Shown piece by piece: positions 1 through 64,000 of a stretch of DNA of 64,000 nucleotides (its first letter is position 1; every line of letters begins with the position of its first letter). Source of the DNA: Opitutaceae bacterium (GTDB lineage Bacteria; Verrucomicrobiota; Verrucomicrobiia; Opitutales; Opitutaceae); contig JAGYIG010000017.1 in the NCBI GenBank assembly GCA_018402455.1, positions 1 through 64,000 on the forward strand, written 5' to 3'. The position numbers and the translations under genes were made by a program. The notes under the pieces were generated by a model. That model was not told the origin of the DNA. It did not search any database and worked only from the letters and a program-made list of their open reading frames with translations.

Positions 1-459
1 GGCCGCCCCGCCGGCGCCCACCAGAATCACCGGGGTATCCGCCAAGGAAAGCCCCAACGTCTCCTGCACCGCCGTGGCCAGACCATACCCGTCGGTGTTG
101 AAACCTCGCCAGCCCGACCCGGTGCGGCGCAGGGTATTGACCGCGCCAATGGGTTGGGCGGCCGGGTCGATGGACGCGATCAATTCGAAGGCCATGACTT
201 TGTGCGGCACCGTCAGGTTGAGGCCGTAGAAACCAGCCGCGTGAAGGCGCGGGAGGGCGGCGGGGAAATCGGCCGGTGCGACATCGAACCGAAAGTAACG
301 CCAGTGGCGGAACCGCGGCTCCGCCTTCGCCATCTCCGTCAGTGCTGCCTGATGCATCGCCGGACTGATCGAATGCTGGATGGGGTGCCCCAGCACCGCC
401 AGGGCCGTGCCTTCGAACGACCACGAATCAAGATCAGCGAGAGTGAGAACCGGCTCCAT
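1..459 (-). CDS. aroE: Shikimate dehydrogenase, N-terminal part (cut by window edge)
   Basis: This is the shikimate pathway enzyme that reduces 3-dehydroshikimate with NADPH in the cytoplasm. The first 153 codons are present and the rest lies beyond base 1. The visible protein begins MEPVLTLADL. It carries the substrate-binding signature GHPIQHSISPAMH near residues 34-46, the catalytic-lysine region GLNLTVPHK near residues 85-93, the GAVNTL and FNTDGYG motifs, and the start of the Rossmann nucleotide loop (VGAGGAA) at the window edge. The ATG at 457-459 is preferred because it gives the usual short N-terminal extension. The frame stays open further upstream without an obvious ATG. The gene lies 71 bases downstream of the SirB1-family gene on the same strand and may be cotranscribed with it. 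Confidence 0.9.
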   Translation of the reverse strand, partial: MEPVLTLADLDSWSFEGTALAVLGHPIQHSISPAMHQAALTEMAKAEPRFRHWRYFRFDVAPADFPAALPRLHAAGFYGLNLTVPHKVMAFELIASIDPAAQPIGAVNTLRRTGSGWRGFNTDGYGLATAVQETLGLSLADTPVILVGAGGAA

Positions 460-530
460 GCAGGGCGAAGTGCGCCGATCGGCTCGGGCAATGTCAATCC
501 GCTGAACCGTCCCGTCCGCGATCGGCAGGC

Positions 531-1493
531 TCAGGACATGTGCTTTGCGTAAATGGATTCAAAATCCTGCACGAAGCTATCGAACAGGGCCGCCTGATCT
601 TTCTGGCCGTGCGCTTCGAAGTGGTTGGCCAAGTTGCGGCAACTGCGGCACAGCACCTCGCGCACGGGGGTGGGGGCCAGATCGGTGAGCTGGGGGGTCA
701 TGTCGTGGGCGCGCAGGAAAACGAGGATCTCCTCCGGCGAACGGAAGAGTCCGCCGTCAAACGCATCGATGAAAAAGGGGCGCTCCTCGGTGAAACACCC
801 GATCATGAAGTGGCCGGGCAGCCCGATGGGCTCGAGTTGGAGGCCGAGCCGTTGGGCGATGAGCAGGTAGAGTGTGCACATCGAGATCGGAATGCCACAG
901 CGGCGCGCCAGGACCTGATCGATGAAGCTGTTGTTCGGATCGGTGTAGTGCTCGATGTTGCCGCGAAAACCCATCTCGTGAAACAGGATCCGATTGATCA
1001 CCCGGCACTTGGTCCGCGTGCTGGAGGGTTCAATGATCAGGTCCCGGCAGCGTTGGGTGATCCCTTCGAGCTCTTCGCAGCAGGCCCCGATATCCAGATC
1101 CGGCCGAAACGTGCGGGCCAACATCAGGGCTCCGGTCTCGAGCTCGTAGTTGAGGGAGTGGATGAACTCGCGAAAATCCGCCGTGGGATCGTCGAGTTTC
1201 AATTCTTCAAGGTAGCGCCGGGCGTGCCAGGCCAGATGGCGGTGGGAGCTTCGAGCCGTTTCCTGCAGAAAATCCCGGGCCAGCGGGCCCAGTTCGCTAA
1301 ACCGCTGCTTGAGACCGCGCCGCACCGTGGGGTCAGGATCGTCCAGCAAGTCCCGCAGCGCCGTTTTTTCCGTGGAGGTGAAGATCAGCTTGGCCACGGA
1401 CGTATCAGACAGCGGTTTTCGATCGAGGTGGCAAGGTAATGCCGAATTTTTGGCGAGGTTGATAGCGTCAATAATGTCGGGCGGAGCGCGCAT
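531..1493 (-). CDS. SirB1-family transglutaminase-like protein with TPR-type C-terminus
   Basis: The product is a 320-residue cytoplasmic protein of the SirB1 family (transglutaminase-like N-terminal domain, PF13369 type). It was recognised from FHEMGFRGN, the NSFIDQVLARRCGIPISM segment, and GLPGHFMIG followed by an FIDAFDGG motif. The Cys of RRCGIPIS, the His of GHFMIG and the Asp of FIDAFDGG fit a transglutaminase-like triad, but activity is not known for the family. The frame stays open to 1991, but the ATG at 1491-1493 is chosen for two reasons. It gives the usual family length, and residues encoded upstream are Arg/Pro/His-rich and overlap the divergent gene at 1569. aroE follows on the same strand. 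Confidence 0.85.
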   Translation of the reverse strand: MRAPPDIIDAINLAKNSALPCHLDRKPLSDTSVAKLIFTSTEKTALRDLLDDPDPTVRRGLKQRFSELGPLARDFLQETARSSHRHLAWHARRYLEELKLDDPTADFREFIHSLNYELETGALMLARTFRPDLDIGACCEELEGITQRCRDLIIEPSSTRTKCRVINRILFHEMGFRGNIEHYTDPNNSFIDQVLARRCGIPISMCTLYLLIAQRLGLQLEPIGLPGHFMIGCFTEERPFFIDAFDGGLFRSPEEILVFLRAHDMTPQLTDLAPTPVREVLCRSCRNLANHFEAHGQKDQAALFDSFVQDFESIYAKHMS

Positions 1494-1568
1494 CACTTCC
1501 GTTTCTCCGGGCGGATATCGTCCCCCGGTCGCCCCAACTTCGGCGGGCAGACCCCGCGGGACGTCGGC

Positions 1569-1985
1569 ATGCAGACTTCGGTGTCGTTGGCGGGACTTTC
1601 CGCCCGCCCGTTTCTGCTCACCGGTGACCGCATCGCTCCCTTTGATGAACCGTATTTTTCGTCGCGGGAGGTGCGGGTGCGCCGCGCGGACCGCACGTTG
1701 GAAATGCGACTTCGCTTTGATCGCGTCGCCGATGCGGGGCCGGTGCGGGCCGCAATCGAACCGGGAGGGGTGGTGGCCGAAATGGTGGATGATCCGGAGT
1801 TCGATCCGGAGGAGACCTACGTGACCCTGTGGGTTTGTGCGGACGCAATCGACGGCTATCGGATGGTGAGTGAATACCTGAAGTCGCGGGGCGTGCGTTA
1901 CACCTGGACGACGGATGTGGACGAACCCTGGGTGGCCAGTCCCGAGAGTGCCGAGTATGAGGCGTGGGGCTACGAATCGCGCTGA
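1569..1985 (+). CDS. Hypothetical protein, 138 aa
   Basis: I do not recognise this family. The 138-residue product is acidic and probably soluble, with no signal peptide or membrane segment. The middle (about residues 70-110) alternates charged and hydrophobic residues (VVAEMVDDPEFDPEETYVTL) as in a small alpha/beta domain. The C-terminus is Glu- and Trp-containing (EPWVASPESAEYEAWGYESR). It is transcribed divergently from the SirB1-family gene, with 75 bases between the two start codons. Codon use (G/C third positions) looks coding, and the opposite frame reads as a low-complexity Arg/Pro/His shadow. The upstream Shine-Dalgarno is weak, so the start is uncertain. Confidence 0.6.
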   Translation: MQTSVSLAGLSARPFLLTGDRIAPFDEPYFSSREVRVRRADRTLEMRLRFDRVADAGPVRAAIEPGGVVAEMVDDPEFDPEETYVTLWVCADAIDGYRMVSEYLKSRGVRYTWTTDVDEPWVASPESAEYEAWGYESR

Positions 1986-2012
1986 GGGCACGATCCGAGG
2001 GTTTGATTCGGT

Positions 2013-3525
2013 TCAGCGAGGACCCGGCGCATCGATGGTGCTGGCATTGCGGTCACTGCCCGGAGCCGTGCGGTATTGGGGTTGACGCAGTTCGTGCACC
2101 GGCCGCCCGGTTGCCTGGTCGAGGTAGCCCGTGACGCGGTCGAAATGGTCGGGGGTGTAGTCCTCCGGGGCGCTGTCATGGGTTTCCTCCTGCCATTGGT
2201 CCATGACGGCGGCGAGCTTGGCGTGGAGGGCACCGAGACCCGGGGTGCCGATCGCGTTGTGGATTTGCCAGGGGTCATCGGGACTGAAGTAAAGTTCCTC
2301 CGGCTCGCGGGGAGCCAGAAACACATCGGCTTGCGCGGGCGTCAGGCCGGTGGCCCGGGCGGCCCTGCAGGTCCCGGTGGCTGGGGGAACTCACGGCATC
2401 GGCGGGACCCAGCCACGCGCGGTCGGGACGGGCGTTGCGCACGTAGAGCCAGCCGTCGGCCGTGCGAAGCGATCGGCCGTGCGCTTCGTAGTCGTGCCAA
2501 TTGTGTTCACTGAAGGCGTAGCGGCGCACGGGGGTGTCGTCGCGGATCACCGGAAGGAAATCCACGCCCTGAAAGGTGGCGGTAGGTGCCACGTTGCCCA
2601 GCCCGAGAAAGGTGGGGGCCAAATCAATGGCCGAAACCAGGGATTGGCGGGTCTGGCCGGGGTCGATCCCCGCCGGCCAGTGCACGATGAACGGCGTTTT
2701 CATGCCGGAGTCATGCAAGCGGATTTTGGCCCGGGGAAAGGCCCGTCCATTGTCGGCCATGACCACGATCAGGGTGTCGTGCAGCACCCGTTGGGCCGCC
2801 AACTCGGCGACCACTTTTCCGACGAAATGATCAAACCGGGTGACCTCGTTGTGGTAGGAAGCGAGGTCCGCGCGGGTGTCGGGCGTGTCGATCAGGTAGG
2901 GCGGCACGATCATCCGGGCCGGGTCGTGCTTGGGGCCGTAGGCAGCTTCGTCCCACTCGCGATCCCCATCCCATTCCCGGTGCGCATCGATTGCGGCGAA
3001 CCAGAAAAAAAACGGTTGGTCGCGCGGACGTTCGCGGGTGACGTCAAGCCAGCGGCCATGACCGCCGGAATTTCCGGGCAAGCGGGTGAGGGGTTCTGTC
3101 CGATCAAAGGCCCGGTCCAGTCGTTTGGATCCATCGGCCTGCGGGATCTGGTCCAGATGATACTTGCCGGCCTGCGCGGTGTAGTAACCCGCATCGCGCA
3201 GCAGCTCGACAAAGGTGGGCAAGTGCGCGGCCCAGGGGCGATGGAGCTCGCTGGCCTCGCCGGTATTGTGGGGGTAGCGGCCGGTCAGGATGCTGGCGCG
3301 ACTGGGACTGCAACTGCTGGCGGTCAAATACACGTGGTCGAAGCGCAGGCCGTTCGCGGCCAGTCGATCGATGTGGGGCGTGCGGGCGGCGGTGTTGCCG
3401 TAGGCGCCAAAGTCGTTCCAGCTGATATCATCCGCGATGAAGACAACGAGGTTGGGCCGTTCTTCGCCGCGGAGGCAGGTCGCGAAAACGGCGGCGAAGA
3501 TGAGGAGTTTCCGGAGTAAGGTCAT
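2013..3525 (-). pseudogene. Cys-type sulfatase, secreted, broken by a +1 frameshift
   Basis: This is a type I sulfatase (family S1, closest by eye to heparan N-sulfatase/SGSH-like members) that would hydrolyse sulfate esters or sulfamates outside the cytoplasm. A signal peptide (about residues 1-20) is followed by metal-binding D32-D33 and the formylglycine motif CSPSR at residues 72-76, where Cys72 is the residue oxidised by the maturase. The frame read from the start runs off after SSPSHRDLQ near base 2365. The remaining approximately 100 residues, with LTPAQADVFLAPREPEELYF and the DPWQIHN motif typical of the family C-terminus, lie in the next frame and end at 2013. One extra base in the CCC run at 2363-2365 explains the break, either as a true mutation or a base-call error. 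The start overlaps the yggS stop (TGATG). Confidence 0.85.
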
Positions 3526-4235
3526 CAGGACGGTGGCGCGGGCGGGCGATGGCCAAACAAGGCGGTGCCGACGCGAACTTGCGTGCTGCCGGCGGCGATG
3601 GCGGCGTCCAGATCACCGGTCATGCCCATGGACAACGTGTCGAGCGGGACCCCAAATTGCGCCCGCAGGGCATCGCGGCAGGACCGCAGGTTGGCGAACG
3701 TGCGCTGCGCGACGGCCGGGTCGCCCGACAGCGGCGCAATGGTCATGAGACCGTCGACCTGCAGGTGGGGCAGCGATAAGGCGACTTCGAGCAGGGCCGG
3801 GGCCGCGTCGAGATCGGCCCCGAATTTGGCGGGGTCGTGGCCGGCGTTGATCTGGAGCAGGACGGCCAGCTTGCGCCCGGCGGCGTCGGCCGCGGTGTTG
3901 AGTTTCTGGAGGAGCTTCCCGCTGTCCACACTCTGGACGCGATCGAAGTGGGCGGCGGCGAGTCGGGCCTTGTTGGACTGCAAGTGCCCGATGAGCTCCC
4001 AACGCAAGGGGGCGTCGACCAAGGCCTTCTTGTCCACGGCCTCTTGCACGCGATTCTCTCCCACGCTGGCCAAACCAAAACGCGCTGCAAATTCAGGGGC
4101 CCACGCGCCGTGGGTTTTGGTCACCGCCAACAGCGACACTTCCGCCGAGTCCCGGCCGGAACGCTCACAGGCCGCGGCGATTTGGGCCAATACCGCCTCG
4201 GCATTAGCAGCAAAGGTGGAATAGTCGGGGATCAT
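3525..4235 (-). CDS. yggS: YggS/PLPBP-family pyridoxal phosphate homeostasis protein
   Basis: The product is a 236-residue fold-type III PLP-binding protein that buffers pyridoxal 5'-phosphate in the cytoplasm and has no known catalytic activity. Family marks are LLAVTKTHG (the PLP lysine, about residue 40), GENRVQEA, WELIGHLQSNKA, VQSVDS, the FGA segment of HDPAKFGAD, GLMTIAPLSGD and the phosphate-binding SMGMTGDLDAAIAAGSTQVRVGT. Length and motif order match the family. Its stop overlaps the sulfatase start by one base, so the two are probably translated together. The divergent LysR gene begins 68 bases away. Confidence 0.93.
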   Translation of the reverse strand: MIPDYSTFAANAEAVLAQIAAACERSGRDSAEVSLLAVTKTHGAWAPEFAARFGLASVGENRVQEAVDKKALVDAPLRWELIGHLQSNKARLAAAHFDRVQSVDSGKLLQKLNTAADAAGRKLAVLLQINAGHDPAKFGADLDAAPALLEVALSLPHLQVDGLMTIAPLSGDPAVAQRTFANLRSCRDALRAQFGVPLDTLSMGMTGDLDAAIAAGSTQVRVGTALFGHRPPAPPS

Positions 4236-4303
4236 GCAGATTGAATAATAAGTTGCGCTACGATAAGAATTGTTTATACCTGTTTTATTCCGCTCAGCCT
4301 CTT
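4236..4303 (+). promoter_or_regulatory. AT-rich divergent promoter region between yggS and the LysR gene
   Basis: This short intergenic stretch is much richer in A/T than its surroundings. TTGCGC at 4253-4258 and TATACC at 4275-4280 are spaced by 16 bases and could be the -35 and -10 of the LysR gene. ATAA and TTAT halves lie around GAATTG at about 4263-4277. LysR-type proteins usually bind T-N11-A sites in such divergent regions, so autoregulation and control of yggS and the sulfatase are plausible. This is inference from position and composition only. Confidence 0.35.
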
Positions 4304-5230
4304 ATGCAAATCGAGAACTTCAAAGTCTTCGCTGACCTAGTCGAAACCAAGAGTTTTTCCAAATCGGCAAAGATCAATGGTATCACGCAATCGGCGGTCA
4401 GCCAACAGGCCCGGGCGATGGAGAAGCATTTCAAGACGCTGTTGATCGATCGCAGTCAGAAGCAGTTTCAACTCACGCGGGAGGGTCAGGCGGTTTACGA
4501 AACGGCAAAGGAGGTCCTGCACAGTTACGACAAGCTGTTGTCCGAGTTGCAGGAGATGAAAAAGGTGATCAGCGGGACGATCCGGATCGCCACGATTTAT
4601 TCCATCGGGCTCCACGAGCTGCCTCCCTACATCAAGCGGTTCCTGCACGATTATCCGTCTGTCAATGTGCGGGTTGAATACCGTCGGTCCAATTTGGTCT
4701 ATGAGGATATCCTGCACAACTCGGTCGATTTTGGCCTGGTGGCGTTTCCCCTCAAGCACCGTCAGATTGAGGCGGTGCCTTTTCGGGAGGATCAGTTGGT
4801 GCTGATCACCCACCCTGAGCACCCGCTGGCCCGACGCGGCACCCAGGTGCAATTGAGCGAGATGGGGGGGTTGAAGTTTATTGGATTCGATCCGGACATT
4901 CCCACCCGCAAGGCGGTGGATCAAATTTTCCGCGACAACAAGATAGAGATCGAGCCGGTGATGGAGTTCGACAATATTGAGACGGTGAAGCGGGCGGTGG
5001 AGATTGATCACGGAGTGGCCATCGTGCCGCAGGCGACCGTGCAACGGGAAGCCCAACAGGGCTCGTTGCGGATGTTGCCGTTCAAGGAAAAGAATTTCAC
5101 CCGCCCGTTAGCGATTCTTCACCGGAAGGGGCGGGTGCTCACCCCGGCCATGCGCAAGTTCATCGACACCCTGAGCTTGGACCTCAGTGGCACCTTGAAC
5201 GATAAATCGCCGCGTCGACCCGAACTTTGA
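4304..5230 (+). CDS. LysR-type transcriptional regulator
   Basis: The product is a 308-residue LysR-family DNA-binding regulator. The N-terminal winged helix-turn-helix (about residues 1-60) contains ADLVETKSFSKSAKINGITQSAVSQQ and the following wing helix. From about residue 90 the periplasmic-binding-protein-like effector domain begins with GTIRIATIYSIGLHELP. It contains YRRSNLVYEDIL, VDFGLVAFP and ETVKRAVEIDHGVAIVP, the usual landmarks of the two subdomains. The effector cannot be read from sequence. The ATG at 4304 is chosen because it places the HTH at the family-typical position; an upstream frame to 4241 adds an unlikely extension. It is divergent from yggS. Confidence 0.92.
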   Translation: MQIENFKVFADLVETKSFSKSAKINGITQSAVSQQARAMEKHFKTLLIDRSQKQFQLTREGQAVYETAKEVLHSYDKLLSELQEMKKVISGTIRIATIYSIGLHELPPYIKRFLHDYPSVNVRVEYRRSNLVYEDILHNSVDFGLVAFPLKHRQIEAVPFREDQLVLITHPEHPLARRGTQVQLSEMGGLKFIGFDPDIPTRKAVDQIFRDNKIEIEPVMEFDNIETVKRAVEIDHGVAIVPQATVQREAQQGSLRMLPFKEKNFTRPLAILHRKGRVLTPAMRKFIDTLSLDLSGTLNDKSPRRPEL

Positions 5231-5289
5231 GTCCCGCGTTTTTTTTGTGGGCATAAATTGGCCGCGGGGTGGCTCCCAGTTGTAACGCC

Positions 5290-6783
5290 ATGCCGTTTTT
5301 CCTTTCGATTGCCTATTTCTCGATCCTCTTGGGGCTGACGCTTTATGGCGCCCACCGGCTAAAAATGCTGGTCTTGTATTGGCGGGCGATGCGGCGACCC
5401 GCCGCCCCCGATCCGACTTGGGACCGCACCCCGGAAGTGTGCGTGCAGTTGCCACTGTTCAACGAATCCCTGGTCGTCGAGGCACTGCTTGAAGCCGTCA
5501 CCGCGATTCAGTGGCCGGCGGATCGTTGGCACATTCAGATCCTGGATGATTCCACCGACGACACGCCGGCCCTCATTGAACGTTGGCTGCAGGCCCACCC
5601 GGCTGCCGCGGCCCGGGTTACGTATGTGCGGCGGCCGCAGCGGGAGGGTTACAAAGCCGGGGCGTTGAAGTTTGGCATGGAGCTGACCTCGGCAGAATTC
5701 TTGGCGATCTTCGATGCGGACTTTCGCCCGGAGCCTGATTTTCTGCACAAGCTGATGCCTCACTTTGCGGCTGATGATGTGGCGGTGGTGCAAGCGCGTT
5801 GGGAGTTTGCCAACCGGAAACAAAGCCTGCTGACCCGTTTTCAAGCGGTGTTTCTGGATGCCCATTTTGTGGTCGAGCAAACCGCGCGGGCGGCGGCCGG
5901 GCTCTTTTTCAATTTCAATGGCACCGCGGGCATTTGGCGGCGCACCGCGCTGGAGGATGCGGGCGGGTGGACCAGTGACACCGTGACGGAAGATCTGGAC
6001 GCCAGTTACCGCGCTCAACTGCGGGGGTGGCGGCTGGTGTATCTCGATCGTTATGTGGTCCCGTCGGAATTACCGGAGAACCTGATCGCTTTCAAATCGC
6101 AGCAACGGCGATGGACGAAAGGAGGCATCCAAGTCGCCCGCAAGATGCTGGGGCGGGTCATGGCCTCCCGGTTGCCCGCCCGGGTGAAACGGGAAGCTTG
6201 GTGGCACCTGACCATTGGGGTCGTGCACCCGTTGCTCGTCTCGTTCTCCCTGCTGTTTTTGCCGTATCTGTGGTTTGCCGCGGATCGGCTGGGCGCATGG
6301 TGGTATCTGGCCAATCCGGCCATCGTGCTGCTCGCCGGTGGAGCCCCGGTCGCCTTCTACGTGGCGGGTCAATATTTTCAACGGCGGGCATGGCGGGAGG
6401 GCCTGGGCTGGTTGCTGGCCTCGCCGCTGTTGTTGTCCTTTGGTCTGGCGCTGAGCGTGACGCTTTGCGCGGCCTTCCTCGAAGGACTTTTTTCCAATGG
6501 CGGTGAATTTGTGCGCACGCCCAAAGGAGGGCACCAAGTCCGATCGGGCGGACTGCTGACCCGCTTCCGCAGCCGGACCTTTTTCGCCGCGATCACGGCG
6601 ATCGAAGTTGGCCTGGGGCTGGTGCTCCTCAATGGCGCGTTTCAGTTTGCGGGCAGCGGCGCTCCGGAGGTGGCCGTTGCTTTGGGTTTGAAAGGCGCGG
6701 GATTCTTGGTCGTCGCCGGACTTTCTTCCGGCGATCTCTGGCCCAGTTTTTGGCGTCGGGCGCCGACCATGCCGGCTGCTTGA
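5290..6783 (+). CDS. Family 2 glycosyltransferase, cellulose-synthase-like, membrane
   Basis: The product is a 497-residue processive-type GT2 enzyme similar to bacterial cellulose/glucomannan synthase-like proteins. The order is: N-terminal membrane helix (residues 3-20), DDSTDD at 86-91, DAD at 142-144, TED at 233-235 and QQRRW at 271-275 (the D, DxD, TED, QxxRW set). Four to five membrane helices follow in the C-terminal 200 residues. It should use a nucleotide sugar at the inner membrane. No PilZ domain or bcs-type partner gene is adjacent, so the polymer or glycolipid product is unknown. A GTG at 5269 in frame is an alternative start; 5290 places the first helix at the N-terminus. TlpA-like follows 70 bases downstream. 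Confidence 0.9.
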   Translation: MPFFLSIAYFSILLGLTLYGAHRLKMLVLYWRAMRRPAAPDPTWDRTPEVCVQLPLFNESLVVEALLEAVTAIQWPADRWHIQILDDSTDDTPALIERWLQAHPAAAARVTYVRRPQREGYKAGALKFGMELTSAEFLAIFDADFRPEPDFLHKLMPHFAADDVAVVQARWEFANRKQSLLTRFQAVFLDAHFVVEQTARAAAGLFFNFNGTAGIWRRTALEDAGGWTSDTVTEDLDASYRAQLRGWRLVYLDRYVVPSELPENLIAFKSQQRRWTKGGIQVARKMLGRVMASRLPARVKREAWWHLTIGVVHPLLVSFSLLFLPYLWFAADRLGAWWYLANPAIVLLAGGAPVAFYVAGQYFQRRAWREGLGWLLASPLLLSFGLALSVTLCAAFLEGLFSNGGEFVRTPKGGHQVRSGGLLTRFRSRTFFAAITAIEVGLGLVLLNGAFQFAGSGAPEVAVALGLKGAGFLVVAGLSSGDLWPSFWRRAPTMPAA

Positions 6784-6853
6784 ACACGGCTCCGCCACTT
6801 TCCGTCATGTTCGATTGCGAACGACCGCTCAATTGCTCTGACTCTTTATCACC

Positions 6854-7420
6854 ATGCACCGTCTTATTTTGATCACCGTGGGCATTTTCGGTCTCGCCGC
6901 CCTGACCGCCTGCCAAAAACAATCCCCGGTCGAGACCGAAACGACCACCGCGGACCTGACTCAGCCGTCCGCCGACGAGGCCGTCGCACCGATGCCGGAG
7001 CTGCCGCGGCTCGGAAAATCGCCGGCATGGACCCTCCCACGGTTGGACGGGTCGGAACTGCATTCGTCCGACTTGGCGGGCAAAGTGGTGGTGGTGGATT
7101 TTTGGGCCACCTGGTGCCCGCCGTGCCGGGCTGAAATTCCGGGGTATATCGAGATGCAAGATGCCCTTCGGGATGAGGGAGTTGTGATTTTGGGCATCTC
7201 CCTCGACGAGGGGGGGACCAAGGTGGTGGAGTCCTTCGCCGAGCGTTTTGGGATCAATTACGAACTGGTCATGGGGGATCGGGCGATCACCGATGCCTTT
7301 GGCGGCGTCAGGGTGATCCCTACGACGTTCCTGATCGACCGGCAGGGGGAGGTGCGCCACCGCAAGGAAGGCATGATGCACCGCGAGGATTATGAACCGT
7401 TGGTGAGGTCGATCCTGTGA
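6854..7420 (+). CDS. TlpA/ResA-like thioredoxin-fold lipoprotein
   Basis: The product is a 188-residue exported thiol-disulfide protein. A lipoprotein signal ends in LTAC with the lipidated Cys at residue 20, followed by an acidic Thr/Glu-rich linker. The AhpC/TSA-redoxin fold then contains the active site WCPPC at residues 87-91 and the cis-proline region VIPTTFLID. Such proteins reduce disulfides in the envelope, often for cytochrome c maturation or oxidative repair. No cytochrome gene is adjacent, so the client is unknown. A strong terminator hairpin follows 38 bases after the stop. Confidence 0.9.
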   Translation: MHRLILITVGIFGLAALTACQKQSPVETETTTADLTQPSADEAVAPMPELPRLGKSPAWTLPRLDGSELHSSDLAGKVVVVDFWATWCPPCRAEIPGYIEMQDALRDEGVVILGISLDEGGTKVVESFAERFGINYELVMGDRAITDAFGGVRVIPTTFLIDRQGEVRHRKEGMMHREDYEPLVRSIL

Positions 7421-7458
7421 CCCACGGGCCGACCGGGCGATGAAGTTGAAAATGAGGA

Positions 7459-7496
7459 GGGCCCGCCGAAAACCCCTTAACGGCGGGCCCATTATT
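7459..7496 (+). terminator. Intrinsic terminator between convergent genes
   Basis: A perfect 10-bp stem (7459-7468 GGGCCCGCCG with 7481-7490 CGGCGGGCCC) with a 12-base loop is followed by an A/T-rich tail ending in TTTT. It sits between the TlpA-like gene and the GH3-family gene, whose 3' ends face each other, and may serve both. Confidence 0.85.
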
Positions 7497-7614
7497 TTCT
7501 AGCTGGTTGTTACAAACCAGCATCCATGTAACCCCAAATCCAGCAAAGCTGGACGGTTATTGGTTTGAGCAATGCGCGTGCCAACCCCGCGGCTTAAACG
7601 ATGAAAAAATTGCA

Positions 7615-9198
7615 TCAGTCTTTGGAGAAGCGGGCCATCCGGCTGAGGCTGTCGGCGATGTTCCGATCGTTGCGAGTCACGGCGAGTTTGTGGGGTCCGC
7701 CCCAGCGTCCCTTGTGTCGCATCCAGTGTTCGAAGGCCCCCGGCATCACCAGCCGCACAATGGGCGCGGAGAGGTTACCCTGTTGGCGCTTGGCGTGGTA
7801 GCCTTCATGGCTTTGGGCAAGGCGCCGATCCAGTTCCCGGGAGATCATCGGTCCGGTCGGGGTGTCAACGGTGCCGGCCTGCAATTCGATCCACCATTCG
7901 TGGCACCCGTGGGTGACGCCCAGCTCTGTTTTACGCACCAACGGCGCGACGTGAAGGAAGGTCGGCACCCAGCGGTGGTGGTGGCAGACGCTGACCAGAA
8001 CATCGATCACCTGCCGCGGGTGGAGATTTTCGCCAAACCGGTTGAGCCGAAGGTCGATTTGACCCATGGGCAGGATGCGAGGTGGTCGAATGCTGGTGAA
8101 CCGCACCACATCGCCGGTGAGGTGGCGCACCAAGCCGGCTGGCGTGGTGATGACCAACAGGTAGTCCCGGTCCACCACGGTCTTGGCCAGGGGCACCGCC
8201 TTGAACCCCAACTCCGCCAGGTTCGCCGGGTCGTAATCCTCCAATGGCAGGAACTCGAAATAGATGCCGGTCTCGGCCAACAGCCGCAGCCCGGACAGCG
8301 ATCCCGGCCCCTGCGCCGCCAGAATTCCCTCCGCGGTGGCAAAGACCTCATGCACGGGCACATGGTCGCCCACGGCGGTTTTGAGCTGGCGGTAGAAAAG
8401 GCTGGGAAAGTCTCCGGTCAGGGCGAGGCAGCGCAAATGGGGCCAGATCGCCTGCAGGGAGGTGAACCGGATTTTTGCGGTGGAGAGGCAATCGGTTGCC
8501 TTCCGCGCGAAATCCCGCACCCAGGCGGGGTGGCCCACGATCATGGTCACCGGCTTGGTGCGGGTCCGTTTGATCACCCGCTCGACAAACTCATCCCACA
8601 CCTGACGCAGCGCGATCCGGGTCGTGGGTTCAAAATAGTAGTGTTCCACCCAATGGGGGTGTTGCACCGCCGCCAGCGTGGCCAAATCCGCGATGGCCAC
8701 GGATTTTTCGTCGTCGAGCTGATTGGTCGACACACTCCCGCCGAGGAGCAGGACCCGGCCGAGCAGGGCGTGCACCCCGCCGGTGCGGGCGGTGGCGTGG
8801 AGCACCGCCGCCCGCGCCCCCGCGGAATAGCAGGCCTGCATGGCCGGGGTGACGGGCAAGTGGCGCGGGAAGCCGGTGGTGGTCCCCGCGGTGGCGACAA
8901 AGCATTCGCATCGACCCGGCCAGATCAAGTCGACCCCGCCTTGCTTGATCTGCTCCACCCAAGGCGCGAGGGCCCGGTGATCGGAAAGGGGCACGTTTTG
9001 CCGAAAGGCGGCCGCCGACATATCGGCGGTCAGGCCCAGGGCTTTGCCGCGTTTGGTCTTGGCCAGGGAAAGGAGCAGACGTGGGAGGGTCTTGGCCTGA
9101 AATCGTTCGGCCCGGAGTTTCTGCCTCAGCTGCCGCCGGGTGACCGTGGTCAACCAATCGGCGGCGATGTTAATCAGCGGTTTGTAGAGATCCGGCAT
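7615..9198 (-). CDS. GH3-family (auxin-responsive promoter family) adenylating-enzyme homologue
   Basis: The product is a 527-residue protein of the GH3 family, part of the acyl-adenylate-forming superfamily. It was recognised from ATAGTTTGFPRHLPVT (the ATP-binding P-loop-like segment, about residues 102-117), the LTGDFPSLFYRQLK stretch, EVFATAEGILAAQ (the GH3 motif 2 region), FEFLPLEDYD, and GLVRHLTGDVVRFTS followed by a strand with RLNRFGENL. In plants GH3 enzymes conjugate amino acids to hormones; bacterial members are of unknown substrate. It has no partner gene and is convergent with the TlpA-like gene. Confidence 0.85.
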   Translation of the reverse strand: MPDLYKPLINIAADWLTTVTRRQLRQKLRAERFQAKTLPRLLLSLAKTKRGKALGLTADMSAAAFRQNVPLSDHRALAPWVEQIKQGGVDLIWPGRCECFVATAGTTTGFPRHLPVTPAMQACYSAGARAAVLHATARTGGVHALLGRVLLLGGSVSTNQLDDEKSVAIADLATLAAVQHPHWVEHYYFEPTTRIALRQVWDEFVERVIKRTRTKPVTMIVGHPAWVRDFARKATDCLSTAKIRFTSLQAIWPHLRCLALTGDFPSLFYRQLKTAVGDHVPVHEVFATAEGILAAQGPGSLSGLRLLAETGIYFEFLPLEDYDPANLAELGFKAVPLAKTVVDRDYLLVITTPAGLVRHLTGDVVRFTSIRPPRILPMGQIDLRLNRFGENLHPRQVIDVLVSVCHHHRWVPTFLHVAPLVRKTELGVTHGCHEWWIELQAGTVDTPTGPMISRELDRRLAQSHEGYHAKRQQGNLSAPIVRLVMPGAFEHWMRHKGRWGGPHKLAVTRNDRNIADSLSRMARFSKD

Positions 9199-9327
9199 CC
9201 GTGTTTCCGAGATGGATTCAGGCGACGCTGCTGCCCCCGATCTCGCAAGCAGATTAACCGGATCGAATGCGGTCCCGCAGGCTTTTTACCGATTGTTTGA
9301 GAACGCGGGCTCAGCCAGCCTCCCGGG

Positions 9328-10116
9328 GTGGATCAAATAGAAACGGTTTATGAGGATGACCAAATGCTGGTGGTGAACAAGCCCCCGGGGTGGAGCATGA
9401 CCGCCAAGGCGGCCGGCAACCCGCGGGGGCCCCGACTGCTGGATCGGCTCACCGACACCCGGTCGACCGCTCTGATCCCGACCCACCGGCTCGACGACGA
9501 AATCGGCGGCCTGGCCGTGTTCGCGAAGTCCAAACCGGCCTTGGATTTCCTCAGCGGGGAGTTCCAAAGCAAACAGGCGGAACGCGTCTATCGCGGCTTC
9601 GTGGTGATTGCCCAGCCACACGAAATCGAGCGGGTGACGGATCTGCCCATCGTTCGGGATGCCGCCGGCTCCCTGCCGGACGCCTTTGCCGTCAACTTTG
9701 CGCTGGCTCCCGAGCAAGGGGAGCCGGGGAGGATGCACGTCTACCGCAAGAAAGGCGGCCGTCGGGCGGTCACGCAGTTTCGGGTTTTGGAAAAATTTGG
9801 CCGCTTTGTCTGGTTGGAGGCGCGCCCGGAAACCAACCGCGAAAAACAGGTGCAGGCTCACCTGGCGGCAGTGGGTGCTCCGGTGGTGGGCGATGACCTG
9901 CATGGTCTCCCGGAGGTGCCCCTGTTGCTTTCGCAGTTCAAGCGGGGCTACAAAGGCCGCGACGACGAACGGCCCCTGATTTCGGGAGTCGCGCTCCAAG
10001 CGAGTGCGCTCACCCTGCGCCACCCGGAGTCCCGCGAACCCCTCACTTGGGAGTTGCCTCTGCCGAAGTCGTTTGCGATCGCGCTGCGCCATCTCCGCAA
10101 GTTCGCCCGCCGCTAG
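9328..10116 (+). CDS. RluA-family RNA pseudouridine synthase
   Basis: The product is a 262-residue pseudouridine synthase that isomerises uridine in rRNA or tRNA. The family motif is at residues 53-60, HRLDDEIG, with Asp56 as catalytic residue. ARPETNREKQVQAHLAAVG and VVGDDLHG are the expected C-terminal motifs. No S4 domain precedes the catalytic domain. Two variations from the canonical HRLDxxTSG motif and the E-T-N-R-E-K sequence in place of R-T-H-Q set it apart from RluC/RluD, so the RNA target cannot be assigned. The start is a GTG at 9328. ThuA follows 75 bases later. Confidence 0.88.
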   Translation: MDQIETVYEDDQMLVVNKPPGWSMTAKAAGNPRGPRLLDRLTDTRSTALIPTHRLDDEIGGLAVFAKSKPALDFLSGEFQSKQAERVYRGFVVIAQPHEIERVTDLPIVRDAAGSLPDAFAVNFALAPEQGEPGRMHVYRKKGGRRAVTQFRVLEKFGRFVWLEARPETNREKQVQAHLAAVGAPVVGDDLHGLPEVPLLLSQFKRGYKGRDDERPLISGVALQASALTLRHPESREPLTWELPLPKSFAIALRHLRKFARR

Positions 10117-10191
10117 GTGGCGGGCGCGGATTCGTCGGGGCGAACTGCTTCCGGAGTTGCGTCGAATCGCCGCAGTTCAAAACGTGAAACC

Positions 10192-10914
10192 ATGCTGGAA
10201 AAAATTCGCGTCACCATTTGGAACGAGTATCGCCACGAGTTGGAAAGCCCTCAGGTCGCGGCGGTGTATCCGGATGGAATCCATGGCGCGCTGGCGGCGT
10301 TTTTGGGCGGGGTGGACGCATTCGAGATTCGCACGGCCACGCTCGACGAGCCGGAACATGGGCTGACCGAGGAGGTATTGGCCGAGACGGATGTCTTGAT
10401 ATGGTGGGGGCACAAAGCCCACGACGAGGTTGATGACGCGATCGCGGCGCGCGTTGCGGCGCGGGTGCACGCGGGAATGGGATTCATTGCGCTGCATTCG
10501 GCGCACTACGCGAAACCCTTCAAGTGCCTCATGGGCAGCACGTGTTCCCTGTGTTGGCGCGATGACGGCGAGAAGGAGCGGATCTGGACGGTGCGGCCTG
10601 CGCATCCCATCGCGGCGGGCGTGCCGACTCATTTCGAAATCGATCCGGAGGAAATGTATGGGGAACCCTTTGGCATTCCCGAACCCGACGAGCTGATCTT
10701 CATCTCGTGGTTTGCGGGAGGGGAGGTCTTTCGCTCCGGCGCGACCTGGCAACGCAGCCATGGCCGGGTGTTCTACTTCCGACCCGGTCACGAGACCTTT
10801 CCGACTTACGCCGATGCGAACGTGCAACGCGTCATTACCAATGCGGTTCGCTGGGCCCGTCCGACGGTCAACCTGCCCGATAGCGCGCCGCGAGCAGAGC
10901 GCTTGGAACCCTGA
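10192..10914 (+). CDS. ThuA-domain protein (trehalose-utilisation type)
   Basis: The product is a 240-residue protein with a ThuA (class I glutamine-amidotransferase-like) domain. Visible family features are an N-terminal strand with [41 protein letters not shown] (nucleophile-elbow-like turn), [10 protein letters not shown], and the [30 protein letters not shown]-terminal core, which is quoted here only in part by position (about residues 185-215). Such proteins act on sugars or sugar derivatives, but the reaction is not well defined. The ATG at 10192 gives the conserved N-terminus; the open frame upstream to 10117 encodes an unlikely extension. Confidence 0.9.
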
Positions 10915-10916
10915 GG

Positions 10917-10942
10917 CGGGGCTTCGCTTGACGCCGCCCGGT
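10917..10942. repeat. REP-like hairpin with CTTGA loop, hybrid arms
   Basis: GGCTTCGCTTGACGCCGCC has one arm (GGCTTCG) of the hairpin type at about 36963-36981 and one arm (CGCCGCC) of the type at 37008-37026, around the same CTTGA loop. It lies directly after the ThuA stop codon, at a convergent gene junction, and looks like a recombined or decayed member of the same repeat family. Confidence 0.55.
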
Positions 10943-11028
10943 GGTGTCCTGCCGGCGACGTCCCCCTTGGGACCGGGGACGCAGACGGCGGTTTGAACCC
11001 GCATATTTCACCCTCGGTTGCTCAAGAA

Positions 11029-11099
11029 GTAGTGCGGTGCTTTAGCCCGCATTTGGAGCACGAGGGACATTCGAGTCGCGGGCTGAAGCACCGCGCTAC
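11029..11099. repeat. Long inverted repeat, 22-bp arms
   Basis: The arms 11029-11050 and 11078-11099 pair over 22 bp with two mismatches and enclose 27 bases. The arm consensus begins GTAGYGCGGTGCTT. It occupies the 359-base gap between ThuA and the MFS gene, where no coding frame is convincing. The rest of that gap (10943-11028 and 11100-11224) shows no feature I can name. Confidence 0.75.
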
Positions 11100-11224
11100 G
11101 GCGGACAGCCGTTGCCGTGGGCAGACCGGGCCGACATTCCCGTTGAGGGTGAGATATGCGGTTCTAACCCACGAGCCGTAGGGCCCGGCTGTTTTCCCGA
11201 TCATCCGACCCCAACGCCAACAAA

Positions 11225-11250
11225 AAACCCCGCCGAAGAGGGCGGGGTTT
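11225..11250 (-). terminator. Intrinsic terminator of the MFS gene
   Basis: AAACCCCGCC at 11225-11234 pairs perfectly with GGCGGGGTTT at 11241-11250. Read on the minus strand the hairpin is followed by a T run (the A run at 11222-11227). It lies 24 bases past the stop of the MFS gene. Confidence 0.85.
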
Positions 11251-11273
11251 GGGGTAACGAAATCAAGTTCGGC

Positions 11274-12491
11274 TCAGTGCGTGTGGGCGCCTTTTTCGTA
11301 TTTGCCGCGCATGGCGAAGAGGATGCCAAACGCGACGATTAGCACCACCGGGAACATGGTCATGTTCGACAGGGTGGCTTGGCCGGCGGCCAATTCGATG
11401 GCGGACTCGTCAGTCAGTCCGGCGGCGATAGCCCCGGCGCGATTGTCGTCGATCCACCCTCCGATGATCGGATTCCAGATCGAAACCGCAAACATGCCGG
11501 CTCCGCCCATCAGGGACATGCCGAGGGCACCGGTCTTGGGCTGATACTCGGAGATGAATCCGATCATGGTCGGCCAGAAGTAGCAGACGCCAATGGCAAA
11601 CACGATGATGGCCACGTAGATCATGCCACCGGTCACGGTGCTCAGCAGGTAGAGGCCCAAGGTCGTGAGGATGGCGGAAACCAACAGCACGCCGGAGGCG
11701 TGGAGCTTGTGCACCATGGGGCCGGCGAACTGGCGACCCACCGCCATGAGGCCGGTGGAGAGCGCGAGCAGCACCATGGGATGGGCGCCGGTCTCGTTGA
11801 GCACGCGGCCGACCCACTGTTGGGTGCCGAGTTCGGAGGTGGCCGTCAGCGTCATGCAGAACGCCATGAACAGGTAAAGGGGAGCGAAGAGGCTCTTAAT
11901 ATTGGTGGACGTGGAGGTCTCGATGTTTTCCGACTGCGGAAATTCGGCGGTGAAGATCATCCAGCCATAGATCACCGTGGGCACGAGCATCGTCGCGATC
12001 TGCATCTGCCAGCTCAATCCGGCGTTGGTCATGAAATACGAAATCAACGCCCCGATCACGATGCCCCCGGGGAACCACACGTGGAATTTGTTGAGCATGG
12101 TGGTCTGATTCTTCGGATACATGTCCGCGATGAGCGGATTGCAGGCCGCCTCCACGGAGCCGTTGGCGAATCCGATGAGGAAGGTGGAAATGATCAGACC
12201 CCAGAAACCACCGGCGGTGATCGTGAGGATCAGGCCCAACAGATGGCCGAAGAACGCGATATACATCAGATTGCGCGCCCCAAGGTAGTTGTAGAGCAAT
12301 CCGCCCACCATCATGGCGAGCGGAAATCCGAGAAAAGCCATGGAATTGACCCAGCCGAGTTGCAGATCGGTGAGGGCGAATTGAACGGAGAGTTCAGACA
12401 GCACGCCCGCGCGAATCGCGAACGTCATGGCGGTGACGATCAGCGAAATACAGCTGGCGGTGAACAGTTTGGAGGCATTGACGTTACTCAT
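11274..12491 (-). CDS. MFS transporter, 12-helix
   Basis: The product is a 405-residue major facilitator with twelve predicted helices. GGLLYNYLGARNLM is the loop 2-3 signature. FANGSVEAACNPLIADMYP in helix 4-5 resembles the sugar-permease-like subfamily often seen in Verrucomicrobiota and Bacteroidota. The substrate is not deducible; a sugar or sugar acid is likely. The ATG is preceded by a pyrimidine-only tract instead of a Shine-Dalgarno sequence. The C-terminus ends with a short His-containing tail. An intrinsic terminator follows. Confidence 0.88.
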   Translation of the reverse strand: MSNVNASKLFTASCISLIVTAMTFAIRAGVLSELSVQFALTDLQLGWVNSMAFLGFPLAMMVGGLLYNYLGARNLMYIAFFGHLLGLILTITAGGFWGLIISTFLIGFANGSVEAACNPLIADMYPKNQTTMLNKFHVWFPGGIVIGALISYFMTNAGLSWQMQIATMLVPTVIYGWMIFTAEFPQSENIETSTSTNIKSLFAPLYLFMAFCMTLTATSELGTQQWVGRVLNETGAHPMVLLALSTGLMAVGRQFAGPMVHKLHASGVLLVSAILTTLGLYLLSTVTGGMIYVAIIVFAIGVCYFWPTMIGFISEYQPKTGALGMSLMGGAGMFAVSIWNPIIGGWIDDNRAGAIAAGLTDESAIELAAGQATLSNMTMFPVVLIVAFGILFAMRGKYEKGAHTH

Positions 12492-12537
12492 AGGAGAGGG
12501 GAGAGGAGAGCCTGGACCGGTTCATCCAAACGGAATC

Positions 12538-12568
12538 GGGAGGGGAAGGCAGGGGAGGGGTGGAGGGG
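12538..12568 (+). other. G-run tract with quadruplex-forming pattern
   Basis: Five runs of three or four G are separated by 1-6 bases in the leader of the MFS gene, on the strand opposite its mRNA. The matching mRNA stretch is C/U-rich and sits 47-77 bases upstream of the start codon. The rest of the 12492-12706 gap shows short inverted repeats but no recognised riboswitch. Confidence 0.45.
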
Positions 12569-12706
12569 TTAGCAGTTTTGCCGGGTCCACGCGTTGGGAC
12601 GCGGGGGGCGTAATGAGCCCTCAGCAAAAGGGAAAGATCAGGCGGGGCGAGGCAGAAATCACCCTTTGCCCCACTGCCGTTGAGCCGGCGCGTCGGCCGC
12701 CTCTCG

Positions 12707-13654
12707 TCAGCTGAGATGATCCCGCTGGGGTGGGCGGTCAAAATCCAGTTCGGGGCCGAGGGGCACGATCCCGGTCGGATTGATTTCGGGATGCGTCGCG
12801 TAGTAGTGCCGTTTGATATGATCCATTCGCACGGTGCCCGCCACTCCCGGCATTTGATAGATGTCGCGTAGGTAGCCGCTCAAATTCGGGTAGTCCACGA
12901 TCCGCTGGCGGTTGCATTTGAAATGGCCAAAGTAAACCGCGTCGAAGCGAACGAGCGTCGCGAACAAACGGATGTCGGCTTTGCTCAAACTCTCGCCGAC
13001 CAAGAACCGTTGGCTTGCTAAGCGCCCATCAAGGGCATCCAACGTCGTAAACAACGCGGTAAACGCCTCTTCGTAGGCCGTCTGGCTGGTGGCGAATCCC
13101 GCGCGGTAGACGCCATTGTTCACCGTCTCGTAGACTTCGGCATTTAACCGATCGATGTCATCGCGATGCGGGGCGGGGTAGAGTTCGAGCTCTGGGTTAT
13201 CGGCGACGGCGTTGAGCTCGGTGTTCAACATGCGCAGCAAATCGTCATCGGAATTGGTCACGATGTGATGCTGCTTTTTGTCCCACAACACCGGCACCGT
13301 AACGCGTCCATTGTAGTCCGCGTCGCTGGCCCGATAGGCCTCGCTCAGGTAACTGAATCCATTGATGGGATCACGGGAAAACCCATCTCCATCTCGAAAG
13401 GCCCAACCCTTCTCGTCTCGCCCGAGATCGACGGCGGTCATGCCGATGGCCGATTCCAATCCCTTCAGCTTGCGGGCAATGATGATGCGGTGGGCCCACG
13501 GACATGCCGAGCAGACATACAGGTGATACCGCTCAGATTCCGCGGGATAGTCCGTAGAACCGTCGGCTCGCACCCAGTCCCGAAAGGCATCTTCCTGGCG
13601 TTCGAAGTTGCCGTCTTTGGATTGTTCGTCGGGGAACTCGGCGTTCGGTGACAC
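12707..13654 (-). CDS. Glutathionyl-hydroquinone reductase (YqjG/ECM4 family)
   Basis: The product is a 315-residue Xi-class glutathione transferase that reduces glutathionyl-hydroquinones in the cytoplasm. The thioredoxin-like N-terminal domain contains YVCSACPWAHR with catalytic Cys51. The region ADYNGRVTVPVLWDKKQHHIVTNSDD holds the family Ser/Asp glutathione contacts and is given here by position (about residues 112-138). The C-terminal helical domain has LVGESLSKADIRLFATLVRFD and YPNLSGYLRDIYQ. Length matches the family. It has no adjacent glutathione gene. It is followed, upstream on the same strand, by the TPR gene with only 4 bases between the two frames. Confidence 0.93.
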   Translation of the reverse strand: MSPNAEFPDEQSKDGNFERQEDAFRDWVRADGSTDYPAESERYHLYVCSACPWAHRIIIARKLKGLESAIGMTAVDLGRDEKGWAFRDGDGFSRDPINGFSYLSEAYRASDADYNGRVTVPVLWDKKQHHIVTNSDDDLLRMLNTELNAVADNPELELYPAPHRDDIDRLNAEVYETVNNGVYRAGFATSQTAYEEAFTALFTTLDALDGRLASQRFLVGESLSKADIRLFATLVRFDAVYFGHFKCNRQRIVDYPNLSGYLRDIYQMPGVAGTVRMDHIKRHYYATHPEINPTGIVPLGPELDFDRPPQRDHLS

Positions 13655-13658
13655 GGGC

Positions 13659-14432
13659 TTAGCTTAACTCTGCCAAAGCGCTCTCGGCGCGACTTTTGGC
13701 GGCATCATCGTGTTTTTCACGGGAGGGCATGCTGAGACCCTGCGCAAAATTTTTACGGGCCAATTCGATCTCGCCCGCGGCGGCGTAGGCGAAGCCAAGC
13801 TCGAGATAGTGGCTCAGGCCGCTGGGATCGAGTTCGGTCGCTTTCTTTAGATGGAAAATGGCCTCCTCGACCGAGGCTTCGGGCAATCCGCCGTAAAGCA
13901 TCTTGGTGAAAAATCGTGCGATGGCGCCGAGTGAATCGACTTCCCGGTGCCAGCGGCCGAGCACGTGATGCGCCCACGCGTAGTCGGGATCGAGTTCGAT
14001 TGCCCGGAGGGCATTAGCTTTGATGTCACGAGCGGCTTCGACTTTGGCTTTGTTACTCCCCAGGGTGGCAATTTTACCCTTTGTGATCGCGACGGAGAGC
14101 ACGTTGATTGGATCCTCGGGATTGAGTTCTACGGCCCGTTTGGAATAGGTCAGCGCCTGGTCGAGAAGCTCACGCTGGCGGTCTTCGTCGCGGGTATCGA
14201 CGGTCGAGTCAGAGTATTGGCGGGCGATTTTCTGCATCACCTTCGCATTGTTGGGCGCGAGTTCTTCGACTTGCAGGAAGAGTCCGAGCGCATTGTTGGT
14301 GCGCAGGTCCTGCTCGGCTTCGACCGCACGATCATAGAGCGCCGCCGCCTCGCCTTCGAGCCCAGCCTCATGGTCTGCGGCGATGAGCGGTAGCGCGAAA
14401 ATGAGGATAAACAGGGCGGCAATATTTTTCAT
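13659..14432 (-). CDS. Exported TPR protein resembling RMDN (regulator of microtubule dynamics) proteins
   Basis: The product has 257 residues. It begins with a signal peptide (MKNIAALFILIFALPLIAA), then a helical repeat array: ALTYSKRAVELNPEDPIN, ANALRAIELDPDYAWAHHVLGRWHREV, FFTKMLYGGLPEASVEEAIFHLKKATELDPSGLSHYLELGFAYAAAGE (cited by position, about 165-215). The HHVLGRWH and LYGGLPEASVEEA stretches recall eukaryotic RMDN proteins and their bacterial relatives. The role is unknown. ATG 14432 was chosen because the signal peptide starts there. Confidence 0.75.
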   Translation of the reverse strand: MKNIAALFILIFALPLIAADHEAGLEGEAAALYDRAVEAEQDLRTNNALGLFLQVEELAPNNAKVMQKIARQYSDSTVDTRDEDRQRELLDQALTYSKRAVELNPEDPINVLSVAITKGKIATLGSNKAKVEAARDIKANALRAIELDPDYAWAHHVLGRWHREVDSLGAIARFFTKMLYGGLPEASVEEAIFHLKKATELDPSGLSHYLELGFAYAAAGEIELARKNFAQGLSMPSREKHDDAAKSRAESALAELS

Positions 14433-14499
14433 AGTGACGGGGTTTGGGGCTTCACGAACCGGTAGTGGCTGACCAGCCACCCTCGCCGCGTTGATTCTG

Positions 14500-15453
14500 T
14501 CAAAAAATCAAGGCACAGCTCATGTAGAACACGCGCCAGTAGACCCACCATTTGGTCACTTGGTCCTCGCCATAAGTTTCGGCGAACAGTGGTTCGATTT
14601 CCGCGCGGTGCCGGTCCATGTTTTCCAGCCAGTGTTCCGCGGTCTGTTGGTAGTGACGGCCGTTGACCTGCCAGTCTGCCTCCAAACGGAGATCGTCCTG
14701 AAACTTCGCCAACAGGTCGTGGGCCGGCATCTGGCCGCCCGTGAAAAAGTAGCGGGCCATCCAGTCGGTGTCATCCTGCGGCACGAAGTGGTAGGAGTAG
14801 TGCCGGTGGGTGAAAATGTGCACGAACAGCTTGCCTCCCGGTTTGAGCCAGCGAGCCACCCGGCCGAGGAGCAGCTGGTAGTTTTTCATATGCTCAAACA
14901 TCTCGATGGAGATCACGCGGTCGAAGGACTCGGCCTGAATGTCGAAGTCATTCATGTCCGCGGTGATGATGGAAACGTTGCTGAGTCCGCGCTCCGCGGC
15001 CTGCGCGTCGATGTGCGCCTTCTGCGTGCGGGAGTTGGAGACCGCGGTGATCCGGGAATTCGGAAAACGGGCCGCGAGGTAAAGGGTGATGGAGCCCCAA
15101 CCGCAGCCCAGTTCCAGGATGTCCTGGCCATCGACGAACTCACCGCGCTCGGCGTAGAGGTCGAGCATGGCGGTTTCGGCTTCGCCGAGCGTCTCCTGGC
15201 CGGTTTCGTAATAACACCCCGAGTATTTCAACCGCGGGCCGAGGCAGTATTGGTAGAATGAGGTGGGCACTTCGTAGTGCTGTTCATTGGCGGCGGCGGT
15301 TTGCTCGGCGATGCCGCGTTGCTTGAGATCAGCCACGTAGGCCGCGGCATCGTAACCGGCTTCATCGCGCAAGCGTTGCCGCAGCAACCGACGAATGCCG
15401 GTACGAATGGCGAAGTCGGGCAGAACGTTCTTTTCCAGCAGGGCGTCGATCAT
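14500..15453 (-). CDS. Cfa-like SAM-dependent methyltransferase, second paralogue of the cluster
   Basis: The product is a 317-residue class I methyltransferase of the cyclopropane-fatty-acid-synthase superfamily. It has the HYEVPTSFYQYCLGPRLKYS segment (residues 59-78), SAM-binding LELGCGWGS at 113-121, ADMNDFD and ISIEMFEHMKNY. It lacks the N-terminal domain of true Cfa, as coclaurine-N-methyltransferase-like members do. It is the last gene of the lipid cluster, and its ATG overlaps the DUF1295 stop by four bases (ATGA). A methyl transfer to an unsaturated acyl chain or a lipid headgroup is plausible; the substrate is not shown. Confidence 0.85.
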   Translation of the reverse strand: MIDALLEKNVLPDFAIRTGIRRLLRQRLRDEAGYDAAAYVADLKQRGIAEQTAAANEQHYEVPTSFYQYCLGPRLKYSGCYYETGQETLGEAETAMLDLYAERGEFVDGQDILELGCGWGSITLYLAARFPNSRITAVSNSRTQKAHIDAQAAERGLSNVSIITADMNDFDIQAESFDRVISIEMFEHMKNYQLLLGRVARWLKPGGKLFVHIFTHRHYSYHFVPQDDTDWMARYFFTGGQMPAHDLLAKFQDDLRLEADWQVNGRHYQQTAEHWLENMDRHRAEIEPLFAETYGEDQVTKWWVYWRVFYMSCALIF

Positions 15454-16247
15454 GAGGCAGGGGAATTACGGGGCGGACCGGGGAAAAACTCGTTGGTGGT
15501 GCGTTGGTATTCGCGAAACCGGTCACCCTTGGATTTCAGTGAGGATGCCTCCGCCATCGGCACCCCGGTCTTGTGGCGCAGCAGGTAATAGATCGAGGCG
15601 GGGGCGATGAGTCCAATCCAGCCGTAGGTGGAGCCCAGCGCGAACACTCCGAATCCCACCCAAATGCACCACTCAAAGAAGTAGTTCGGGTGACGGCTGT
15701 AGCGCCAAAATCCGACGTTGCAGACCTGACCCTGATTTTCGGATTTGCGCCGAAAGGCGGCGAGCTGTCCATCCGCCAGGGCCTCGCCGCTCAGCGCGAG
15801 GAACACGATTGCCGTGCCGAGGATTTCCCAAGTCGAAAAGGCGGTCACCGGATTGTAAGTCGGGAAGATGAATGGCAGGCCGAGAAGCACGACAGTCAGC
15901 GCCTGCAACAAAAAGAATCCAAACATCATCGGCCCAAAATTGGCCTTCCAGTCCTCCCGCAACTGCGCGTAGCGGCTGTCTTCTTCGGGGTGGTGGGACG
16001 AGACCCGGCGGTAGAGGTGGGAGCCGAGACGAATGCTCCACGCGCTGGCCAGCGACGCGATCACCAGTTGTCGCATGCTCCAGCCGGTCGCATTGAGGGC
16101 AAAAAACCAGGCCAGCGGCACGAAGCTGAACGACCAGACCACGTCGACGAAACCGTAATTATTCAACCGCCGGCAGACCAAATAGGTGATGCTGAAGATC
16201 ACGACCATCAGGCCCAAGGCCGCGGCCAGTGCGAGGGGAAGACTCAT
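15450..16247 (-). CDS. DUF1295 membrane protein (steroid 5-alpha-reductase-like)
   Basis: The product is a 265-residue polytopic membrane protein of the DUF1295 family. It has about six helices, the SAWSIRLGSHLYRR segment, and the signature GLWRYSRHPNYFFEW-like region (here GFWRYSRHPNYFFEWCIW), typical of the steroid reductase/isoprenylcysteine-methyltransferase fold that binds NADPH or SAM at the membrane. The C-terminus ends in KSKGDRFREYQRTTNEFFP. It overlaps both neighbours by four bases (ATGA). In this cluster it could be the reductase that saturates a methylene intermediate, which is inference. Confidence 0.88.
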   Translation of the reverse strand: MSLPLALAAALGLMVVIFSITYLVCRRLNNYGFVDVVWSFSFVPLAWFFALNATGWSMRQLVIASLASAWSIRLGSHLYRRVSSHHPEEDSRYAQLREDWKANFGPMMFGFFLLQALTVVLLGLPFIFPTYNPVTAFSTWEILGTAIVFLALSGEALADGQLAAFRRKSENQGQVCNVGFWRYSRHPNYFFEWCIWVGFGVFALGSTYGWIGLIAPASIYYLLRHKTGVPMAEASSLKSKGDRFREYQRTTNEFFPGPPRNSPAS

Positions 16248-16771
16248 GACGTGACGGGGACGGGACGAAGGCGGGCCAGCCGGGTGATCACGGGCCGGAG
16301 TGAAAAGGTGACCACGGCGAAGAGCAGCGGCGCCGTGAGGATCCACGCGGTGAAGGCATGCACGCCGGCCCAACCAAATTTAGCGAGAAACTCCAGCAGC
16401 GAGAGCTCGGCGAAACTGGTCAGCATCTCGGTCACGGAAAACGGATCTCCGGTAGCCCCCCAGACGATCTCGCCTCCTTTGACGTAGACGAGAATCATGA
16501 TCAGCTGCACCGGTCCGAGCAGTTGGTTGAGGACCTGCAGGATCGGTTGGTTCAGTCGCCAGACGATGCCCACGCCGAGGTTGAGCAAGGAAGTAAACCC
16601 GAGGAAGGGGAAGAGGGAGCACACGGTGCCCACGCCGAGGGTCGCCGCAATTTTCCGGGGCGTCACTCCTTGGGTGAGTTGCTGCTTGATGGGCCCCACC
16701 AGCCGCCGCTGCCAGAAGCTCTGCGGAACCGGGGGGACGTCGGAAGAGGATTCGGCCGTGGTGGCACTCAT
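16244..16771 (-). CDS. DUF2062 membrane protein
   Basis: The product is a 175-residue protein with three or four membrane helices. GVTPRKIAATLGVGTVCSLFP (about residues 35-55) and the LNQPILQVLNQLLGPVQL stretch match the DUF2062 pattern (an amphipathic start, a Gly-rich helix, then a P/G hinge). The function is unknown; other DUF2062 proteins sit beside lipid or glycan genes. Start and stop both overlap neighbours by ATGA, so it is translationally coupled to DUF1475 and DUF1295. Confidence 0.82.
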   Translation of the reverse strand: MSATTAESSSDVPPVPQSFWQRRLVGPIKQQLTQGVTPRKIAATLGVGTVCSLFPFLGFTSLLNLGVGIVWRLNQPILQVLNQLLGPVQLIMILVYVKGGEIVWGATGDPFSVTEMLTSFAELSLLEFLAKFGWAGVHAFTAWILTAPLLFAVVTFSLRPVITRLARLRPVPVTS

Positions 16772-17184
16772 GAGGTTAACAGAGGACCGGCGCCCAGCGC
16801 ATACGCGATGACCCCGAACACCACCAGCCCGATGGGGAGGGCGACTTTGCCTTCGCGGCGCTGCGTGAAGACCTCGCCCAAGCGGTCGATGTGATCGATC
16901 CGGAAAAGTTCGATGACCATGTAGATGGCCATCGCGAAGTTGCCCCACATGAGCACCACGAACAACCAGAGTCCCCGTGCGCCGAGGGACTGCTCCTTCC
17001 ACGCCACCCACACGTAGAACGTGATGAAGGCAAAGTAGGCATCGAACAGCGTGGTGATGAACCACGGGTTCATGAACACCTCACGCGGGATGCCGAAGAT
17101 GGGCTGCGCCATACTCGCCCAGACAATGAGCGAGGACATGGCGACGAAGATGCCGATGAAGAGAATACGGAGCAGCCAGAGCAT
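16768..17184 (-). CDS. DUF1475-like membrane protein
   Basis: The product is a 138-residue protein with four hydrophobic helices. The core NPWFITTLFDAYFAFITFYV and the WKEQSLGARGLWLFVVLMWG stretch resemble DUF1475, a family best known from plants. The function is unknown. It starts 35 bases after the Cfa stop and its start is preceded by a C/U tract. Its stop overlaps the DUF2062 start (ATGA). Confidence 0.72.
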   Translation of the reverse strand: MLWLLRILFIGIFVAMSSLIVWASMAQPIFGIPREVFMNPWFITTLFDAYFAFITFYVWVAWKEQSLGARGLWLFVVLMWGNFAMAIYMVIELFRIDHIDRLGEVFTQRREGKVALPIGLVVFGVIAYALGAGPLLTS

Positions 17185-17218
17185 GGGGGGAGAGGGGCGA
17201 GATTAGTTAAAGCCGGGA

Positions 17219-18517
17219 TCAGCCCGCGTAGTTGTTGGCGCGGGTGTGCCAGGTCTGCACGACCGAGATGTTCCGCATGGCGAAAGCAGCTTCGCAGTAG
17301 TGCAGGTAGTAGTCCCACTTGCGAATGAAACGATCGTCGAAGCCCAGTTTGCGGACCTCTTCGAGGCGACGGGTGAAGGCATTTTGCCAGTGACGCAGGG
17401 TGATCGTGTAGTCCGCCGCGTAGTCCTCCATACCGCGAAGGACGAAGCCCCCGGACTCCGCGAGCAGGTGGTTCACCCGGTTGGTGGACAACAGCAGGGA
17501 CCCCGGGAAAATGTGCTTTTGGATGAAGTCGACGCCGCGGCGAAACTCGGCATAGCGGTTGTCCGGGCAGGTGATGAATTGGAGGGCGAGCCGACCATCG
17601 GGCTTGAGCAGACGGGCGAGTGCGGCGGTGAACGCGGGCAGATACTGGTGGCCGAGCGCCTCCATCATTTCAATCGATACAATCTTGTCGAACTGACCCT
17701 CGATGTCGCGGAAATCACGAAGTTGCACCTCAATCCGGTCGGCGAGGCCAGCCTCGGCGATGCGGGCCACCGCCAGGTCGTGCTGCTCCTGGGAGATCGT
17801 CACCGTGGTGACGCGGCAACCGTGATGCTGCACGGCGTGCAGGGACCAGCCGCCCCAACCGGTGCCGATTTCCAACACATGGTCGTCGGGCTGCAGATTG
17901 AGCTTCTGGCAGAGGGCCTCATTCTTGGCGGCTTGAGCCTGCTCCAAGGGCAGGTCAGCGGAGGCAAAGTGAGCCCCGGAATACATCATCGAGCGATCGA
18001 GAAAGAGGGCGAAGAACTCGTTGGAAAGGTCGTAGTGCTCGCTGATGTTCTTGCGCGCTGTGGTGCGGTTGTTGGGGCGCAGCAGATGGCCGAAGCGGTT
18101 GGCGGCGCGGAACAGGTTGATCGCCCGATCCTTCAGTTTCTTGCGCTTGGAGCCCGACAGGGTGGGGGCGTCCTCCACGTTGAGAATGAACCAGGCAATG
18201 ACCGCCGTGAGATCGGGGGAATCCCAATCGCCGTCGATGAAGCTTTCGCCGAAACCCACGTCGCCAGAGAGCACACACTTCTTGAAGAACGCTTCGTGCC
18301 GCACCCGGATGGTGGCGGTCGCCGGGATCCCCTGGGCGAGATCCGTATGGGGCCCGGGCGAACCCAGCGTCAGCGTCGTGCCTTCGGGAAGTTCCAGCTT
18401 CAGGGTGCCCCGTTTCATCCCGGCCAGCGTGTCCAGCACCAGCCTGCGGCTCAGGGTGGTGCGGGCAGCGGCGGGCAGGGTGGTATCAATGGTGGCCGGG
18501 GAGGGAGATGCGTTCAT
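17219..18517 (-). CDS. cfa: Cyclopropane-fatty-acyl-phospholipid synthase family protein
   Basis: The product is a 432-residue SAM-dependent methyltransferase that acts on double bonds of membrane phospholipid acyl chains. The N-terminal Cfa domain (about 30-145) has VGFGESFIDGDWDSPDL. The catalytic domain has KNISEHYDLSNEFFALFLD, MMYSGAHF, the SAM loop LEIGTGWGG at 215-223, and VSIEMMEALGHQY. FIQKHIFPGSLL and the Tyr/His-rich C-terminus (RKWDYYLHYCEAAF) match Cfa. It could make cyclopropane, methyl-branched or furan-precursor acyl chains. The order desaturase, FAD oxidoreductase, DUF1365, Cfa favours lipid modification linked to oxidative stress. Confidence 0.92.
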   Translation of the reverse strand: MNASPSPATIDTTLPAAARTTLSRRLVLDTLAGMKRGTLKLELPEGTTLTLGSPGPHTDLAQGIPATATIRVRHEAFFKKCVLSGDVGFGESFIDGDWDSPDLTAVIAWFILNVEDAPTLSGSKRKKLKDRAINLFRAANRFGHLLRPNNRTTARKNISEHYDLSNEFFALFLDRSMMYSGAHFASADLPLEQAQAAKNEALCQKLNLQPDDHVLEIGTGWGGWSLHAVQHHGCRVTTVTISQEQHDLAVARIAEAGLADRIEVQLRDFRDIEGQFDKIVSIEMMEALGHQYLPAFTAALARLLKPDGRLALQFITCPDNRYAEFRRGVDFIQKHIFPGSLLLSTNRVNHLLAESGGFVLRGMEDYAADYTITLRHWQNAFTRRLEEVRKLGFDDRFIRKWDYYLHYCEAAFAMRNISVVQTWHTRANNYAG

Positions 18518-18537
18518 GATGAAAAAGGAGCCTTGTT

Positions 18538-19431
18538 TCAGTGATGGGCGGCGGGCTGGATTTTGGCGGCTTTGACCGAGTCAGTTGTCAAGGATTCGTG
18601 CGGACGGTAGAGATTGGATTGGGAAGCTGCCCGATTTTTTTTGGCAAACCAAGGCACGCGTTTCAGCCAGAGCCGGAACGCGTGCCAGTGGATGAGAAAT
18701 ATGACCCGTAGGGTGAGCAGGGGATAAGTGAAGAGATAGGCCGCCAGCCTCCCGTCGGTCAGGGGGCGGGCGGCGCCGGTGATGGAGGTGGCCAAATTGC
18801 GGCGGCCTCCTTCGAAGTCATCGATGTAAACCGCCAACCGATCATCGGCCGGCCGGAGCCGGAAGTCGAACTCCACATCCACATCGGAGAACGGGGAGAC
18901 ATAGAAGTCCTTTGCCGTGCGCTGCGTGAAACCGGTGGGGCCGAGGTGCGAGGCCGTCAACAGGTAGGGTTTCATCTCATGAAAGGTATTGGTGACCTCC
19001 ACGATGCTTGCGATCAGGTCTCCGGTCGAATCCCTCACGTAGTAAAATGAAACGGGGTTGAACCGATAGCCGAGCATCCGGGGTAGTGTGACCAATTCCA
19101 CGCGAGCCGACTCATCAGCGGCGACGCCGTGGGTGTTCAGGTAGCGGAGCACCCGCTCCTTGAGGGTAGGGGTATCGGCCGGAGCGTAGCCGTAGGCATT
19201 GCACGCCTGAGTTGGCGACGGGTTGTGCAGGCTTTCGGTGAGAGGGAGAAAGTCGGCGGTGCGCAGGCTGAAAAGGTTGCCGCGGTCGACCGAAAACAAC
19301 CGGTGGCGACGATCCAACGCCTCCAGTTCGTCCAAGTCCAATGACAGCATGAAGACGCGGTAGGCGAAGCGGTGCTTTTTGGGGAAAAAGCGCGCGTGCA
19401 TCACCCGGCATTCAAAGACTTTGGACCTCAT
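18538..19431 (-). CDS. DUF1365 family protein
   Basis: The product is a 297-residue DUF1365 protein, identified from VMHARFFPKKHRFAYRVFML at residues 10-29, LPRMLGYRFNPVSFYYV, EVTNTFHEMKPYLL and KDFYVSPFSDVDVEFDFR. The family has no settled reaction but nearly always accompanies a Cfa-like enzyme and an FAD-dependent amine-oxidase-like protein. A Leu/Ile-rich helix near residues 235-260 may touch the membrane. It lies between those two partners here. Confidence 0.92.
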   Translation of the reverse strand: MRSKVFECRVMHARFFPKKHRFAYRVFMLSLDLDELEALDRRHRLFSVDRGNLFSLRTADFLPLTESLHNPSPTQACNAYGYAPADTPTLKERVLRYLNTHGVAADESARVELVTLPRMLGYRFNPVSFYYVRDSTGDLIASIVEVTNTFHEMKPYLLTASHLGPTGFTQRTAKDFYVSPFSDVDVEFDFRLRPADDRLAVYIDDFEGGRRNLATSITGAARPLTDGRLAAYLFTYPLLTLRVIFLIHWHAFRLWLKRVPWFAKKNRAASQSNLYRPHESLTTDSVKAAKIQPAAHH

Positions 19432-19497
19432 TGGACCTTAACAATGAGGCGCGGAAGCCATTAAACGCAAACGACGGGGTCAAGAACTAGACAAAAT

Positions 19498-20784
19498 CTA
19501 GACATCCCACGGATCGCTCCCCAGCAGGAGGTTACACAACTGGTAGGCGCTCCAGATACCGTCCTCATGGAAGCCATACCGTTGCCACGCGCCCACGAAG
19601 TAGGTGTTGGTGGTGCCGGAGGCATCGGCGTTGAGCCCGGGGAGGTCGTCTTGTGCCTCCAGGGCGGGGAGGTCGAACAAGGGATGCGAGTAGTTGATCG
19701 TGCGTTGCACCTTGGCGGGATCGAGATCAGCGGCGCGATTGATCGAGACAAAAAATTGCTCCTGATCGCTGACGCCTTGCAGCGAATTCATCCAATAGTG
19801 GGTGGCGGGATCGATCCGGCCCTCCGGACCGCGGACCAGCTGATAGTTCCAACTCGACCAGGCCCGTTTGGTGCGCGGCATGACCGAGGTGTCGGTGTGC
19901 AGGGAGGCGGTGTTGGGCTGGAAGGCGAAGGCCCCGAGAATGCGACTCTCTTCCGGGGTGGGGTTGACCAACAGCCGGAGGGCGACGTCCGCATGGGTCG
20001 CGAGAATGGCCTGATCAAACGAGCCGGCTTCGCCTTGGGACGTCATGACCACGACATCGCGGCCCGTGCGGACCACGCGCGTGGCCGCTCGGCCGAGGTG
20101 AATCCGATCGCGAAAGGGCGCGATCATCCGCCGCACGTATTCGCGGCTGCCGCCATCGGGTGTCCACCACTGGTGCTGGGTGTGCAACCCGAGGAAACCG
20201 TGGTTGTGGAAAAACCGCAGCAGGCTCGAGGCGGGAAACTGCAGCATCTTCTCCGGCGGGGTGCTCCACACGGCGGAGCTCATCGGCACGAGGTAGAGGT
20301 TGAAGAAGTCTTCGCCGTAACCGCGGGAGCGCACGTAGTCCGCCAGCGGCACCTTTCTTAAGCTGGTATCTTCCAGCGCGGCGACCGCCTCTTGGTTGAA
20401 GCGATTAACCGCCCAGAGCATTTTCAGAAAGCGGGCATTGAACAGGTTTTTGCGCTGCGCAAACAGGTGATTCAGCGAGCTGCCGCTCCACTCCAAACCT
20501 GTCTCGTCATCGCGGACGGAAAAGGACATGGAGGTCTGCTTCGTGGGGACCTTGAACTGGGCAAAGAGGCGACAAAGGTGGGGGTAGGTCTCGTGGTTGA
20601 ACACCATGAACCCGGTGTCGATCGGCACGGCCCGGCCGGTGGCGGCTTCCGTCGCATCGACGGTATGGGCGTGGCCGCCGACATGCTGGTCCGACTCGAA
20701 GACCGTGACATCGTGGTGCCGGTGCAGAAAGTGGGCGCAACCCAAGCCGGAGATCCCGGAGCCAATGATGGCAATGCGAGCCAT
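19498..20784 (-). CDS. FAD/NAD(P)-binding oxidoreductase (amine-oxidase-like) of the Cfa cluster
   Basis: The product is a 428-residue flavoprotein. The dinucleotide-binding motif IIGSGISGLG at residues 6-15 is followed by FESDQHVGGHAHTVD, PIDTGFMVFNHETYP, and the family Trp/Ser-rich AVWSTPPEKMLQFPA segment. The C-terminus NTYFVGAWQRYGFHEDGIWSA is typical. Plants carry a related flavin domain fused to Cfa. In proteobacteria homologues are often encoded with Cfa and DUF1365 under ECF sigma-ChrR control. It probably oxidises or reduces an acyl intermediate; the substrate is unproven. Confidence 0.9.
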   Translation of the reverse strand: MARIAIIGSGISGLGCAHFLHRHHDVTVFESDQHVGGHAHTVDATEAATGRAVPIDTGFMVFNHETYPHLCRLFAQFKVPTKQTSMSFSVRDDETGLEWSGSSLNHLFAQRKNLFNARFLKMLWAVNRFNQEAVAALEDTSLRKVPLADYVRSRGYGEDFFNLYLVPMSSAVWSTPPEKMLQFPASSLLRFFHNHGFLGLHTQHQWWTPDGGSREYVRRMIAPFRDRIHLGRAATRVVRTGRDVVVMTSQGEAGSFDQAILATHADVALRLLVNPTPEESRILGAFAFQPNTASLHTDTSVMPRTKRAWSSWNYQLVRGPEGRIDPATHYWMNSLQGVSDQEQFFVSINRAADLDPAKVQRTINYSHPLFDLPALEAQDDLPGLNADASGTTNTYFVGAWQRYGFHEDGIWSAYQLCNLLLGSDPWDV

Positions 20785-20808
20785 GGTGGTGGGGGGACGG
20801 AAAACGGT

Positions 20809-21984
20809 TCAGCCTTGGCGGTCCGGCTTCGACTCCGGCGCCTCCGCGGCCAGCGAACTCACGTCTTGGTGTTGGGCGGCTCCAGCGGCCTTGTCCGGCG
20901 CCTCCGCGTGGGCCGCCTGCATGGCTCCCACGGCCAGCGCCGCAGCCGTCGGCACCACTTTTTTGAGTGAGGAAGGCGACGGGCCGGCGGACCCGGCCCG
21001 GGCGGCGGCCGCGACCGTCTCGAGATGCTCCTGATGCCGGCCCTCATCGAGCACGGACTGGGGCACGCGCTTGAACCCCCAAATCAATCCGGTCCAGGAG
21101 AGCGCTTTCAGCCCGTAGTAGGTCGGATCGAACTCCCACCAGTAGAAGCCGTTGCGGGTCGCGCTTTGATAACGGTGGTGGTTGTTGTGCCAGCCCTCGC
21201 CCAAACAGATAATGGAAAGGATGAAGCTGTTGCGGGAGTCGTCTTCGGTTTTATACCGCCGCTTACCCATCAGGTGAGCCATGGAATTGATGCAGGATGT
21301 GCCATGGAAGAGGGCGGTGGTGCTGATAAAAAAGCCCCACACCAACAGTTGCGGCCCACTCGTGCCCAGACCCGGCGCATAGGCTTCGAGCAGGGCACCC
21401 ACTCCGTAGATCAGCCCGGCGAAAACCGCCGGCACAATGATGTCGAAACGGTTGAGGAACACCAACTCAGGAAATTTCGCGAGGTCCTTAACCTGGGAAT
21501 AATCGGTCGGGAAATTTCGCCGGCTGGTGATCCATCCGATGTGGGACCAGAGGAAGCCGTGCACGTGGGGGGAGTGGGCATCGTGCTCGTCGTCGCTGTG
21601 GCGATGGTGATGACGGTGGTGGTAGGCCCACCAGAGGGGCCCGCGTTGCACGGTGGTTCCCCCCCAGACGGCCAGCAGGAACTGTCCGAGACGGGAGGTG
21701 CTGTAGGTCTTGTGCGAGAAATACCGGTGGTAGATCCCGGTGACCGCAAACATGCGCCCGAAATACAGGATCACGGCAGCGGCCACGGCGATCGGGCTCC
21801 AGCCAACCCAGATGACCCCGAGACAGCCGATGTGCAGGACCACAAACGGCAGGACCCGAACCCAGTCCACCTTGTCCGGCTCCTGGCGCATTTTGGCCGC
21901 CCCATCCGGGCAGTAGTCAGCATCGATCCACTGCACCAGCGCGGTGGAAATTCGTTGAAAAATAGAGGGTTGGGAAACGCTCAC
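20809..21984 (-). CDS. Membrane acyl-CoA/acyl-lipid desaturase with C-terminal extension
   Basis: The product is a 391-residue di-iron desaturase. The three histidine boxes are HRYFSH at 86-91, HHRHH at 122-126 and HNNHH at 266-270, with four membrane helices between them. It introduces a double bond, probably delta-9, giving the substrate for the downstream methyltransferases. Unusually, about 65 residues from position 325 onward form an Ala/Glu/Pro-rich tail without homology I can recall. The start is GTG with no clear Shine-Dalgarno. It is the first gene of the eight-gene lipid cluster. Confidence 0.92.
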   Translation of the reverse strand: MSVSQPSIFQRISTALVQWIDADYCPDGAAKMRQEPDKVDWVRVLPFVVLHIGCLGVIWVGWSPIAVAAAVILYFGRMFAVTGIYHRYFSHKTYSTSRLGQFLLAVWGGTTVQRGPLWWAYHHRHHHRHSDDEHDAHSPHVHGFLWSHIGWITSRRNFPTDYSQVKDLAKFPELVFLNRFDIIVPAVFAGLIYGVGALLEAYAPGLGTSGPQLLVWGFFISTTALFHGTSCINSMAHLMGKRRYKTEDDSRNSFILSIICLGEGWHNNHHRYQSATRNGFYWWEFDPTYYGLKALSWTGLIWGFKRVPQSVLDEGRHQEHLETVAAAARAGSAGPSPSSLKKVVPTAAALAVGAMQAAHAEAPDKAAGAAQHQDVSSLAAEAPESKPDRQG

Positions 21985-22161
21985 GAAGTCAGTTGCGGGT
22001 TAAAAGGTAAAAACAAGGGCAACGGTCGCTCAGGAGCAAGCGACTGTGGTAGTCTTCGTGAGATTGGGGGGGCTTGGATTCACGCGGGGGCAACGCGTTT
22101 AAGATTGCCGCCGCACTGAGTCGCCCCGCCGAGATCGGGTCAAACCGACCGGGACCGCCGC

Positions 22162-22344
22162 TCAATCACCTGCCCCCGAAATCCGGCGGTCGCGCGCAGC
22201 GGCCACGGCGAACCAGATGACCATGGCGCCCAACAGGATCCGGCGCAGGGCCGGCTCGTCCAGGTGGTCAAAGAAGTAAAGCACCGGCGCGAGGGCGGTG
22301 GCGGAGAGGGCTAGCCAGCCGAGATACTTGAGCAGGGACGTCAT
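22162..22344 (-). CDS. Small two-helix membrane protein downstream of NCS1 permease
   Basis: The product is a 60-residue protein with two hydrophobic helices (about residues 4-22 and 36-52) joined by DHLDEPALRR. It begins 8 bases after the permease stop on the same strand, so it is cotranscribed. I know no family. A much longer minus-strand frame contains it, but the upstream part of that frame is an Arg/Gly/His-rich shadow of the permease. It may be a subunit or stabiliser of the transporter, which is inference from position. Confidence 0.65.
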   Translation of the reverse strand: MTSLLKYLGWLALSATALAPVLYFFDHLDEPALRRILLGAMVIWFAVAAARDRRISGAGD

Positions 22345-22352
22345 GGTAGCAG

Positions 22353-23750
22353 TTAAGCGAGTTGGGCGGCGGCGGAACGTTTGGTGAGGCCGGCGTAGAT
22401 CAACCCACAGGCGATCCAGCAAGGCAGGGGCATGAAGTGCGCGGGCACGCCGCGGTCGAACATCAACCACAGGGCGATGCCGATGGGGATGAGCCAGGCA
22501 ACCAGCACGTCCAGATTGAAGGCGCGCCGCCACCGGGCGGCGGGATCCGTGGGAATGCCCCACTGCTTGGCGAAGAAGAAATCCACCACAATGACCGCGC
22601 CGACGGGAGCCAGAATGGTGCCGTAGAGACCAACAAAGCCGATCAGCTTCATGGCAAACGCGGGGAAGACGCCGGCCACCGTGCAGACCCCGCCGGCCAA
22701 CAAGGTCGCCTGAGTGCGGGTGAGCTTGGGCAACGCTCCCTGAAAGGCCAGACCCGCGCGGTAGATGGTGGGGTTGGCCGTGGTCCAGCCGGCAATCACC
22801 ACGCACACCAGTCCCGCCCAACCCAGCGCGTCGAACACCATCACCCCCGGTGGGACGCCCTCGGTCGCCACGGCTCCGCGCTCCCGCACCCAATACACCA
22901 GCAGCAAGGCGGCGCACACCCACGCAACATAGTGCCCCAAATACATGCCGGCCGCGGCGGCCCAGCCGGACGAGGGTTTGCGCGCGTAGCGCAGCACCGA
23001 CAGGTCGGCCATGCCGATGTGCATGGCGGCATTGCAAAACGCCGAAAAAAACGCCACCCCCCAGAACCCGATCTGCGATTCCGTGCCCGGCGCCGGCTCC
23101 AGCAGCGCCATCAAGTCGGTCGAGTCCAGTCGCTTCAAAATGACGACGCCGCAGGCCACGAAGATGAGGAACATCCACGGCGCGGCAATCGCACTCATGC
23201 GCGCCACGAAGGCATAACCCTTGATCGCCACCACGGTCATGAAACCGCCGATGACCAAGCAGGTGGCCGTCCACGCCACGCCCGTCGGCATCGTGTCGCT
23301 GAAGGCGGGCATCTGCACCTGCGGAAAGGGCACGCCGACGGCGGTGGCGGACACCGTGACCATGGCACCGGCCAGAAAACAGAACAGCAGTCCGTTGGCC
23401 ACATTGTAGACGGTGACCAGCTGGCGGCCGCAGATTTGTTCGAGCTTGTAGTAGAGGGTCTGCCGCAGTCCGGTCGCCGCCTCGGCGGTGATGAACCGCC
23501 ACGCGAGCACCGCCACCAGATTGCCCACCAACAACCCGAGCAACAGATCCGCCGCCCCCACTCCCCAGGCGATGAACAACGGGCCGATCATGAACTCCGT
23601 GCCCGCGGTGTGCTCCCCCGCATACATCCCCCAAAAGGCGCGCGGACCCTTTTGGGCCGAGACGGGAACCGGTTCGCGTTCGTATTCATTGACGCTCGGT
23701 GCCAGGGTCGAGGCGCTCGGGTCAGGCGGGGGAGGGGTAGCAGCAGCCAT
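22353..23750 (-). CDS. NCS1-family purine/cytosine permease-like transporter
   Basis: The product is a 465-residue, 12-helix nucleobase:cation symporter of the NCS1/CodB-like group. Landmarks are FWGMYAGEHTAGTEFMIGPL at the first helix, NVANGLLFCFLAG, GFWGVAFFSAFCNAAMHIGMAD, GWTTANPTIYRAGLAFQ and GAVIVVDFFFAKQW (the family helix 10 motif). The substrate is probably a purine, pyrimidine or hydantoin. ATG 23750 is used because upstream sequence in frame is low-complexity and overlaps the divergent MFS gene. The start is preceded by GATCTCC rather than a Shine-Dalgarno. Confidence 0.88.
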   Translation of the reverse strand: MAAATPPPPDPSASTLAPSVNEYEREPVPVSAQKGPRAFWGMYAGEHTAGTEFMIGPLFIAWGVGAADLLLGLLVGNLVAVLAWRFITAEAATGLRQTLYYKLEQICGRQLVTVYNVANGLLFCFLAGAMVTVSATAVGVPFPQVQMPAFSDTMPTGVAWTATCLVIGGFMTVVAIKGYAFVARMSAIAAPWMFLIFVACGVVILKRLDSTDLMALLEPAPGTESQIGFWGVAFFSAFCNAAMHIGMADLSVLRYARKPSSGWAAAAGMYLGHYVAWVCAALLLVYWVRERGAVATEGVPPGVMVFDALGWAGLVCVVIAGWTTANPTIYRAGLAFQGALPKLTRTQATLLAGGVCTVAGVFPAFAMKLIGFVGLYGTILAPVGAVIVVDFFFAKQWGIPTDPAARWRRAFNLDVLVAWLIPIGIALWLMFDRGVPAHFMPLPCWIACGLIYAGLTKRSAAAQLA

Positions 23751-23846
23751 GGAGATCAGGCGAAATAAGCGGTCGGCCTGCGGTCTGACAATCCCTAAGG
23801 GGTCGTGGCTTGCGCCGGATGGGGATTGTCGTTCGATTACCGCCCC

Positions 23847-25106
23847 ATGGACGTCCCCGCCGCCAATCAACCGCCGCCGGTGCGCCCCCGGGAGGTCTTT
23901 GGCTGGTGCTGTTTCGACTTCGCGAACTCCGCTTTCACCACGATCGTCATCACCGTGGTGGGCCTGCCCTACTTCAAAGCGGTGGTGGCCGCCGGCGCTA
24001 ATGCCGCCGAGGGCTGGTGGGGCACGACGTTGGCGCTGTCCCAAGCGTTGGTGCTGCTGCTCGCGCCGCTGGTCGGGGTGGTCGCGGATGTGCATGCCCG
24101 CAAGAAGCGTTACCTCGCCGTCACCGCGTTGGTCTGCTCGGCGGCCACGGCCCTGATGGCGGGCATCGGGGCGGGACAGGTCGGGCTGATGCTCGGTCTC
24201 CTGTTGGTGGCCAACGTCGCGTTCTCGATGAGCGAAAACATCTGCGCGGCCTTCCTGCCGGAGATCAGCACGCCGCAAAACGTGGGCCGCATCTCCGGCT
24301 ACGGTTGGTCGTTTGGTTACCTCGGCGGACTCCTGAGTCTGGTGCTGGCGCTGGTCATTATTCAAAGCGGGCCCGGCCGGGCGCAGTGGACGTTCCTTGC
24401 GGTGGGACTTTTCTTTTTCCTGGCCAGTCTTCCCACCCTGCTGCTGCTGCGGGAGCGGGCGCGGCCCCGGACTTTGCGTCCGGGACAAACCTACCGGCAG
24501 TTGGCGTGGAAACAGTTTGGCGATATGCGTCGGGAGCTTCCGCAGCACCGGAAACTGCTGAAGTTTTTTGCGGCCATGACGTGTTATTTGGCGGGGTTGA
24601 TGGCGGTGGTGGGATTTGCGGCGGGCTACGCGACCGAGGTCCTCGGGATGGCGCAGACCCAGATCATTGGGCTCTTTGTGGTTTTGCAGCTCGCCGGCGT
24701 GGCGGGGGCGTTTGGCTTTGGGTTTCTGCAGGATCGGCTGGGCTCAAAGCCGCCTTTGATCGTGGCGCTTTTGCTGTGGATTGTGGCCTGTCTGTGGGCC
24801 GCGGTCTGCGAGAGCGTGGCCGAGTTTTATGCCATCGGCGTGCTGGCCGGAATCGGCATGGGCTCCCTGCAATCCGCCAGCCGGGCGGTGGTGGCCACAC
24901 TCACGCCCCCGGGTCGGGCCGGAGAGTTTTTCGGCTATTGGGGGTTCTTTGCCAAATTGGCCGCGGTGATCGGAACCTTCGTGTTCGGTAACTTGGTGTC
25001 GTTGACGGACTACCGGGTGGCCATCACCGCCAACGCCGGCTTCTTTTTGGTGGGACTGTTGATTCTGCTCACGCTTAAGTTACCGCGAGGTAACGAAGCC
25101 GCGTGA
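23847..25106 (+). CDS. UMF1-type MFS transporter
   Basis: The product is a 419-residue, 12-helix transporter of the MFS UMF1 (Atg22-like) group. VFGWCCFDFANSAFTTIVITVV at the N-terminus is the group hallmark (given by position, about residues 17-38). NICAAFLPEISTPQNVGRIS and GWSFGYLGGLLSLVL follow. It may export amino acids, as yeast Atg22 does from vacuoles, but the bacterial substrate is unknown. It is divergent from the NCS1 permease, with 96 bases between starts. Confidence 0.88.
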   Translation: MDVPAANQPPPVRPREVFGWCCFDFANSAFTTIVITVVGLPYFKAVVAAGANAAEGWWGTTLALSQALVLLLAPLVGVVADVHARKKRYLAVTALVCSAATALMAGIGAGQVGLMLGLLLVANVAFSMSENICAAFLPEISTPQNVGRISGYGWSFGYLGGLLSLVLALVIIQSGPGRAQWTFLAVGLFFFLASLPTLLLLRERARPRTLRPGQTYRQLAWKQFGDMRRELPQHRKLLKFFAAMTCYLAGLMAVVGFAAGYATEVLGMAQTQIIGLFVVLQLAGVAGAFGFGFLQDRLGSKPPLIVALLLWIVACLWAAVCESVAEFYAIGVLAGIGMGSLQSASRAVVATLTPPGRAGEFFGYWGFFAKLAAVIGTFVFGNLVSLTDYRVAITANAGFFLVGLLILLTLKLPRGNEAA

Positions 25107-25122
25107 ATTTAACGGCCACGGG

Positions 25123-25140
25123 TTGGCACGGAGATTGCAT
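25123..25140 (+). promoter_or_regulatory. Sigma-54 (RpoN) type -24/-12 promoter
   Basis: TTGGCACGGAGATTGCAT matches the sigma-54 consensus TGGCACG-N4-TTGCW at every defined position, with the invariant GG and GC 10 bases apart. Transcription would begin near 25151, giving a leader of about 205 bases for the TonB-C-terminal-domain gene at 25358. No enhancer-binding activator is encoded nearby. Confidence 0.75.
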
Positions 25141-25150
25141 TGAGGGAAAC

Positions 25151-25357
25151 GGTTCCTCTGTTGGTAACCAGTCGGGAGTTCTTTGAATGGGGTCGATTCC
25201 CCCTGCGCTTTCGGGCAACGCGAATGGGCGAGTTTCGTCGCGTTGACCCGCTCGGTTTCAAGCGGGCGTAAGTCCGTTTGATGTCACCTGCCGTCGAGTC
25301 TGACCGCAGGTGAACCAACCAAACCAAACGGCGTCCTGCCGTCTCAGGACAAACCAC
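25151..25357 (+). other. Folded 5' leader with SD-sequestering hairpin
   Basis: The leader contains inverted repeats at 25189-25202, 25247-25266 (CCCGCT/AGCGGG), 25285-25312 (CACCTGC/GCAGGTG) and 25333-25350 (GTCCTG/CAGGAC). The last hairpin buries AGGA at 25346-25349, the only Shine-Dalgarno-like sequence, 8 bases before the ATG. I recognise no known riboswitch class. The layout suggests translational control. Confidence 0.5.
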
Positions 25358-25747
25358 ATGAACGCAGTAAAGAAACTCGCAATCGTGCTCAGCCTCGGCG
25401 CTTTGACGGTCACCGCTTCCGCGGGGACTTCGGAGCAAGCCTACGTCGAATCGTTCGACGGTGTAACCGACATGCCGGTCCCCGTGTCCGTGGTGGCTCC
25501 CGCCATCACCGCCTATCGGGGATCGGAAGTCCTGCTCGAATTCGTGGTCGATACCACGGGAGTGCCTCAGGGCATCACCGTGGTTTCCTCCAATGATGCC
25601 GAGCTCGCCGTCGCCGCGATCGAAGCTGTGTCGGAGTGGCGTTTCGCGCCGCTCGTCAAAGCCGGGGTAACGGTGGAGTCGAAAGTTCGGCTCCCCTTCG
25701 TTGCCGCCTTGCCGGGAAATCGGAATGATCGCTTCGCGGTCAACTGA
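25358..25747 (+). CDS. Small exported protein with TonB C-terminal domain
   Basis: The product is a 129-residue protein with an N-terminal signal (residues 1-22, ending ASA) and a TonB-C-like domain: VLLEFVVDTTGVPQGITVVSS, then ELAVAAIEAVSEWRFAPLVKAG, the canonical AA.eAl..WrF.Pa.kdG pattern. There is no Pro-rich spacer, and the N-terminus looks cleavable rather than a TonB-type anchor. It may therefore be a free periplasmic domain and not a complete energy transducer. It stands alone between a sigma-54 type promoter and a terminator, so it is a single-gene transcript. No exbBD is adjacent. Confidence 0.82.
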   Translation: MNAVKKLAIVLSLGALTVTASAGTSEQAYVESFDGVTDMPVPVSVVAPAITAYRGSEVLLEFVVDTTGVPQGITVVSSNDAELAVAAIEAVSEWRFAPLVKAGVTVESKVRLPFVAALPGNRNDRFAVN

Positions 25748-25781
25748 GCTACGATAGTGTCAAACAAGTAAGTAAATCAAC

Positions 25782-25817
25782 CGGGCCGTCCTGCTACTCA
25801 GCGGGGCGGCCCGTTTT
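25782..25817 (+). terminator. Intrinsic terminator of the TonB-domain gene
   Basis: CGGGCCG at 25782-25788 pairs with CGGCCCG at 25807-25813 and is followed by TTTT. It lies 35 bases beyond the stop codon. Confidence 0.8.
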
Positions 25818-25854
25818 ACTTGATGGGGTTCGCCATCACCCGGACCGCCAGGGT

Positions 25855-26937
25855 TCAGCTCGAGGGCACGGGCACCTGACGGATGCTGGTGGCGAGGTGG
25901 CGTTCGGCCCGCCGCAGGACATTTTGGGCACCGTTTTCCGCGCCCAGCGCCTGCTCAATTTTTTTGATCGCAAGGGTGGGGCGACCGATGTGGCACACGG
26001 GTTCACCCGGTTTCACCGCGGGGAGGGTGGTCATGCCGAGGATGATACCGTCAATCGGAGAGACCAGCACGTTCTGCTCCTCGCCCATCAGCGAGGAGTT
26101 GGAGGCGATCTCCTGACCCGCTCGCACGATCTGTCCCGGGGCGACATGAAAGCGGAGAATGCCCCCCACCATGGCCCGCACCCACGTCGTCCGGTTCACG
26201 CGAGTCTGGTAGGTGGGACGCGTGGCGGTTCCTTTGAGCATGCCCAGTTCGATCAGCACATTACGCACGCCGCGCACCCCGAACTGAACGATGGCGGGTT
26301 CGATCTTCCAAGGCTCGCCCGCCTCCACGCAGATCGTCGGACAGCCCGCCGCGCACGCCTCCCGTCGGAAGGATCCCTCGGGCCCCGCCCCGCTGATCAG
26401 CAGCTCGGCGCCAAAGGCCTCGGCAATGCGGCGAATGCGGGGGTCGGAGAGCTTGGCGCGGATGTTGGGGTAGTTGGTCCGCTGGATGGCGGCGGTGTGC
26501 AGGTCGATGCCGTAGTCGCAGCGGCGGACCACATTCTCAAAGAAAGCGTGGGCCACCCGCGCGGCCAAACTGCCCTTGGGATTGCCGGGGAAACTCCGAT
26601 TCAAGTCCCGGCGATCGGGTAGGTAGCGCTCGTTGGCCTCGAAGCCGAAAACGTTGACCACCGGAACCAAAATGAGGGCACCGCGGGCGAGCTGCAGCGA
26701 ATCGTTGAACAGCAGATCATGGATCACCCCCACCCCGTTGAGCTCATCCCCGTGAATGGCCGCGGTCACAAAGATCGTGGGTCCCGGCCGCTTGGCCCGG
26801 ATCACGCGCAGGTGAATGGAGACGTCGTCTCCGAGGTAGGTCTCACTAACCTTCAGACGGATGTCCGCCTGCTGGCCGGTGGCCACGGTTCGTCCCGCTA
26901 TGGTGAAGCGGCGTCGGGTAGGGGGGGGCGTTGCCAT
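25855..26937 (-). CDS. Succinylglutamate desuccinylase/aspartoacylase family protein
   Basis: The product is a 360-residue zinc carboxypeptidase-fold hydrolase. Zinc ligands are H62 and E65 in AAIHGDELNG and H147 in YGIDLHTA; RDLNRSFPG carries substrate-binding residues. The C-terminal 100 residues form a barrel-sandwich-like domain (VRAGQEIASN, SPIDGIILGM). In this genomic setting, with a RimK ligase and retropepsin-like protein, such enzymes are thought to hydrolyse or process the amide or peptide made by the ligase. Its ATG overlaps the RimK stop by one base (TAATG). Confidence 0.92.
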   Translation of the reverse strand: MATPPPTRRRFTIAGRTVATGQQADIRLKVSETYLGDDVSIHLRVIRAKRPGPTIFVTAAIHGDELNGVGVIHDLLFNDSLQLARGALILVPVVNVFGFEANERYLPDRRDLNRSFPGNPKGSLAARVAHAFFENVVRRCDYGIDLHTAAIQRTNYPNIRAKLSDPRIRRIAEAFGAELLISGAGPEGSFRREACAAGCPTICVEAGEPWKIEPAIVQFGVRGVRNVLIELGMLKGTATRPTYQTRVNRTTWVRAMVGGILRFHVAPGQIVRAGQEIASNSSLMGEEQNVLVSPIDGIILGMTTLPAVKPGEPVCHIGRPTLAIKKIEQALGAENGAQNVLRRAERHLATSIRQVPVPSS

Positions 26938-28121
26938 TAAGCGGGAGGCGGCGGCGCGACTTTCCGCTTCGGCCGGCGGCGCGCGTTGAGATCGGGCACG
27001 AGGTTTTGCAGCGCCGATTTGACGCCGTAGCAGACCAGCAGATCACCGGCCAGGATGGGCCGATCATTGCGCGGATTCGGGATGACGATGCCGCCCCGCT
27101 GAATGCTCAGAATGACAATGTCCTTTTCCCGCAGTCCCGAGTCTTTCACGCTCTTGCCGACAAATTCCGAGTCGGGTCCGACGGGGAGTTCGGCTACTTG
27201 GTAGCCCCGGGCCAAGGTGAGTCGCTGGCGGATGTCGAAGTCTTCAAAGCGGACCTGATCCTCGAGGTGTTTGATGATATCACCGGCGATATCGAGCCCG
27301 GTGGCGGTTTCAATCCCCTCCAGCCCGGGGGAAGAATTCACCTCCATGATTTGTGGTCCGTCGGTGCCTTCAAGCATGTCAACGCCCGCCACCCGCAGGC
27401 CGAGGATGTGCGCGGCCCGCACGGCCGTCGCTTCGAATTCGGGGGAAAGGGTCACGGCTTCGGTGGTCCCGCCGCGGTGGACGTTGCTCCGGAACTCGGT
27501 GCCGACGGCACTGCGCCGCATGGCCGCAACAACGCGATCGCCAATGACAAAAGCCCGCAGGTCCTTGCCCTTCGATTCGGCCACAAATTTCTGGATGATG
27601 ACCTGCTGCCTGGTGCTCTGCAGGGTTTCAATGATCGCCTCCGCGACCTTGGTGGTTTCGGCCAGAATGACGCCGATGCCCTGCGTGCCCTCCAACAGCT
27701 TGATGACGACCGGCGCGCCGCCGACCCGTTCGATGGCCCCGAGGATGCTCTTGCGGTCGCGCACAAAAGCGGTGGCCGGCATTCCCAGCTTGTAGCGACT
27801 CAGGACCTGCAGGGAGCGGAGTTTGTCGCGGGAAATGGTGATGGCGTGCGAGCTGTTGAGCGTGAAGGTGCCCATCTGCTCAAACTGCCGCACCACGGCG
27901 GTGCCATAGAAAGTCACCGAAGAGCCAATGCGCGGAATCACGGCATCATAGGAACTCAGGGGCTTCCCCTTGTAGTCGATGGAGGGGCCTTCCGTATCGA
28001 GATGGATCCCCATTCTCATGACGTTGAGCCCGATGATCTTGTGGCCCCGTTTCTGCGCCGCCTCCTTCAGCCGACGAGAGGAGTAGTTCTTGGGCTCGCG
28101 AGTGAGCAGGGCGATCTTCAT
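26937..28121 (-). CDS. rimK: RimK-family ATP-grasp ligase fused to a TrkA-C (RCK_C) domain
   Basis: The product is a 394-residue protein. Residues 1-300 are a RimK-type alpha-L-glutamate ligase: MKIALLTREPKNYSSRRL, ISRDKLRSLQVLSRYKLGMP, GGAPVVIKLLEGTQGIGVIL (ATP-grasp loop), QKFVAESKGKDLRAFVIGD and the metal-binding IMEVNSSPGLEGIE. Residues from about 310 form a TrkA_C/RCK_C-like domain: AELPVGPDSEFVGKSVKD, IVILSIQRGG, GDLLVCYGV. That domain binds nucleotides or small ligands in K+ channels, so it may regulate the ligase. The start overlaps the retropepsin stop (ATGA). Confidence 0.92.
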   Translation of the reverse strand: MKIALLTREPKNYSSRRLKEAAQKRGHKIIGLNVMRMGIHLDTEGPSIDYKGKPLSSYDAVIPRIGSSVTFYGTAVVRQFEQMGTFTLNSSHAITISRDKLRSLQVLSRYKLGMPATAFVRDRKSILGAIERVGGAPVVIKLLEGTQGIGVILAETTKVAEAIIETLQSTRQQVIIQKFVAESKGKDLRAFVIGDRVVAAMRRSAVGTEFRSNVHRGGTTEAVTLSPEFEATAVRAAHILGLRVAGVDMLEGTDGPQIMEVNSSPGLEGIETATGLDIAGDIIKHLEDQVRFEDFDIRQRLTLARGYQVAELPVGPDSEFVGKSVKDSGLREKDIVILSIQRGGIVIPNPRNDRPILAGDLLVCYGVKSALQNLVPDLNARRRPKRKVAPPPPA

Positions 28122-28567
28122 GGGACTTTCTTTTTGAGGGTCTTCTTGCGCGTCAGGTAGGTGCGCCCGGCATCGACGATGTAGTGGGGAGCCAGGGCGG
28201 TGCGCCCGATCAGCATGCGGCAGAGCATGTCTTCGCGCCGCACCAAGGTAAACTCGACCAGCTTGCGCCGACCACCGAGTTCCAGCGTCGTGGCCACCAC
28301 ATAGCGGGTTTCCCGTTCGCCGTTGCTGGATTTGATGACGGTGGTGCGAACAATATCCGCCGTGATCCACTTGCGGCGTCGGCGGTGTTGGTTGCTCAAC
28401 ACCACGTCGAAACGGATTTTGCGACCGGGCAACAACTCGACCTGATCCACGTCCAGCGCGGAGGTTTTGGCGCCGGTATCGATTTTGGCGCGCAGTTTGG
28501 GGATGTGCCAATCGGGGAGAGCAACCAGCTCGCGCCAGCCGACGGTTGTTTTAGAGACCAGACTCAT
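28118..28567 (-). CDS. Retropepsin-like aspartic protease (ATP-dependent zinc protease/RimB-like family)
   Basis: The product is a 149-residue protein. KIDTGAKTSALD at 28-39 holds the catalytic D30-T31-G32 triad of retropepsins. VEFTLVRREDMLCRMLIGRTAL contains the LIGR-type motif of this family (position about 110-131). Members are encoded with RimK-like ligases and are predicted to cut or process the ligase products. It is the first gene of the three-gene unit. ATG 28567 is used because it gives the usual MSLVSKTTVGWRE start; the upstream 14 codons are not conserved-looking. Confidence 0.88.
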   Translation of the reverse strand: MSLVSKTTVGWRELVALPDWHIPKLRAKIDTGAKTSALDVDQVELLPGRKIRFDVVLSNQHRRRRKWITADIVRTTVIKSSNGERETRYVVATTLELGGRRKLVEFTLVRREDMLCRMLIGRTALAPHYIVDAGRTYLTRKKTLKKKVP

Positions 28568-28795
28568 GCAAGGGATCGGGTGGGTTCGATCTGATATCGG
28601 TGGAGTCAACGAGACGGCGGGATTTTAAGCAAGTGCCGTCGAAAAGAATGCCGGCCCGGAGTCGCGACTGACCCCTCGCCGGCCCCCGCGGTCTCGCCCG
28701 GGTGGTTCGGATCGATCTATCGCCTCCCCGTGAATGCCCGGGGGCCGGATCCATGCTCGCGTCTTCGAGCGGAGAGCGACACGTTCGCCGGTCCG

Positions 28796-29323
28796 ATGCG
28801 TTCCGCTGTCATCTATGTCGTAGCTGTATTGGTCGCCAACCTGACCGCGACTTGGTTCATCCCCTTGCCGATTTTTGGCCAAGTGGCGGTGGGCACGTTT
28901 GTCTTTGGGTTCACTTTCACGCAGCGGGATCGGATGCACCGCAAAGGGCGCAAATTTGTCTATCGGGTGATCGCGCTGTCGGCCTTCCTCAGTGCCATGC
29001 TCTCCGTCGCGGGTCAGGTGCCGCCGCGCATTATTTTGGCTTCGGTCATCGCCATCGTACTGGCCGAGACCGCGGACACCGAAATCTATCAACGGCTGCT
29101 GGCGCAATCGTGGTGGCATCGGGTGCTCAAATCCAATGCGGTGAGCATCCCGCTCGACTCGATCTTCTTTAATCTCGTCGCCTTTCTCGGCGTGTTCGAC
29201 GCCCGGTTTTTGCTTTCCCTGATCGTCGGCGAAATCGTCGTGAAGTTCACCGTGGGCGCGGTGACCGCCATCTGGCGCAGTAAACACGAGGACCGACCGG
29301 TCCCCGATTCAACTTCCCCATAG
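28796..29323 (+). CDS. VUT-family (YhhQ/queuosine precursor) transporter-like protein
   Basis: The product is a 175-residue membrane protein with five or six helices. VLVANLTATWFIPLPIFGQ and AVGTFVFGFTFTQRDRMHR fit the VUT/QPTR pattern of YhhQ-type transporters for queuine precursors. VLAETADTEIYQRLL and SIPLDSIFFNLVAFLG are the conserved acidic motif regions. The family imports queuosine precursors in E. coli. No que genes are here, so the substrate remains inferred. The ATG at 28796 begins at the first helix. Confidence 0.8.
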   Translation: MRSAVIYVVAVLVANLTATWFIPLPIFGQVAVGTFVFGFTFTQRDRMHRKGRKFVYRVIALSAFLSAMLSVAGQVPPRIILASVIAIVLAETADTEIYQRLLAQSWWHRVLKSNAVSIPLDSIFFNLVAFLGVFDARFLLSLIVGEIVVKFTVGAVTAIWRSKHEDRPVPDSTSP

Positions 29324-29350
29324 CATTTGCCCCCCCCCGGGGGAGGTGCC

Positions 29351-29395
29351 GTCACCCCATAAGTGTCACCATAATGGTGACACTTATGGGGTGAC
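29351..29395. repeat. 45-bp palindrome with perfect 22-bp arms
   Basis: The arms 29351-29372 and 29374-29395 are exact reverse complements around a single A at 29373. Each arm carries GTCACC twice, as GTCACCCCATAA and GTCACCAT. It lies between the convergent VUT and MFS genes. The remaining gap to 29598 is G-rich with no coding frame I trust. The palindrome could be a bidirectional terminator, a REP-type element or a protein-binding site. Confidence 0.85.
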
Positions 29396-29598
29396 AGTGA
29401 GTGGGATTCAGGGGACGGGTAGGGTTTGGTCGGCCGTGCCGCGTTTGGGGGAGGCCAGGCGACGCGGGTTGGGTCTGAGGTGGTGCCGGGCTGGGAGGGT
29501 GGGGCAGAACCACCGGTGGCAGGGTCCCGGGCTGGAGTAGGTTGATGGTGGTGGCCCGGTGCGCTTGAGCCCGGGATGGTGGACTACGGTGCCGAGGC

Positions 29599-30891
29599 TC
29601 AGGCGACGGAGTCCGAAGGCAGCGGGGCCGGGCGGCGGGGTGGGCGAATGTGGTGCAGCGCCCGGCGGGTGCGCACAAACTTCCAGCCCGCCACGGCGGT
29701 CGCCAGAGCCATGATCGCTACGGCCCAGCGCGGACCGAGGGTCGCGGCGAGACTGCCCGCCGCCAGGCTGCCGAGGGGAAACATGCCCTGACCCATGGCA
29801 AACAGCCCCATGACCCGGGAACGTTTGTCGTCGGCGACCTGGGATTGGATGAGGGTGTTGTTGCCCGCCATGCAGAGCACCGCCCCAAAACCGGTGGCCA
29901 TCATGCAGACCAGGGTGAGCAGCAACCAGGGGCTCAGTGCGATGCCCAGTTGGCCGACGGCGATGGCACCGGCGCCGAGGGCGATCCAGCGGGGCAACCC
30001 CTCGGGTGAAGGGCGGCGGGCCAACATTACCGCGCTGACCAAGGCGCCGGCCCCGACGATGGAAAACATGATCCCGAGCATCTTGCTGTCGCCGCCGTAG
30101 ATGTCCCGGGCGAAGACCGGCGCAAGCGTGCCGGAGGCAAAGCCCGCGAAGGCGATCATGGGCACCATGATCAACGAAGCCTGGAGACTGGGGTGGTTGC
30201 GGACGTATTTGAAACCGATCCTTAAATCGGTCAGGGGGTGATTGCGGCGGTCACTGGCCTTGCGGCGGCGACGGGGAATGCGCATCGCCAGGATCGACGT
30301 GAGGATGGCGGCATAGGAGGTGGCATCCAGCAGGTAGCAGAGTCCCGGACCGGAAACGGCGATGAGCAGGCCGGCGATGGCCGGGCCGACCAGCCGGGCG
30401 GCATTGAAGAGCGAAGAGTTGAGGGCGATCGCGTTGGGCAGGTCGTCCTTCCGATCGACCAGATCGACGATGAAGGCCTGCCGGGTGGGGAATTCGGCGG
30501 CATTGATGAAACCGCGGATCGTGACCAGAATGAGGAGTCGGGCGACGGTGATCTCGCCGATGAGAGTGAGCACGGCGAGCGCGGCGGCCTGGGCGGCGCA
30601 GAGGCAGTTGAGCCACCACATGAGTCGCTGGCGGGGCAGGCGGTCGCCGAGCAATCCGCCCAAGGGACCGAGCAGCAGGACAGGCAGCTGGTTGGCGAAG
30701 GGGAGGAATCCGAGGTAGAACGGATTGTTGGACAGTTCGTAGATCAACCACGCCGAGGCCGTGAGGGTCATCCAATTCCCCAGCAGCGAAAATCCCTGGC
30801 CGACAAAAAAGAGGCGGTAGTTGGCGGAGTTAAGGGCGCGGAGCGATCGGGAAAACGGCACGTGTAAAATTGGAGCCTCAAACGAGCCCAC
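29599..30891 (-). CDS. MFS transporter, DHA3 (EntS-like) type
   Basis: The product is a 430-residue, 12-helix exporter of the MFS_3 group. The N-terminal FSRSLRALNSANYRLFFVGQ, GNWMTLTASAWLIYELS and GGLLGDRLPRQRLM are hallmarks, as is EFPTRQAFIVDLV in helix 5. Such proteins export siderophores, macrolides or other small molecules. No biosynthetic gene is adjacent. The C-terminus is a Pro/Arg-rich tail. Confidence 0.88.
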   Translation of the reverse strand: MGSFEAPILHVPFSRSLRALNSANYRLFFVGQGFSLLGNWMTLTASAWLIYELSNNPFYLGFLPFANQLPVLLLGPLGGLLGDRLPRQRLMWWLNCLCAAQAAALAVLTLIGEITVARLLILVTIRGFINAAEFPTRQAFIVDLVDRKDDLPNAIALNSSLFNAARLVGPAIAGLLIAVSGPGLCYLLDATSYAAILTSILAMRIPRRRRKASDRRNHPLTDLRIGFKYVRNHPSLQASLIMVPMIAFAGFASGTLAPVFARDIYGGDSKMLGIMFSIVGAGALVSAVMLARRPSPEGLPRWIALGAGAIAVGQLGIALSPWLLLTLVCMMATGFGAVLCMAGNNTLIQSQVADDKRSRVMGLFAMGQGMFPLGSLAAGSLAATLGPRWAVAIMALATAVAGWKFVRTRRALHHIRPPRRPAPLPSDSVA

Positions 30892-30906
30892 AAATTGCGC
30901 AAAAAA

Positions 30907-30934
30907 AAAGCGGCCCGGATTTCCGGGCCGCTTT
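30907..30934 (-). terminator. Intrinsic terminator of the TonB receptor gene
   Basis: A perfect 12-bp stem (30907-30918 with 30923-30934) with an ATTT loop. On the minus strand it is followed by a run of T (A run at 30901-30909). It lies 41 bases after the receptor stop and just upstream of the MFS start. Confidence 0.88.
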
Positions 30935-30975
30935 CGTCAAAAAAGCGTCTTTCTCAAATTTCCGCGGGAGCGGGA

Positions 30976-33900
30976 TCAGAACAGGAACTTCATGCCGAGC
31001 TGGATGGCCCAGCGGCTGCGCCGTTCGCCGACTTGAACTCGAGAGTTTTCAGCTCCGCGATAGTCATAGACGTATTGGCCGTTGACGACCGAGCCGCGCG
31101 AGACGTTCTGCTCAAACGGGAACCCGAATTCGTCAACCAGTCCCCATTCATCATCGAGCATGTTGCCGATGTTGATGAGGTTGGCGAACACCTCGGCGCG
31201 CATATTACCGCGGAAGGGGATTTGCTGGGTGATGTTCAAGTCCCAGCGATGCACCCAATCATTGGTGAACGCATTACGCGGAGCAATCTGGCCCTTGTAG
31301 TTTGCGAGATCGGAGCTGTCGATATAGGCCATGAGTTCGGCAAACCCACTCGAAGCGGCTGCATTGACGTTAGGATCGTCTGCTCCGGTGGGAACGTAGA
31401 ACAAGTCGTTATTGCTGCGGCCATCACCGTTAATGTCGCTGCCCCAAGCGGCGCTGTAGGGGCGGCCCGTGCGGCCTTCGTAGTTGAGATTGAACCGGGT
31501 GGTCCAGCCTTCAGCCCAGTCCAGATTGTAGCCCACGTTGAACAGAATGCGGTGTTTTACCTCAAACGCGGACGTTCCCAGTTCGTCTCCATTCGAGTCG
31601 GCGCGGACAACGTTGCTCCAGTTGGAAACGGCCCGGCTCGAAGTGAAGGGATTCACATCGGTCGAAGTGCCCCAAGTGTAGCTCGCCGAGCCATACCAGT
31701 TGTTTTGGAATTGCTTCTGCAGCTGGAGGAGGAAGTTGGTCGCCTCTCCTTGGCTGGTGTTGGTGATGAGGTAGACTTGGCGGAATTCATTTGTGATGGA
31801 TCCACGATAGTTCGGCCGACCGTCAGGCAGGGTGCCAGCTGGGTTGAGGTTGATCTGCTGCATGGTCAGGCCTTTGTTGACCGAAGAATAAAGCAATTCG
31901 GCCGTGGCCGTGAAAGGCATGCCGAGGGCTTCAAATTCGTGATCCAAGGCGATATTGGCTTTCCATGAGCTGGGCAGCTCAATGTCGGGATCAATGGCGT
32001 CGACCGATGGGGTGCCTTGGCTCGGATCAATGAGCAGGATCTCGTCGTTGAACGCGTTGAGATATGCCTGGAGAGAACCGAGGTTCGGATCATCGGTGAC
32101 GTCCTGCTGACTGTTGGTCACACCATTGTTGGTGAAAGCATTGGAAATCCACACGAACGGGGTCCGACCTTGGAAGAGGCCCACGCCACCACGGAGGCGA
32201 GTGGTCTCCTCCTCATCGAGGTAGTAGATCGCTCCAAGGCGAGGGGCGATCAGCGTATTGCCATCGACGGTGCCGTTGTTGGGGATGCCAAACTCGTCCT
32301 CGAAAGTGGTCCCGTCAGGGCGAATAGCCTCAGGCGCCTGCGAGTCCTGCGAGGTGATGTCCACGCGAAGACCGGTAGTGACCGTGAGTCGGCTGGTGGG
32401 TTGCCAAGAGTCCTGAAGGTAGAGGCCCAAGACATTGAAGTCCGATACCGCTACGGGATCTTGCCCCTGCACACCCGTGTTGCGGAACGTGCGGAAATTC
32501 GGGGATTGAGGCGTGTCCGCGAGGAAAGCAGGAAGATCTTCGAAAGTGAAGACACCGAGGGAGCCCTGAAGGAATAGGTTGGCGAACTCCGATTCTTCGT
32601 AGTCGAAGCCAAAGGTGATCGTGTGATTCCCGAGGAAGTAATCTCCCTTGCCCTTCAGATTGAGCGTCTCCACGGCCAATGAGTTGGCGTGGCGGAATTG
32701 CTCGGTGCCGAAGAACAGTTCGTATTCACGACCGTCGGCGCCAGGGAAGTCGTCGATCTCGATCTGCGGAAGACGCGAATCGCTGGTGGTTGGCTGGAAG
32801 AAGTCGTTGTAACCGATGCTGAACTCGGTCTGGAAGGAGTCCGTCCAGTTTGAGTAGAACTGCAGGGTGTAGGTTTCCTCTTCCTTTTCCTGAAGGTAGA
32901 AGTTCGATGAGAGGGCGGTCTCGGCAAAATCGTCGTAGTTACCAACGTTGGGCCGCACACCGTCGGTGCTGGCATACTTGAGCGACAACCGGTGCTGGTC
33001 TGAAATGTTCCAATCGATCTTCGCCAGAAATTTCTCTTCTTCTTCTTTAGCCACGTCGACAGATTCAAAGGTGCCAAAATCTACGCCCAAAGTATTGTCG
33101 ATGTAGTTGAAGAGGGTGGTCAGAGCAGCGGGGTCTGGCACAAAACCAGGATCGCTGGGCTGAGAGAGCTCTTCGAAGTTTTCGTAGCTGATGAAGTAGA
33201 AGAGTTTGTCCTTGATGATCGGACCACCCAAGGTGATGCCGTAGGTCGTCTCTTCCAACAGTGGGTTGCTGCCATCGACCGGGGAATCACCGCGCAGGCT
33301 GTCATCCGTGTAAATGTAGTACACCGATCCGCTGATGTCGTTGGTGCCACTCTTGGTGACGGCGTTGATCGAAGCACCGGTGAATCCGCTCTGGGTCACA
33401 TCATATGGCGTTACTTCAATCGTGATCTGCTCAACTGCGTCGATGGCGATTGGGTTGTTGAAGGACTGCACCCCATCAGACTCGAGACCGAACTGGTCGT
33501 TCACCCGCAGGCCATCGATCTGAATGGAGTTGAAACGGTTGGATTGGCCAGCCACGGAAAGCTCGTTGCGGTCGTCCTCGCTGATGGTCGCGTAGGGATT
33601 CGAACGGGCGAAATCGTTAAAGTTACGTCGCACTTGGGGCATGTCCGCGATTGCACGTTGGCTGAGTACGGAAGAGGCGCCAATGGAATCGTTGGAGAAG
33701 ATACTCGTCTCCGAGCCATCGACTACGAACGCGTCCATCTCGATTACCTCCTCGCTCCACTGCAGGCTCAATTCAGCCCGATAGGTCTGGCTGAGCTCGA
33801 GAAATATGTTTTGTTCGACCGTCGAGCGGTAGCCCGAAAGCGTGGCGGTGATGGTGTAGGGACCGCCGACACGGAGGCCGCGCAGGCTGAACCGACCGGT

Positions 33901-34113
33901 AGTACTGGAGGTCGTGGAGTAACTCGTCCCGGTTGGTTGATGGACAACGGTGACAGACGCTCCAGCGAGAGCAGAGCCCGCGCTGTCGCCAACTGTTCCG
34001 TTGATTCCAGAGGAAGTTATACTTCCTTGTCCAAAAGCGGTCGTGGCGGCGATGGTGAAGCCGAGAACGACCGCGAGCAGCCGTGATGGCAGCGCAGTTA
34101 GATGAAATTTCAT
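30976..34113 (-). CDS. Oar-like TonB-dependent receptor with carboxypeptidase-regulatory domain
   Basis: The product is a 1045-residue outer-membrane protein. A signal peptide ending TTAFG is followed by a carboxypeptidase-regulatory-like domain (GINGTVGDSAGSALAGASVT, residues 37-56), a plug domain with SVAGQSNRFNSIQIDGLRVN, and a long beta barrel with alternating aromatic strands. The final residues GMKFLF form a barrel-assembly C-terminal Phe signature. The pattern matches Oar-type receptors, which can import peptides or transport proteins. A run of Glu (KEEEEKF) faces an extracellular or periplasmic loop. The ATG at 34113 starts the signal peptide. It is a single gene with its own terminator. 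Confidence 0.92.
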   Translation of the reverse strand: MKFHLTALPSRLLAVVLGFTIAATTAFGQGSITSSGINGTVGDSAGSALAGASVTVVHQPTGTSYSTTSSTTGRFSLRGLRVGGPYTITATLSGYRSTVEQNIFLELSQTYRAELSLQWSEEVIEMDAFVVDGSETSIFSNDSIGASSVLSQRAIADMPQVRRNFNDFARSNPYATISEDDRNELSVAGQSNRFNSIQIDGLRVNDQFGLESDGVQSFNNPIAIDAVEQITIEVTPYDVTQSGFTGASINAVTKSGTNDISGSVYYIYTDDSLRGDSPVDGSNPLLEETTYGITLGGPIIKDKLFYFISYENFEELSQPSDPGFVPDPAALTTLFNYIDNTLGVDFGTFESVDVAKEEEEKFLAKIDWNISDQHRLSLKYASTDGVRPNVGNYDDFAETALSSNFYLQEKEEETYTLQFYSNWTDSFQTEFSIGYNDFFQPTTSDSRLPQIEIDDFPGADGREYELFFGTEQFRHANSLAVETLNLKGKGDYFLGNHTITFGFDYEESEFANLFLQGSLGVFTFEDLPAFLADTPQSPNFRTFRNTGVQGQDPVAVSDFNVLGLYLQDSWQPTSRLTVTTGLRVDITSQDSQAPEAIRPDGTTFEDEFGIPNNGTVDGNTLIAPRLGAIYYLDEEETTRLRGGVGLFQGRTPFVWISNAFTNNGVTNSQQDVTDDPNLGSLQAYLNAFNDEILLIDPSQGTPSVDAIDPDIELPSSWKANIALDHEFEALGMPFTATAELLYSSVNKGLTMQQINLNPAGTLPDGRPNYRGSITNEFRQVYLITNTSQGEATNFLLQLQKQFQNNWYGSASYTWGTSTDVNPFTSSRAVSNWSNVVRADSNGDELGTSAFEVKHRILFNVGYNLDWAEGWTTRFNLNYEGRTGRPYSAAWGSDINGDGRSNNDLFYVPTGADDPNVNAAASSGFAELMAYIDSSDLANYKGQIAPRNAFTNDWVHRWDLNITQQIPFRGNMRAEVFANLINIGNMLDDEWGLVDEFGFPFEQNVSRGSVVNGQYVYDYRGAENSRVQVGERRSRWAIQLGMKFLF

Positions 34114-34352
34114 GTCTCTGTTTAGTTTGATTTGTTTGCAGCGAGGGTGGAACCCGCGCCGAATGGCTGAACCCAAGAAGGGACCCACCAAAGGTCAAAT
34201 CTCGAACACGACTCTATCGGTTAATTTTCACAAATGTCACAGGTGCCCAGGCGGGGAGACAGATCGTCGTCGAGTTGTAAAAATCGAGCTCGTTCCGGCA
34301 CCCTGAACAGCACCTGCCAGTCGGTCCTAGAAGCTAGGCAACATACTCAAGC

Positions 34353-34808
34353 TTACCTCGAAATATCGGCCTGAGTCAGGATGCGGAACCCGCTGGTGTT
34401 CAGCGCCTGAGCCGCAACATCGGCATCTTCCACATTGATGACCAACCCGTTTTTATCGGCGGGACGGATGAGGAAGCTATACACGTAGTGGATATTGATT
34501 TCTGCTTCCAGTAGCGCTCCGAGCACATGCTTGATGCGGTGTTCCCCTTCGATTTCGGTGGCCAACACGCTCACTTCGGTGAAGGGAAAGTCGTTGTTGA
34601 TCATGAGTTCCCGCGCTCGGTCCGGATCGTCCACCAAAAACCGCAGAATCGAGCTGTCCGTTGTGTCCAGGACGGTCAGTGCCACCAGATGGACATTGTG
34701 AGCCTGAAACACCGCCGCCAAATCATAGAGTCTTCCGACTCGGTTCTCGGCAAAAACCGAAAACTGCTTCACCGGGTCCAGCGCGATAGCGGTCGAAAAA
34801 TCCGACAT
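34353..34808 (-). CDS. Tandem ACT-domain protein
   Basis: The product is a 151-residue protein made of two ACT domains: KQFSVFAENRVGRLYDLAAV (about 14-33) and the second half beginning near VSVLATEIEGEHRIKHVLGAL. ACT domains bind amino acids and regulate metabolism. No catalytic domain is present, so this is a stand-alone sensor or regulatory subunit. It is divergent from the PEP carboxykinase gene, with 162 bases between starts. Confidence 0.82.
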   Translation of the reverse strand: MSDFSTAIALDPVKQFSVFAENRVGRLYDLAAVFQAHNVHLVALTVLDTTDSSILRFLVDDPDRARELMINNDFPFTEVSVLATEIEGEHRIKHVLGALLEAEINIHYVYSFLIRPADKNGLVINVEDADVAAQALNTSGFRILTQADISR

Positions 34809-34970
34809 GGGAGCGACGATGAGTTGCCCCGCCCTGAGGGTCAACGCCACGCTCAGCCTTCCTCAAGACCCGATAACGCAAAACATGGCGCATCAACAAC
34901 AGATTATGGTGAGCCGGACCGGGGGCATTTCGATTAACTCAACCCCGTACCACTAAATTAAAATCCTACC

Positions 34971-36792
<1,822 letters not shown>

Positions 36793-36824
36793 TTTGAGCG
36801 GCTGATTGTCTTTTGACCTGATCA

Positions 36825-36851
36825 GGCGCGCTGGACCCAGCGCGCCTTTTT
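36825..36851 (+). terminator. Intrinsic terminator of pckG
   Basis: GGCGCGCTGG and CCAGCGCGCC pair perfectly around AC (36825-36846) and are followed by TTTTTATT. It lies 32 bases past the reconstructed pckG stop. Confidence 0.9.
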
Positions 36852-36908
36852 ATTCCTCCCGCATCAGAGGTCGCGTCGACCGCCGGGCGAAGCCGTCCGG
36901 TGGAGTGG

Positions 36909-36986
36909 GTAGGGGCAGCTGACACCGCCTGCTGCGGTGGAGTGGCCGCACAGGCTGAAACGGGCTTCGTCAAGCGAAGCCCCTAC
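36909..36986. repeat. REP-like repeat unit A bounded by inverted GTAGGGGC/GCCCCTAC
   Basis: The unit begins GTAGGGGC at 36909 and ends GCCCCTAC at 36979-36986. Its inner part (36931-36987) repeats at 37028-37084 with two mismatches over 57 bp. It includes the hairpin GGCTTCG-TCAAG-CGAAGCC. It lies between the convergent pckG and PEP-CTERM genes. Confidence 0.7.
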
Positions 36987-37002
36987 GGCGTGCGGAGCGG
37001 TA

Positions 37003-37083
37003 GTAGGGGCGGCGCTTGACGCCGCCCGCTGCGGTGGAGTGGCCGGACAGGCTGAAACAGGCTTCGTCAAGCGAAGCCCCTAC
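37003..37083. repeat. REP-like repeat unit B with two hairpins, overlapping the PEP-CTERM stop
   Basis: The unit has the same inverted boundaries as unit A (GTAGGGGC at 37003, GCCCCTAC at 37076-37083). It has hairpins GGCGGCG-CTTGA-CGCCGCC at 37008-37026 and GGCTTCG-TCAAG-CGAAGCC near 37061-37079. The loops CTTGA and TCAAG are complementary. The stop codon and last residues (RRGFA) of the minus-strand PEP-CTERM gene lie inside it, so the repeat has intruded into the gene end. Confidence 0.7.
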
Positions 37084-38860
37084 GTGCCGAGCTGCGGCGT
37101 GGGTGGCGCAGGTAGGCGTCGCGGCGTGGTCGGCGCAGGCGCCACAGCGCCAGGCCCAGGCCCATCAGGATCGCGCCGTAGCTCGAGGGTTCGGGTACGG
37201 TGATCTCGTTGATGCCAAAGTCTCCGGTCAGCCAGATGGTGTCCGTGGGATAAAATCCGCAGCTGTGATCTGCGCGGTGCTCGCGTCAGGGGCGCTCGTC
37301 AATGGTCACTGCGCCTGAGCCGCTGCAAAGGCCGGTATCCGGGGCAGGTCGGAAGGAGGCCCAGTTGTTGACCGTGATGGTCACCCCGGAGGCGATGGTC
37401 AGGCGCCTGGTGTTGAGCGTGCTCGCATCCACCGCGCCAAAGTCGATGACGGTGTTGCCCGTGACGGAGGGTGCCCAGGTCAAGGTGCTGCCCCGGAGAG
37501 GGCGAGGTGGTGCCGGCGTCAGCTCCAGGGTGCCCTGAAGTCAAAGTCGTTGGTGATGTTCAGGTTGCCGGCGGCAGGCTACCAGGGTGCCGCCGGAACC
37601 CGCGCTGTCGCTGCCGAAATCAAAGGCCGTTCGGCGGTGATGTCGTCCATGTCGAGGGTGCCGGTGCCGAGACGTTCAACTGGCCCAGGGTCTCAGAGGG
37701 CGCCCCGCCGCGAAGCGCCGCCGGAGACGTTCAGTCCATCGCATCCGTGGAGGATGTCAAGGAGGCGAGGGTGAGGGTACCGGCGCTGACGTTGGTGGTG
37801 GAGATGGCGCGGTTTGAGCCTGGAGAGGGTGAGGCTGCCGGCGCCCTGTTGGTTGAGGGCCTATAGTGTTGGTGCCGGTGTGGTGTCGCCGGCGCCGTCC
37901 ACGCTGAGGGTGAGGCCGGAGCGGTATGGCGCTGGAGACGGTTAGGCCGGCGCCGCTGGCGGCGTTGGATCTGGGCGCTGGAGGCGAGGGTGACCGCGCC
38001 CGGACCAGCTGTTGCGCTGGCGAAGGCCCGAGGCGCCGTCGGCGGAGATGCCGGAGCCGTTGAGGGTGAGCGGCTTGCTGGCGATGGTCACGCCGTCGAG
38101 TTGGAGTTGGGCGCCGGCACGACGGTGGTGGAGCCGGCGGCGGCGCTGAGGCCCTGGTTGCCGTCCACGCGCACGATGTTGTTGAGATGCCGACCGCTGG
38201 CATGTCGAGCCGGAGAGGATGAGCAGGCCAGGTTGCCGGTCTTATCGAAGCCGCCGTTTTGGGATGCGTGCGTCGATGTCGTGGTGGAGCCGGCGGCCAC
38301 GTTGATGGGTCCGGTATTGCGTCGGCGTTGAAATCAAGGAGGCCGTCGATGGTGGCGGGACCTGAGAGGTGTGGGTGCTGGAAGATGTCGCCGGTGACAA
38401 AGAGGCTGCTGCCGGCGCTTCGCGGCGGTCTGGGCGTTGGAATAGCTGCCGTCGAGGGTGATGTCTTGGACGGCTGGGTGGCCGCGGGTGTCGAAGGTGC
38501 CGCCGGCGCGACGGTCAGGCGACGTTACGCTGGACTATGTTGTCGAAGTCGATGATGCCACCGGCGTCGTTGGTGCCCATGGTGGTGGGTGGCGAGCCGG
38601 CGGCGCCGATGCCATCCCCCGGACGGTGATGTCGTTGTTGATCCCGAAGTCCTCGGGCGGTCGACCCGGGGCGTCGTTAGAAGCACCCCGACCGCTTCTT
38701 CCGCCGTCGTTGATGATGACTCGTGCCGCGGTGAAGGGGGTGGTGGGGAACTCTGCCCAGGGGTGCCGGTCTGGTCGATCACGCCGATGACGGCAGAGGC
38801 GCCGGCACCGGCCTGGTCTGTTGGTCTGAGCGCTGAGGGGCGCGTTGAGGCGTGAGGTCT
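37067..38860 (-). pseudogene. Frameshifted C-terminal half of the PEP-CTERM autotransporter-repeat protein
   Basis: The minus strand continues the repeat protein of the next entry, but its frame changes about every 50-150 bases. Recognisable pieces are NAPLSAQ, ARVIINDGG, INNDITVRGMA, NNIVRVDGNQGLSAAAG, and an open segment near 37286-37483 with VTGNTVIDFGAVDASTLNTR. The final piece has the PEP-CTERM sorting signal EITVPEPSSYGAILMGLG, a hydrophobic helix and a basic RRPRR tail. In Gram-negatives this signal directs proteins to exosortase for envelope export. The density of indels, shared with the adjacent pckG end, suggests base-call errors or a collapsed repeat. Confidence 0.75.
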
Positions 38861-41703
38861 CCCGCGCCGTCCACGGTGAGGGCATGGGTGCCCATGTCGA
38901 TGGTGTCGTCGGCGTAGAACTCGGCGTTGAGGGTGGTGGTGCCGAGGGTGAGGGTGCCCGCATCGGACTGCACGGTGGTATCGGCGGAGAGGACGAAGTC
39001 GCCGCCGAGCAGGTTGTTGCCAGCGAGGTTTTGCACGGCGCCCGCGCCGGCGTTGCCGGTGCCCGCGAGGGTGAAGGTGGTCTGGTCCACGGTGATGCCG
39101 CCGGTGAGCGCGAGGGTGCCGCCGGCCGCGACCGTGGTGGCGCCCGTGCCCAAGGCGTCGTCGGCGCTGAGGGTCAGGGTGCTGCCGGAGCCGACCGTGG
39201 TGTCGCCGGAGTAGGTGTTGGTGTTGGCCAGGGTGAGGTTGCCACCGGTGGTGGTGAGGGTGCCGGTGCCGGAGATGACGCCGCCAAAAGTGTTGGTGCC
39301 GGAAGTGTTGGTGACGGTCCCGCTGTTGGTCACGGCCTCGCTGGCGATCGTGATGTTGTTGGTGAGGGCGAGGGTGGCGGTGGCGTCGACCGTGGTGCCG
39401 GCCGAGGCATTGCCGAGGGCGGTGTTCGAGGCGAGGGTAAGGGTGCCGGCGGAAACGGTGGTGGCCCCGGTGTAGGTGTTGTCGCCCGAGAAGGTGAGGT
39501 TGCCCGTGCCGGCCATTTCGACGGTGCCACTGCCGGAGAGCCGACCGGCATAGGTTGAGCTGTCGGTTCGGTCGACGACCACGGCGCTGTTGTTGATCAG
39601 GTTGCCGATGATGGAGCCGGTGGTGCCGCCGGCGCCGATTTGCAGGGTGCCAGCGTTGACGGTGGTGTTGCCCGCGTAGGTGTTGTCACCGGCGAGGGTG
39701 AGGGTGCCGGCGCCGGTTTTGGTGAGTCGGCTGGCGGGGGACGTGCTGCCGTTGGCAATGACCCCGTCGATGGTGGCATCGGTAGTGGTGTTGAACGTGA
39801 GGGTGCGGTTGCCGGCACTGTTGGAAATCGCCACGTCGCCGAAGGTGGTGCTGCCGGTGTTGGTGATGGTGAGGGTGCGGTTGCCGTTGGTGGTGAGCAG
39901 GCCGTTGAAGTCGAGGTCGGAGGAGCCGCCGATGGTCGCGTTGTTGTTGATCAGGAGCAGGGTGTTGTCGATGGTCCGGGCGGTGCCGTCGCCCTGTAAA
40001 GTGCCGTTGTTGAGTAGCAGCGTGCTGGTGCCAAAGGCGGCGTTGTTGCCAATTTGAATGATGCCGCCATCCAGACGGACATCGCCGGTGGTGGTGTTGG
40101 CACCGTTAAAAATAACCGTGCCGGTGTTGATATCGGTGATGCCGCCGTAGCTGTTGGTGCCGTTAAGGGTGGTGGTGCCGGTGTTGTTGATGGTGAGGTT
40201 GGCGGCGGTGGCTCCGCCCACGCCATCGGTGATGTTGCCGGCGATGGTGGTGTCCCCGGAACCGGCGAGGGTAAGTCGCCGGTTAATGGCGTCGTTGGAC
40301 AGGGCGATATCGCCGAGCGTGGTGTTGCCCGTGTTGTTGACCGTGAGGGTGCGATTGCCGCCGGTAACCGTGAGCGTGCCGGTGAAGTCCAGGTCGGAGG
40401 AACCCTCGATGATGGTGCCGTTGCCGGCCAGAGTCATGTCGTTGGTGATGGTGCGGGCGGTGCCATCGCCGCTGATGTCGCCGTTGGCCAGCCGCAGCTC
40501 GCCGGTGCCGAAGGCGTTGGCCGCGCCCACCACGACGTCGCCATTGTCGAGGCGGAACTGGCCGGAGAGGCCGCTGTTGTCACCGGTGATGACCAAGGTG
40601 CCGGCATTCATATCGGTGATGCCATCGTAGGTGTTGGTGCCGGATAGGGTGAGGGTGCCACCGTCGTTTTTGGTCAGGTTGCCGGCACTGGCGGAGGCCC
40701 CGTTGGAGATGTCGCCGGAGATCTCGATGTCGTTGATCCCCCGCACGGTCAGGCGGCGGTTGAGGGTGTTGTCGGAGAGTGCGATGTCACCACTGATGAG
40801 GTAGCTCCCCATGCCGTCCGCGTAGATGGTGCGGTTGTTGATCAGCGTCATGGTGCCGCTGAGCTCGATGTCGTCGGTGCCGCCCAACCGGAATGTGCCG
40901 GTCAGCCGGGTGTCGTTGGCGATGTTGCGGGCTCCGCCCGCGGACTCGAGGGTGGCGTTGCCGAGGTCAACCCGGCTGGTGCCGAAGGCGGCGTTGTCCC
41001 CGATGGCGACCGTTCCCGCGGTAAGCAACGAATCACCGGTGTAGGTGTTGGCTCCGACGATGGTCAGGGTTCCGGAGCCCTGCTTGCGAATGCGACCGGC
41101 GTTGGAAATGAGCCCACTGATGGTGGTGTCGCCGGTGCCGGTCAGGGTTAAAAGCCGACTCGTGGTGGCCGATAGGTCGATGTCATTGAAGGTGACGGCC
41201 CCGGTGGTGTTGTTGGTGATCGCGCGGCTGTTTTGCACCGTCAGCGTGCCGTTGATTCCGATGGCATGGGCGCCGGTGAAGATCACGTTTTGACTGATCA
41301 GCACATTTTGAAACTCCAGGCCTCCGGCGGTGGCGGCCCAAGTTTGAGCTCCGTTGATGCGCACCTCGGCGTTGAACGTCTGCGTGGCGGAGTTGTTGTT
41401 CGTGATGCCGCCGGAGTTCAGTGCGAGTTGATTGCCGCTGTTAAAGGTGAAACCATTGCTGCCCGTGGCGGCGAAGCTGACTCCATTGACGACGCGATTA
41501 GCGCCCAGCGTGAGGGTGTATTGGCTATTGGCATTGGCGGCATCGAAGGCCGCAATATCGGCCGTGGCAGGCAAAGAGCCGGTGTCCCAATTTGCGCCGG
41601 TTGACCATGCGCCCGTGCCCGCGCTGCCGTCCCAAGTCACGGTGGCAGCGGGGAGCAAACTGCAAAGAAATACCCCGGCCATGACCCATCGAGCTGCTCT
41701 CAT
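38779..41703 (-). CDS. PEP-CTERM autotransporter-associated beta-strand-repeat protein, intact N-terminal 974 residues
   Basis: This is the N-terminal, uninterrupted part of a surface protein that would exceed 1500 residues. An N-terminal signal ([20 protein letters not shown]) is followed by [20 protein letters not shown], typical of such proteins. More than ten Gly/Thr/Asn-rich beta-strand repeats follow (patterns [49 protein letters not shown]). These are the PATR-type repeats (TIGR02601). The ATG at 41703 is preceded by AGGAG 8 bases upstream, one of the few clear Shine-Dalgarno sites here. The frame is sound until about 38860, where the broken C-terminal half begins. The role is probably adhesion or the surface layer. 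Confidence 0.85.
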
Positions 41704-41999
41704 CCGCTGTGCTCCTCGCACAGTAAGGCACCCTGAATAGGACGCTGGATTTAGAGAGGAGCTGTTCATCGCTTCGCGATGTATGCTCTGCTTCGGGCCA
41801 AAGGCAATTTCATATCTAGGGTATTGACCCCAGGCATGAGTCCCTCCCTGGGACGGGTATGATGGCCGCAGGGGGACGGTGACATCGTCGTTGACCCGGC
41901 GGGGAATCCCCCTCGGTTTCATGGCGCGATGAATTTCTCCCGCCAACAGCGCCTGATCCGAGCCGCGGGGCCAGCCTTTAACGGTCTCTCTTGCGGCTG
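41704..41999. other. 296-base divergent intergenic region
   Basis: It separates the PEP-CTERM gene and pnuC. It has AT-richer sequence near 41800-41825 and short inverted repeats (GGGGAATCCCC near 41910), but no promoter or riboswitch that I can name. Long open frames here are shadows. Confidence 0.3.
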
Positions 42000-42623
42000 A
42001 TGGACGGGTGGGAAGCAATTTGGCGAGGCCTGTCCGCGGGGCAGGGGTGGGACCAATTGAACCTCGGGTTGGGCATCGCCGGGGTGGTGTTGATGATCCG
42101 CCGGAGTTTGTGGGCGTTCCCGGTGGGAATGGTGGCGGTCACGGTGCAGGGATTCTTGTTTTGGCAGTGGACGTTCTACGCCGATGCCAAACTGCAGGTC
42201 TTCTTTTTTGTCTGCCTGGGGTATGGTTGGTGGCACTGGACCAAGCACCGGGGCAGTCTGCCGGAGTTGCCCATCACCACTTTGTCCTGGCGTGCGCGGT
42301 TTTCGTGGCTGGCTGCGGCGGTGGCCGGGACCCTGATCTGGGGTTGGTGGCAGGCCAACTATACCGATGCTGCGATGCCCTTTCGGGACACCTTTATCGC
42401 CAGCTTCAGCATGGTGGCGCAGGTGTTGCAGGTGCGGAAACGACGGGAAAACTGGATTGGGTGGGTGATGGTGAATTCCATGGCGGTCGTCACCTACGCG
42501 GCGGCGGGGCTGACCTACACGGCCTTTTTGTATTTGGTCTTCCTCGGCCTGGCTCTGGCCGGGTGGCGGGCGTGGGGCCGGGCCATGCAAGCCCAGTCGG
42601 AGGGGGAGGGGAACGATGCCTGA
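42000..42623 (+). CDS. pnuC: PnuC-family nicotinamide riboside transporter
   Basis: The product is a 207-residue membrane protein with seven or eight helices. The pattern [39 protein letters not shown] and [10 protein letters not shown], then [20 protein letters not shown]-like sequence ([15 protein letters not shown]), matches PnuC, which imports nicotinamide riboside by facilitated diffusion. ATG 42000 is preferred over an in-frame TTG at 41991. Its end overlaps the NadR-like kinase gene by 8 bases, which supports a salvage pair. Confidence 0.9.
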
Positions 42624-43167
42624 AGCGGTCATACGGGTGGGGATTGTGGGCACGGAGTCCACCGGCAAGTCGGCGCTGGCGGAGGCGCTGGCGAATCATT
42701 TCGACGAGCCTTTTGCGGCGGAGTTCGTGCGGGAGTTCTGGGATCTCCGCGCCGGTCGGATTGACCCGGCGGATCTGAGCACCATCGCCCGCGGTCAGAT
42801 CGTGAGTGAAGAAACGGCGGCGCTGCGGGCCCGACGTATCGTTTTTTGTGATACGACGTTGCTGATGAATGTGCGTTGGGCCGATGACCTCTACGCGGGG
42901 TGCATCCCCGCGTGGGTGCGAACGGCGGCGGATGTGCGCGCCCCGCGCTATGCGCTGCATCTGTTGTGCGAACCCGATTTGCCCTGGGCCAATGATCCCC
43001 AGCGAACCTATGCGGATGAAACGGAGTGGCGCGCCTCGGCGGAGCGGGTGCGACAGATGGTGATCGAGCGGGATCTGCCCATGGTGTCCATCGGCGGCCG
43101 GGGGGAGGCGAGACTCGCGCTCGCTATCAAGGCGGTGCAGGCGGTTGTGGCTGGGGACGGCGGTTAA
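42616..43167 (+). CDS. NadR-type ATPase/nicotinamide riboside kinase
   Basis: The product is a 183-residue P-loop kinase. Walker A GTESTGKS lies at 12-19. EFVREFWDLRAG and the LCEPDLPWANDPQRTYAD segment match the ribosylnicotinamide kinase domain of NadR (here without the NMN adenylyltransferase or HTH domains). It would phosphorylate the nicotinamide riboside taken up by the overlapping PnuC, trapping it as NMN for NAD synthesis. The stop is 66 bases before MscS. Confidence 0.9.
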   Translation: MPEAVIRVGIVGTESTGKSALAEALANHFDEPFAAEFVREFWDLRAGRIDPADLSTIARGQIVSEETAALRARRIVFCDTTLLMNVRWADDLYAGCIPAWVRTAADVRAPRYALHLLCEPDLPWANDPQRTYADETEWRASAERVRQMVIERDLPMVSIGGRGEARLALAIKAVQAVVAGDGG

Positions 43168-43233
43168 GACTCGGACCGCGGCCCTGCGACCCCGGATTGA
43201 CGTCGCCCCAAGCGTGACCTTCGCTCCGCTCGT

Positions 43234-44517
43234 ATGATGCACACATTTGTTCGGTTCCTTGAAGACTGGCTGCTGGCCCAAGGCATGCCCACGACGTGGG
43301 CGGATGGGTTCTCGGTGAGTATTGGCTTTGTCCTTTTGGGGGTGCTTGCCTGGTCCGCCAACTTTGTCGCCAAGAGCGTTATTTTGCGGCTGGTCAAAGC
43401 CGCGGTAAAACGAAGCAAAACCGACATCGATGATGCGTTCGTGGATACGGGGGTGTTCACCCGACTTTCCCATCTGGCGCCCGCTCTGGTCATCAACACC
43501 TTTGCCCCCGGGGTCCTGGGGCGTTCCGATGCGGTCCTCGAAGGCGTGAACGACGCGGTCAGTGTCTACCTGGTTTGCATCTGGCTGGGCGTGCTCTTCG
43601 CGGTGCTCAATGCGATCCAGAAGGTCGTGGAGCACAAATCGAAGACCCGGGGACTGCCGATCAAAGGGTTTGCCCAGGCGGTCAAGCTCGTGGCGGTCGT
43701 CGTCGCCCTGATCCTGATCCTGGCGGTGATGTTGGGTAAGTCGCCGATTTATCTGTTCTCGGGGCTGGGCGCCCTGACGGCGGTGCTGATGTTTGTCTTC
43801 AAGGACGCGATTCTTGGCTTCGTCGCCGGGATACAGATTTCCGCCAACCAGATGGTGCGGGTGGGCGATTGGATCGAGATGCCTCAGGCCAGTGCTGATG
43901 GTGACGTCATCGACGTTTCGCTCACGACGGTAAAGGTGCAGAATTGGGACAAAACCATCTCCACCATTCCCACCTATGATCTCATCTCGAAATCCTTTCG
44001 CAATTGGCGGGGGATGTCCGATTCGGGGGGGCGTCGCATTAAGCGCAACCTGTGTTTTGATGCCAATTCGATTCAGTTTGCGAACGCGGACCAGCTCGAG
44101 CGGTGGAGTCAGATCAGCCACGTGCGGGAGCACCTGGCGGCCAAACGCGCCGAAATCGCGAAGGACAACGAGAAGCTGGGCGAGGAAGCCAATGTGTTGG
44201 GCAACGGACGGCGGCTGACGAACATTGGCACTTTTCGCGCCTATACCCTGAACTACCTGCGCAACCACCCGCACATCGATCAGGGCAAGACCCTGCTGGT
44301 GCGGCAGCTTCAATCGACGCCGCATGGCCTGCCACTGGAGATCTACTGTTTTGTGAACAACACCGCTTGGGCGTTTTACGAAGGCGTGCAGTCCGATATT
44401 TTCGATCACCTGCTCGCCGTAGCCAAGGTCTTTGATCTCGAGGTGTATCAGCATCCCAGTGGGTCCGACTTGAGTGAAGGGCTCGCGGCGCTCCGGGACG
44501 CGATGAAACCCCAATGA
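43234..44517 (+). CDS. MscS-family mechanosensitive channel (YbdG-like)
   Basis: The product is a 427-residue channel. Several N-terminal helices are followed by the pore helix and MscS core: LFSGLGALTAVLMFVFKDAI (about 170-189), GFVAGIQISANQMVRVGDWIEMP and a beta domain with VSLTTVKVQNWDKTISTIPTYDL. A central insert with NWRGMSDSGGRRIKRNL and a large C-terminal region resemble E. coli YbdG/MscM-type proteins. It releases solutes on osmotic downshock. Its stop overlaps the TcdA start (ATGA). Confidence 0.92.
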   Translation: MMHTFVRFLEDWLLAQGMPTTWADGFSVSIGFVLLGVLAWSANFVAKSVILRLVKAAVKRSKTDIDDAFVDTGVFTRLSHLAPALVINTFAPGVLGRSDAVLEGVNDAVSVYLVCIWLGVLFAVLNAIQKVVEHKSKTRGLPIKGFAQAVKLVAVVVALILILAVMLGKSPIYLFSGLGALTAVLMFVFKDAILGFVAGIQISANQMVRVGDWIEMPQASADGDVIDVSLTTVKVQNWDKTISTIPTYDLISKSFRNWRGMSDSGGRRIKRNLCFDANSIQFANADQLERWSQISHVREHLAAKRAEIAKDNEKLGEEANVLGNGRRLTNIGTFRAYTLNYLRNHPHIDQGKTLLVRQLQSTPHGLPLEIYCFVNNTAWAFYEGVQSDIFDHLLAVAKVFDLEVYQHPSGSDLSEGLAALRDAMKPQ

Positions 44518-45290
44518 ATGCGGGCTACGCGGATCGGTTTGGGGGCCTGGGCCGACTCTTGGGCACCGCGGCCTTGCCCCGCCTGCAGGCGGCCCATGTG
44601 GCGGTGATCGGCCTCGGCGGCGTCGGGTCATGGACCGTCGAGGGGCTGGCGCGCAGCGGGGTGGGGCGGCTCACCCTGATCGATCTCGATGATGTTTGCG
44701 TGACCAACACCAACCGACAGTTGCCGGCGATGTCCGGCAACTTGGGGCGACCCAAGGCGGAGGTTCTGGCGGAGCGAGTCCGCCTCATAAATCCGGAATG
44801 TCACGTGGACGTGGTCATGGCGTTTCTCACCGCGGCCAACGCCGATCAATTGCTCGAACCCGACTTTGATGTGGTGGTGGACGCGATTGACGGCACCACC
44901 AACAAGGCCGATCTGCTGGGCGCGGCGGTCCGACTGGGGAAGCGGTGTGTGACCGTGGGCGGCGCCGGTGGACGCCGGGATGTCGCGCAACTCCGGATCG
45001 GTGATCTGGGCGAGGCGTGGGGAGACGAATTGCTCAAAATGGTGCGCAAAAAGCTTCGCCGGGAGCACGGCTTCGCCCGCGGTGAAGGCAACCGATACGG
45101 GGTGCGTTGTGTCTGGTCGCCGGAGCAACCGGTTTACCCCTGGGCCGATGGATCCTGCGGGACCGAGCCGGAGCCCGGCAGTAATCTGAAACTGGATTGT
45201 GCTAGTGGATTTGGCACCGCGGTCTGGGTGACCGGCGCCATGGGGCTGGCGGCGGCGCAGGCGGCGGTGACCTGGATCGCCGAAGGGTGA
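44514..45290 (+). CDS. tcdA: tRNA threonylcarbamoyladenosine dehydratase (TcdA/CsdL)
   Basis: The product is a 258-residue E1-like ATP-dependent dehydratase that converts t6A37 to cyclic ct6A in tRNA. ATP loop VIGLGGVGSW lies at 31-40. LIDLDDVCVTNTNRQLPA, GRPKAEVLAERVRLINP and VVVDAIDGTTNKADL are the adenylation motifs. NLKLDCASGFGTAVWVTGAMGL resembles the TcdA C-terminal signature. It is cotranscribed with mscS through a four-base overlap, with no obvious functional link. Confidence 0.93.
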   Translation: MNAGYADRFGGLGRLLGTAALPRLQAAHVAVIGLGGVGSWTVEGLARSGVGRLTLIDLDDVCVTNTNRQLPAMSGNLGRPKAEVLAERVRLINPECHVDVVMAFLTAANADQLLEPDFDVVVDAIDGTTNKADLLGAAVRLGKRCVTVGGAGGRRDVAQLRIGDLGEAWGDELLKMVRKKLRREHGFARGEGNRYGVRCVWSPEQPVYPWADGSCGTEPEPGSNLKLDCASGFGTAVWVTGAMGLAAAQAAVTWIAEG

Positions 45291-45300
45291 GCGGAGCGGA

Positions 45301-46005
45301 TCAGGCGTCCCCGAAGATCTCCAGCAGACGCTGAAACAAGCGGTTTACCCGGGCTTGGTTCCCCTTCACCAGTTCGTGAAATTTTTTAAAATCGATCTCG
45401 GTGCCCTCGAGGCCGTTGGCGTAGTTGTCGATCAGAGCGAGGCTGTTGTAGTTCAAACCGGCTTCGGTGCACAGATCGGCTTCGAAGGCGGCGGTCATGC
45501 CGATGACGTCGCCCCAATCCTTGACCACCCGGATCTCGGCCTTGGTTTCGAAGCGGGGGCCGCGCATCTGCACGTAAGTCTTGCCCGGTTGGATGGCGAA
45601 CTCAGGGGCCAGCTCCTCGAGTATCCGGGGGATGAGGTTGTTGGCGATGCCAGGCGGCCCCCCTTTGAGCTCGCGATCATAAAACGTTTTTGGACCTTCC
45701 TGCAGACAGAGGTAGTCGCTGCAGGAAACGAACGTGCCGGGGCCGAGCTTCGGGTCCAGTGATCCGACGGAATTGAGTGAAACCACCTCGGTGAATCCAA
45801 GGTCCGCCAGCGCCCGGATATTGGCGCGGTAGTTGATGGCATGGGGCGGGAGCGGGAATTCGTAGCCGTGACGATTGATCAGCACTTGGTCGCCCCGGGC
45901 TTTGTAGGTCACCGGGCCATATTCCGTCGCGATCGTTTTCACCTCCCACGCGGCAAAAAGATCCGATTTCACTATGCTGGTGCCGCTGATAAACGCTACT
46001 TTCAT
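45301..46005 (-). CDS. MTAP/PNP-family nucleoside phosphorylase
   Basis: The product is a 234-residue phosphorylase of the 5'-methylthioadenosine phosphorylase/purine nucleoside phosphorylase family. It was identified from ISGTSI, NRHGYEFPLPPHAINYRANI (the phosphate/base loop), VVSLNSVGSLDP, YVQMRGPRFETKAEIR and VIGMTAAFEADLC (the purine-binding MTxxPE region altered to MTAAFE). The changed MTAAFEA motif and short length make substrate choice (MTA versus inosine) uncertain. It is convergent with TcdA, with 10 bases between the stop codons, and divergent from the lipoprotein gene. Confidence 0.88.
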   Translation of the reverse strand: MKVAFISGTSIVKSDLFAAWEVKTIATEYGPVTYKARGDQVLINRHGYEFPLPPHAINYRANIRALADLGFTEVVSLNSVGSLDPKLGPGTFVSCSDYLCLQEGPKTFYDRELKGGPPGIANNLIPRILEELAPEFAIQPGKTYVQMRGPRFETKAEIRVVKDWGDVIGMTAAFEADLCTEAGLNYNSLALIDNYANGLEGTEIDFKKFHELVKGNQARVNRLFQRLLEIFGDA

Positions 46006-46035
46006 GGGAGCTGATCAACGGCTGCTCCCCGATCC

Positions 46036-46794
46036 ATGACAACGCCAAAACCGATCCTCCTGCTGCCCCTTTTGCTGGTTATTTTCGCGGGCTGCGCCTC
46101 CCGTGGTCCGACTCACCTCTACTCGGCCGGAGCCGGCACGGCACCGATCCACGACCTGGCCTTGGAACAGGGATCGGACGATGCGTTGGTCGGGTTCCTC
46201 GAACCCGGCGACCGGGTGATCGGGTTGGGCTACGAACACAACACGGACTACATCTGGCTGCGTTTGGCTCCGGGGGATCGTCTGGTGACCGTCAAACGAG
46301 GGATTCGGGAACTTTGGTATGACTATGATCTGCCCCCCGCTTTCAAGATGGCAGCGGAGCAACCGGGAGATCTGGCGGTGCGATCGTTCAATCGCATGGT
46401 CTACGCCGTGATGCCAACCGCGGGGACGATCGGTAAAATCACCCGCTATGGCGACGTGCAGGAGGCGTTTAAGCCCAGCGGTGGCCCGGACCCCATCGGC
46501 GGGCTGGCTTGGGATCAGGTCAACGACCGGCTGCTCGTGCTCCGGTCCGACAGCGGGGAAGTCATCGCCTACGCCAACGAGCGGGTGGAAGTCGCGCGCG
46601 TGCGGCTGGATGCGGCGGTGCGCCCCCAGACGCTGGCCTACGACAGCAACCGCGCGAGATATTATGTGCCGCTCGCCGAGAAAGGCTGGCTGGGGGAGTT
46701 CGATGCCGAAGGCCGCTTGCTCAACCGCCTGCCCTGGCCGGACGACATGGCGGCTCTCGCGGCCGGTCAACGCTCGTTGGTTCGGGTCTTCTGA
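46036..46794 (+). CDS. Putative lipoprotein, beta-propeller-like, unknown function
   Basis: The product has 252 residues with a lipoprotein signal ending IFAGC (lipid Cys at 20). The mature part alternates VIGLGYEHNTDYIWLRLAPG, GGLAWDQVNDRLLVLRSDSG and RLDAAVRPQTLAYDSNRARYY, a pattern like repeated blades of a propeller that tracks values along a path (compare SMP-30/NHL-like proteins). I do not recognise the family. It is divergent from the phosphorylase by 30 bases and is followed by a strong hairpin. Confidence 0.7.
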   Translation: MTTPKPILLLPLLLVIFAGCASRGPTHLYSAGAGTAPIHDLALEQGSDDALVGFLEPGDRVIGLGYEHNTDYIWLRLAPGDRLVTVKRGIRELWYDYDLPPAFKMAAEQPGDLAVRSFNRMVYAVMPTAGTIGKITRYGDVQEAFKPSGGPDPIGGLAWDQVNDRLLVLRSDSGEVIAYANERVEVARVRLDAAVRPQTLAYDSNRARYYVPLAEKGWLGEFDAEGRLLNRLPWPDDMAALAAGQRSLVRVF

Positions 46795-46800
46795 CCCGGA

Positions 46801-46827
46801 CCCTTGTCATCTAGGAGATGACAAGGG
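46801..46827. terminator. Hairpin between convergent genes
   Basis: CCCTTGTCATCT and AGATGACAAGGG pair perfectly over 12 bp around AGG. There is no clear T tract on either side, so it may be an RNA-end stabiliser rather than a classic terminator. Confidence 0.65.
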
Positions 46828-46839
46828 CGGGGGCGGCGC

Positions 46840-47739
46840 TCAGCGGGAGAGGGTGATGTTCCAATCCGGGCCACTCGACACCTGGTGCGCGGCGGCGAAA
46901 TCGGCCCGGTTGAGGGCGAGGGCGACATTGAGCAGGTCGTTGATGTAGAGGACGGGCTGACCCAATTCGACTTGGCCAAAGGTGTTCACGAACGGAATGC
47001 GTTCGGCATACACCACCTCGTCACCGTGGGTGATGGTGACCAGCAGGTGTTCCAGCTCTCGGGGTTGAATTTCCATGAGCAGGGACCGCGGAATATTGGT
47101 CCAGATGTTGCCGTAGTGGATGTCGAGAATGGGGATGTTGCCCAGGATGACTTCACCGTCGCGAGCCGCTTGACCGTAGGGCAGGCGAGTGACGGCGGGA
47201 TCGAGTTCGCGGCCGACTTCGGCAAAGGAGATCACGCCGGCGGCCAGACGGGCGCCGGTGAACGCATACACGTCACGGCCGTGAAAGGTGTAGGATTTCT
47301 CGGAGTTTTTCAGGCGGTTGACCGCCTCGTCGATTTCGCGGACGGCGGCGACGCCCAACTCATCGGCGACGAGGGTGAGGGTTCCGTTGTCGGGGGAGAC
47401 AAAGTAGTGCCCGGACTTGGTTTTGAGCACGACGGACTTGCGCTGGGTGCCCACTCCGGGGTCGACCACGGATACGAAAACGGTGCCCGCGGGCCAATAG
47501 GTCGCCACTTGATTGAGCCGATAGGCGGCGGCCCAGATGTCGAAGGCCGGGATCTCGTGGGTGAGGTCGAACATGGGCAGGGTCGGAGAGACGCCAAAGG
47601 CGACGCCGCGCATCGAGGCGACGGCGCCATCTTTGGCGCCAAAATCGGATTGGAAAACCAAGGCCGCGGTCTTGGTTTCGGCGGCGGAGCAGAGGCTGTT
47701 CAAAGCCAATGAGATCAGGAGAAGCAGGGCAGCACGCAT
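46840..47739 (-). CDS. Secreted SAM hydrolase/hydroxide adenosyltransferase (DUF62 family)
   Basis: The product is a 299-residue protein. The signal peptide MRAALLLLISLALNSLCSA (residues 1-19) precedes a DUF62-like domain: LVFQSDFGAKDGAVASMRGV, PMFDLTHEIPAFDIWAAAYRL, VFVSVVDPGVGTQRKSVVL, YFVSPDNGTLTLVA and HGRDVYAFTGARLAAG (all conserved SAM-binding segments). Cytosolic members split S-adenosylmethionine to adenosine and methionine. An exported version is unusual, because SAM should not be in the periplasm. It may act on another substrate. ATG 47739 starts the signal peptide. Confidence 0.88.
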   Translation of the reverse strand: MRAALLLLISLALNSLCSAAETKTAALVFQSDFGAKDGAVASMRGVAFGVSPTLPMFDLTHEIPAFDIWAAAYRLNQVATYWPAGTVFVSVVDPGVGTQRKSVVLKTKSGHYFVSPDNGTLTLVADELGVAAVREIDEAVNRLKNSEKSYTFHGRDVYAFTGARLAAGVISFAEVGRELDPAVTRLPYGQAARDGEVILGNIPILDIHYGNIWTNIPRSLLMEIQPRELEHLLVTITHGDEVVYAERIPFVNTFGQVELGQPVLYINDLLNVALALNRADFAAAHQVSSGPDWNITLSR

Positions 47740-47803
47740 AATGAAGTTGGGGTAAATTTGCGTTGGAAGTGTTCCGACAGGAGCGGTGTAGTTCAATTTT
47801 GTT

Positions 47804-48769
47804 ATGCCAGCATTTGATCTCCCCCTGTCCGAACTGAAGCGCTACCAAGGCACCAATCCGCGGCCGAGTGATTTTGATTCCTATTGGGATTCGGCTCTCC
47901 GCGAACTCGAGGGTCATGATCCCCGGGTCGAGCTGAATTTAAACACGACGATCGACCATCCCGCGGCGGAGTGTTTTGATCTTTGGTATACCGGGGTGGG
48001 GGGAGAGCGAATTTATGCGAAATATGTGCGGCCTCGCGAGTCGGTCGGACCCGCCCCGGCGGTGCTGCGTTTCCACGGCTACACCCACTACAGTGGGGAT
48101 TGGATGGAAGCGGTCGGCTACGCCAGTGCGGGCATGGCGCTCGCGGCGATGGACTGTCGGGGACAAGGCGGCCGTTCGGAGGATTTTGGGGGGGTGAAAG
48201 GCACCACTTATCGAGGAGCCATTGTGCGAGGATTACACGATGAGGATCCGACCAAGCTGTTTTACCGGGCGATCTTCCTGGATACCGTGCTCCTCGCAAA
48301 AATTGTCATGGGGTTTGCCGAAGTGGATGCGGCCCGGGTGGGCACCATGGGCGGATCGCAAGGTGGGGCGTTGGCCCTCGCCTGTGCGGCGCTGGTGCCA
48401 GCGATCAAACGGACCTCCGCCGTCTTCCCGTTCCTTTGCGACTATCAAAGAGTCTGGGAAATGGACCTCGCCAAGAACGCTTACGAGGAACTGCGCTACT
48501 ATCTCCGCAAATTCGACCCCCGGCACGAGCAGGAAGAGGCCATTTTCACCAAACTGGGTTACATCGATATCCAGCATCTGGCTCCGCGCGTGCGGGCGGA
48601 GGTGCAGATGTTCACGGGCCTGATGGATCAAGTCTGCCCGCCGAGCTCGCAGTTTGCCGCCTACAACAAACTCGGAGGCCCGAAGCGCATGAAGCTCTAC
48701 CCGGACTACGAACATGAAAGTCTGCCCGATGAGGGGGATCTGACGTTTTCATTTTTGCGGGGGTTGTAG
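47804..48769 (+). CDS. Acetylxylan/cephalosporin-C esterase (CE7 family)
   Basis: The product is a 321-residue esterase of carbohydrate esterase family 7. The conserved RGQGG lies at 119-123 and GGSQGG at 183-188 with nucleophile Ser185. Asp275 and His304 (YEHE) complete the triad. It removes acetyl groups from oligosaccharides such as acetylated mannan or xylan. It is the first gene of an operon-like run with the epimerase and GH130 phosphorylase, which suggests it deacetylates mannoside substrates. There is no signal peptide, so it acts in the cytoplasm. Confidence 0.92.
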   Translation: MPAFDLPLSELKRYQGTNPRPSDFDSYWDSALRELEGHDPRVELNLNTTIDHPAAECFDLWYTGVGGERIYAKYVRPRESVGPAPAVLRFHGYTHYSGDWMEAVGYASAGMALAAMDCRGQGGRSEDFGGVKGTTYRGAIVRGLHDEDPTKLFYRAIFLDTVLLAKIVMGFAEVDAARVGTMGGSQGGALALACAALVPAIKRTSAVFPFLCDYQRVWEMDLAKNAYEELRYYLRKFDPRHEQEEAIFTKLGYIDIQHLAPRVRAEVQMFTGLMDQVCPPSSQFAAYNKLGGPKRMKLYPDYEHESLPDEGDLTFSFLRGL

Positions 48770-48868
48770 GGCGGCGCGCGGCCGTTTGGCCTGGGCCACT
48801 GATTGACATTCAGCAGTTGCCGCGAGATTTGACGCTGAACTTGAGTCCGCCATGACGTTGTCTGCGGT

Positions 48869-50119
48869 ATGGACCTGAGCGTGTTGACCCGGTTACGGAG
48901 TCGGATCGAAGCCGATTTGCGGGGGAATGTGCTGCCGTTCTGGATGCATCAGGTGGCCGACGGTGCGCGGGGCACCTTTCACGCCGCTTTGGCCAATGAT
49001 GGCACCGTGGACGATTCGCAACCGCGGGGTAGTTTGTTGACCTCGCGCATTCTGTGGACCTTTGCCGCCGCCCACCGGGTTTACCAAGACCCCGATTATC
49101 GGGAAATGGCGGACTTTGCCTACGAGGATTTGGAGCGGGGGTTTTGGGATGCCACCCACGGTGGCTACATCTGGTCGGTGCACCCGGACGGTTCGTGGGA
49201 ACGGGATCGCAAACAAATCTATGGGCAGGCGTTTGCCCTCTACGCCTTGACCGAATACCATCGGACCTCGGGGCGGGAGGCGCCGCTGGCCCGGGCGCAG
49301 GAGCTGTTCCGGCTCATGGAAACCCGTGGGGTCGATGGGGTCCACGGCGGCTACTTCGAAGCGTTTGCGCGCGACTGGTCCCCCATCGCGGACATGCGGT
49401 TGAGCGAGGTCGATCAAAACGCCCCCAAATCACAGAACACCCTGCTTCACGTGATGGAGGCTTACACCAGCCTGCTGCGGGTTTGGCCGGATCCGGCGGT
49501 TCGCGGGGCCTTGGGCCGACTGGTCGAGGTGATGGTGGATCACGTGGTGGATGCGGAGACGCACCACTTGGGGCTGTTCTTCGCCGCCGATTGGACGGTG
49601 ACCTCGGATCGGATCTCCTACGGCCACGATATCGAGGCCAGCTGGCTGCTCGCCGAAGCGGTGGAGGCGCTGGGCGATAACGACCGGAAGGCCCGCGTCC
49701 GGCCGCTTGTGCTGGCGATCGCCGAGGCCACCTTGGCGCAAGGCTGTGATGCGGATGGAGCGATCTTCAACCAAGGAGGACCGGAAGGGGTCAGCGATAC
49801 GAACAAGGAGTGGTGGCCGCAGGCCGAAGGCCTGGTGGGTTTCCTCAATGCCGCTCAGCTCTCGGGCGATGTTCGGTTTCTCGATGCGGCGCTAAGACTG
49901 TGGGAATTTATCGAAGCGCGATTGATCGATCCGGTGGGAGGGGAGTGGTTTCGGGGCGTTGATTGCGCGGGGACGGTGCTGCCGGAGTTGGCCAAAGTGA
50001 GTTTTTGGAAATGCCCTTATCACAACGGCCGGGCGGCGCTGGAGGCGATGGCCCGGCTGACCGCCCTCGGGGCCGCTCCGTCCGCTGAACCTGTCATCCC
50101 TCCCGTCTCCCCTCTATGA
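48869..50119 (+). CDS. Cellobiose 2-epimerase (AGE family)
   Basis: The product is a 416-residue (alpha/alpha)6-barrel epimerase. DWSPIADMRLSEVDQNAPKS, the NTLLHVMEAYTSLLRV segment, GHDIEASWLLAEA and EWWPQAEGLVGFLNA contain the family catalytic His/Arg/Glu residues (by pattern). It interconverts glucose and mannose at the reducing end of beta-1,4-disaccharides. In mannan breakdown it turns mannobiose into mannosyl-glucose, the substrate of the next gene. Its stop overlaps the GH130 start by four bases (ATGA). Confidence 0.92.
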   Translation: MDLSVLTRLRSRIEADLRGNVLPFWMHQVADGARGTFHAALANDGTVDDSQPRGSLLTSRILWTFAAAHRVYQDPDYREMADFAYEDLERGFWDATHGGYIWSVHPDGSWERDRKQIYGQAFALYALTEYHRTSGREAPLARAQELFRLMETRGVDGVHGGYFEAFARDWSPIADMRLSEVDQNAPKSQNTLLHVMEAYTSLLRVWPDPAVRGALGRLVEVMVDHVVDAETHHLGLFFAADWTVTSDRISYGHDIEASWLLAEAVEALGDNDRKARVRPLVLAIAEATLAQGCDADGAIFNQGGPEGVSDTNKEWWPQAEGLVGFLNAAQLSGDVRFLDAALRLWEFIEARLIDPVGGEWFRGVDCAGTVLPELAKVSFWKCPYHNGRAALEAMARLTALGAAPSAEPVIPPVSPL

Positions 50120-50917
50120 GCAAAAAAAACTCCTCCTCCCCGTCGCCCAAGCTGCCCGGTTTCAACGCTCGGGTTAAAAAGGTGACGGCCGCCCACAAGG
50201 CCTTCCTCAATCGCCCCAACCCCGTCGATCGCGATTGGGAAAACGGGGTGTTTGAGCGTTTCCAGCACCCGGTCCTGACCGCCCACCATGTGCCCTTGGC
50301 TTGGCGGTATGATTTTAATCCCCAGACCAATCCTCACTTCATGGAACGCATGGGCGTGGGCGGTGCCTACAATCCGGGAGCGTTTTTGTGGAAAGGGAAA
50401 CCTCACCTCGTAGCCCGGGTGGAGGGGGCCGACCGCAAGAGCTTCTTCGCCATCGCGGCGAGCAAGGATGGAGTTTCAAAGTTCAAGTTTTGGGACGAAC
50501 CCTGTGATATTCCAGAGATCGCCGGAGAGACCAACCTCTACGACATGCGGGTGGTGTTTCATGAGGACGGCTGGATCTACGGCATCTTCTGTGCGGAATC
50601 GAAGGATCCCCAGGCGGCGCCCGGCGATCTTTCCTCCGCGATCGCGCAGGCGGGCATCGTGCGCACCAAGGACTTTCGGCAGTGGGAGCGGTTGCCGAAT
50701 CTGAAAACCCCCTCCTCTCAACAGCGCAATGTCGTGCTGCATCCGGAATGGGTGAACGGTCAATATGCCTTCTACACCCGGCCGATGGATGGCTTCATCG
50801 ATGTCGGATCCGGCGGGGGGATTGGTTGGACGTTGCTCAAGGACATCGCCAAAGGGCGCACCGGGAAGGAGACGATCTGGGATTACCCTCAAAAAGTGGA
50901 CAGCAGGCACAGTGGTT

Positions 50918-51760
50918 TCAGTTGGATTGGTTTTCGAAGTCAATCGGGGAGATGTTCCCGATTGAAGAATGGCGGCGGCGCAGGTTGTAGAAGGCTTCGA
51001 TCCATTCGAACGTGGCCTGCCTGGCGTGGGAATGATTTGGGAAGTTATGGCGGTAGGTGTGCTCGATCTTGAGGGTCGAGAAGAACGATTCGGCGCGAGC
51101 GTTGTCGTAGCAGTTGCCCCGGCGGCTCATCGAGGCGGTGATGTGGTGAGCGGCGAGTTCGGTGCGGAAGCGTTCGCTGGTGTATTGGACCCCGCGGTCG
51201 GAGTGGAGCATCAGGCCATCCGCACATCGACCGCCACGCCTAGCGATGGCCATGGCCAAAGCGGCGATGACGAAGTCGGTGGCCAGAGAGGCCGAGAAGG
51301 CCCAACCGATCACCCGCTTGCTGTAGGCATCGATGACCACCGCCAGATAGAGCCAGCCGGCCGTGGTGGGCAGATAGGTGATATCGGCCTGCCAGACTTG
51401 GTCGCAGGCGGTGATGGCCTCGACCTGGGCAAGGCGGTTCGGAGCGATCGGATTGTCGTGATCACTTTGAGTCGTCTGGGGACGATAACGACGGCGAGGT
51501 CGGCCACACAAACCTTCCTCGCGCATCAGTCGAGCCACTCGCGTTTTGCCCACGGGCTCATTTTTGGCCCGTAACTCGATGGTCATACGTGGATAGCCGT
51601 AGGTCTGGCGGGAATCGTCGAAGGCCTGCCGTATAAGCGGTCGCAAGGCGTCATCGCGCTGCTCGCGAATCCTGCGGCGGCCAGAAACCCAGGCGTGATA
51701 ACCGCTCCGTGAGACCGCCATGAGCGCACACAATACGGTGATCGGATAGTCTTTATGCAT
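50918..51760 (-). CDS. IS3-family transposase OrfB (DDE integrase catalytic region)
   Basis: The product has 280 residues as an independent frame and is normally made as an OrfAB fusion. Catalytic Asp residues lie in VWQADITYLPT and LMLHSDRGVQYTS, and Glu in NCYDNARAESFFSTLKIE, giving the D,D(35)E pattern. A HTH_21-type segment (SRSGYHAWVSGRRR) precedes it. A -1 shift on the A8 run at 51813-51820 would join it to OrfA, since the frame continues as NGGHLQCSIRERFALIERMH. The gene looks intact. Confidence 0.92.
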   Translation of the reverse strand: MHKDYPITVLCALMAVSRSGYHAWVSGRRRIREQRDDALRPLIRQAFDDSRQTYGYPRMTIELRAKNEPVGKTRVARLMREEGLCGRPRRRYRPQTTQSDHDNPIAPNRLAQVEAITACDQVWQADITYLPTTAGWLYLAVVIDAYSKRVIGWAFSASLATDFVIAALAMAIARRGGRCADGLMLHSDRGVQYTSERFRTELAAHHITASMSRRGNCYDNARAESFFSTLKIEHTYRHNFPNHSHARQATFEWIEAFYNLRRRHSSIGNISPIDFENQSN

Positions 51761-51768
51761 CCTCTCGA

Positions 51769-52074
51769 TCAGCGCGAATCGTTCCCGGATGGAGCACTGA
51801 AGATGCCCACCGTTTTTTTTAGAATCTCACAGCGCATCTGCAGTTCGCGGTTCTCGCGACGCAAACGGCGCAGCTCGGCCTCGGGAGTCTCACTGGCAAC
51901 GCCGGGCTCCGGCGCCCCAAGCGGCGCCTGCGCCCGGCGTTGCCAGTCCCGCAGGGTGTTGGTGGTGATCCCAAAGTGGCTGGATACCTCCTTCTGGGAT
52001 TGGCCGGTGCTCGCCTGATAGGCGAGCACCTCGCGTCTGAACTCTGCTGAATAGGTGGGGGTGGTCTTTGGCAC
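51769..52074 (-). CDS. IS3-family OrfA, DNA-binding helix-turn-helix protein
   Basis: The product is a 101-residue protein with the transposase-8-type HTH: TYSAEFRREVLAYQASTGQS then QKEVSSHFGITTNTLRDWQR. A Leu-rich coiled coil (ELRRLRRENRELQMRCEILK) follows. The programmed frameshift into OrfB lies at the A-rich CTAAAAAAAACGG near its C-terminus. It binds the element ends. Confidence 0.9.
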   Translation of the reverse strand: MPKTTPTYSAEFRREVLAYQASTGQSQKEVSSHFGITTNTLRDWQRRAQAPLGAPEPGVASETPEAELRRLRRENRELQMRCEILKKTVGIFSAPSGNDSR

Positions 52075-52597
52075 GGGGATGGATTCCTTTTTGGATTAGT
52101 CCGCGCCTGCTGTCCACATATCGGGGGCAACTCCAATCATCGATTCCCGGATCTATCACACGATTAAAGAGGCCAAGAATGGCGATGGCCCCGCGCCGCT
52201 CAAAACGAAGCACGGTTGGTTGCACCTGGCTCACGGAGTGCGGGGGTGCGCGGCGGGCCTTCGCTACGTTTGTTATATGTTCATGACCTCCTTGGAGGAT
52301 CCGTCCCGGGTGATCGCCCGTCCCGGCGGCCACCTCATCGCCCCCCGCAAAGGGGAGCGCGTGGGTGATGTGTCCAACGTGGTCTTCAGCAACGGTTGGG
52401 TGCTCATGCCGGATGGCACCGTGCTCATTTACTATGGCGGATCCGATACCCGTTGTTACGTCGCCCGTTCGACGTTGGACCAGCTGGTGGACTGGTGTCT
52501 CCATACGCCGGAGGATGGGCTCACAACCCGAGGGGTGGTGGATCAACGCCTCGCGCTCGTCCGGGCCAACCGAAAACTGAAAAAAAGTAGGCCGACA

Positions 52598-54577
52598 TCA
52601 CTTGCTCGCGACCTGTGGATCCACTGATTCGGGTGGCGGGGGAATGCGTTCCGGGTGTTTTTCCGCCCACTTCTTCAAGATGTCATGGGCCACCGGCGCG
52701 GAGAACGAACCGCCGCCGGTTTCTTCTCCCGGAGTGTCGCCCTCAATCATCACGGCAATGGCAATCTGCGGGTTTTCGATCGGCGCAAAAGCGATGAACC
52801 AGGCGAAATTGATGGTCCCCTCGGGGGTGCGCTTTTGCGCGGTGCCCGTTTTACCCGCCACGCGAAGTCCGGGTATGCGCATGCTGGGGATGGTGGTGAA
52901 TGAAGTGCGGGCGGTTCCCGAAATCGTACACTCCTCCATGCCTTCGAGCAAAGCCGCGTAGTGCCCCGGGGCGATCCCGATGGGGGCGCCGCGCTGGACG
53001 GGGCGCTCGGGATTATGGGTCAGGTGGGGCTGGGTGAGCGTTTGACCGCGCGCGACGGATGCGGTGAAGGTCGCCATCTGCAAGGGGGTGACCAGCATGA
53101 ACCCCTGGCCGATGGAGAGGTTGGCGGTATCGCCGGGCACCCAGCCACTGCCGATGCGTGCTCGTTTCCACGCCGGGTCGGGCACCAAAGATCCGTTGCT
53201 TTCATGCGGCAAGGCGATGCCGGTGGGTTGGCCAAACCCGAAGCGGCGCGCGGTCGCGGCAATCTGCGCGGCCCCGGTTTCCTGTCCGTGTTCGTAGTAG
53301 AAGACGTTGCAGCTTTTGGCGATGGCAGTGCGCAAAGCGATCTCGCCGTGGGCGTGGCCGTCGTGGCAGGGAAACAAGCGATTGCCCACCCGGAAATAGC
53401 CCCCGCATTTGGTGGTGGTTTCGGGTCCGATGGTGCCCGCTTCCATTCCCGCCAGCGTGATGAGGATCTTAAAGGCCGAACCGGGGGGGTAGAGTCCCTG
53501 CAGGGGCCGATTCAGCCAAGCGCCTTGTTCATTGATGGTGGTGGCTACCCGCTGACTCAGTCTTGGGGAAAAGTCGTTCAAGTCGTAGTCGGGCAGGCTC
53601 GCCATGACCAGCACCTCCCCGGTCATCACATCAAGGGCCACGGCCGCTCCGGCCATTTCGTAGTCCCGCATCCGGCTCTCGGCCGCCAATTGCAGGTCAA
53701 TGTCCAGGCTCGTGATTAGGTTGTCGCCTTGGACCGGCAGTCGCCGTTCCAGCGATTCCACGCGATAACCGCTGGGGTCCACCCGGTAAATCGTGCCGCC
53801 CGCTTCGCCTTGCAGGTGCTCTTCAAATTCAGATTCCAGCCCGTTGCGCCCGTGCGCTCCCGCCATTTTAAAAGTCATGAGGTCGGCGCCGGGAAAGTCC
53901 TCATCGACTTCAATATCGCGATTGGAGGACACATAACCCAAGGCGTGAGCGGCGGCGGCACCGTAGGGATAGTAGCGGGTGCTGGTGGTGTAGACCTGGA
54001 GGGGGGAGTTGACCGGAAGCTGCTCGATGAGGCGGGCGTATTCGTCGGGGGTCAGGTCCTCGATGAGGGTGTAGGGCAGCAGCCGTTGGGCGTTGAAGTG
54101 GCGCCGCAGGGAGCGCGCGTCGAGTTCGGACCGGCGATCGAGGGCGCGATTAATGCGGCCCAGGTAGCGTTCGACCACGGAGAAGCGGGCGATCTGCCAC
54201 ATCTCGGCGGAAACCGGGACATCGACGTCGTCCACCGCCCGGTAGGCTTTACGGATACTGATGTATTCCCGGTAGAACTCGGACCGCAGTTCATCGAGGC
54301 TTAAGACCACGGAAAAGCGGGGGCGGTTTCCGACCAAAATGCGTCCCTCGCGATCGTAGATGTTGCCGCGGGGACCGGGCACGAGAATGCGGCGTTGGCT
54401 TTGCACCATTTCCTTTTCCAACGCCAAGTCGGAGCGGAAGGTCTGTTGAAACACCAACCCCATGGCCAGCACGATTCCGCCCAGGGCGATGGGCAGGTAG
54501 AAAAACTGCAGCCGCGGGTTGATGCTGCTATGGCTCTGCACCATCGATCGATCCCGGCTGTGCGACGAGTCTGCCAT
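52598..54577 (-). CDS. mrdA: Penicillin-binding protein 2 (peptidoglycan transpeptidase of the elongasome)
   Basis: The product is a 659-residue inner-membrane transpeptidase with one N-terminal helix (about 22-45). The PBP dimerisation region includes RGNIYDREGRILVGNRPRFS. The transpeptidase domain has SAFK at 367-370, SCN at 422-424 and KTGT at 576-579. A Pro-rich tail follows. It cross-links side-wall peptidoglycan with MreBCD. mreD lies 6 bases upstream. Its 3' end overlaps the disrupted GH130 gene on the other strand. Confidence 0.94.
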   Translation of the reverse strand: MADSSHSRDRSMVQSHSSINPRLQFFYLPIALGGIVLAMGLVFQQTFRSDLALEKEMVQSQRRILVPGPRGNIYDREGRILVGNRPRFSVVLSLDELRSEFYREYISIRKAYRAVDDVDVPVSAEMWQIARFSVVERYLGRINRALDRRSELDARSLRRHFNAQRLLPYTLIEDLTPDEYARLIEQLPVNSPLQVYTTSTRYYPYGAAAAHALGYVSSNRDIEVDEDFPGADLMTFKMAGAHGRNGLESEFEEHLQGEAGGTIYRVDPSGYRVESLERRLPVQGDNLITSLDIDLQLAAESRMRDYEMAGAAVALDVMTGEVLVMASLPDYDLNDFSPRLSQRVATTINEQGAWLNRPLQGLYPPGSAFKILITLAGMEAGTIGPETTTKCGGYFRVGNRLFPCHDGHAHGEIALRTAIAKSCNVFYYEHGQETGAAQIAATARRFGFGQPTGIALPHESNGSLVPDPAWKRARIGSGWVPGDTANLSIGQGFMLVTPLQMATFTASVARGQTLTQPHLTHNPERPVQRGAPIGIAPGHYAALLEGMEECTISGTARTSFTTIPSMRIPGLRVAGKTGTAQKRTPEGTINFAWFIAFAPIENPQIAIAVMIEGDTPGEETGGGSFSAPVAHDILKKWAEKHPERIPPPPESVDPQVASK

Positions 54578-54583
54578 GAGCTG

Positions 54584-55114
54584 CTAAATGCCCGCGCGCA
54601 CCCGCGGCCGCCAAAGTTTGAAGATCAGCTGCAATCCTTTGGTTTGCAGGGCAAAAAACCACGGGGTGATGAGGCCCAATCCAATTTGAGAAAGGATCAG
54701 GTCGCTCAAGAGTCTCAGCCCGGAAACCGGGGCGTGCCCCAGCGTCCAAAATGAAAGCACCATAAACAAGGCCAGATTGGTGATGAGCGCCACCGTGATC
54801 CCGATGGCCAGTTCGGAGGCCGCCAGTCGCCCCCGTATCCGAAATATTATGACATGAGCCAGTCCGAACAGGAGTGCATGCGTGCCGAAAACCAGGGGGG
54901 ACCAGACATCAACGAACAGCCCGAGCATGACCCCGCTGACCAATCCGGTGCGGAAGTTGAGCTGCAGGGAGGGGAAGGCCACCAACAAGCCGCCCAGCCA
55001 CAGCGAGATGCCCCACGGGGCGAGGAGGTGATTGGCTTGGCGGGTGATGATGAGGAGCAGCCATCCACTCAGCACCATCACCAGCAGGCGGCGTTGGCTG
55101 TCGGTGAACTTCAC
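54584..55114 (-). CDS. mreD: Rod shape-determining protein MreD
   Basis: The product is a 176-residue membrane protein with about five or six helices and the MreD pattern LNFRTGLVSGVMLGLFVDVW and LVFGTHALLFGLAHVIIFRI. It is part of the elongasome linking MreBC to PBP2. The start overlaps the mreC stop by four bases (ATGA). Confidence 0.87.
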   Translation of the reverse strand: MKFTDSQRRLLVMVLSGWLLLIITRQANHLLAPWGISLWLGGLLVAFPSLQLNFRTGLVSGVMLGLFVDVWSPLVFGTHALLFGLAHVIIFRIRGRLAASELAIGITVALITNLALFMVLSFWTLGHAPVSGLRLLSDLILSQIGLGLITPWFFALQTKGLQLIFKLWRPRVRAGI

Positions 55115-55941
55115 AGCGGTTCAAGGGGAATAAGGACCGCAACCTCGGTAAGTTTGTTCAATCGAGGATCGAGCCGCACCCGGCCACTCTTGAACAGGCC
55201 ATCGGGACTGGGCTCTAGTTGGGTCACCGTGCCCAATCGCAGCCCGCGGGGAAACACTCCGCCGAGGCCAGAGGTGATGAGCGCCTGCGGCTGGGCCGGG
55301 GTGGCATAAAGATCCAGCGGGACAAATTCCACCGTGGCCTCCGGCCGGGACAGCGGAGGGTTGATCCCCCCCTGAAAGCTGACCGGGCGGTCATCCCCGT
55401 CGAAGGAGGCGGCCAACCGCAGGCGGTTGCTGCTGATCATGTCAACGACGGCGGTGTGGGGGTGAACTTCGGAAACCCGCCCCACCACCCCGCCCGCAAA
55501 GATCACGGGGGCCCCGACGGTGATGCCGTGACGGGAGCCCTTCCGAATGGTCAGGCGTTGCCACCAGGCGTTCAGGTCGCGGGTGACCACCCTGGCCGCC
55601 TCCGTGCGATAGGCGGAGAAGGTCGGCAGCCGCAGCAGGTTCTCCAGCTTTTGCACTTCATTCCGCAGGGTCGCATTCTCCTCGGCGGCGTGGGCATACT
55701 GCGCCGCCACTCCCGCCAGATCCTGATAGGCGTTGTAGATATCGGTTTTGGAACGGCTGCGCCAGGACCAGTAGTCCTGGAGTTCGCGCAGGTAGGAAGC
55801 CGACACCTCCACGGGAGCCTGGAGTTCGTAGAAACTGATCTTACTCCACCGCTTGACCACCGTGGGGAGCAACAGCCACACGAGGATGAGCACCCCGAGG
55901 GTAATAAAGGGTCTGGTGGTGTCGAAACGTTCGGGGGGCAC
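55111..55941 (-). CDS. mreC: Rod shape-determining protein MreC
   Basis: The product is a 276-residue protein with an N-terminal membrane anchor (FITLGVLILVWLLLPTVV), a coiled coil (about 75-105, AAQYAHAAEENATLRNEVQK) and two beta-domain motifs: RLTIRKGSRHGITVGAPVIF, and GGVFPRGLRLGTVTQL in the C-terminal half. The start is GTG at 55941. It is coupled to mreD. It scaffolds PBP2 in the periplasm. Confidence 0.92.
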   Translation of the reverse strand: MPPERFDTTRPFITLGVLILVWLLLPTVVKRWSKISFYELQAPVEVSASYLRELQDYWSWRSRSKTDIYNAYQDLAGVAAQYAHAAEENATLRNEVQKLENLLRLPTFSAYRTEAARVVTRDLNAWWQRLTIRKGSRHGITVGAPVIFAGGVVGRVSEVHPHTAVVDMISSNRLRLAASFDGDDRPVSFQGGINPPLSRPEATVEFVPLDLYATPAQPQALITSGLGGVFPRGLRLGTVTQLEPSPDGLFKSGRVRLDPRLNKLTEVAVLIPLEPL

Positions 55942-56013
55942 AGGTAGAGGAGAACGTCTAACCGTGAATCAACGGTTGGCCCGCTGACAAGCCCCACGGG
56001 CCGCGAGTCACCA

Positions 56014-57030
56014 TCACGTGCGCTGCAGCAGCCAGTTCAGGTCGCTCAACACGGCCCCGGTGCCGTTGGCGACGGCGGAAAGCGGGTCATCCGCGATGAT
56101 CACCGGCAAGCCGGTCTTTTCGCTGAGCAGGCGATCAATGCCGCGAATCAAGGCCCCGCCTCCGGCGAGGACAAATCCCCGATCGACCAGATCGGCGGAC
56201 AGTTCCGGCGGGCACCGCTCCAAGGCCGCGCGAACCGCGTCCACGATGGCTGCCATGGTGTCGCTGAGGGCCTCGCGAATCTCCTGAGAAGTGATGTGGA
56301 TCGTTTTGGGCAGCCCGGCAACGGAGTCCCGTCCTTTGACCTCCATGGTGATCTCTTCATCCAGCGGATAGGCCGAACCGACCCGAAGTTTGATTTCTTC
56401 CGCGGTGCGCTCACCAATCAACAAATTGTAGGCCCGCTTCATGTAGTTGACGATGGCCGAGTCGATCTCGTCTCCGGCCACCCGAATGGATTTGGAGAAG
56501 ACGACTCCCGCGAGCGAGATGATGGCGATTTCGGTCGTGCCGCCTCCGATGTCCACGATCATGTTGGCCGCGGGTTCGTCGATGGGCAGGCCGACGCCGA
56601 TGGCCGCTGCCATCGGTTCCTGGATCATGTGCACATCGCGGGCGCCCGCGTGAACGGCACTGTCCTGCACGGCGCGTTTTTCCACTTCCGTGATGCCGGA
56701 GGGGATGGCGATGACCACCCGGGGACTCACCCCGAAGCTGTTGCTGTTCACCTTCTTGATGAAATAGCGCAGCATGGCTTCGGTCACGTCGAAGTCGGCA
56801 ATCACCCCGTCCTTCATGGGACGGATCGCGGTGATGTTGCCGGGGGTGCGGCCGAGCATCCGTTTGGCGTCGGCGCCGACGGCGCGAACTTTACGGGTGG
56901 TCGAGTCGAGGGCGACCACCGAAGGTTCGCGTAAAACAATGCCGCGATCCTTGAGGTAGACCAGGGTGTTCGCCGTCCCGAGGTCGATGCCGATATCGTT
57001 GGAGAAGTGGGATAGAAGCTTCAGGGCCAT
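56014..57030 (-). CDS. mreB: Rod shape-determining protein MreB
   Basis: The product is a 338-residue actin-like protein. [20 protein letters not shown] (phosphate 1), [30 protein letters not shown] (phosphate 2) and [20 protein letters not shown] (adenosine) are all present in order. It forms membrane-associated filaments that guide side-wall synthesis. The start at 57030 gives the classic [19 protein letters not shown]-terminus; an in-frame ATG at 57060 adds ten codons. It is followed by mreC, mreD and mrdA on the same strand. Confidence 0.95.
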
Positions 57031-57203
57031 TGCAGTCGCGTTTCCGCCGTCGGAAAACAATCGTTCGATTTCCGTCGTGTCAAAGAGGAAAACGCTTGAA
57101 CTGAGCGTCTTGGGTGGGCGGAGCGAGGATCACGCCAGGAGGGGCCGTGAGGGCAGCGGTGTGCCGAAGCAGTGAAGGCCGGTGGAGGATCGCGGATCCG
57201 GTC

Positions 57204-57446
57204 TCAATTTTTGCCGTGCGGGGGGGCGGTCTCCGTGGCTTTTTTTTCGGTCGGAGTCGTGGGGTCGACCTTGTTGATCTCCTTCTCCGCCTCGTCGGTT
57301 GCCTTTTGAAATTCACTCTTGGCCTTGCCGAGGCCGCGGGCGAGTTCGGGGAGCTTTTTAGCGCCGAACAGGAGCACGATGAGCAGGAAAAGCAGCAGAA
57401 TTTCCGGGCCCCCGAGGGTCCAGGCGAGGATAAGCGAGTCGTTCAT
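57204..57446 (-). CDS. tatA: Sec-independent translocase component TatA/TatB type
   Basis: The product is an 80-residue protein with an N-terminal helix (GGPEILLLFLLIVLLFGA, about 12-29) then FGAKKLPELARGLGKAKSEF, the TatA/E amphipathic helix, and a Lys/Glu/Pro tail. It forms the protein-conducting part of the Tat pathway for folded proteins. The ATG is preceded by a C/T-only tract, not a Shine-Dalgarno sequence. No tatC is adjacent. Confidence 0.92.
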   Translation of the reverse strand: MNDSLILAWTLGGPEILLLFLLIVLLFGAKKLPELARGLGKAKSEFQKATDEAEKEINKVDPTTPTEKKATETAPPHGKN

Positions 57447-57505
57447 AACAGGGGAGAGGGTAGGCGGGAGCAGGGGAGGGGATCAAGAGGCAATGAGGGC
57501 CCCGT

Positions 57506-59308
<1,803 letters not shown>

Positions 59309-59323
59309 GGAGACAAATAAAAA

Positions 59324-61192
59324 CTAAACAACCCGCGCCAGACCAATCGGTTGGCGAAGTTGTCTTTGAATTTCGGAACGCTCTTTCAGTAGGGAAATTG
59401 CGTCAGAGTGACTGTCCGGACTTGATTGGGACAAAGCAAGTTCTATCTGGCGAAGCCGAGGTTGCAACGCCCGGAGGCGAAGTTTTTGCAATCCCTCTTC
59501 GGCAACCTTGGCCGGATCGTCCATCTGGGGAGTGTCAAATAGCAGGGAAGCGACCAGGTTCTTTTCCTCCGCGGTTTCGAGGAGGTCACTGTCGGCGAGT
59601 TCGGCGGTGCCCGGCCAGGCATCCTGTTCGAATTCAGCCAGCACCCGATTGAGCAGCACGCCGGCGGGGTGGGTGGTGTCGATCCAGTCGTGAGGCAGGG
59701 CGATGGAAAGGGGTTTTCCGAAGTCTTCAAAGTGCAGACAAATCAACAGGAGATGCTCTTCCGGGGACACGTTGGTGGACTGCGGGGCAGGCGGGCCCGA
59801 CGGCGGCGATCCTTCCGAGGGCGCGGGGGTGATCCGTCGGGCACTCCGCCGCCGATGTTGGTCGAAGTCGGTGCCGAGCGCGGCCAAGGACAGGCCGAGA
59901 TGGGTGGAGGCCTCTTTGAGAAATTCGGAGCGCGCCACTTCCGATTCGGCCGCCATGATGATTTCGAACAGGGGGGCGAGCGCGCTGGTTTTTTCCTCGG
60001 GGGCGGCCTGCCGTCCGGCCGGCACCAAGGCGCGGCAGGCAAACGCCATGGCGGAGAGGGCGGCTTCGCGCAGGGCGGTGTAGCCCGCCTGGCCCTGCTC
60101 CATGAGCAACAGGTCCGGGTCGAGTTTGCCGTCTTTCTCTCCGACCAAAAACTTGACCTCCAGCCCCGCTTTGAGGGCGAGGGGCAGGAGGCGCAAGGCG
60201 GCCTTTTGTCCGGCGGAATCACCATCGAAGAAGCACTCAATTTGATGATGATACCGGCGCAGCAGGGCGAGTTGGCCCTCCGTGATCGAGGTGCCCTGAG
60301 GGGCGACGGCGGTGGTTAGTCCCACACTCCAGGCGCGCAGGGCGTCCAGTTGGCCCTCGACCATCACGAAAGGATGGTCGGGTTTGGCTTCCGTGCGCGC
60401 CCGGTCGAGGTTGAACAGCAGGTGGCTCTTGGTGAAAATCGGGGTTTCGGGCGAATTCACGTATTTGGCGTCTTTCGCCGGATCCGAATCGGGGGTCAGC
60501 TCGGTTTGGCGGGCGGTGAAGGCGACCACCCGCCCCTGATGGTCCCGGATGGGGATCATGAGTCGGCCGCGGAACCGGTGGCGCAGCGAGCGCAGGGTGA
60601 TGGCGGCGTCATCGTAGATAAAGAACAGGCCGCATTGCCGCAGCGCCGCTTCGGAGAATTTCTTTTGCAGCAGCACGGCCCCGAGGCCGCTGCCCTCGGC
60701 GTCAGCCGCCCCGATCTTGAACTCTTCGGCCAACGCCGCGGAGAAGCGTCGATCCTCTTCCCAATAGTGCCGCATCCACGTTCCCGTGGCGGAGTCACCG
60801 CGGAAGGTTTCGTGGTAGTGTTGGGCCGCGATTTCGTGCAGTTCGAACAACTCCTGTCGCAGGGACCGTTCCTCCCGGGTGGGGCCGGCCCCCGCCTCGT
60901 ATTCAATCGGGACGTGAAAGCGTTGGCCGAGGGCCTCCACCGTTTCGACGAAGTTAAGCCCTTCCGTCTCACGCACAAAGGTGATGAGGTCGCCGGATTT
61001 GCCACAGCCGAAGCACTTGTAGACCCCCATGTCGGGGTTCACGTGAAACGAGGGCGACTTTTCCTGATGGAACGGACAGAGCCCCTTGAATCGTGATCCT
61101 GCCTTCTTGAGCGTCACGCTGCGGGAGATGACATCGACGATGTTCACCCGGGCGCGAAGTTCGCGAACACAGGACGGCTTGACGAGGGGCAT
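59324..61192 (-). CDS. dnaG: DNA primase
   Basis: The product is a 622-residue primase. The zinc finger is C39, H42, C60, C63 (LCPFHQEKSPSFH and YKCFGCGKSGD). The catalytic core is followed by a Toprim domain (HPFVMVEGQLDALRAWSVGL, then FFDGDSAGQKAAL). The C-terminal third (helicase-binding region) is less conserved and Pro/Ser-rich near 450-480. It synthesises RNA primers for replication and is cotranscribed with rpoD. Confidence 0.95.
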   Translation of the reverse strand: MPLVKPSCVRELRARVNIVDVISRSVTLKKAGSRFKGLCPFHQEKSPSFHVNPDMGVYKCFGCGKSGDLITFVRETEGLNFVETVEALGQRFHVPIEYEAGAGPTREERSLRQELFELHEIAAQHYHETFRGDSATGTWMRHYWEEDRRFSAALAEEFKIGAADAEGSGLGAVLLQKKFSEAALRQCGLFFIYDDAAITLRSLRHRFRGRLMIPIRDHQGRVVAFTARQTELTPDSDPAKDAKYVNSPETPIFTKSHLLFNLDRARTEAKPDHPFVMVEGQLDALRAWSVGLTTAVAPQGTSITEGQLALLRRYHHQIECFFDGDSAGQKAALRLLPLALKAGLEVKFLVGEKDGKLDPDLLLMEQGQAGYTALREAALSAMAFACRALVPAGRQAAPEEKTSALAPLFEIIMAAESEVARSEFLKEASTHLGLSLAALGTDFDQHRRRSARRITPAPSEGSPPSGPPAPQSTNVSPEEHLLLICLHFEDFGKPLSIALPHDWIDTTHPAGVLLNRVLAEFEQDAWPGTAELADSDLLETAEEKNLVASLLFDTPQMDDPAKVAEEGLQKLRLRALQPRLRQIELALSQSSPDSHSDAISLLKERSEIQRQLRQPIGLARVV

Positions 61193-61287
61193 GAGGGAAA
61201 ATTATCGAGACCGGCGCGGGATGTTGGACATTTGCCCCGGCCTGTGCTCTGTCAAGGTCGGTGCCGATCGGAGGGAACGTTCCTGCG

Positions 61288-62352
61288 ATGACGCGCGTCA
61301 CAGCCCCTATGCTTTGCCTATCGTTCCGTCTCCTGATTTTGACCGCCTTGCTGGCCAGCCCGTTCGCGGTCGCGCAGGAGGAGCCGATCGCCCCGGCGGG
61401 ACCGCAACTCCCGGGCACGGTCTGGACCAGCCAGCTGGCCACCTTCGGTCTCAATGAGTATACCCGGGAAGTGGAGGCGTTGATCGGCCAATTCGAGGAG
61501 GCCGTGGGCCATCGGTTGGTGCCGGGAGAGAAGGGGAAGGTGGGCCTGAAGATCTACAGTGACAGCGGGCCGGGCCTCGCGACGCCCATCCCGCTCGTGC
61601 AGGCGGTGATCAAGGCCCTGCGCGAACGGGGATACGAGAAGGAGAATATTTTTTTGGTGGGGCTCAACACCCTGCGACTGCGTTTCACGGGATTTCTGCC
61701 CTCGCTGATCACGGGTAAAACCCCGTTTGAGGGGCACCCGGTGTTCATTCTCGAGTCGGGGGAGTTTTACGATCCGGGTTGGTTTTACGACAGCCCGTTG
61801 CCCTCGCGGTTCGACCCGGTCTTTTTGGCCAATCGCGACGAGGGTCATCAGGATCGGCTCGAATCCAACCGGCGAAGCTTTTTGGCTACGCCGTTGTTTC
61901 TGGAGGCGGACTTTTGGATCAACCTGCCCGTCTACACGGACCATCCCACTCTGGGGGTCAACGGGGCTCTGGTAAACGCCACCCTGTGGAACGCCTCCAA
62001 CACCTCGCGTTTTCTCCAGAGCCCGACGAATGCTCCGGCTGCCGTGGCTGAGATGAGTGCCATCCCCGAACTGCGGCAGACCTGGCTCTTCTCCATCGCC
62101 AGTCTGCAGCAATACCAGTTCATCGGCGGACCGTCCTACAACTCCCTCTACACGGTTTCCGACGGGGAGGTCTGGTTGAGTGCGGATCCGGTTGCTTTGG
62201 ACACCTTGATGTTGGCTAAGATCAACCAACACCGCCAACGCTGGGGGTTCCCCATCATCTCGGAAGAGATCCGCACTTTGGAGTTTGCCGAGGTGTTGAA
62301 GGTCGGGAGCGCGTCAAATCTTGATGAAAGAGTTGTGCGGGTGGACGGTTAG
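61288..62352 (+). CDS. Exported DUF362-like protein
   Basis: The product has 354 residues. An N-terminal signal peptide (about 8-29, CLSFRLLILTALLASPFAVA) is followed by a DUF362-like domain: GEKGKVGLKIYSDSGPGLAT, PLVQAVIKALRERGYEKENI, then ADFWINLPVYTDHPTLGVNG and DGEVWLSADPVALDTLMLAK near the end. DUF362 proteins often carry iron-sulfur clusters, but no ferredoxin CxxCxxC motif is seen here. The role is unknown. The ATG at 61288 has a GGAGGG site upstream. It is divergent from dnaG and 50 bases before nuoA. Confidence 0.78.
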   Translation: MTRVTAPMLCLSFRLLILTALLASPFAVAQEEPIAPAGPQLPGTVWTSQLATFGLNEYTREVEALIGQFEEAVGHRLVPGEKGKVGLKIYSDSGPGLATPIPLVQAVIKALRERGYEKENIFLVGLNTLRLRFTGFLPSLITGKTPFEGHPVFILESGEFYDPGWFYDSPLPSRFDPVFLANRDEGHQDRLESNRRSFLATPLFLEADFWINLPVYTDHPTLGVNGALVNATLWNASNTSRFLQSPTNAPAAVAEMSAIPELRQTWLFSIASLQQYQFIGGPSYNSLYTVSDGEVWLSADPVALDTLMLAKINQHRQRWGFPIISEEIRTLEFAEVLKVGSASNLDERVVRVDG

Positions 62353-62402
62353 GCGCGATGGGTTGAATTTCACCTTGTCAGCCGACCGGCGGAGAGGACT
62401 GT

Positions 62403-62792
62403 ATGGGAAAGCTCATGACGTCTGCCGCCTATCTGCCGCTATTGATTCAAGTCGTGCTCGCCCTTGGGGTGGGTCTTACGATCCTGTTGGTAAATCACCT
62501 CGCGGGTCAACGGGTGCGGCAAAAGAGTGCCATCAAGGACACCCCCTATGAGTGCGGGGTCAAAGGGGAAGGCATCGTCCACACCCGGTTCTCGGTGAAG
62601 TTCTATGTCACCGCGATGCTTTTTATCCTCTTCGATATCGAGGTCGTATTTCTGATCCCGTGGACCTTTGTCTACCGCGATTTTCTGGCCAATAACATCT
62701 CCATCCTTTCACCGATGATGTTCTTTCTTTTCGTGCTCGTGTTGGGGCTCGCCTACGAGATCAAAAAAGGCGCCTTGGATTGGGAGAAATAA
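62403..62792 (+). CDS. nuoA: NADH-quinone oxidoreductase subunit A
   Basis: The product is a 129-residue membrane subunit with three helices. KDTPYECGVKGEGIVHTRFS carries the ECG segment that contacts the quinone site. VKFYVTAMLFILFDIEVVFL and WTFVYRDFL are diagnostic. It belongs to complex I. No nuoB-N genes follow; the next gene is the EIIA/DAC fusion, so this copy is separated from the rest of the complex genes. Confidence 0.93.
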   Translation: MGKLMTSAAYLPLLIQVVLALGVGLTILLVNHLAGQRVRQKSAIKDTPYECGVKGEGIVHTRFSVKFYVTAMLFILFDIEVVFLIPWTFVYRDFLANNISILSPMMFFLFVLVLGLAYEIKKGALDWEK

Positions 62793-62828
62793 GTTCGGCC
62801 GAATCCCCCCCCAGCGAACTACCCCCCC

Positions 62829-64000
62829 ATGCGGCTCGAAAAACTCATCGCCCGGAGCCGTATCGTGGAATTGCGCGGGACCGATATGAAGTCGGTGCTG
62901 AGCGAGATGCTAGACTGCTGCAGCCAGCGCTTCCCCGACCTGAAAAAGGAACCGCTGTTGCGCGGGCTGTTGTCCCGCGAATCGACGATGACCACCTACC
63001 TCGGATTCGGGGTATCCCTGCCTCATGTGCGCGCGAAACTGGGCCGCCGCTATTTGATGGCGATCGGCCGCAGCCGTGCAGGGGTGATGATGGACGGAGG
63101 GGCCGACGAAAGGTCCAACCTCGTGATCATGCTGCTTGCCGATGAGCGCTCCCGAGACTACCTGCAGGTCTTGGCTTCGCTGGCGCGCTTGGTCAAGGAG
63201 CCCGAGCTGGTGCGGGGATTGGTCGAGGCCGATGACGTCGATCAACTCTTTGCCCGCCTCATGGCGGGGCTCAGTGGGATGCAGGTCCGGCGGATCCCGA
63301 CCAAGCAGAACAAAATGAATCGCCTGATGGTGCGGGAGGCGGAGCGCGTGGCGAAGGGCGCGGACTGCGACGCGATCATTGTCATGGGCGATACGTTTAC
63401 GGGCGGGATCGATGTGACCCGATGGACGCCGAAGATGAAATCCATCCTCGTGACCAACAACGCGCCGGATGGGTCGGATGTGTTCACCACCTTCGCCGAG
63501 GTCATCCAGGTGCGGTCGTTTTCCCCACAACGGCTGGCGCAAGTGCGAAGCGCCATTCTGGTGGCCCTGACGCGCGGCATCATTTCCTTCACGGATCGTT
63601 TGTGTTGCATCGGTGGGGTGCTCGGCAGCAACCAATTCGACACCGTCGGAGTGGTGGATGTGGAACGGGAGTTCCAGACCCTGCTCACCGGTCAAACCGA
63701 CCTCCTGCCCGATGATGTGAAGCCGGAAGTATTTGAGCGGGTGATTGCGGTGGCGACCGAATTGGGCGTCGAGGGTCGCGAAGGCAAGCCGGTGGGCTGC
63801 CTCTTTGTGGTGGGAGGATCGGCCCAAGTGGAGAAATACGTGAAGCCCCTGGTGATGAATCCCTTCTTCGGCTACAAAGACGAAGATCGGAACATCCTGA
63901 ACCCCTTCATGGACGAGACCGTGAAAGAGTTCTCCACGATTGACGGCGCCTTCGTGATCAAAGGCAACGGGGTGGTGACCTCGGCGGGCAGTTTGATTCA
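62829..64000 (+). CDS. EIIA / PK_C-like / DisA_N diadenylate cyclase fusion (runs off the window)
   Basis: A continuous frame of 390 codons is open to the last base. Residues 1-150 are a fructose-type PTS EIIA domain with the phospho-acceptor His66 in GVSLPHVRAK. Residues about 155-285 resemble the pyruvate-kinase C-terminal fold (DCDAIIVMGDTFTGGIDVTR, VIQVRSFSPQRLAQVRSAIL). From about 300 a DisA_N (DAC) domain begins, with GKPVGCLFVVGG and the catalytic DGA at 372-374; the RHR motif lies beyond the window. DAC domains make c-di-AMP. PK_C-like plus DAC recalls archaeal DacZ. Addition of EIIA suggests control by PTS phosphorylation. The ATG at 62829 is preceded by a C-only tract. Confidence 0.85.
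   Translation, partial: MRLEKLIARSRIVELRGTDMKSVLSEMLDCCSQRFPDLKKEPLLRGLLSRESTMTTYLGFGVSLPHVRAKLGRRYLMAIGRSRAGVMMDGGADERSNLVIMLLADERSRDYLQVLASLARLVKEPELVRGLVEADDVDQLFARLMAGLSGMQVRRIPTKQNKMNRLMVREAERVAKGADCDAIIVMGDTFTGGIDVTRWTPKMKSILVTNNAPDGSDVFTTFAEVIQVRSFSPQRLAQVRSAILVALTRGIISFTDRLCCIGGVLGSNQFDTVGVVDVEREFQTLLTGQTDLLPDDVKPEVFERVIAVATELGVEGREGKPVGCLFVVGGSAQVEKYVKPLVMNPFFGYKDEDRNILNPFMDETVKEFSTIDGAFVIKGNGVVTSAGSLI

Follow-up and report, generated by a model that had tools for sequence, protein, structure and literature searches.

For many families of DAC proteins, the signals that set diadenylate cyclase activity have yet to be established. The enzymes CdaA, CdaS and DisA share a DAC fold with a DGA motif and a second motif of the GxRHR type, have a SEE motif, and carry membrane-helix or DNA-binding partner domains. 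In CdaA the later motifs read GxRHRxA and (V/I)SEE (PMC7288161). Haloarchaeal DacZ proteins (NF041371) have a domain resembling the C-terminal domain of pyruvate kinase (PK_C) before the DAC domain, and a GxRHxAA motif. Supplied with manganese, the DacZ of Haloferax volcanii synthesizes c-di-AMP in vitro, and its gene is in an operon with mscS2 (PMC6741144). DAC domain architectures were reviewed by Galperin in 2023 (J Bacteriol 205:e0002323, as cited in PMC12974146).

A second described system that bears on the locus reported here is EIIA-Ntr (PtsN), a stand-alone protein of a regulatory phosphotransferase system (PTS) that works without a sugar permease. In enterobacteria, K+ uptake is among the targets of EIIA-Ntr (through TrkA and KdpD), and in many bacteria K+ is under the control of c-di-AMP. 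We analyzed a 64,000-nucleotide stretch of DNA from an Opitutaceae bacterium (contig JAGYIG010000017.1, positions 1 to 64,000; hereafter the window), at the end of which is a gene that combines parts of these systems: an EIIA domain, a DacZ_P domain and a DAC domain in one protein.

Results

The cyclase gene is intact and extends beyond the window. It is on the forward strand, at contig 62829-64187, and encodes 452 amino acids; the domains and motifs placed within it and the neighboring nuoA are on the same strand. The part within the window is 62829..64000, where the frame is open from 62829 to 63998 (390 residues up to the window end). A preliminary description, made from the window alone, had allowed for a frame break past its edge. 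The contig extends 2,947 bases past the window and the cyclase frame continues unbroken to a stop at 64187, ruling out a gene that is truncated or frame-broken beyond the edge.

The protein contains three Pfam domains, each above its curated cut-off and with a match far stronger than chance would give. PTS_EIIA_2 (PF00359) matched residues 15-144 (E 8.8e-17, 61.9 bits versus a cut-off of 27) of an EIIA domain that spans residues 1-150 (62829..63278), as the preliminary description had proposed; the predicted phosphoacceptor, His66 (codon 63024..63026), is within the sequence LPHVR. DacZ_P (PF21755) matched residues 163-284 (63315..63680; E 4.6e-19, 68.8 versus 27.4 bits), and DAC (PF02457) matched residues 313-438 (63765..64000, on to contig 64142; E 7.2e-20, 71.2 versus 27 bits). 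The DAC domain has a DGA motif at residues 372-374 (63942..63950) and a GSRH motif at residues 404-407 (contig 64038-64049, beyond the window). The translated frame places His66 and DGA where they had been reported.

The predicted folds agree with these assignments. We used an AlphaFold2 model of a 90%-identical ortholog (35 sequences; pLDDT 79.6), with a pTM of 0.58, at which the orientation of the domains relative to one another is unreliable. Residues 1-150 of the model matched EIIA-Ntr (1a6j; Z 20.8, rmsd 2.0 over 147 residues), residues 158-282 matched the C-terminal domain of pyruvate kinase (5ws9 residues 345-471; Z 13.3, rmsd 3.0 over 120 residues), and residues 284-446 matched DisA and CdaA (Z about 14-15). 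The middle domain had been described as PK_C-like. That likeness holds for the predicted fold and comes from the predicted structure alone; the proposed family, PF02887 (PK_C), gave no Pfam match, and the domain is a member of DacZ_P.

The protein is related to, and distinct from, each of the described systems. The haloarchaeal DacZ model NF041371 aligned to residues 237-439 (2.5e-34) with 118.8 bits, below its cut-off of 430, so the protein is not a member of that family, and haloarchaeal DacZ has no EIIA domain. Similarly, its EIIA domain is most like EIIA-Ntr in fold and has the active-site histidine in a similar motif, but it is fused to the cyclase and is not a member of the PtsN family (TIGR01419; 36.9 bits, far below the cut-off of 138.7). 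Based on these results, the best explanation of the gene is that it encodes a soluble diadenylate cyclase of the DacZ type to which an EIIA domain has been joined at the N terminus, the identity given in the preliminary description, and that the enzyme is probably catalytically active.

The residues expected to be important in both the EIIA and the DAC domains are conserved. Near-full-length relatives were found at 52-93% identity, and the nearest named records are from Opitutaceae bacteria (Verrucomicrobiota). In 105 full-length relatives, Glu51, Thr55, Thr56, Gly59, Gly61, Pro65, His66 and Arg68 of the EIIA domain never change, and neither do Asp372, Gly373, Arg406 and His407 of the DAC domain. 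The mean frequency of the majority residue was 0.86 in the active loop of the EIIA domain (residues 50-73), compared to 0.70 for the whole EIIA domain.

The tripartite architecture is an orthologous family, adjoining nuoA, across the order to which the window belongs. Of 195 genomes of the phylum, 35 gave a DacZ_P match, and 32 of these belong to this order. The remaining three are two genomes of family f22 (G035 and G160), with the full EIIA-DacZ_P-DAC architecture, and one of family f36 (G114), with DacZ_P-DAC and no EIIA. In G160, the cyclase gene is followed by ptsI (EI) on the other strand and preceded by a gene encoding a Zn-ribbon protein that carries EIIA and by an rlmN-like gene (the latter assigned by eye); the Zn-ribbon EIIA protein, the EIIA-cyclase and ptsI are all encoded inside 5.5 kb (L119:278-1120 and 3955-5499). 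DacZ_P-DAC proteins without EIIA are encoded at loci L118 and L121. At L121 (2250-4524), the short cyclase gene is followed by a gene for a DUF2254 membrane protein, and the same genome (G173) has a second cyclase that does carry EIIA.

The genome of the window encodes the general PTS proteins, and the cyclase is its only detected EIIA_2 protein. There is one HPr (His15 region GIHARPA, Ser46 region GKSIMG) and one EI, with a TSH site, and a profile search of the genome for PF00359 found the cyclase only. No match was found to PTS_EIIC (PF02378) or EIIA-man (PF03610), in keeping with the preliminary description, which had looked to HPr and EI without a sugar permease. These absences, which cover the EIIA_2, EIIA-man and PF02378 EIIC families, are provisional since the assembly is 91% complete (100 contigs). 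In a survey of 87 genomes of the order, DAC was found in 78, HPr in 73, EI in 69 and EIIA_2 in 71, and EIIA_2 was confined to the cyclase in 44 of those 71. The 44 include the single-contig genomes G198 and G220, each with a single EI and a single HPr. The genome of the window also has a complete PgpH-type phosphodiesterase (7TMR-HDED, 7TM and HD domains). Scanning the window against Rfam at gathering thresholds, a search that covers the ydaO c-di-AMP riboswitch, gave no match.

Loss of His66 tended to accompany loss of EI and HPr. We read column 66 in orthologs across the order survey, leaving out short DAC paralogs without EIIA (G173b, G231 and G243c), CdaA-type DACs (L128-L130) and one gene cut by a contig end (G204). 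Where EI and HPr were both present, His66 was kept in 49 genomes and lost in eight; where both were absent, it was kept in three and lost in six of nine, counting loss of the residue or of the whole EIIA domain. Where one of the two was missing, His66 was kept in six and lost in two. The difference between genomes with neither protein (6/9 lost) and genomes with both (8/57 lost) had a Fisher p of 0.0019, a value that ignores kinship. On the tree there were six changes of His state and three of PTS state. With only two to three independent pairs among them, the correlation loses significance once descent is considered. The direction of the co-loss is suggestive in that it fits phosphotransfer to His66; with so few phylogenetically independent pairs, we do not use it as proof of function.

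The two kinds of loss differed in what remained of the EIIA domain. In five of the six losses without EI and HPr, the EIIA domain was gone (four times in family f71, and in G227), and in the sixth (G221) it was degenerate. The cyclases that lost EIIA (loci L142, L171, L140, L173 and L189) are in small genomes of 0.8-0.9 Mb (G213, G226, G237, G250 and G227). The eight losses in genomes with EI and HPr were replacements of the histidine, by Tyr in five genomes of family f55 and by Ser or Cys in three genomes of family f3, the latter confined to one genus. All five sampled f55 genomes (G197, G218, G229, G241 and G253; loci L163, L152, L151, L141 and L148) have Tyr66 in an otherwise intact EIIA motif. 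Tyr66 is also found in two genomes of family f73 (G240 and G252), elsewhere on the tree. Since two PTS-bearing lineages lack the histidine, the EIIA fold can persist without phosphotransfer to residue 66.

The cyclase gene is next to nuoA at most of the near loci. In the window, nuoA (NADH-quinone oxidoreductase chain 3; 62403..62792; Pfam Oxidored_q4, 3.2e-30) ends 36 bases upstream of the cyclase gene, in the place of the mscS2 association of H. volcanii dacZ. It is upstream of the cyclase at 75 of 80 near loci and is absent from just one locus having more than 700 bases upstream. In the window and at loci L003-L082, nuoA is by the cyclase with no other nuo genes alongside, and many members from other families of the order have a nuoA match as well. 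Respiration and c-di-AMP synthesis might be linked, or the two genes might only share transcription.

In connection with c-di-AMP control of K+ and turgor, the preliminary description had mentioned two other genes in the window. The RimK-TrkA_C fusion is real, with TrkA_C at residues 439-503, a domain type known as a c-di-AMP receptor (PMC7288161); we saw no link between this gene and the cyclase. It is in a cluster at 25855-28609 with a gene for an AstE/AspA-type hydrolase and a small open reading frame for a retropepsin-like/ATP-dependent zinc protease, the last assigned by eye. The reported MscS gene was not found among the open reading frames scanned, which cover part of the window.

Discussion

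We propose that phosphotransfer from EI to HPr to His66 tunes c-di-AMP synthesis, and that a minimal PTS ends at the EIIA domain; we put the probability of this reading at roughly 60%. Phosphoenolpyruvate (PEP) would phosphorylate EI, EI would phosphorylate HPr at His15, and HPr would pass the phosphate to the cyclase at His66. The phosphorylation state of this residue would then be relayed via the PK_C-like DacZ_P domain to the DAC domains, which have to pair to join two ATP, and would alter their rate of c-di-AMP synthesis. The PgpH-type phosphodiesterase would degrade the product.

Several features of the sequences favor this proposal: three domains above their Pfam cut-offs with matching folds, a conserved active loop with invariant His66 and Arg68, one EI and one HPr in a genome in which the cyclase is the sole EIIA_2 protein found, and the same architecture adjoining ptsI in a separate lineage (G160). 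Against it are the two lineages that have EI and HPr but lost the histidine, and the three genomes that kept the histidine but have neither protein. Control of c-di-AMP synthesis by the PTS, as raised in the preliminary description, is still the most economical inference, although the lineages in which His66 was lost and EI and HPr were kept complicate it. HPr could also have other uses, for example through phosphorylation at Ser46.

We think it very improbable that the DAC domain is degenerate. The preliminary description had anticipated an RHR motif past base 64000. The RH is there, but the full motif is not: the protein reads GSRHAA at residues 404-409, with Ala as the third residue, and the position of (V/I)SEE reads VSAS, so neither of these motifs of CdaA- and DisA-type cyclases is present in full. 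Taken alone, these changes could mark an inactive enzyme. However, the third Arg is likewise missing from two annotated haloarchaeal DacZ proteins, whose motif is GTRHHAA, and the DacZ of H. volcanii makes c-di-AMP in vitro (PMC6741144), indicating that GSRHAA is a DacZ trait and not a sign of inactivity. Absence of RHR is therefore too strict a basis for rejecting a cyclase, and we dropped the reading that the enzyme is inactive because RHR is missing. In addition, G404, S425 and S427, like the four constant DAC residues noted above, are unchanged among the 105 relatives, and the cyclase is the sole DAC match for most genomes of the order.

The EIIA domain might be mainly structural or ligand-binding, with phosphorylation of His66 unimportant and with DacZ_P sensing a metabolite that sets cyclase activity. 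The retention of the fold with Tyr66 in f55, where EI and HPr are present, and in two f73 genomes would fit such a role, as would the cyclases at L118 and L121, in which EIIA is dispensable, and the binding of fructose-1,6-bisphosphate by the PK_C fold in pyruvate kinases (PMC6741144). Nonetheless, invariance of His66, Arg68 and the surrounding loop down to 52% identity is beyond purely structural need, and EI and HPr are retained in a genome whose one EIIA_2 match is the cyclase, making a pseudo-EIIA unlikely in our view. It seems more doubtful still that the domain acts outward in the manner of EIIA-Ntr, its unphosphorylated form regulating other proteins, such as those of K+ transport or kinases; the fusion would then unite this regulator and c-di-AMP synthesis, with the cyclase not its target. 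EIIA-Ntr proteins are its nearest solved folds, PtsN is among its best NCBIfam matches (though below cut-off), and TrkA and KdpD are targets of EIIA-Ntr in enterobacteria; but fusion to an enzyme usually means control in cis, and no conserved partner gene is alongside except nuoA and core genes.

The architecture itself may already be catalogued. Our search of openly licensed papers turned up no diadenylate cyclase that is fused to EIIA or controlled by the PTS; the EIIA-DacZ_P-DAC combination is reportedly one that Galperin may well list. The additions made here would then be the genome context, in which the cyclase has the sole EIIA_2 domain found, and the survey of His66.

Phosphotransfer to His66 would make the cyclase an enzyme with its likely input built in: a domain phosphorylated on histidine by a known relay, in genomes where few other tasks of that relay are detected. 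More tentatively, and at somewhat less than even odds, the PTS in much of the order could be a dedicated input to a second messenger: with EI and HPr present and no EIIA_2 partner found other than the cyclase, the relay from PEP would end in c-di-AMP. One protein would then merge EIIA-Ntr and c-di-AMP, which elsewhere are separate regulators of K+, and since both act on K+, the fusion might bring together two routes that lead to one physiological outcome. If phosphotransfer to His66 does tune the cyclase, carbon and energy status, in the form of PEP, would set the level of c-di-AMP, and this would explain why EI and HPr are retained in a genome with no detected PTS sugar permease.
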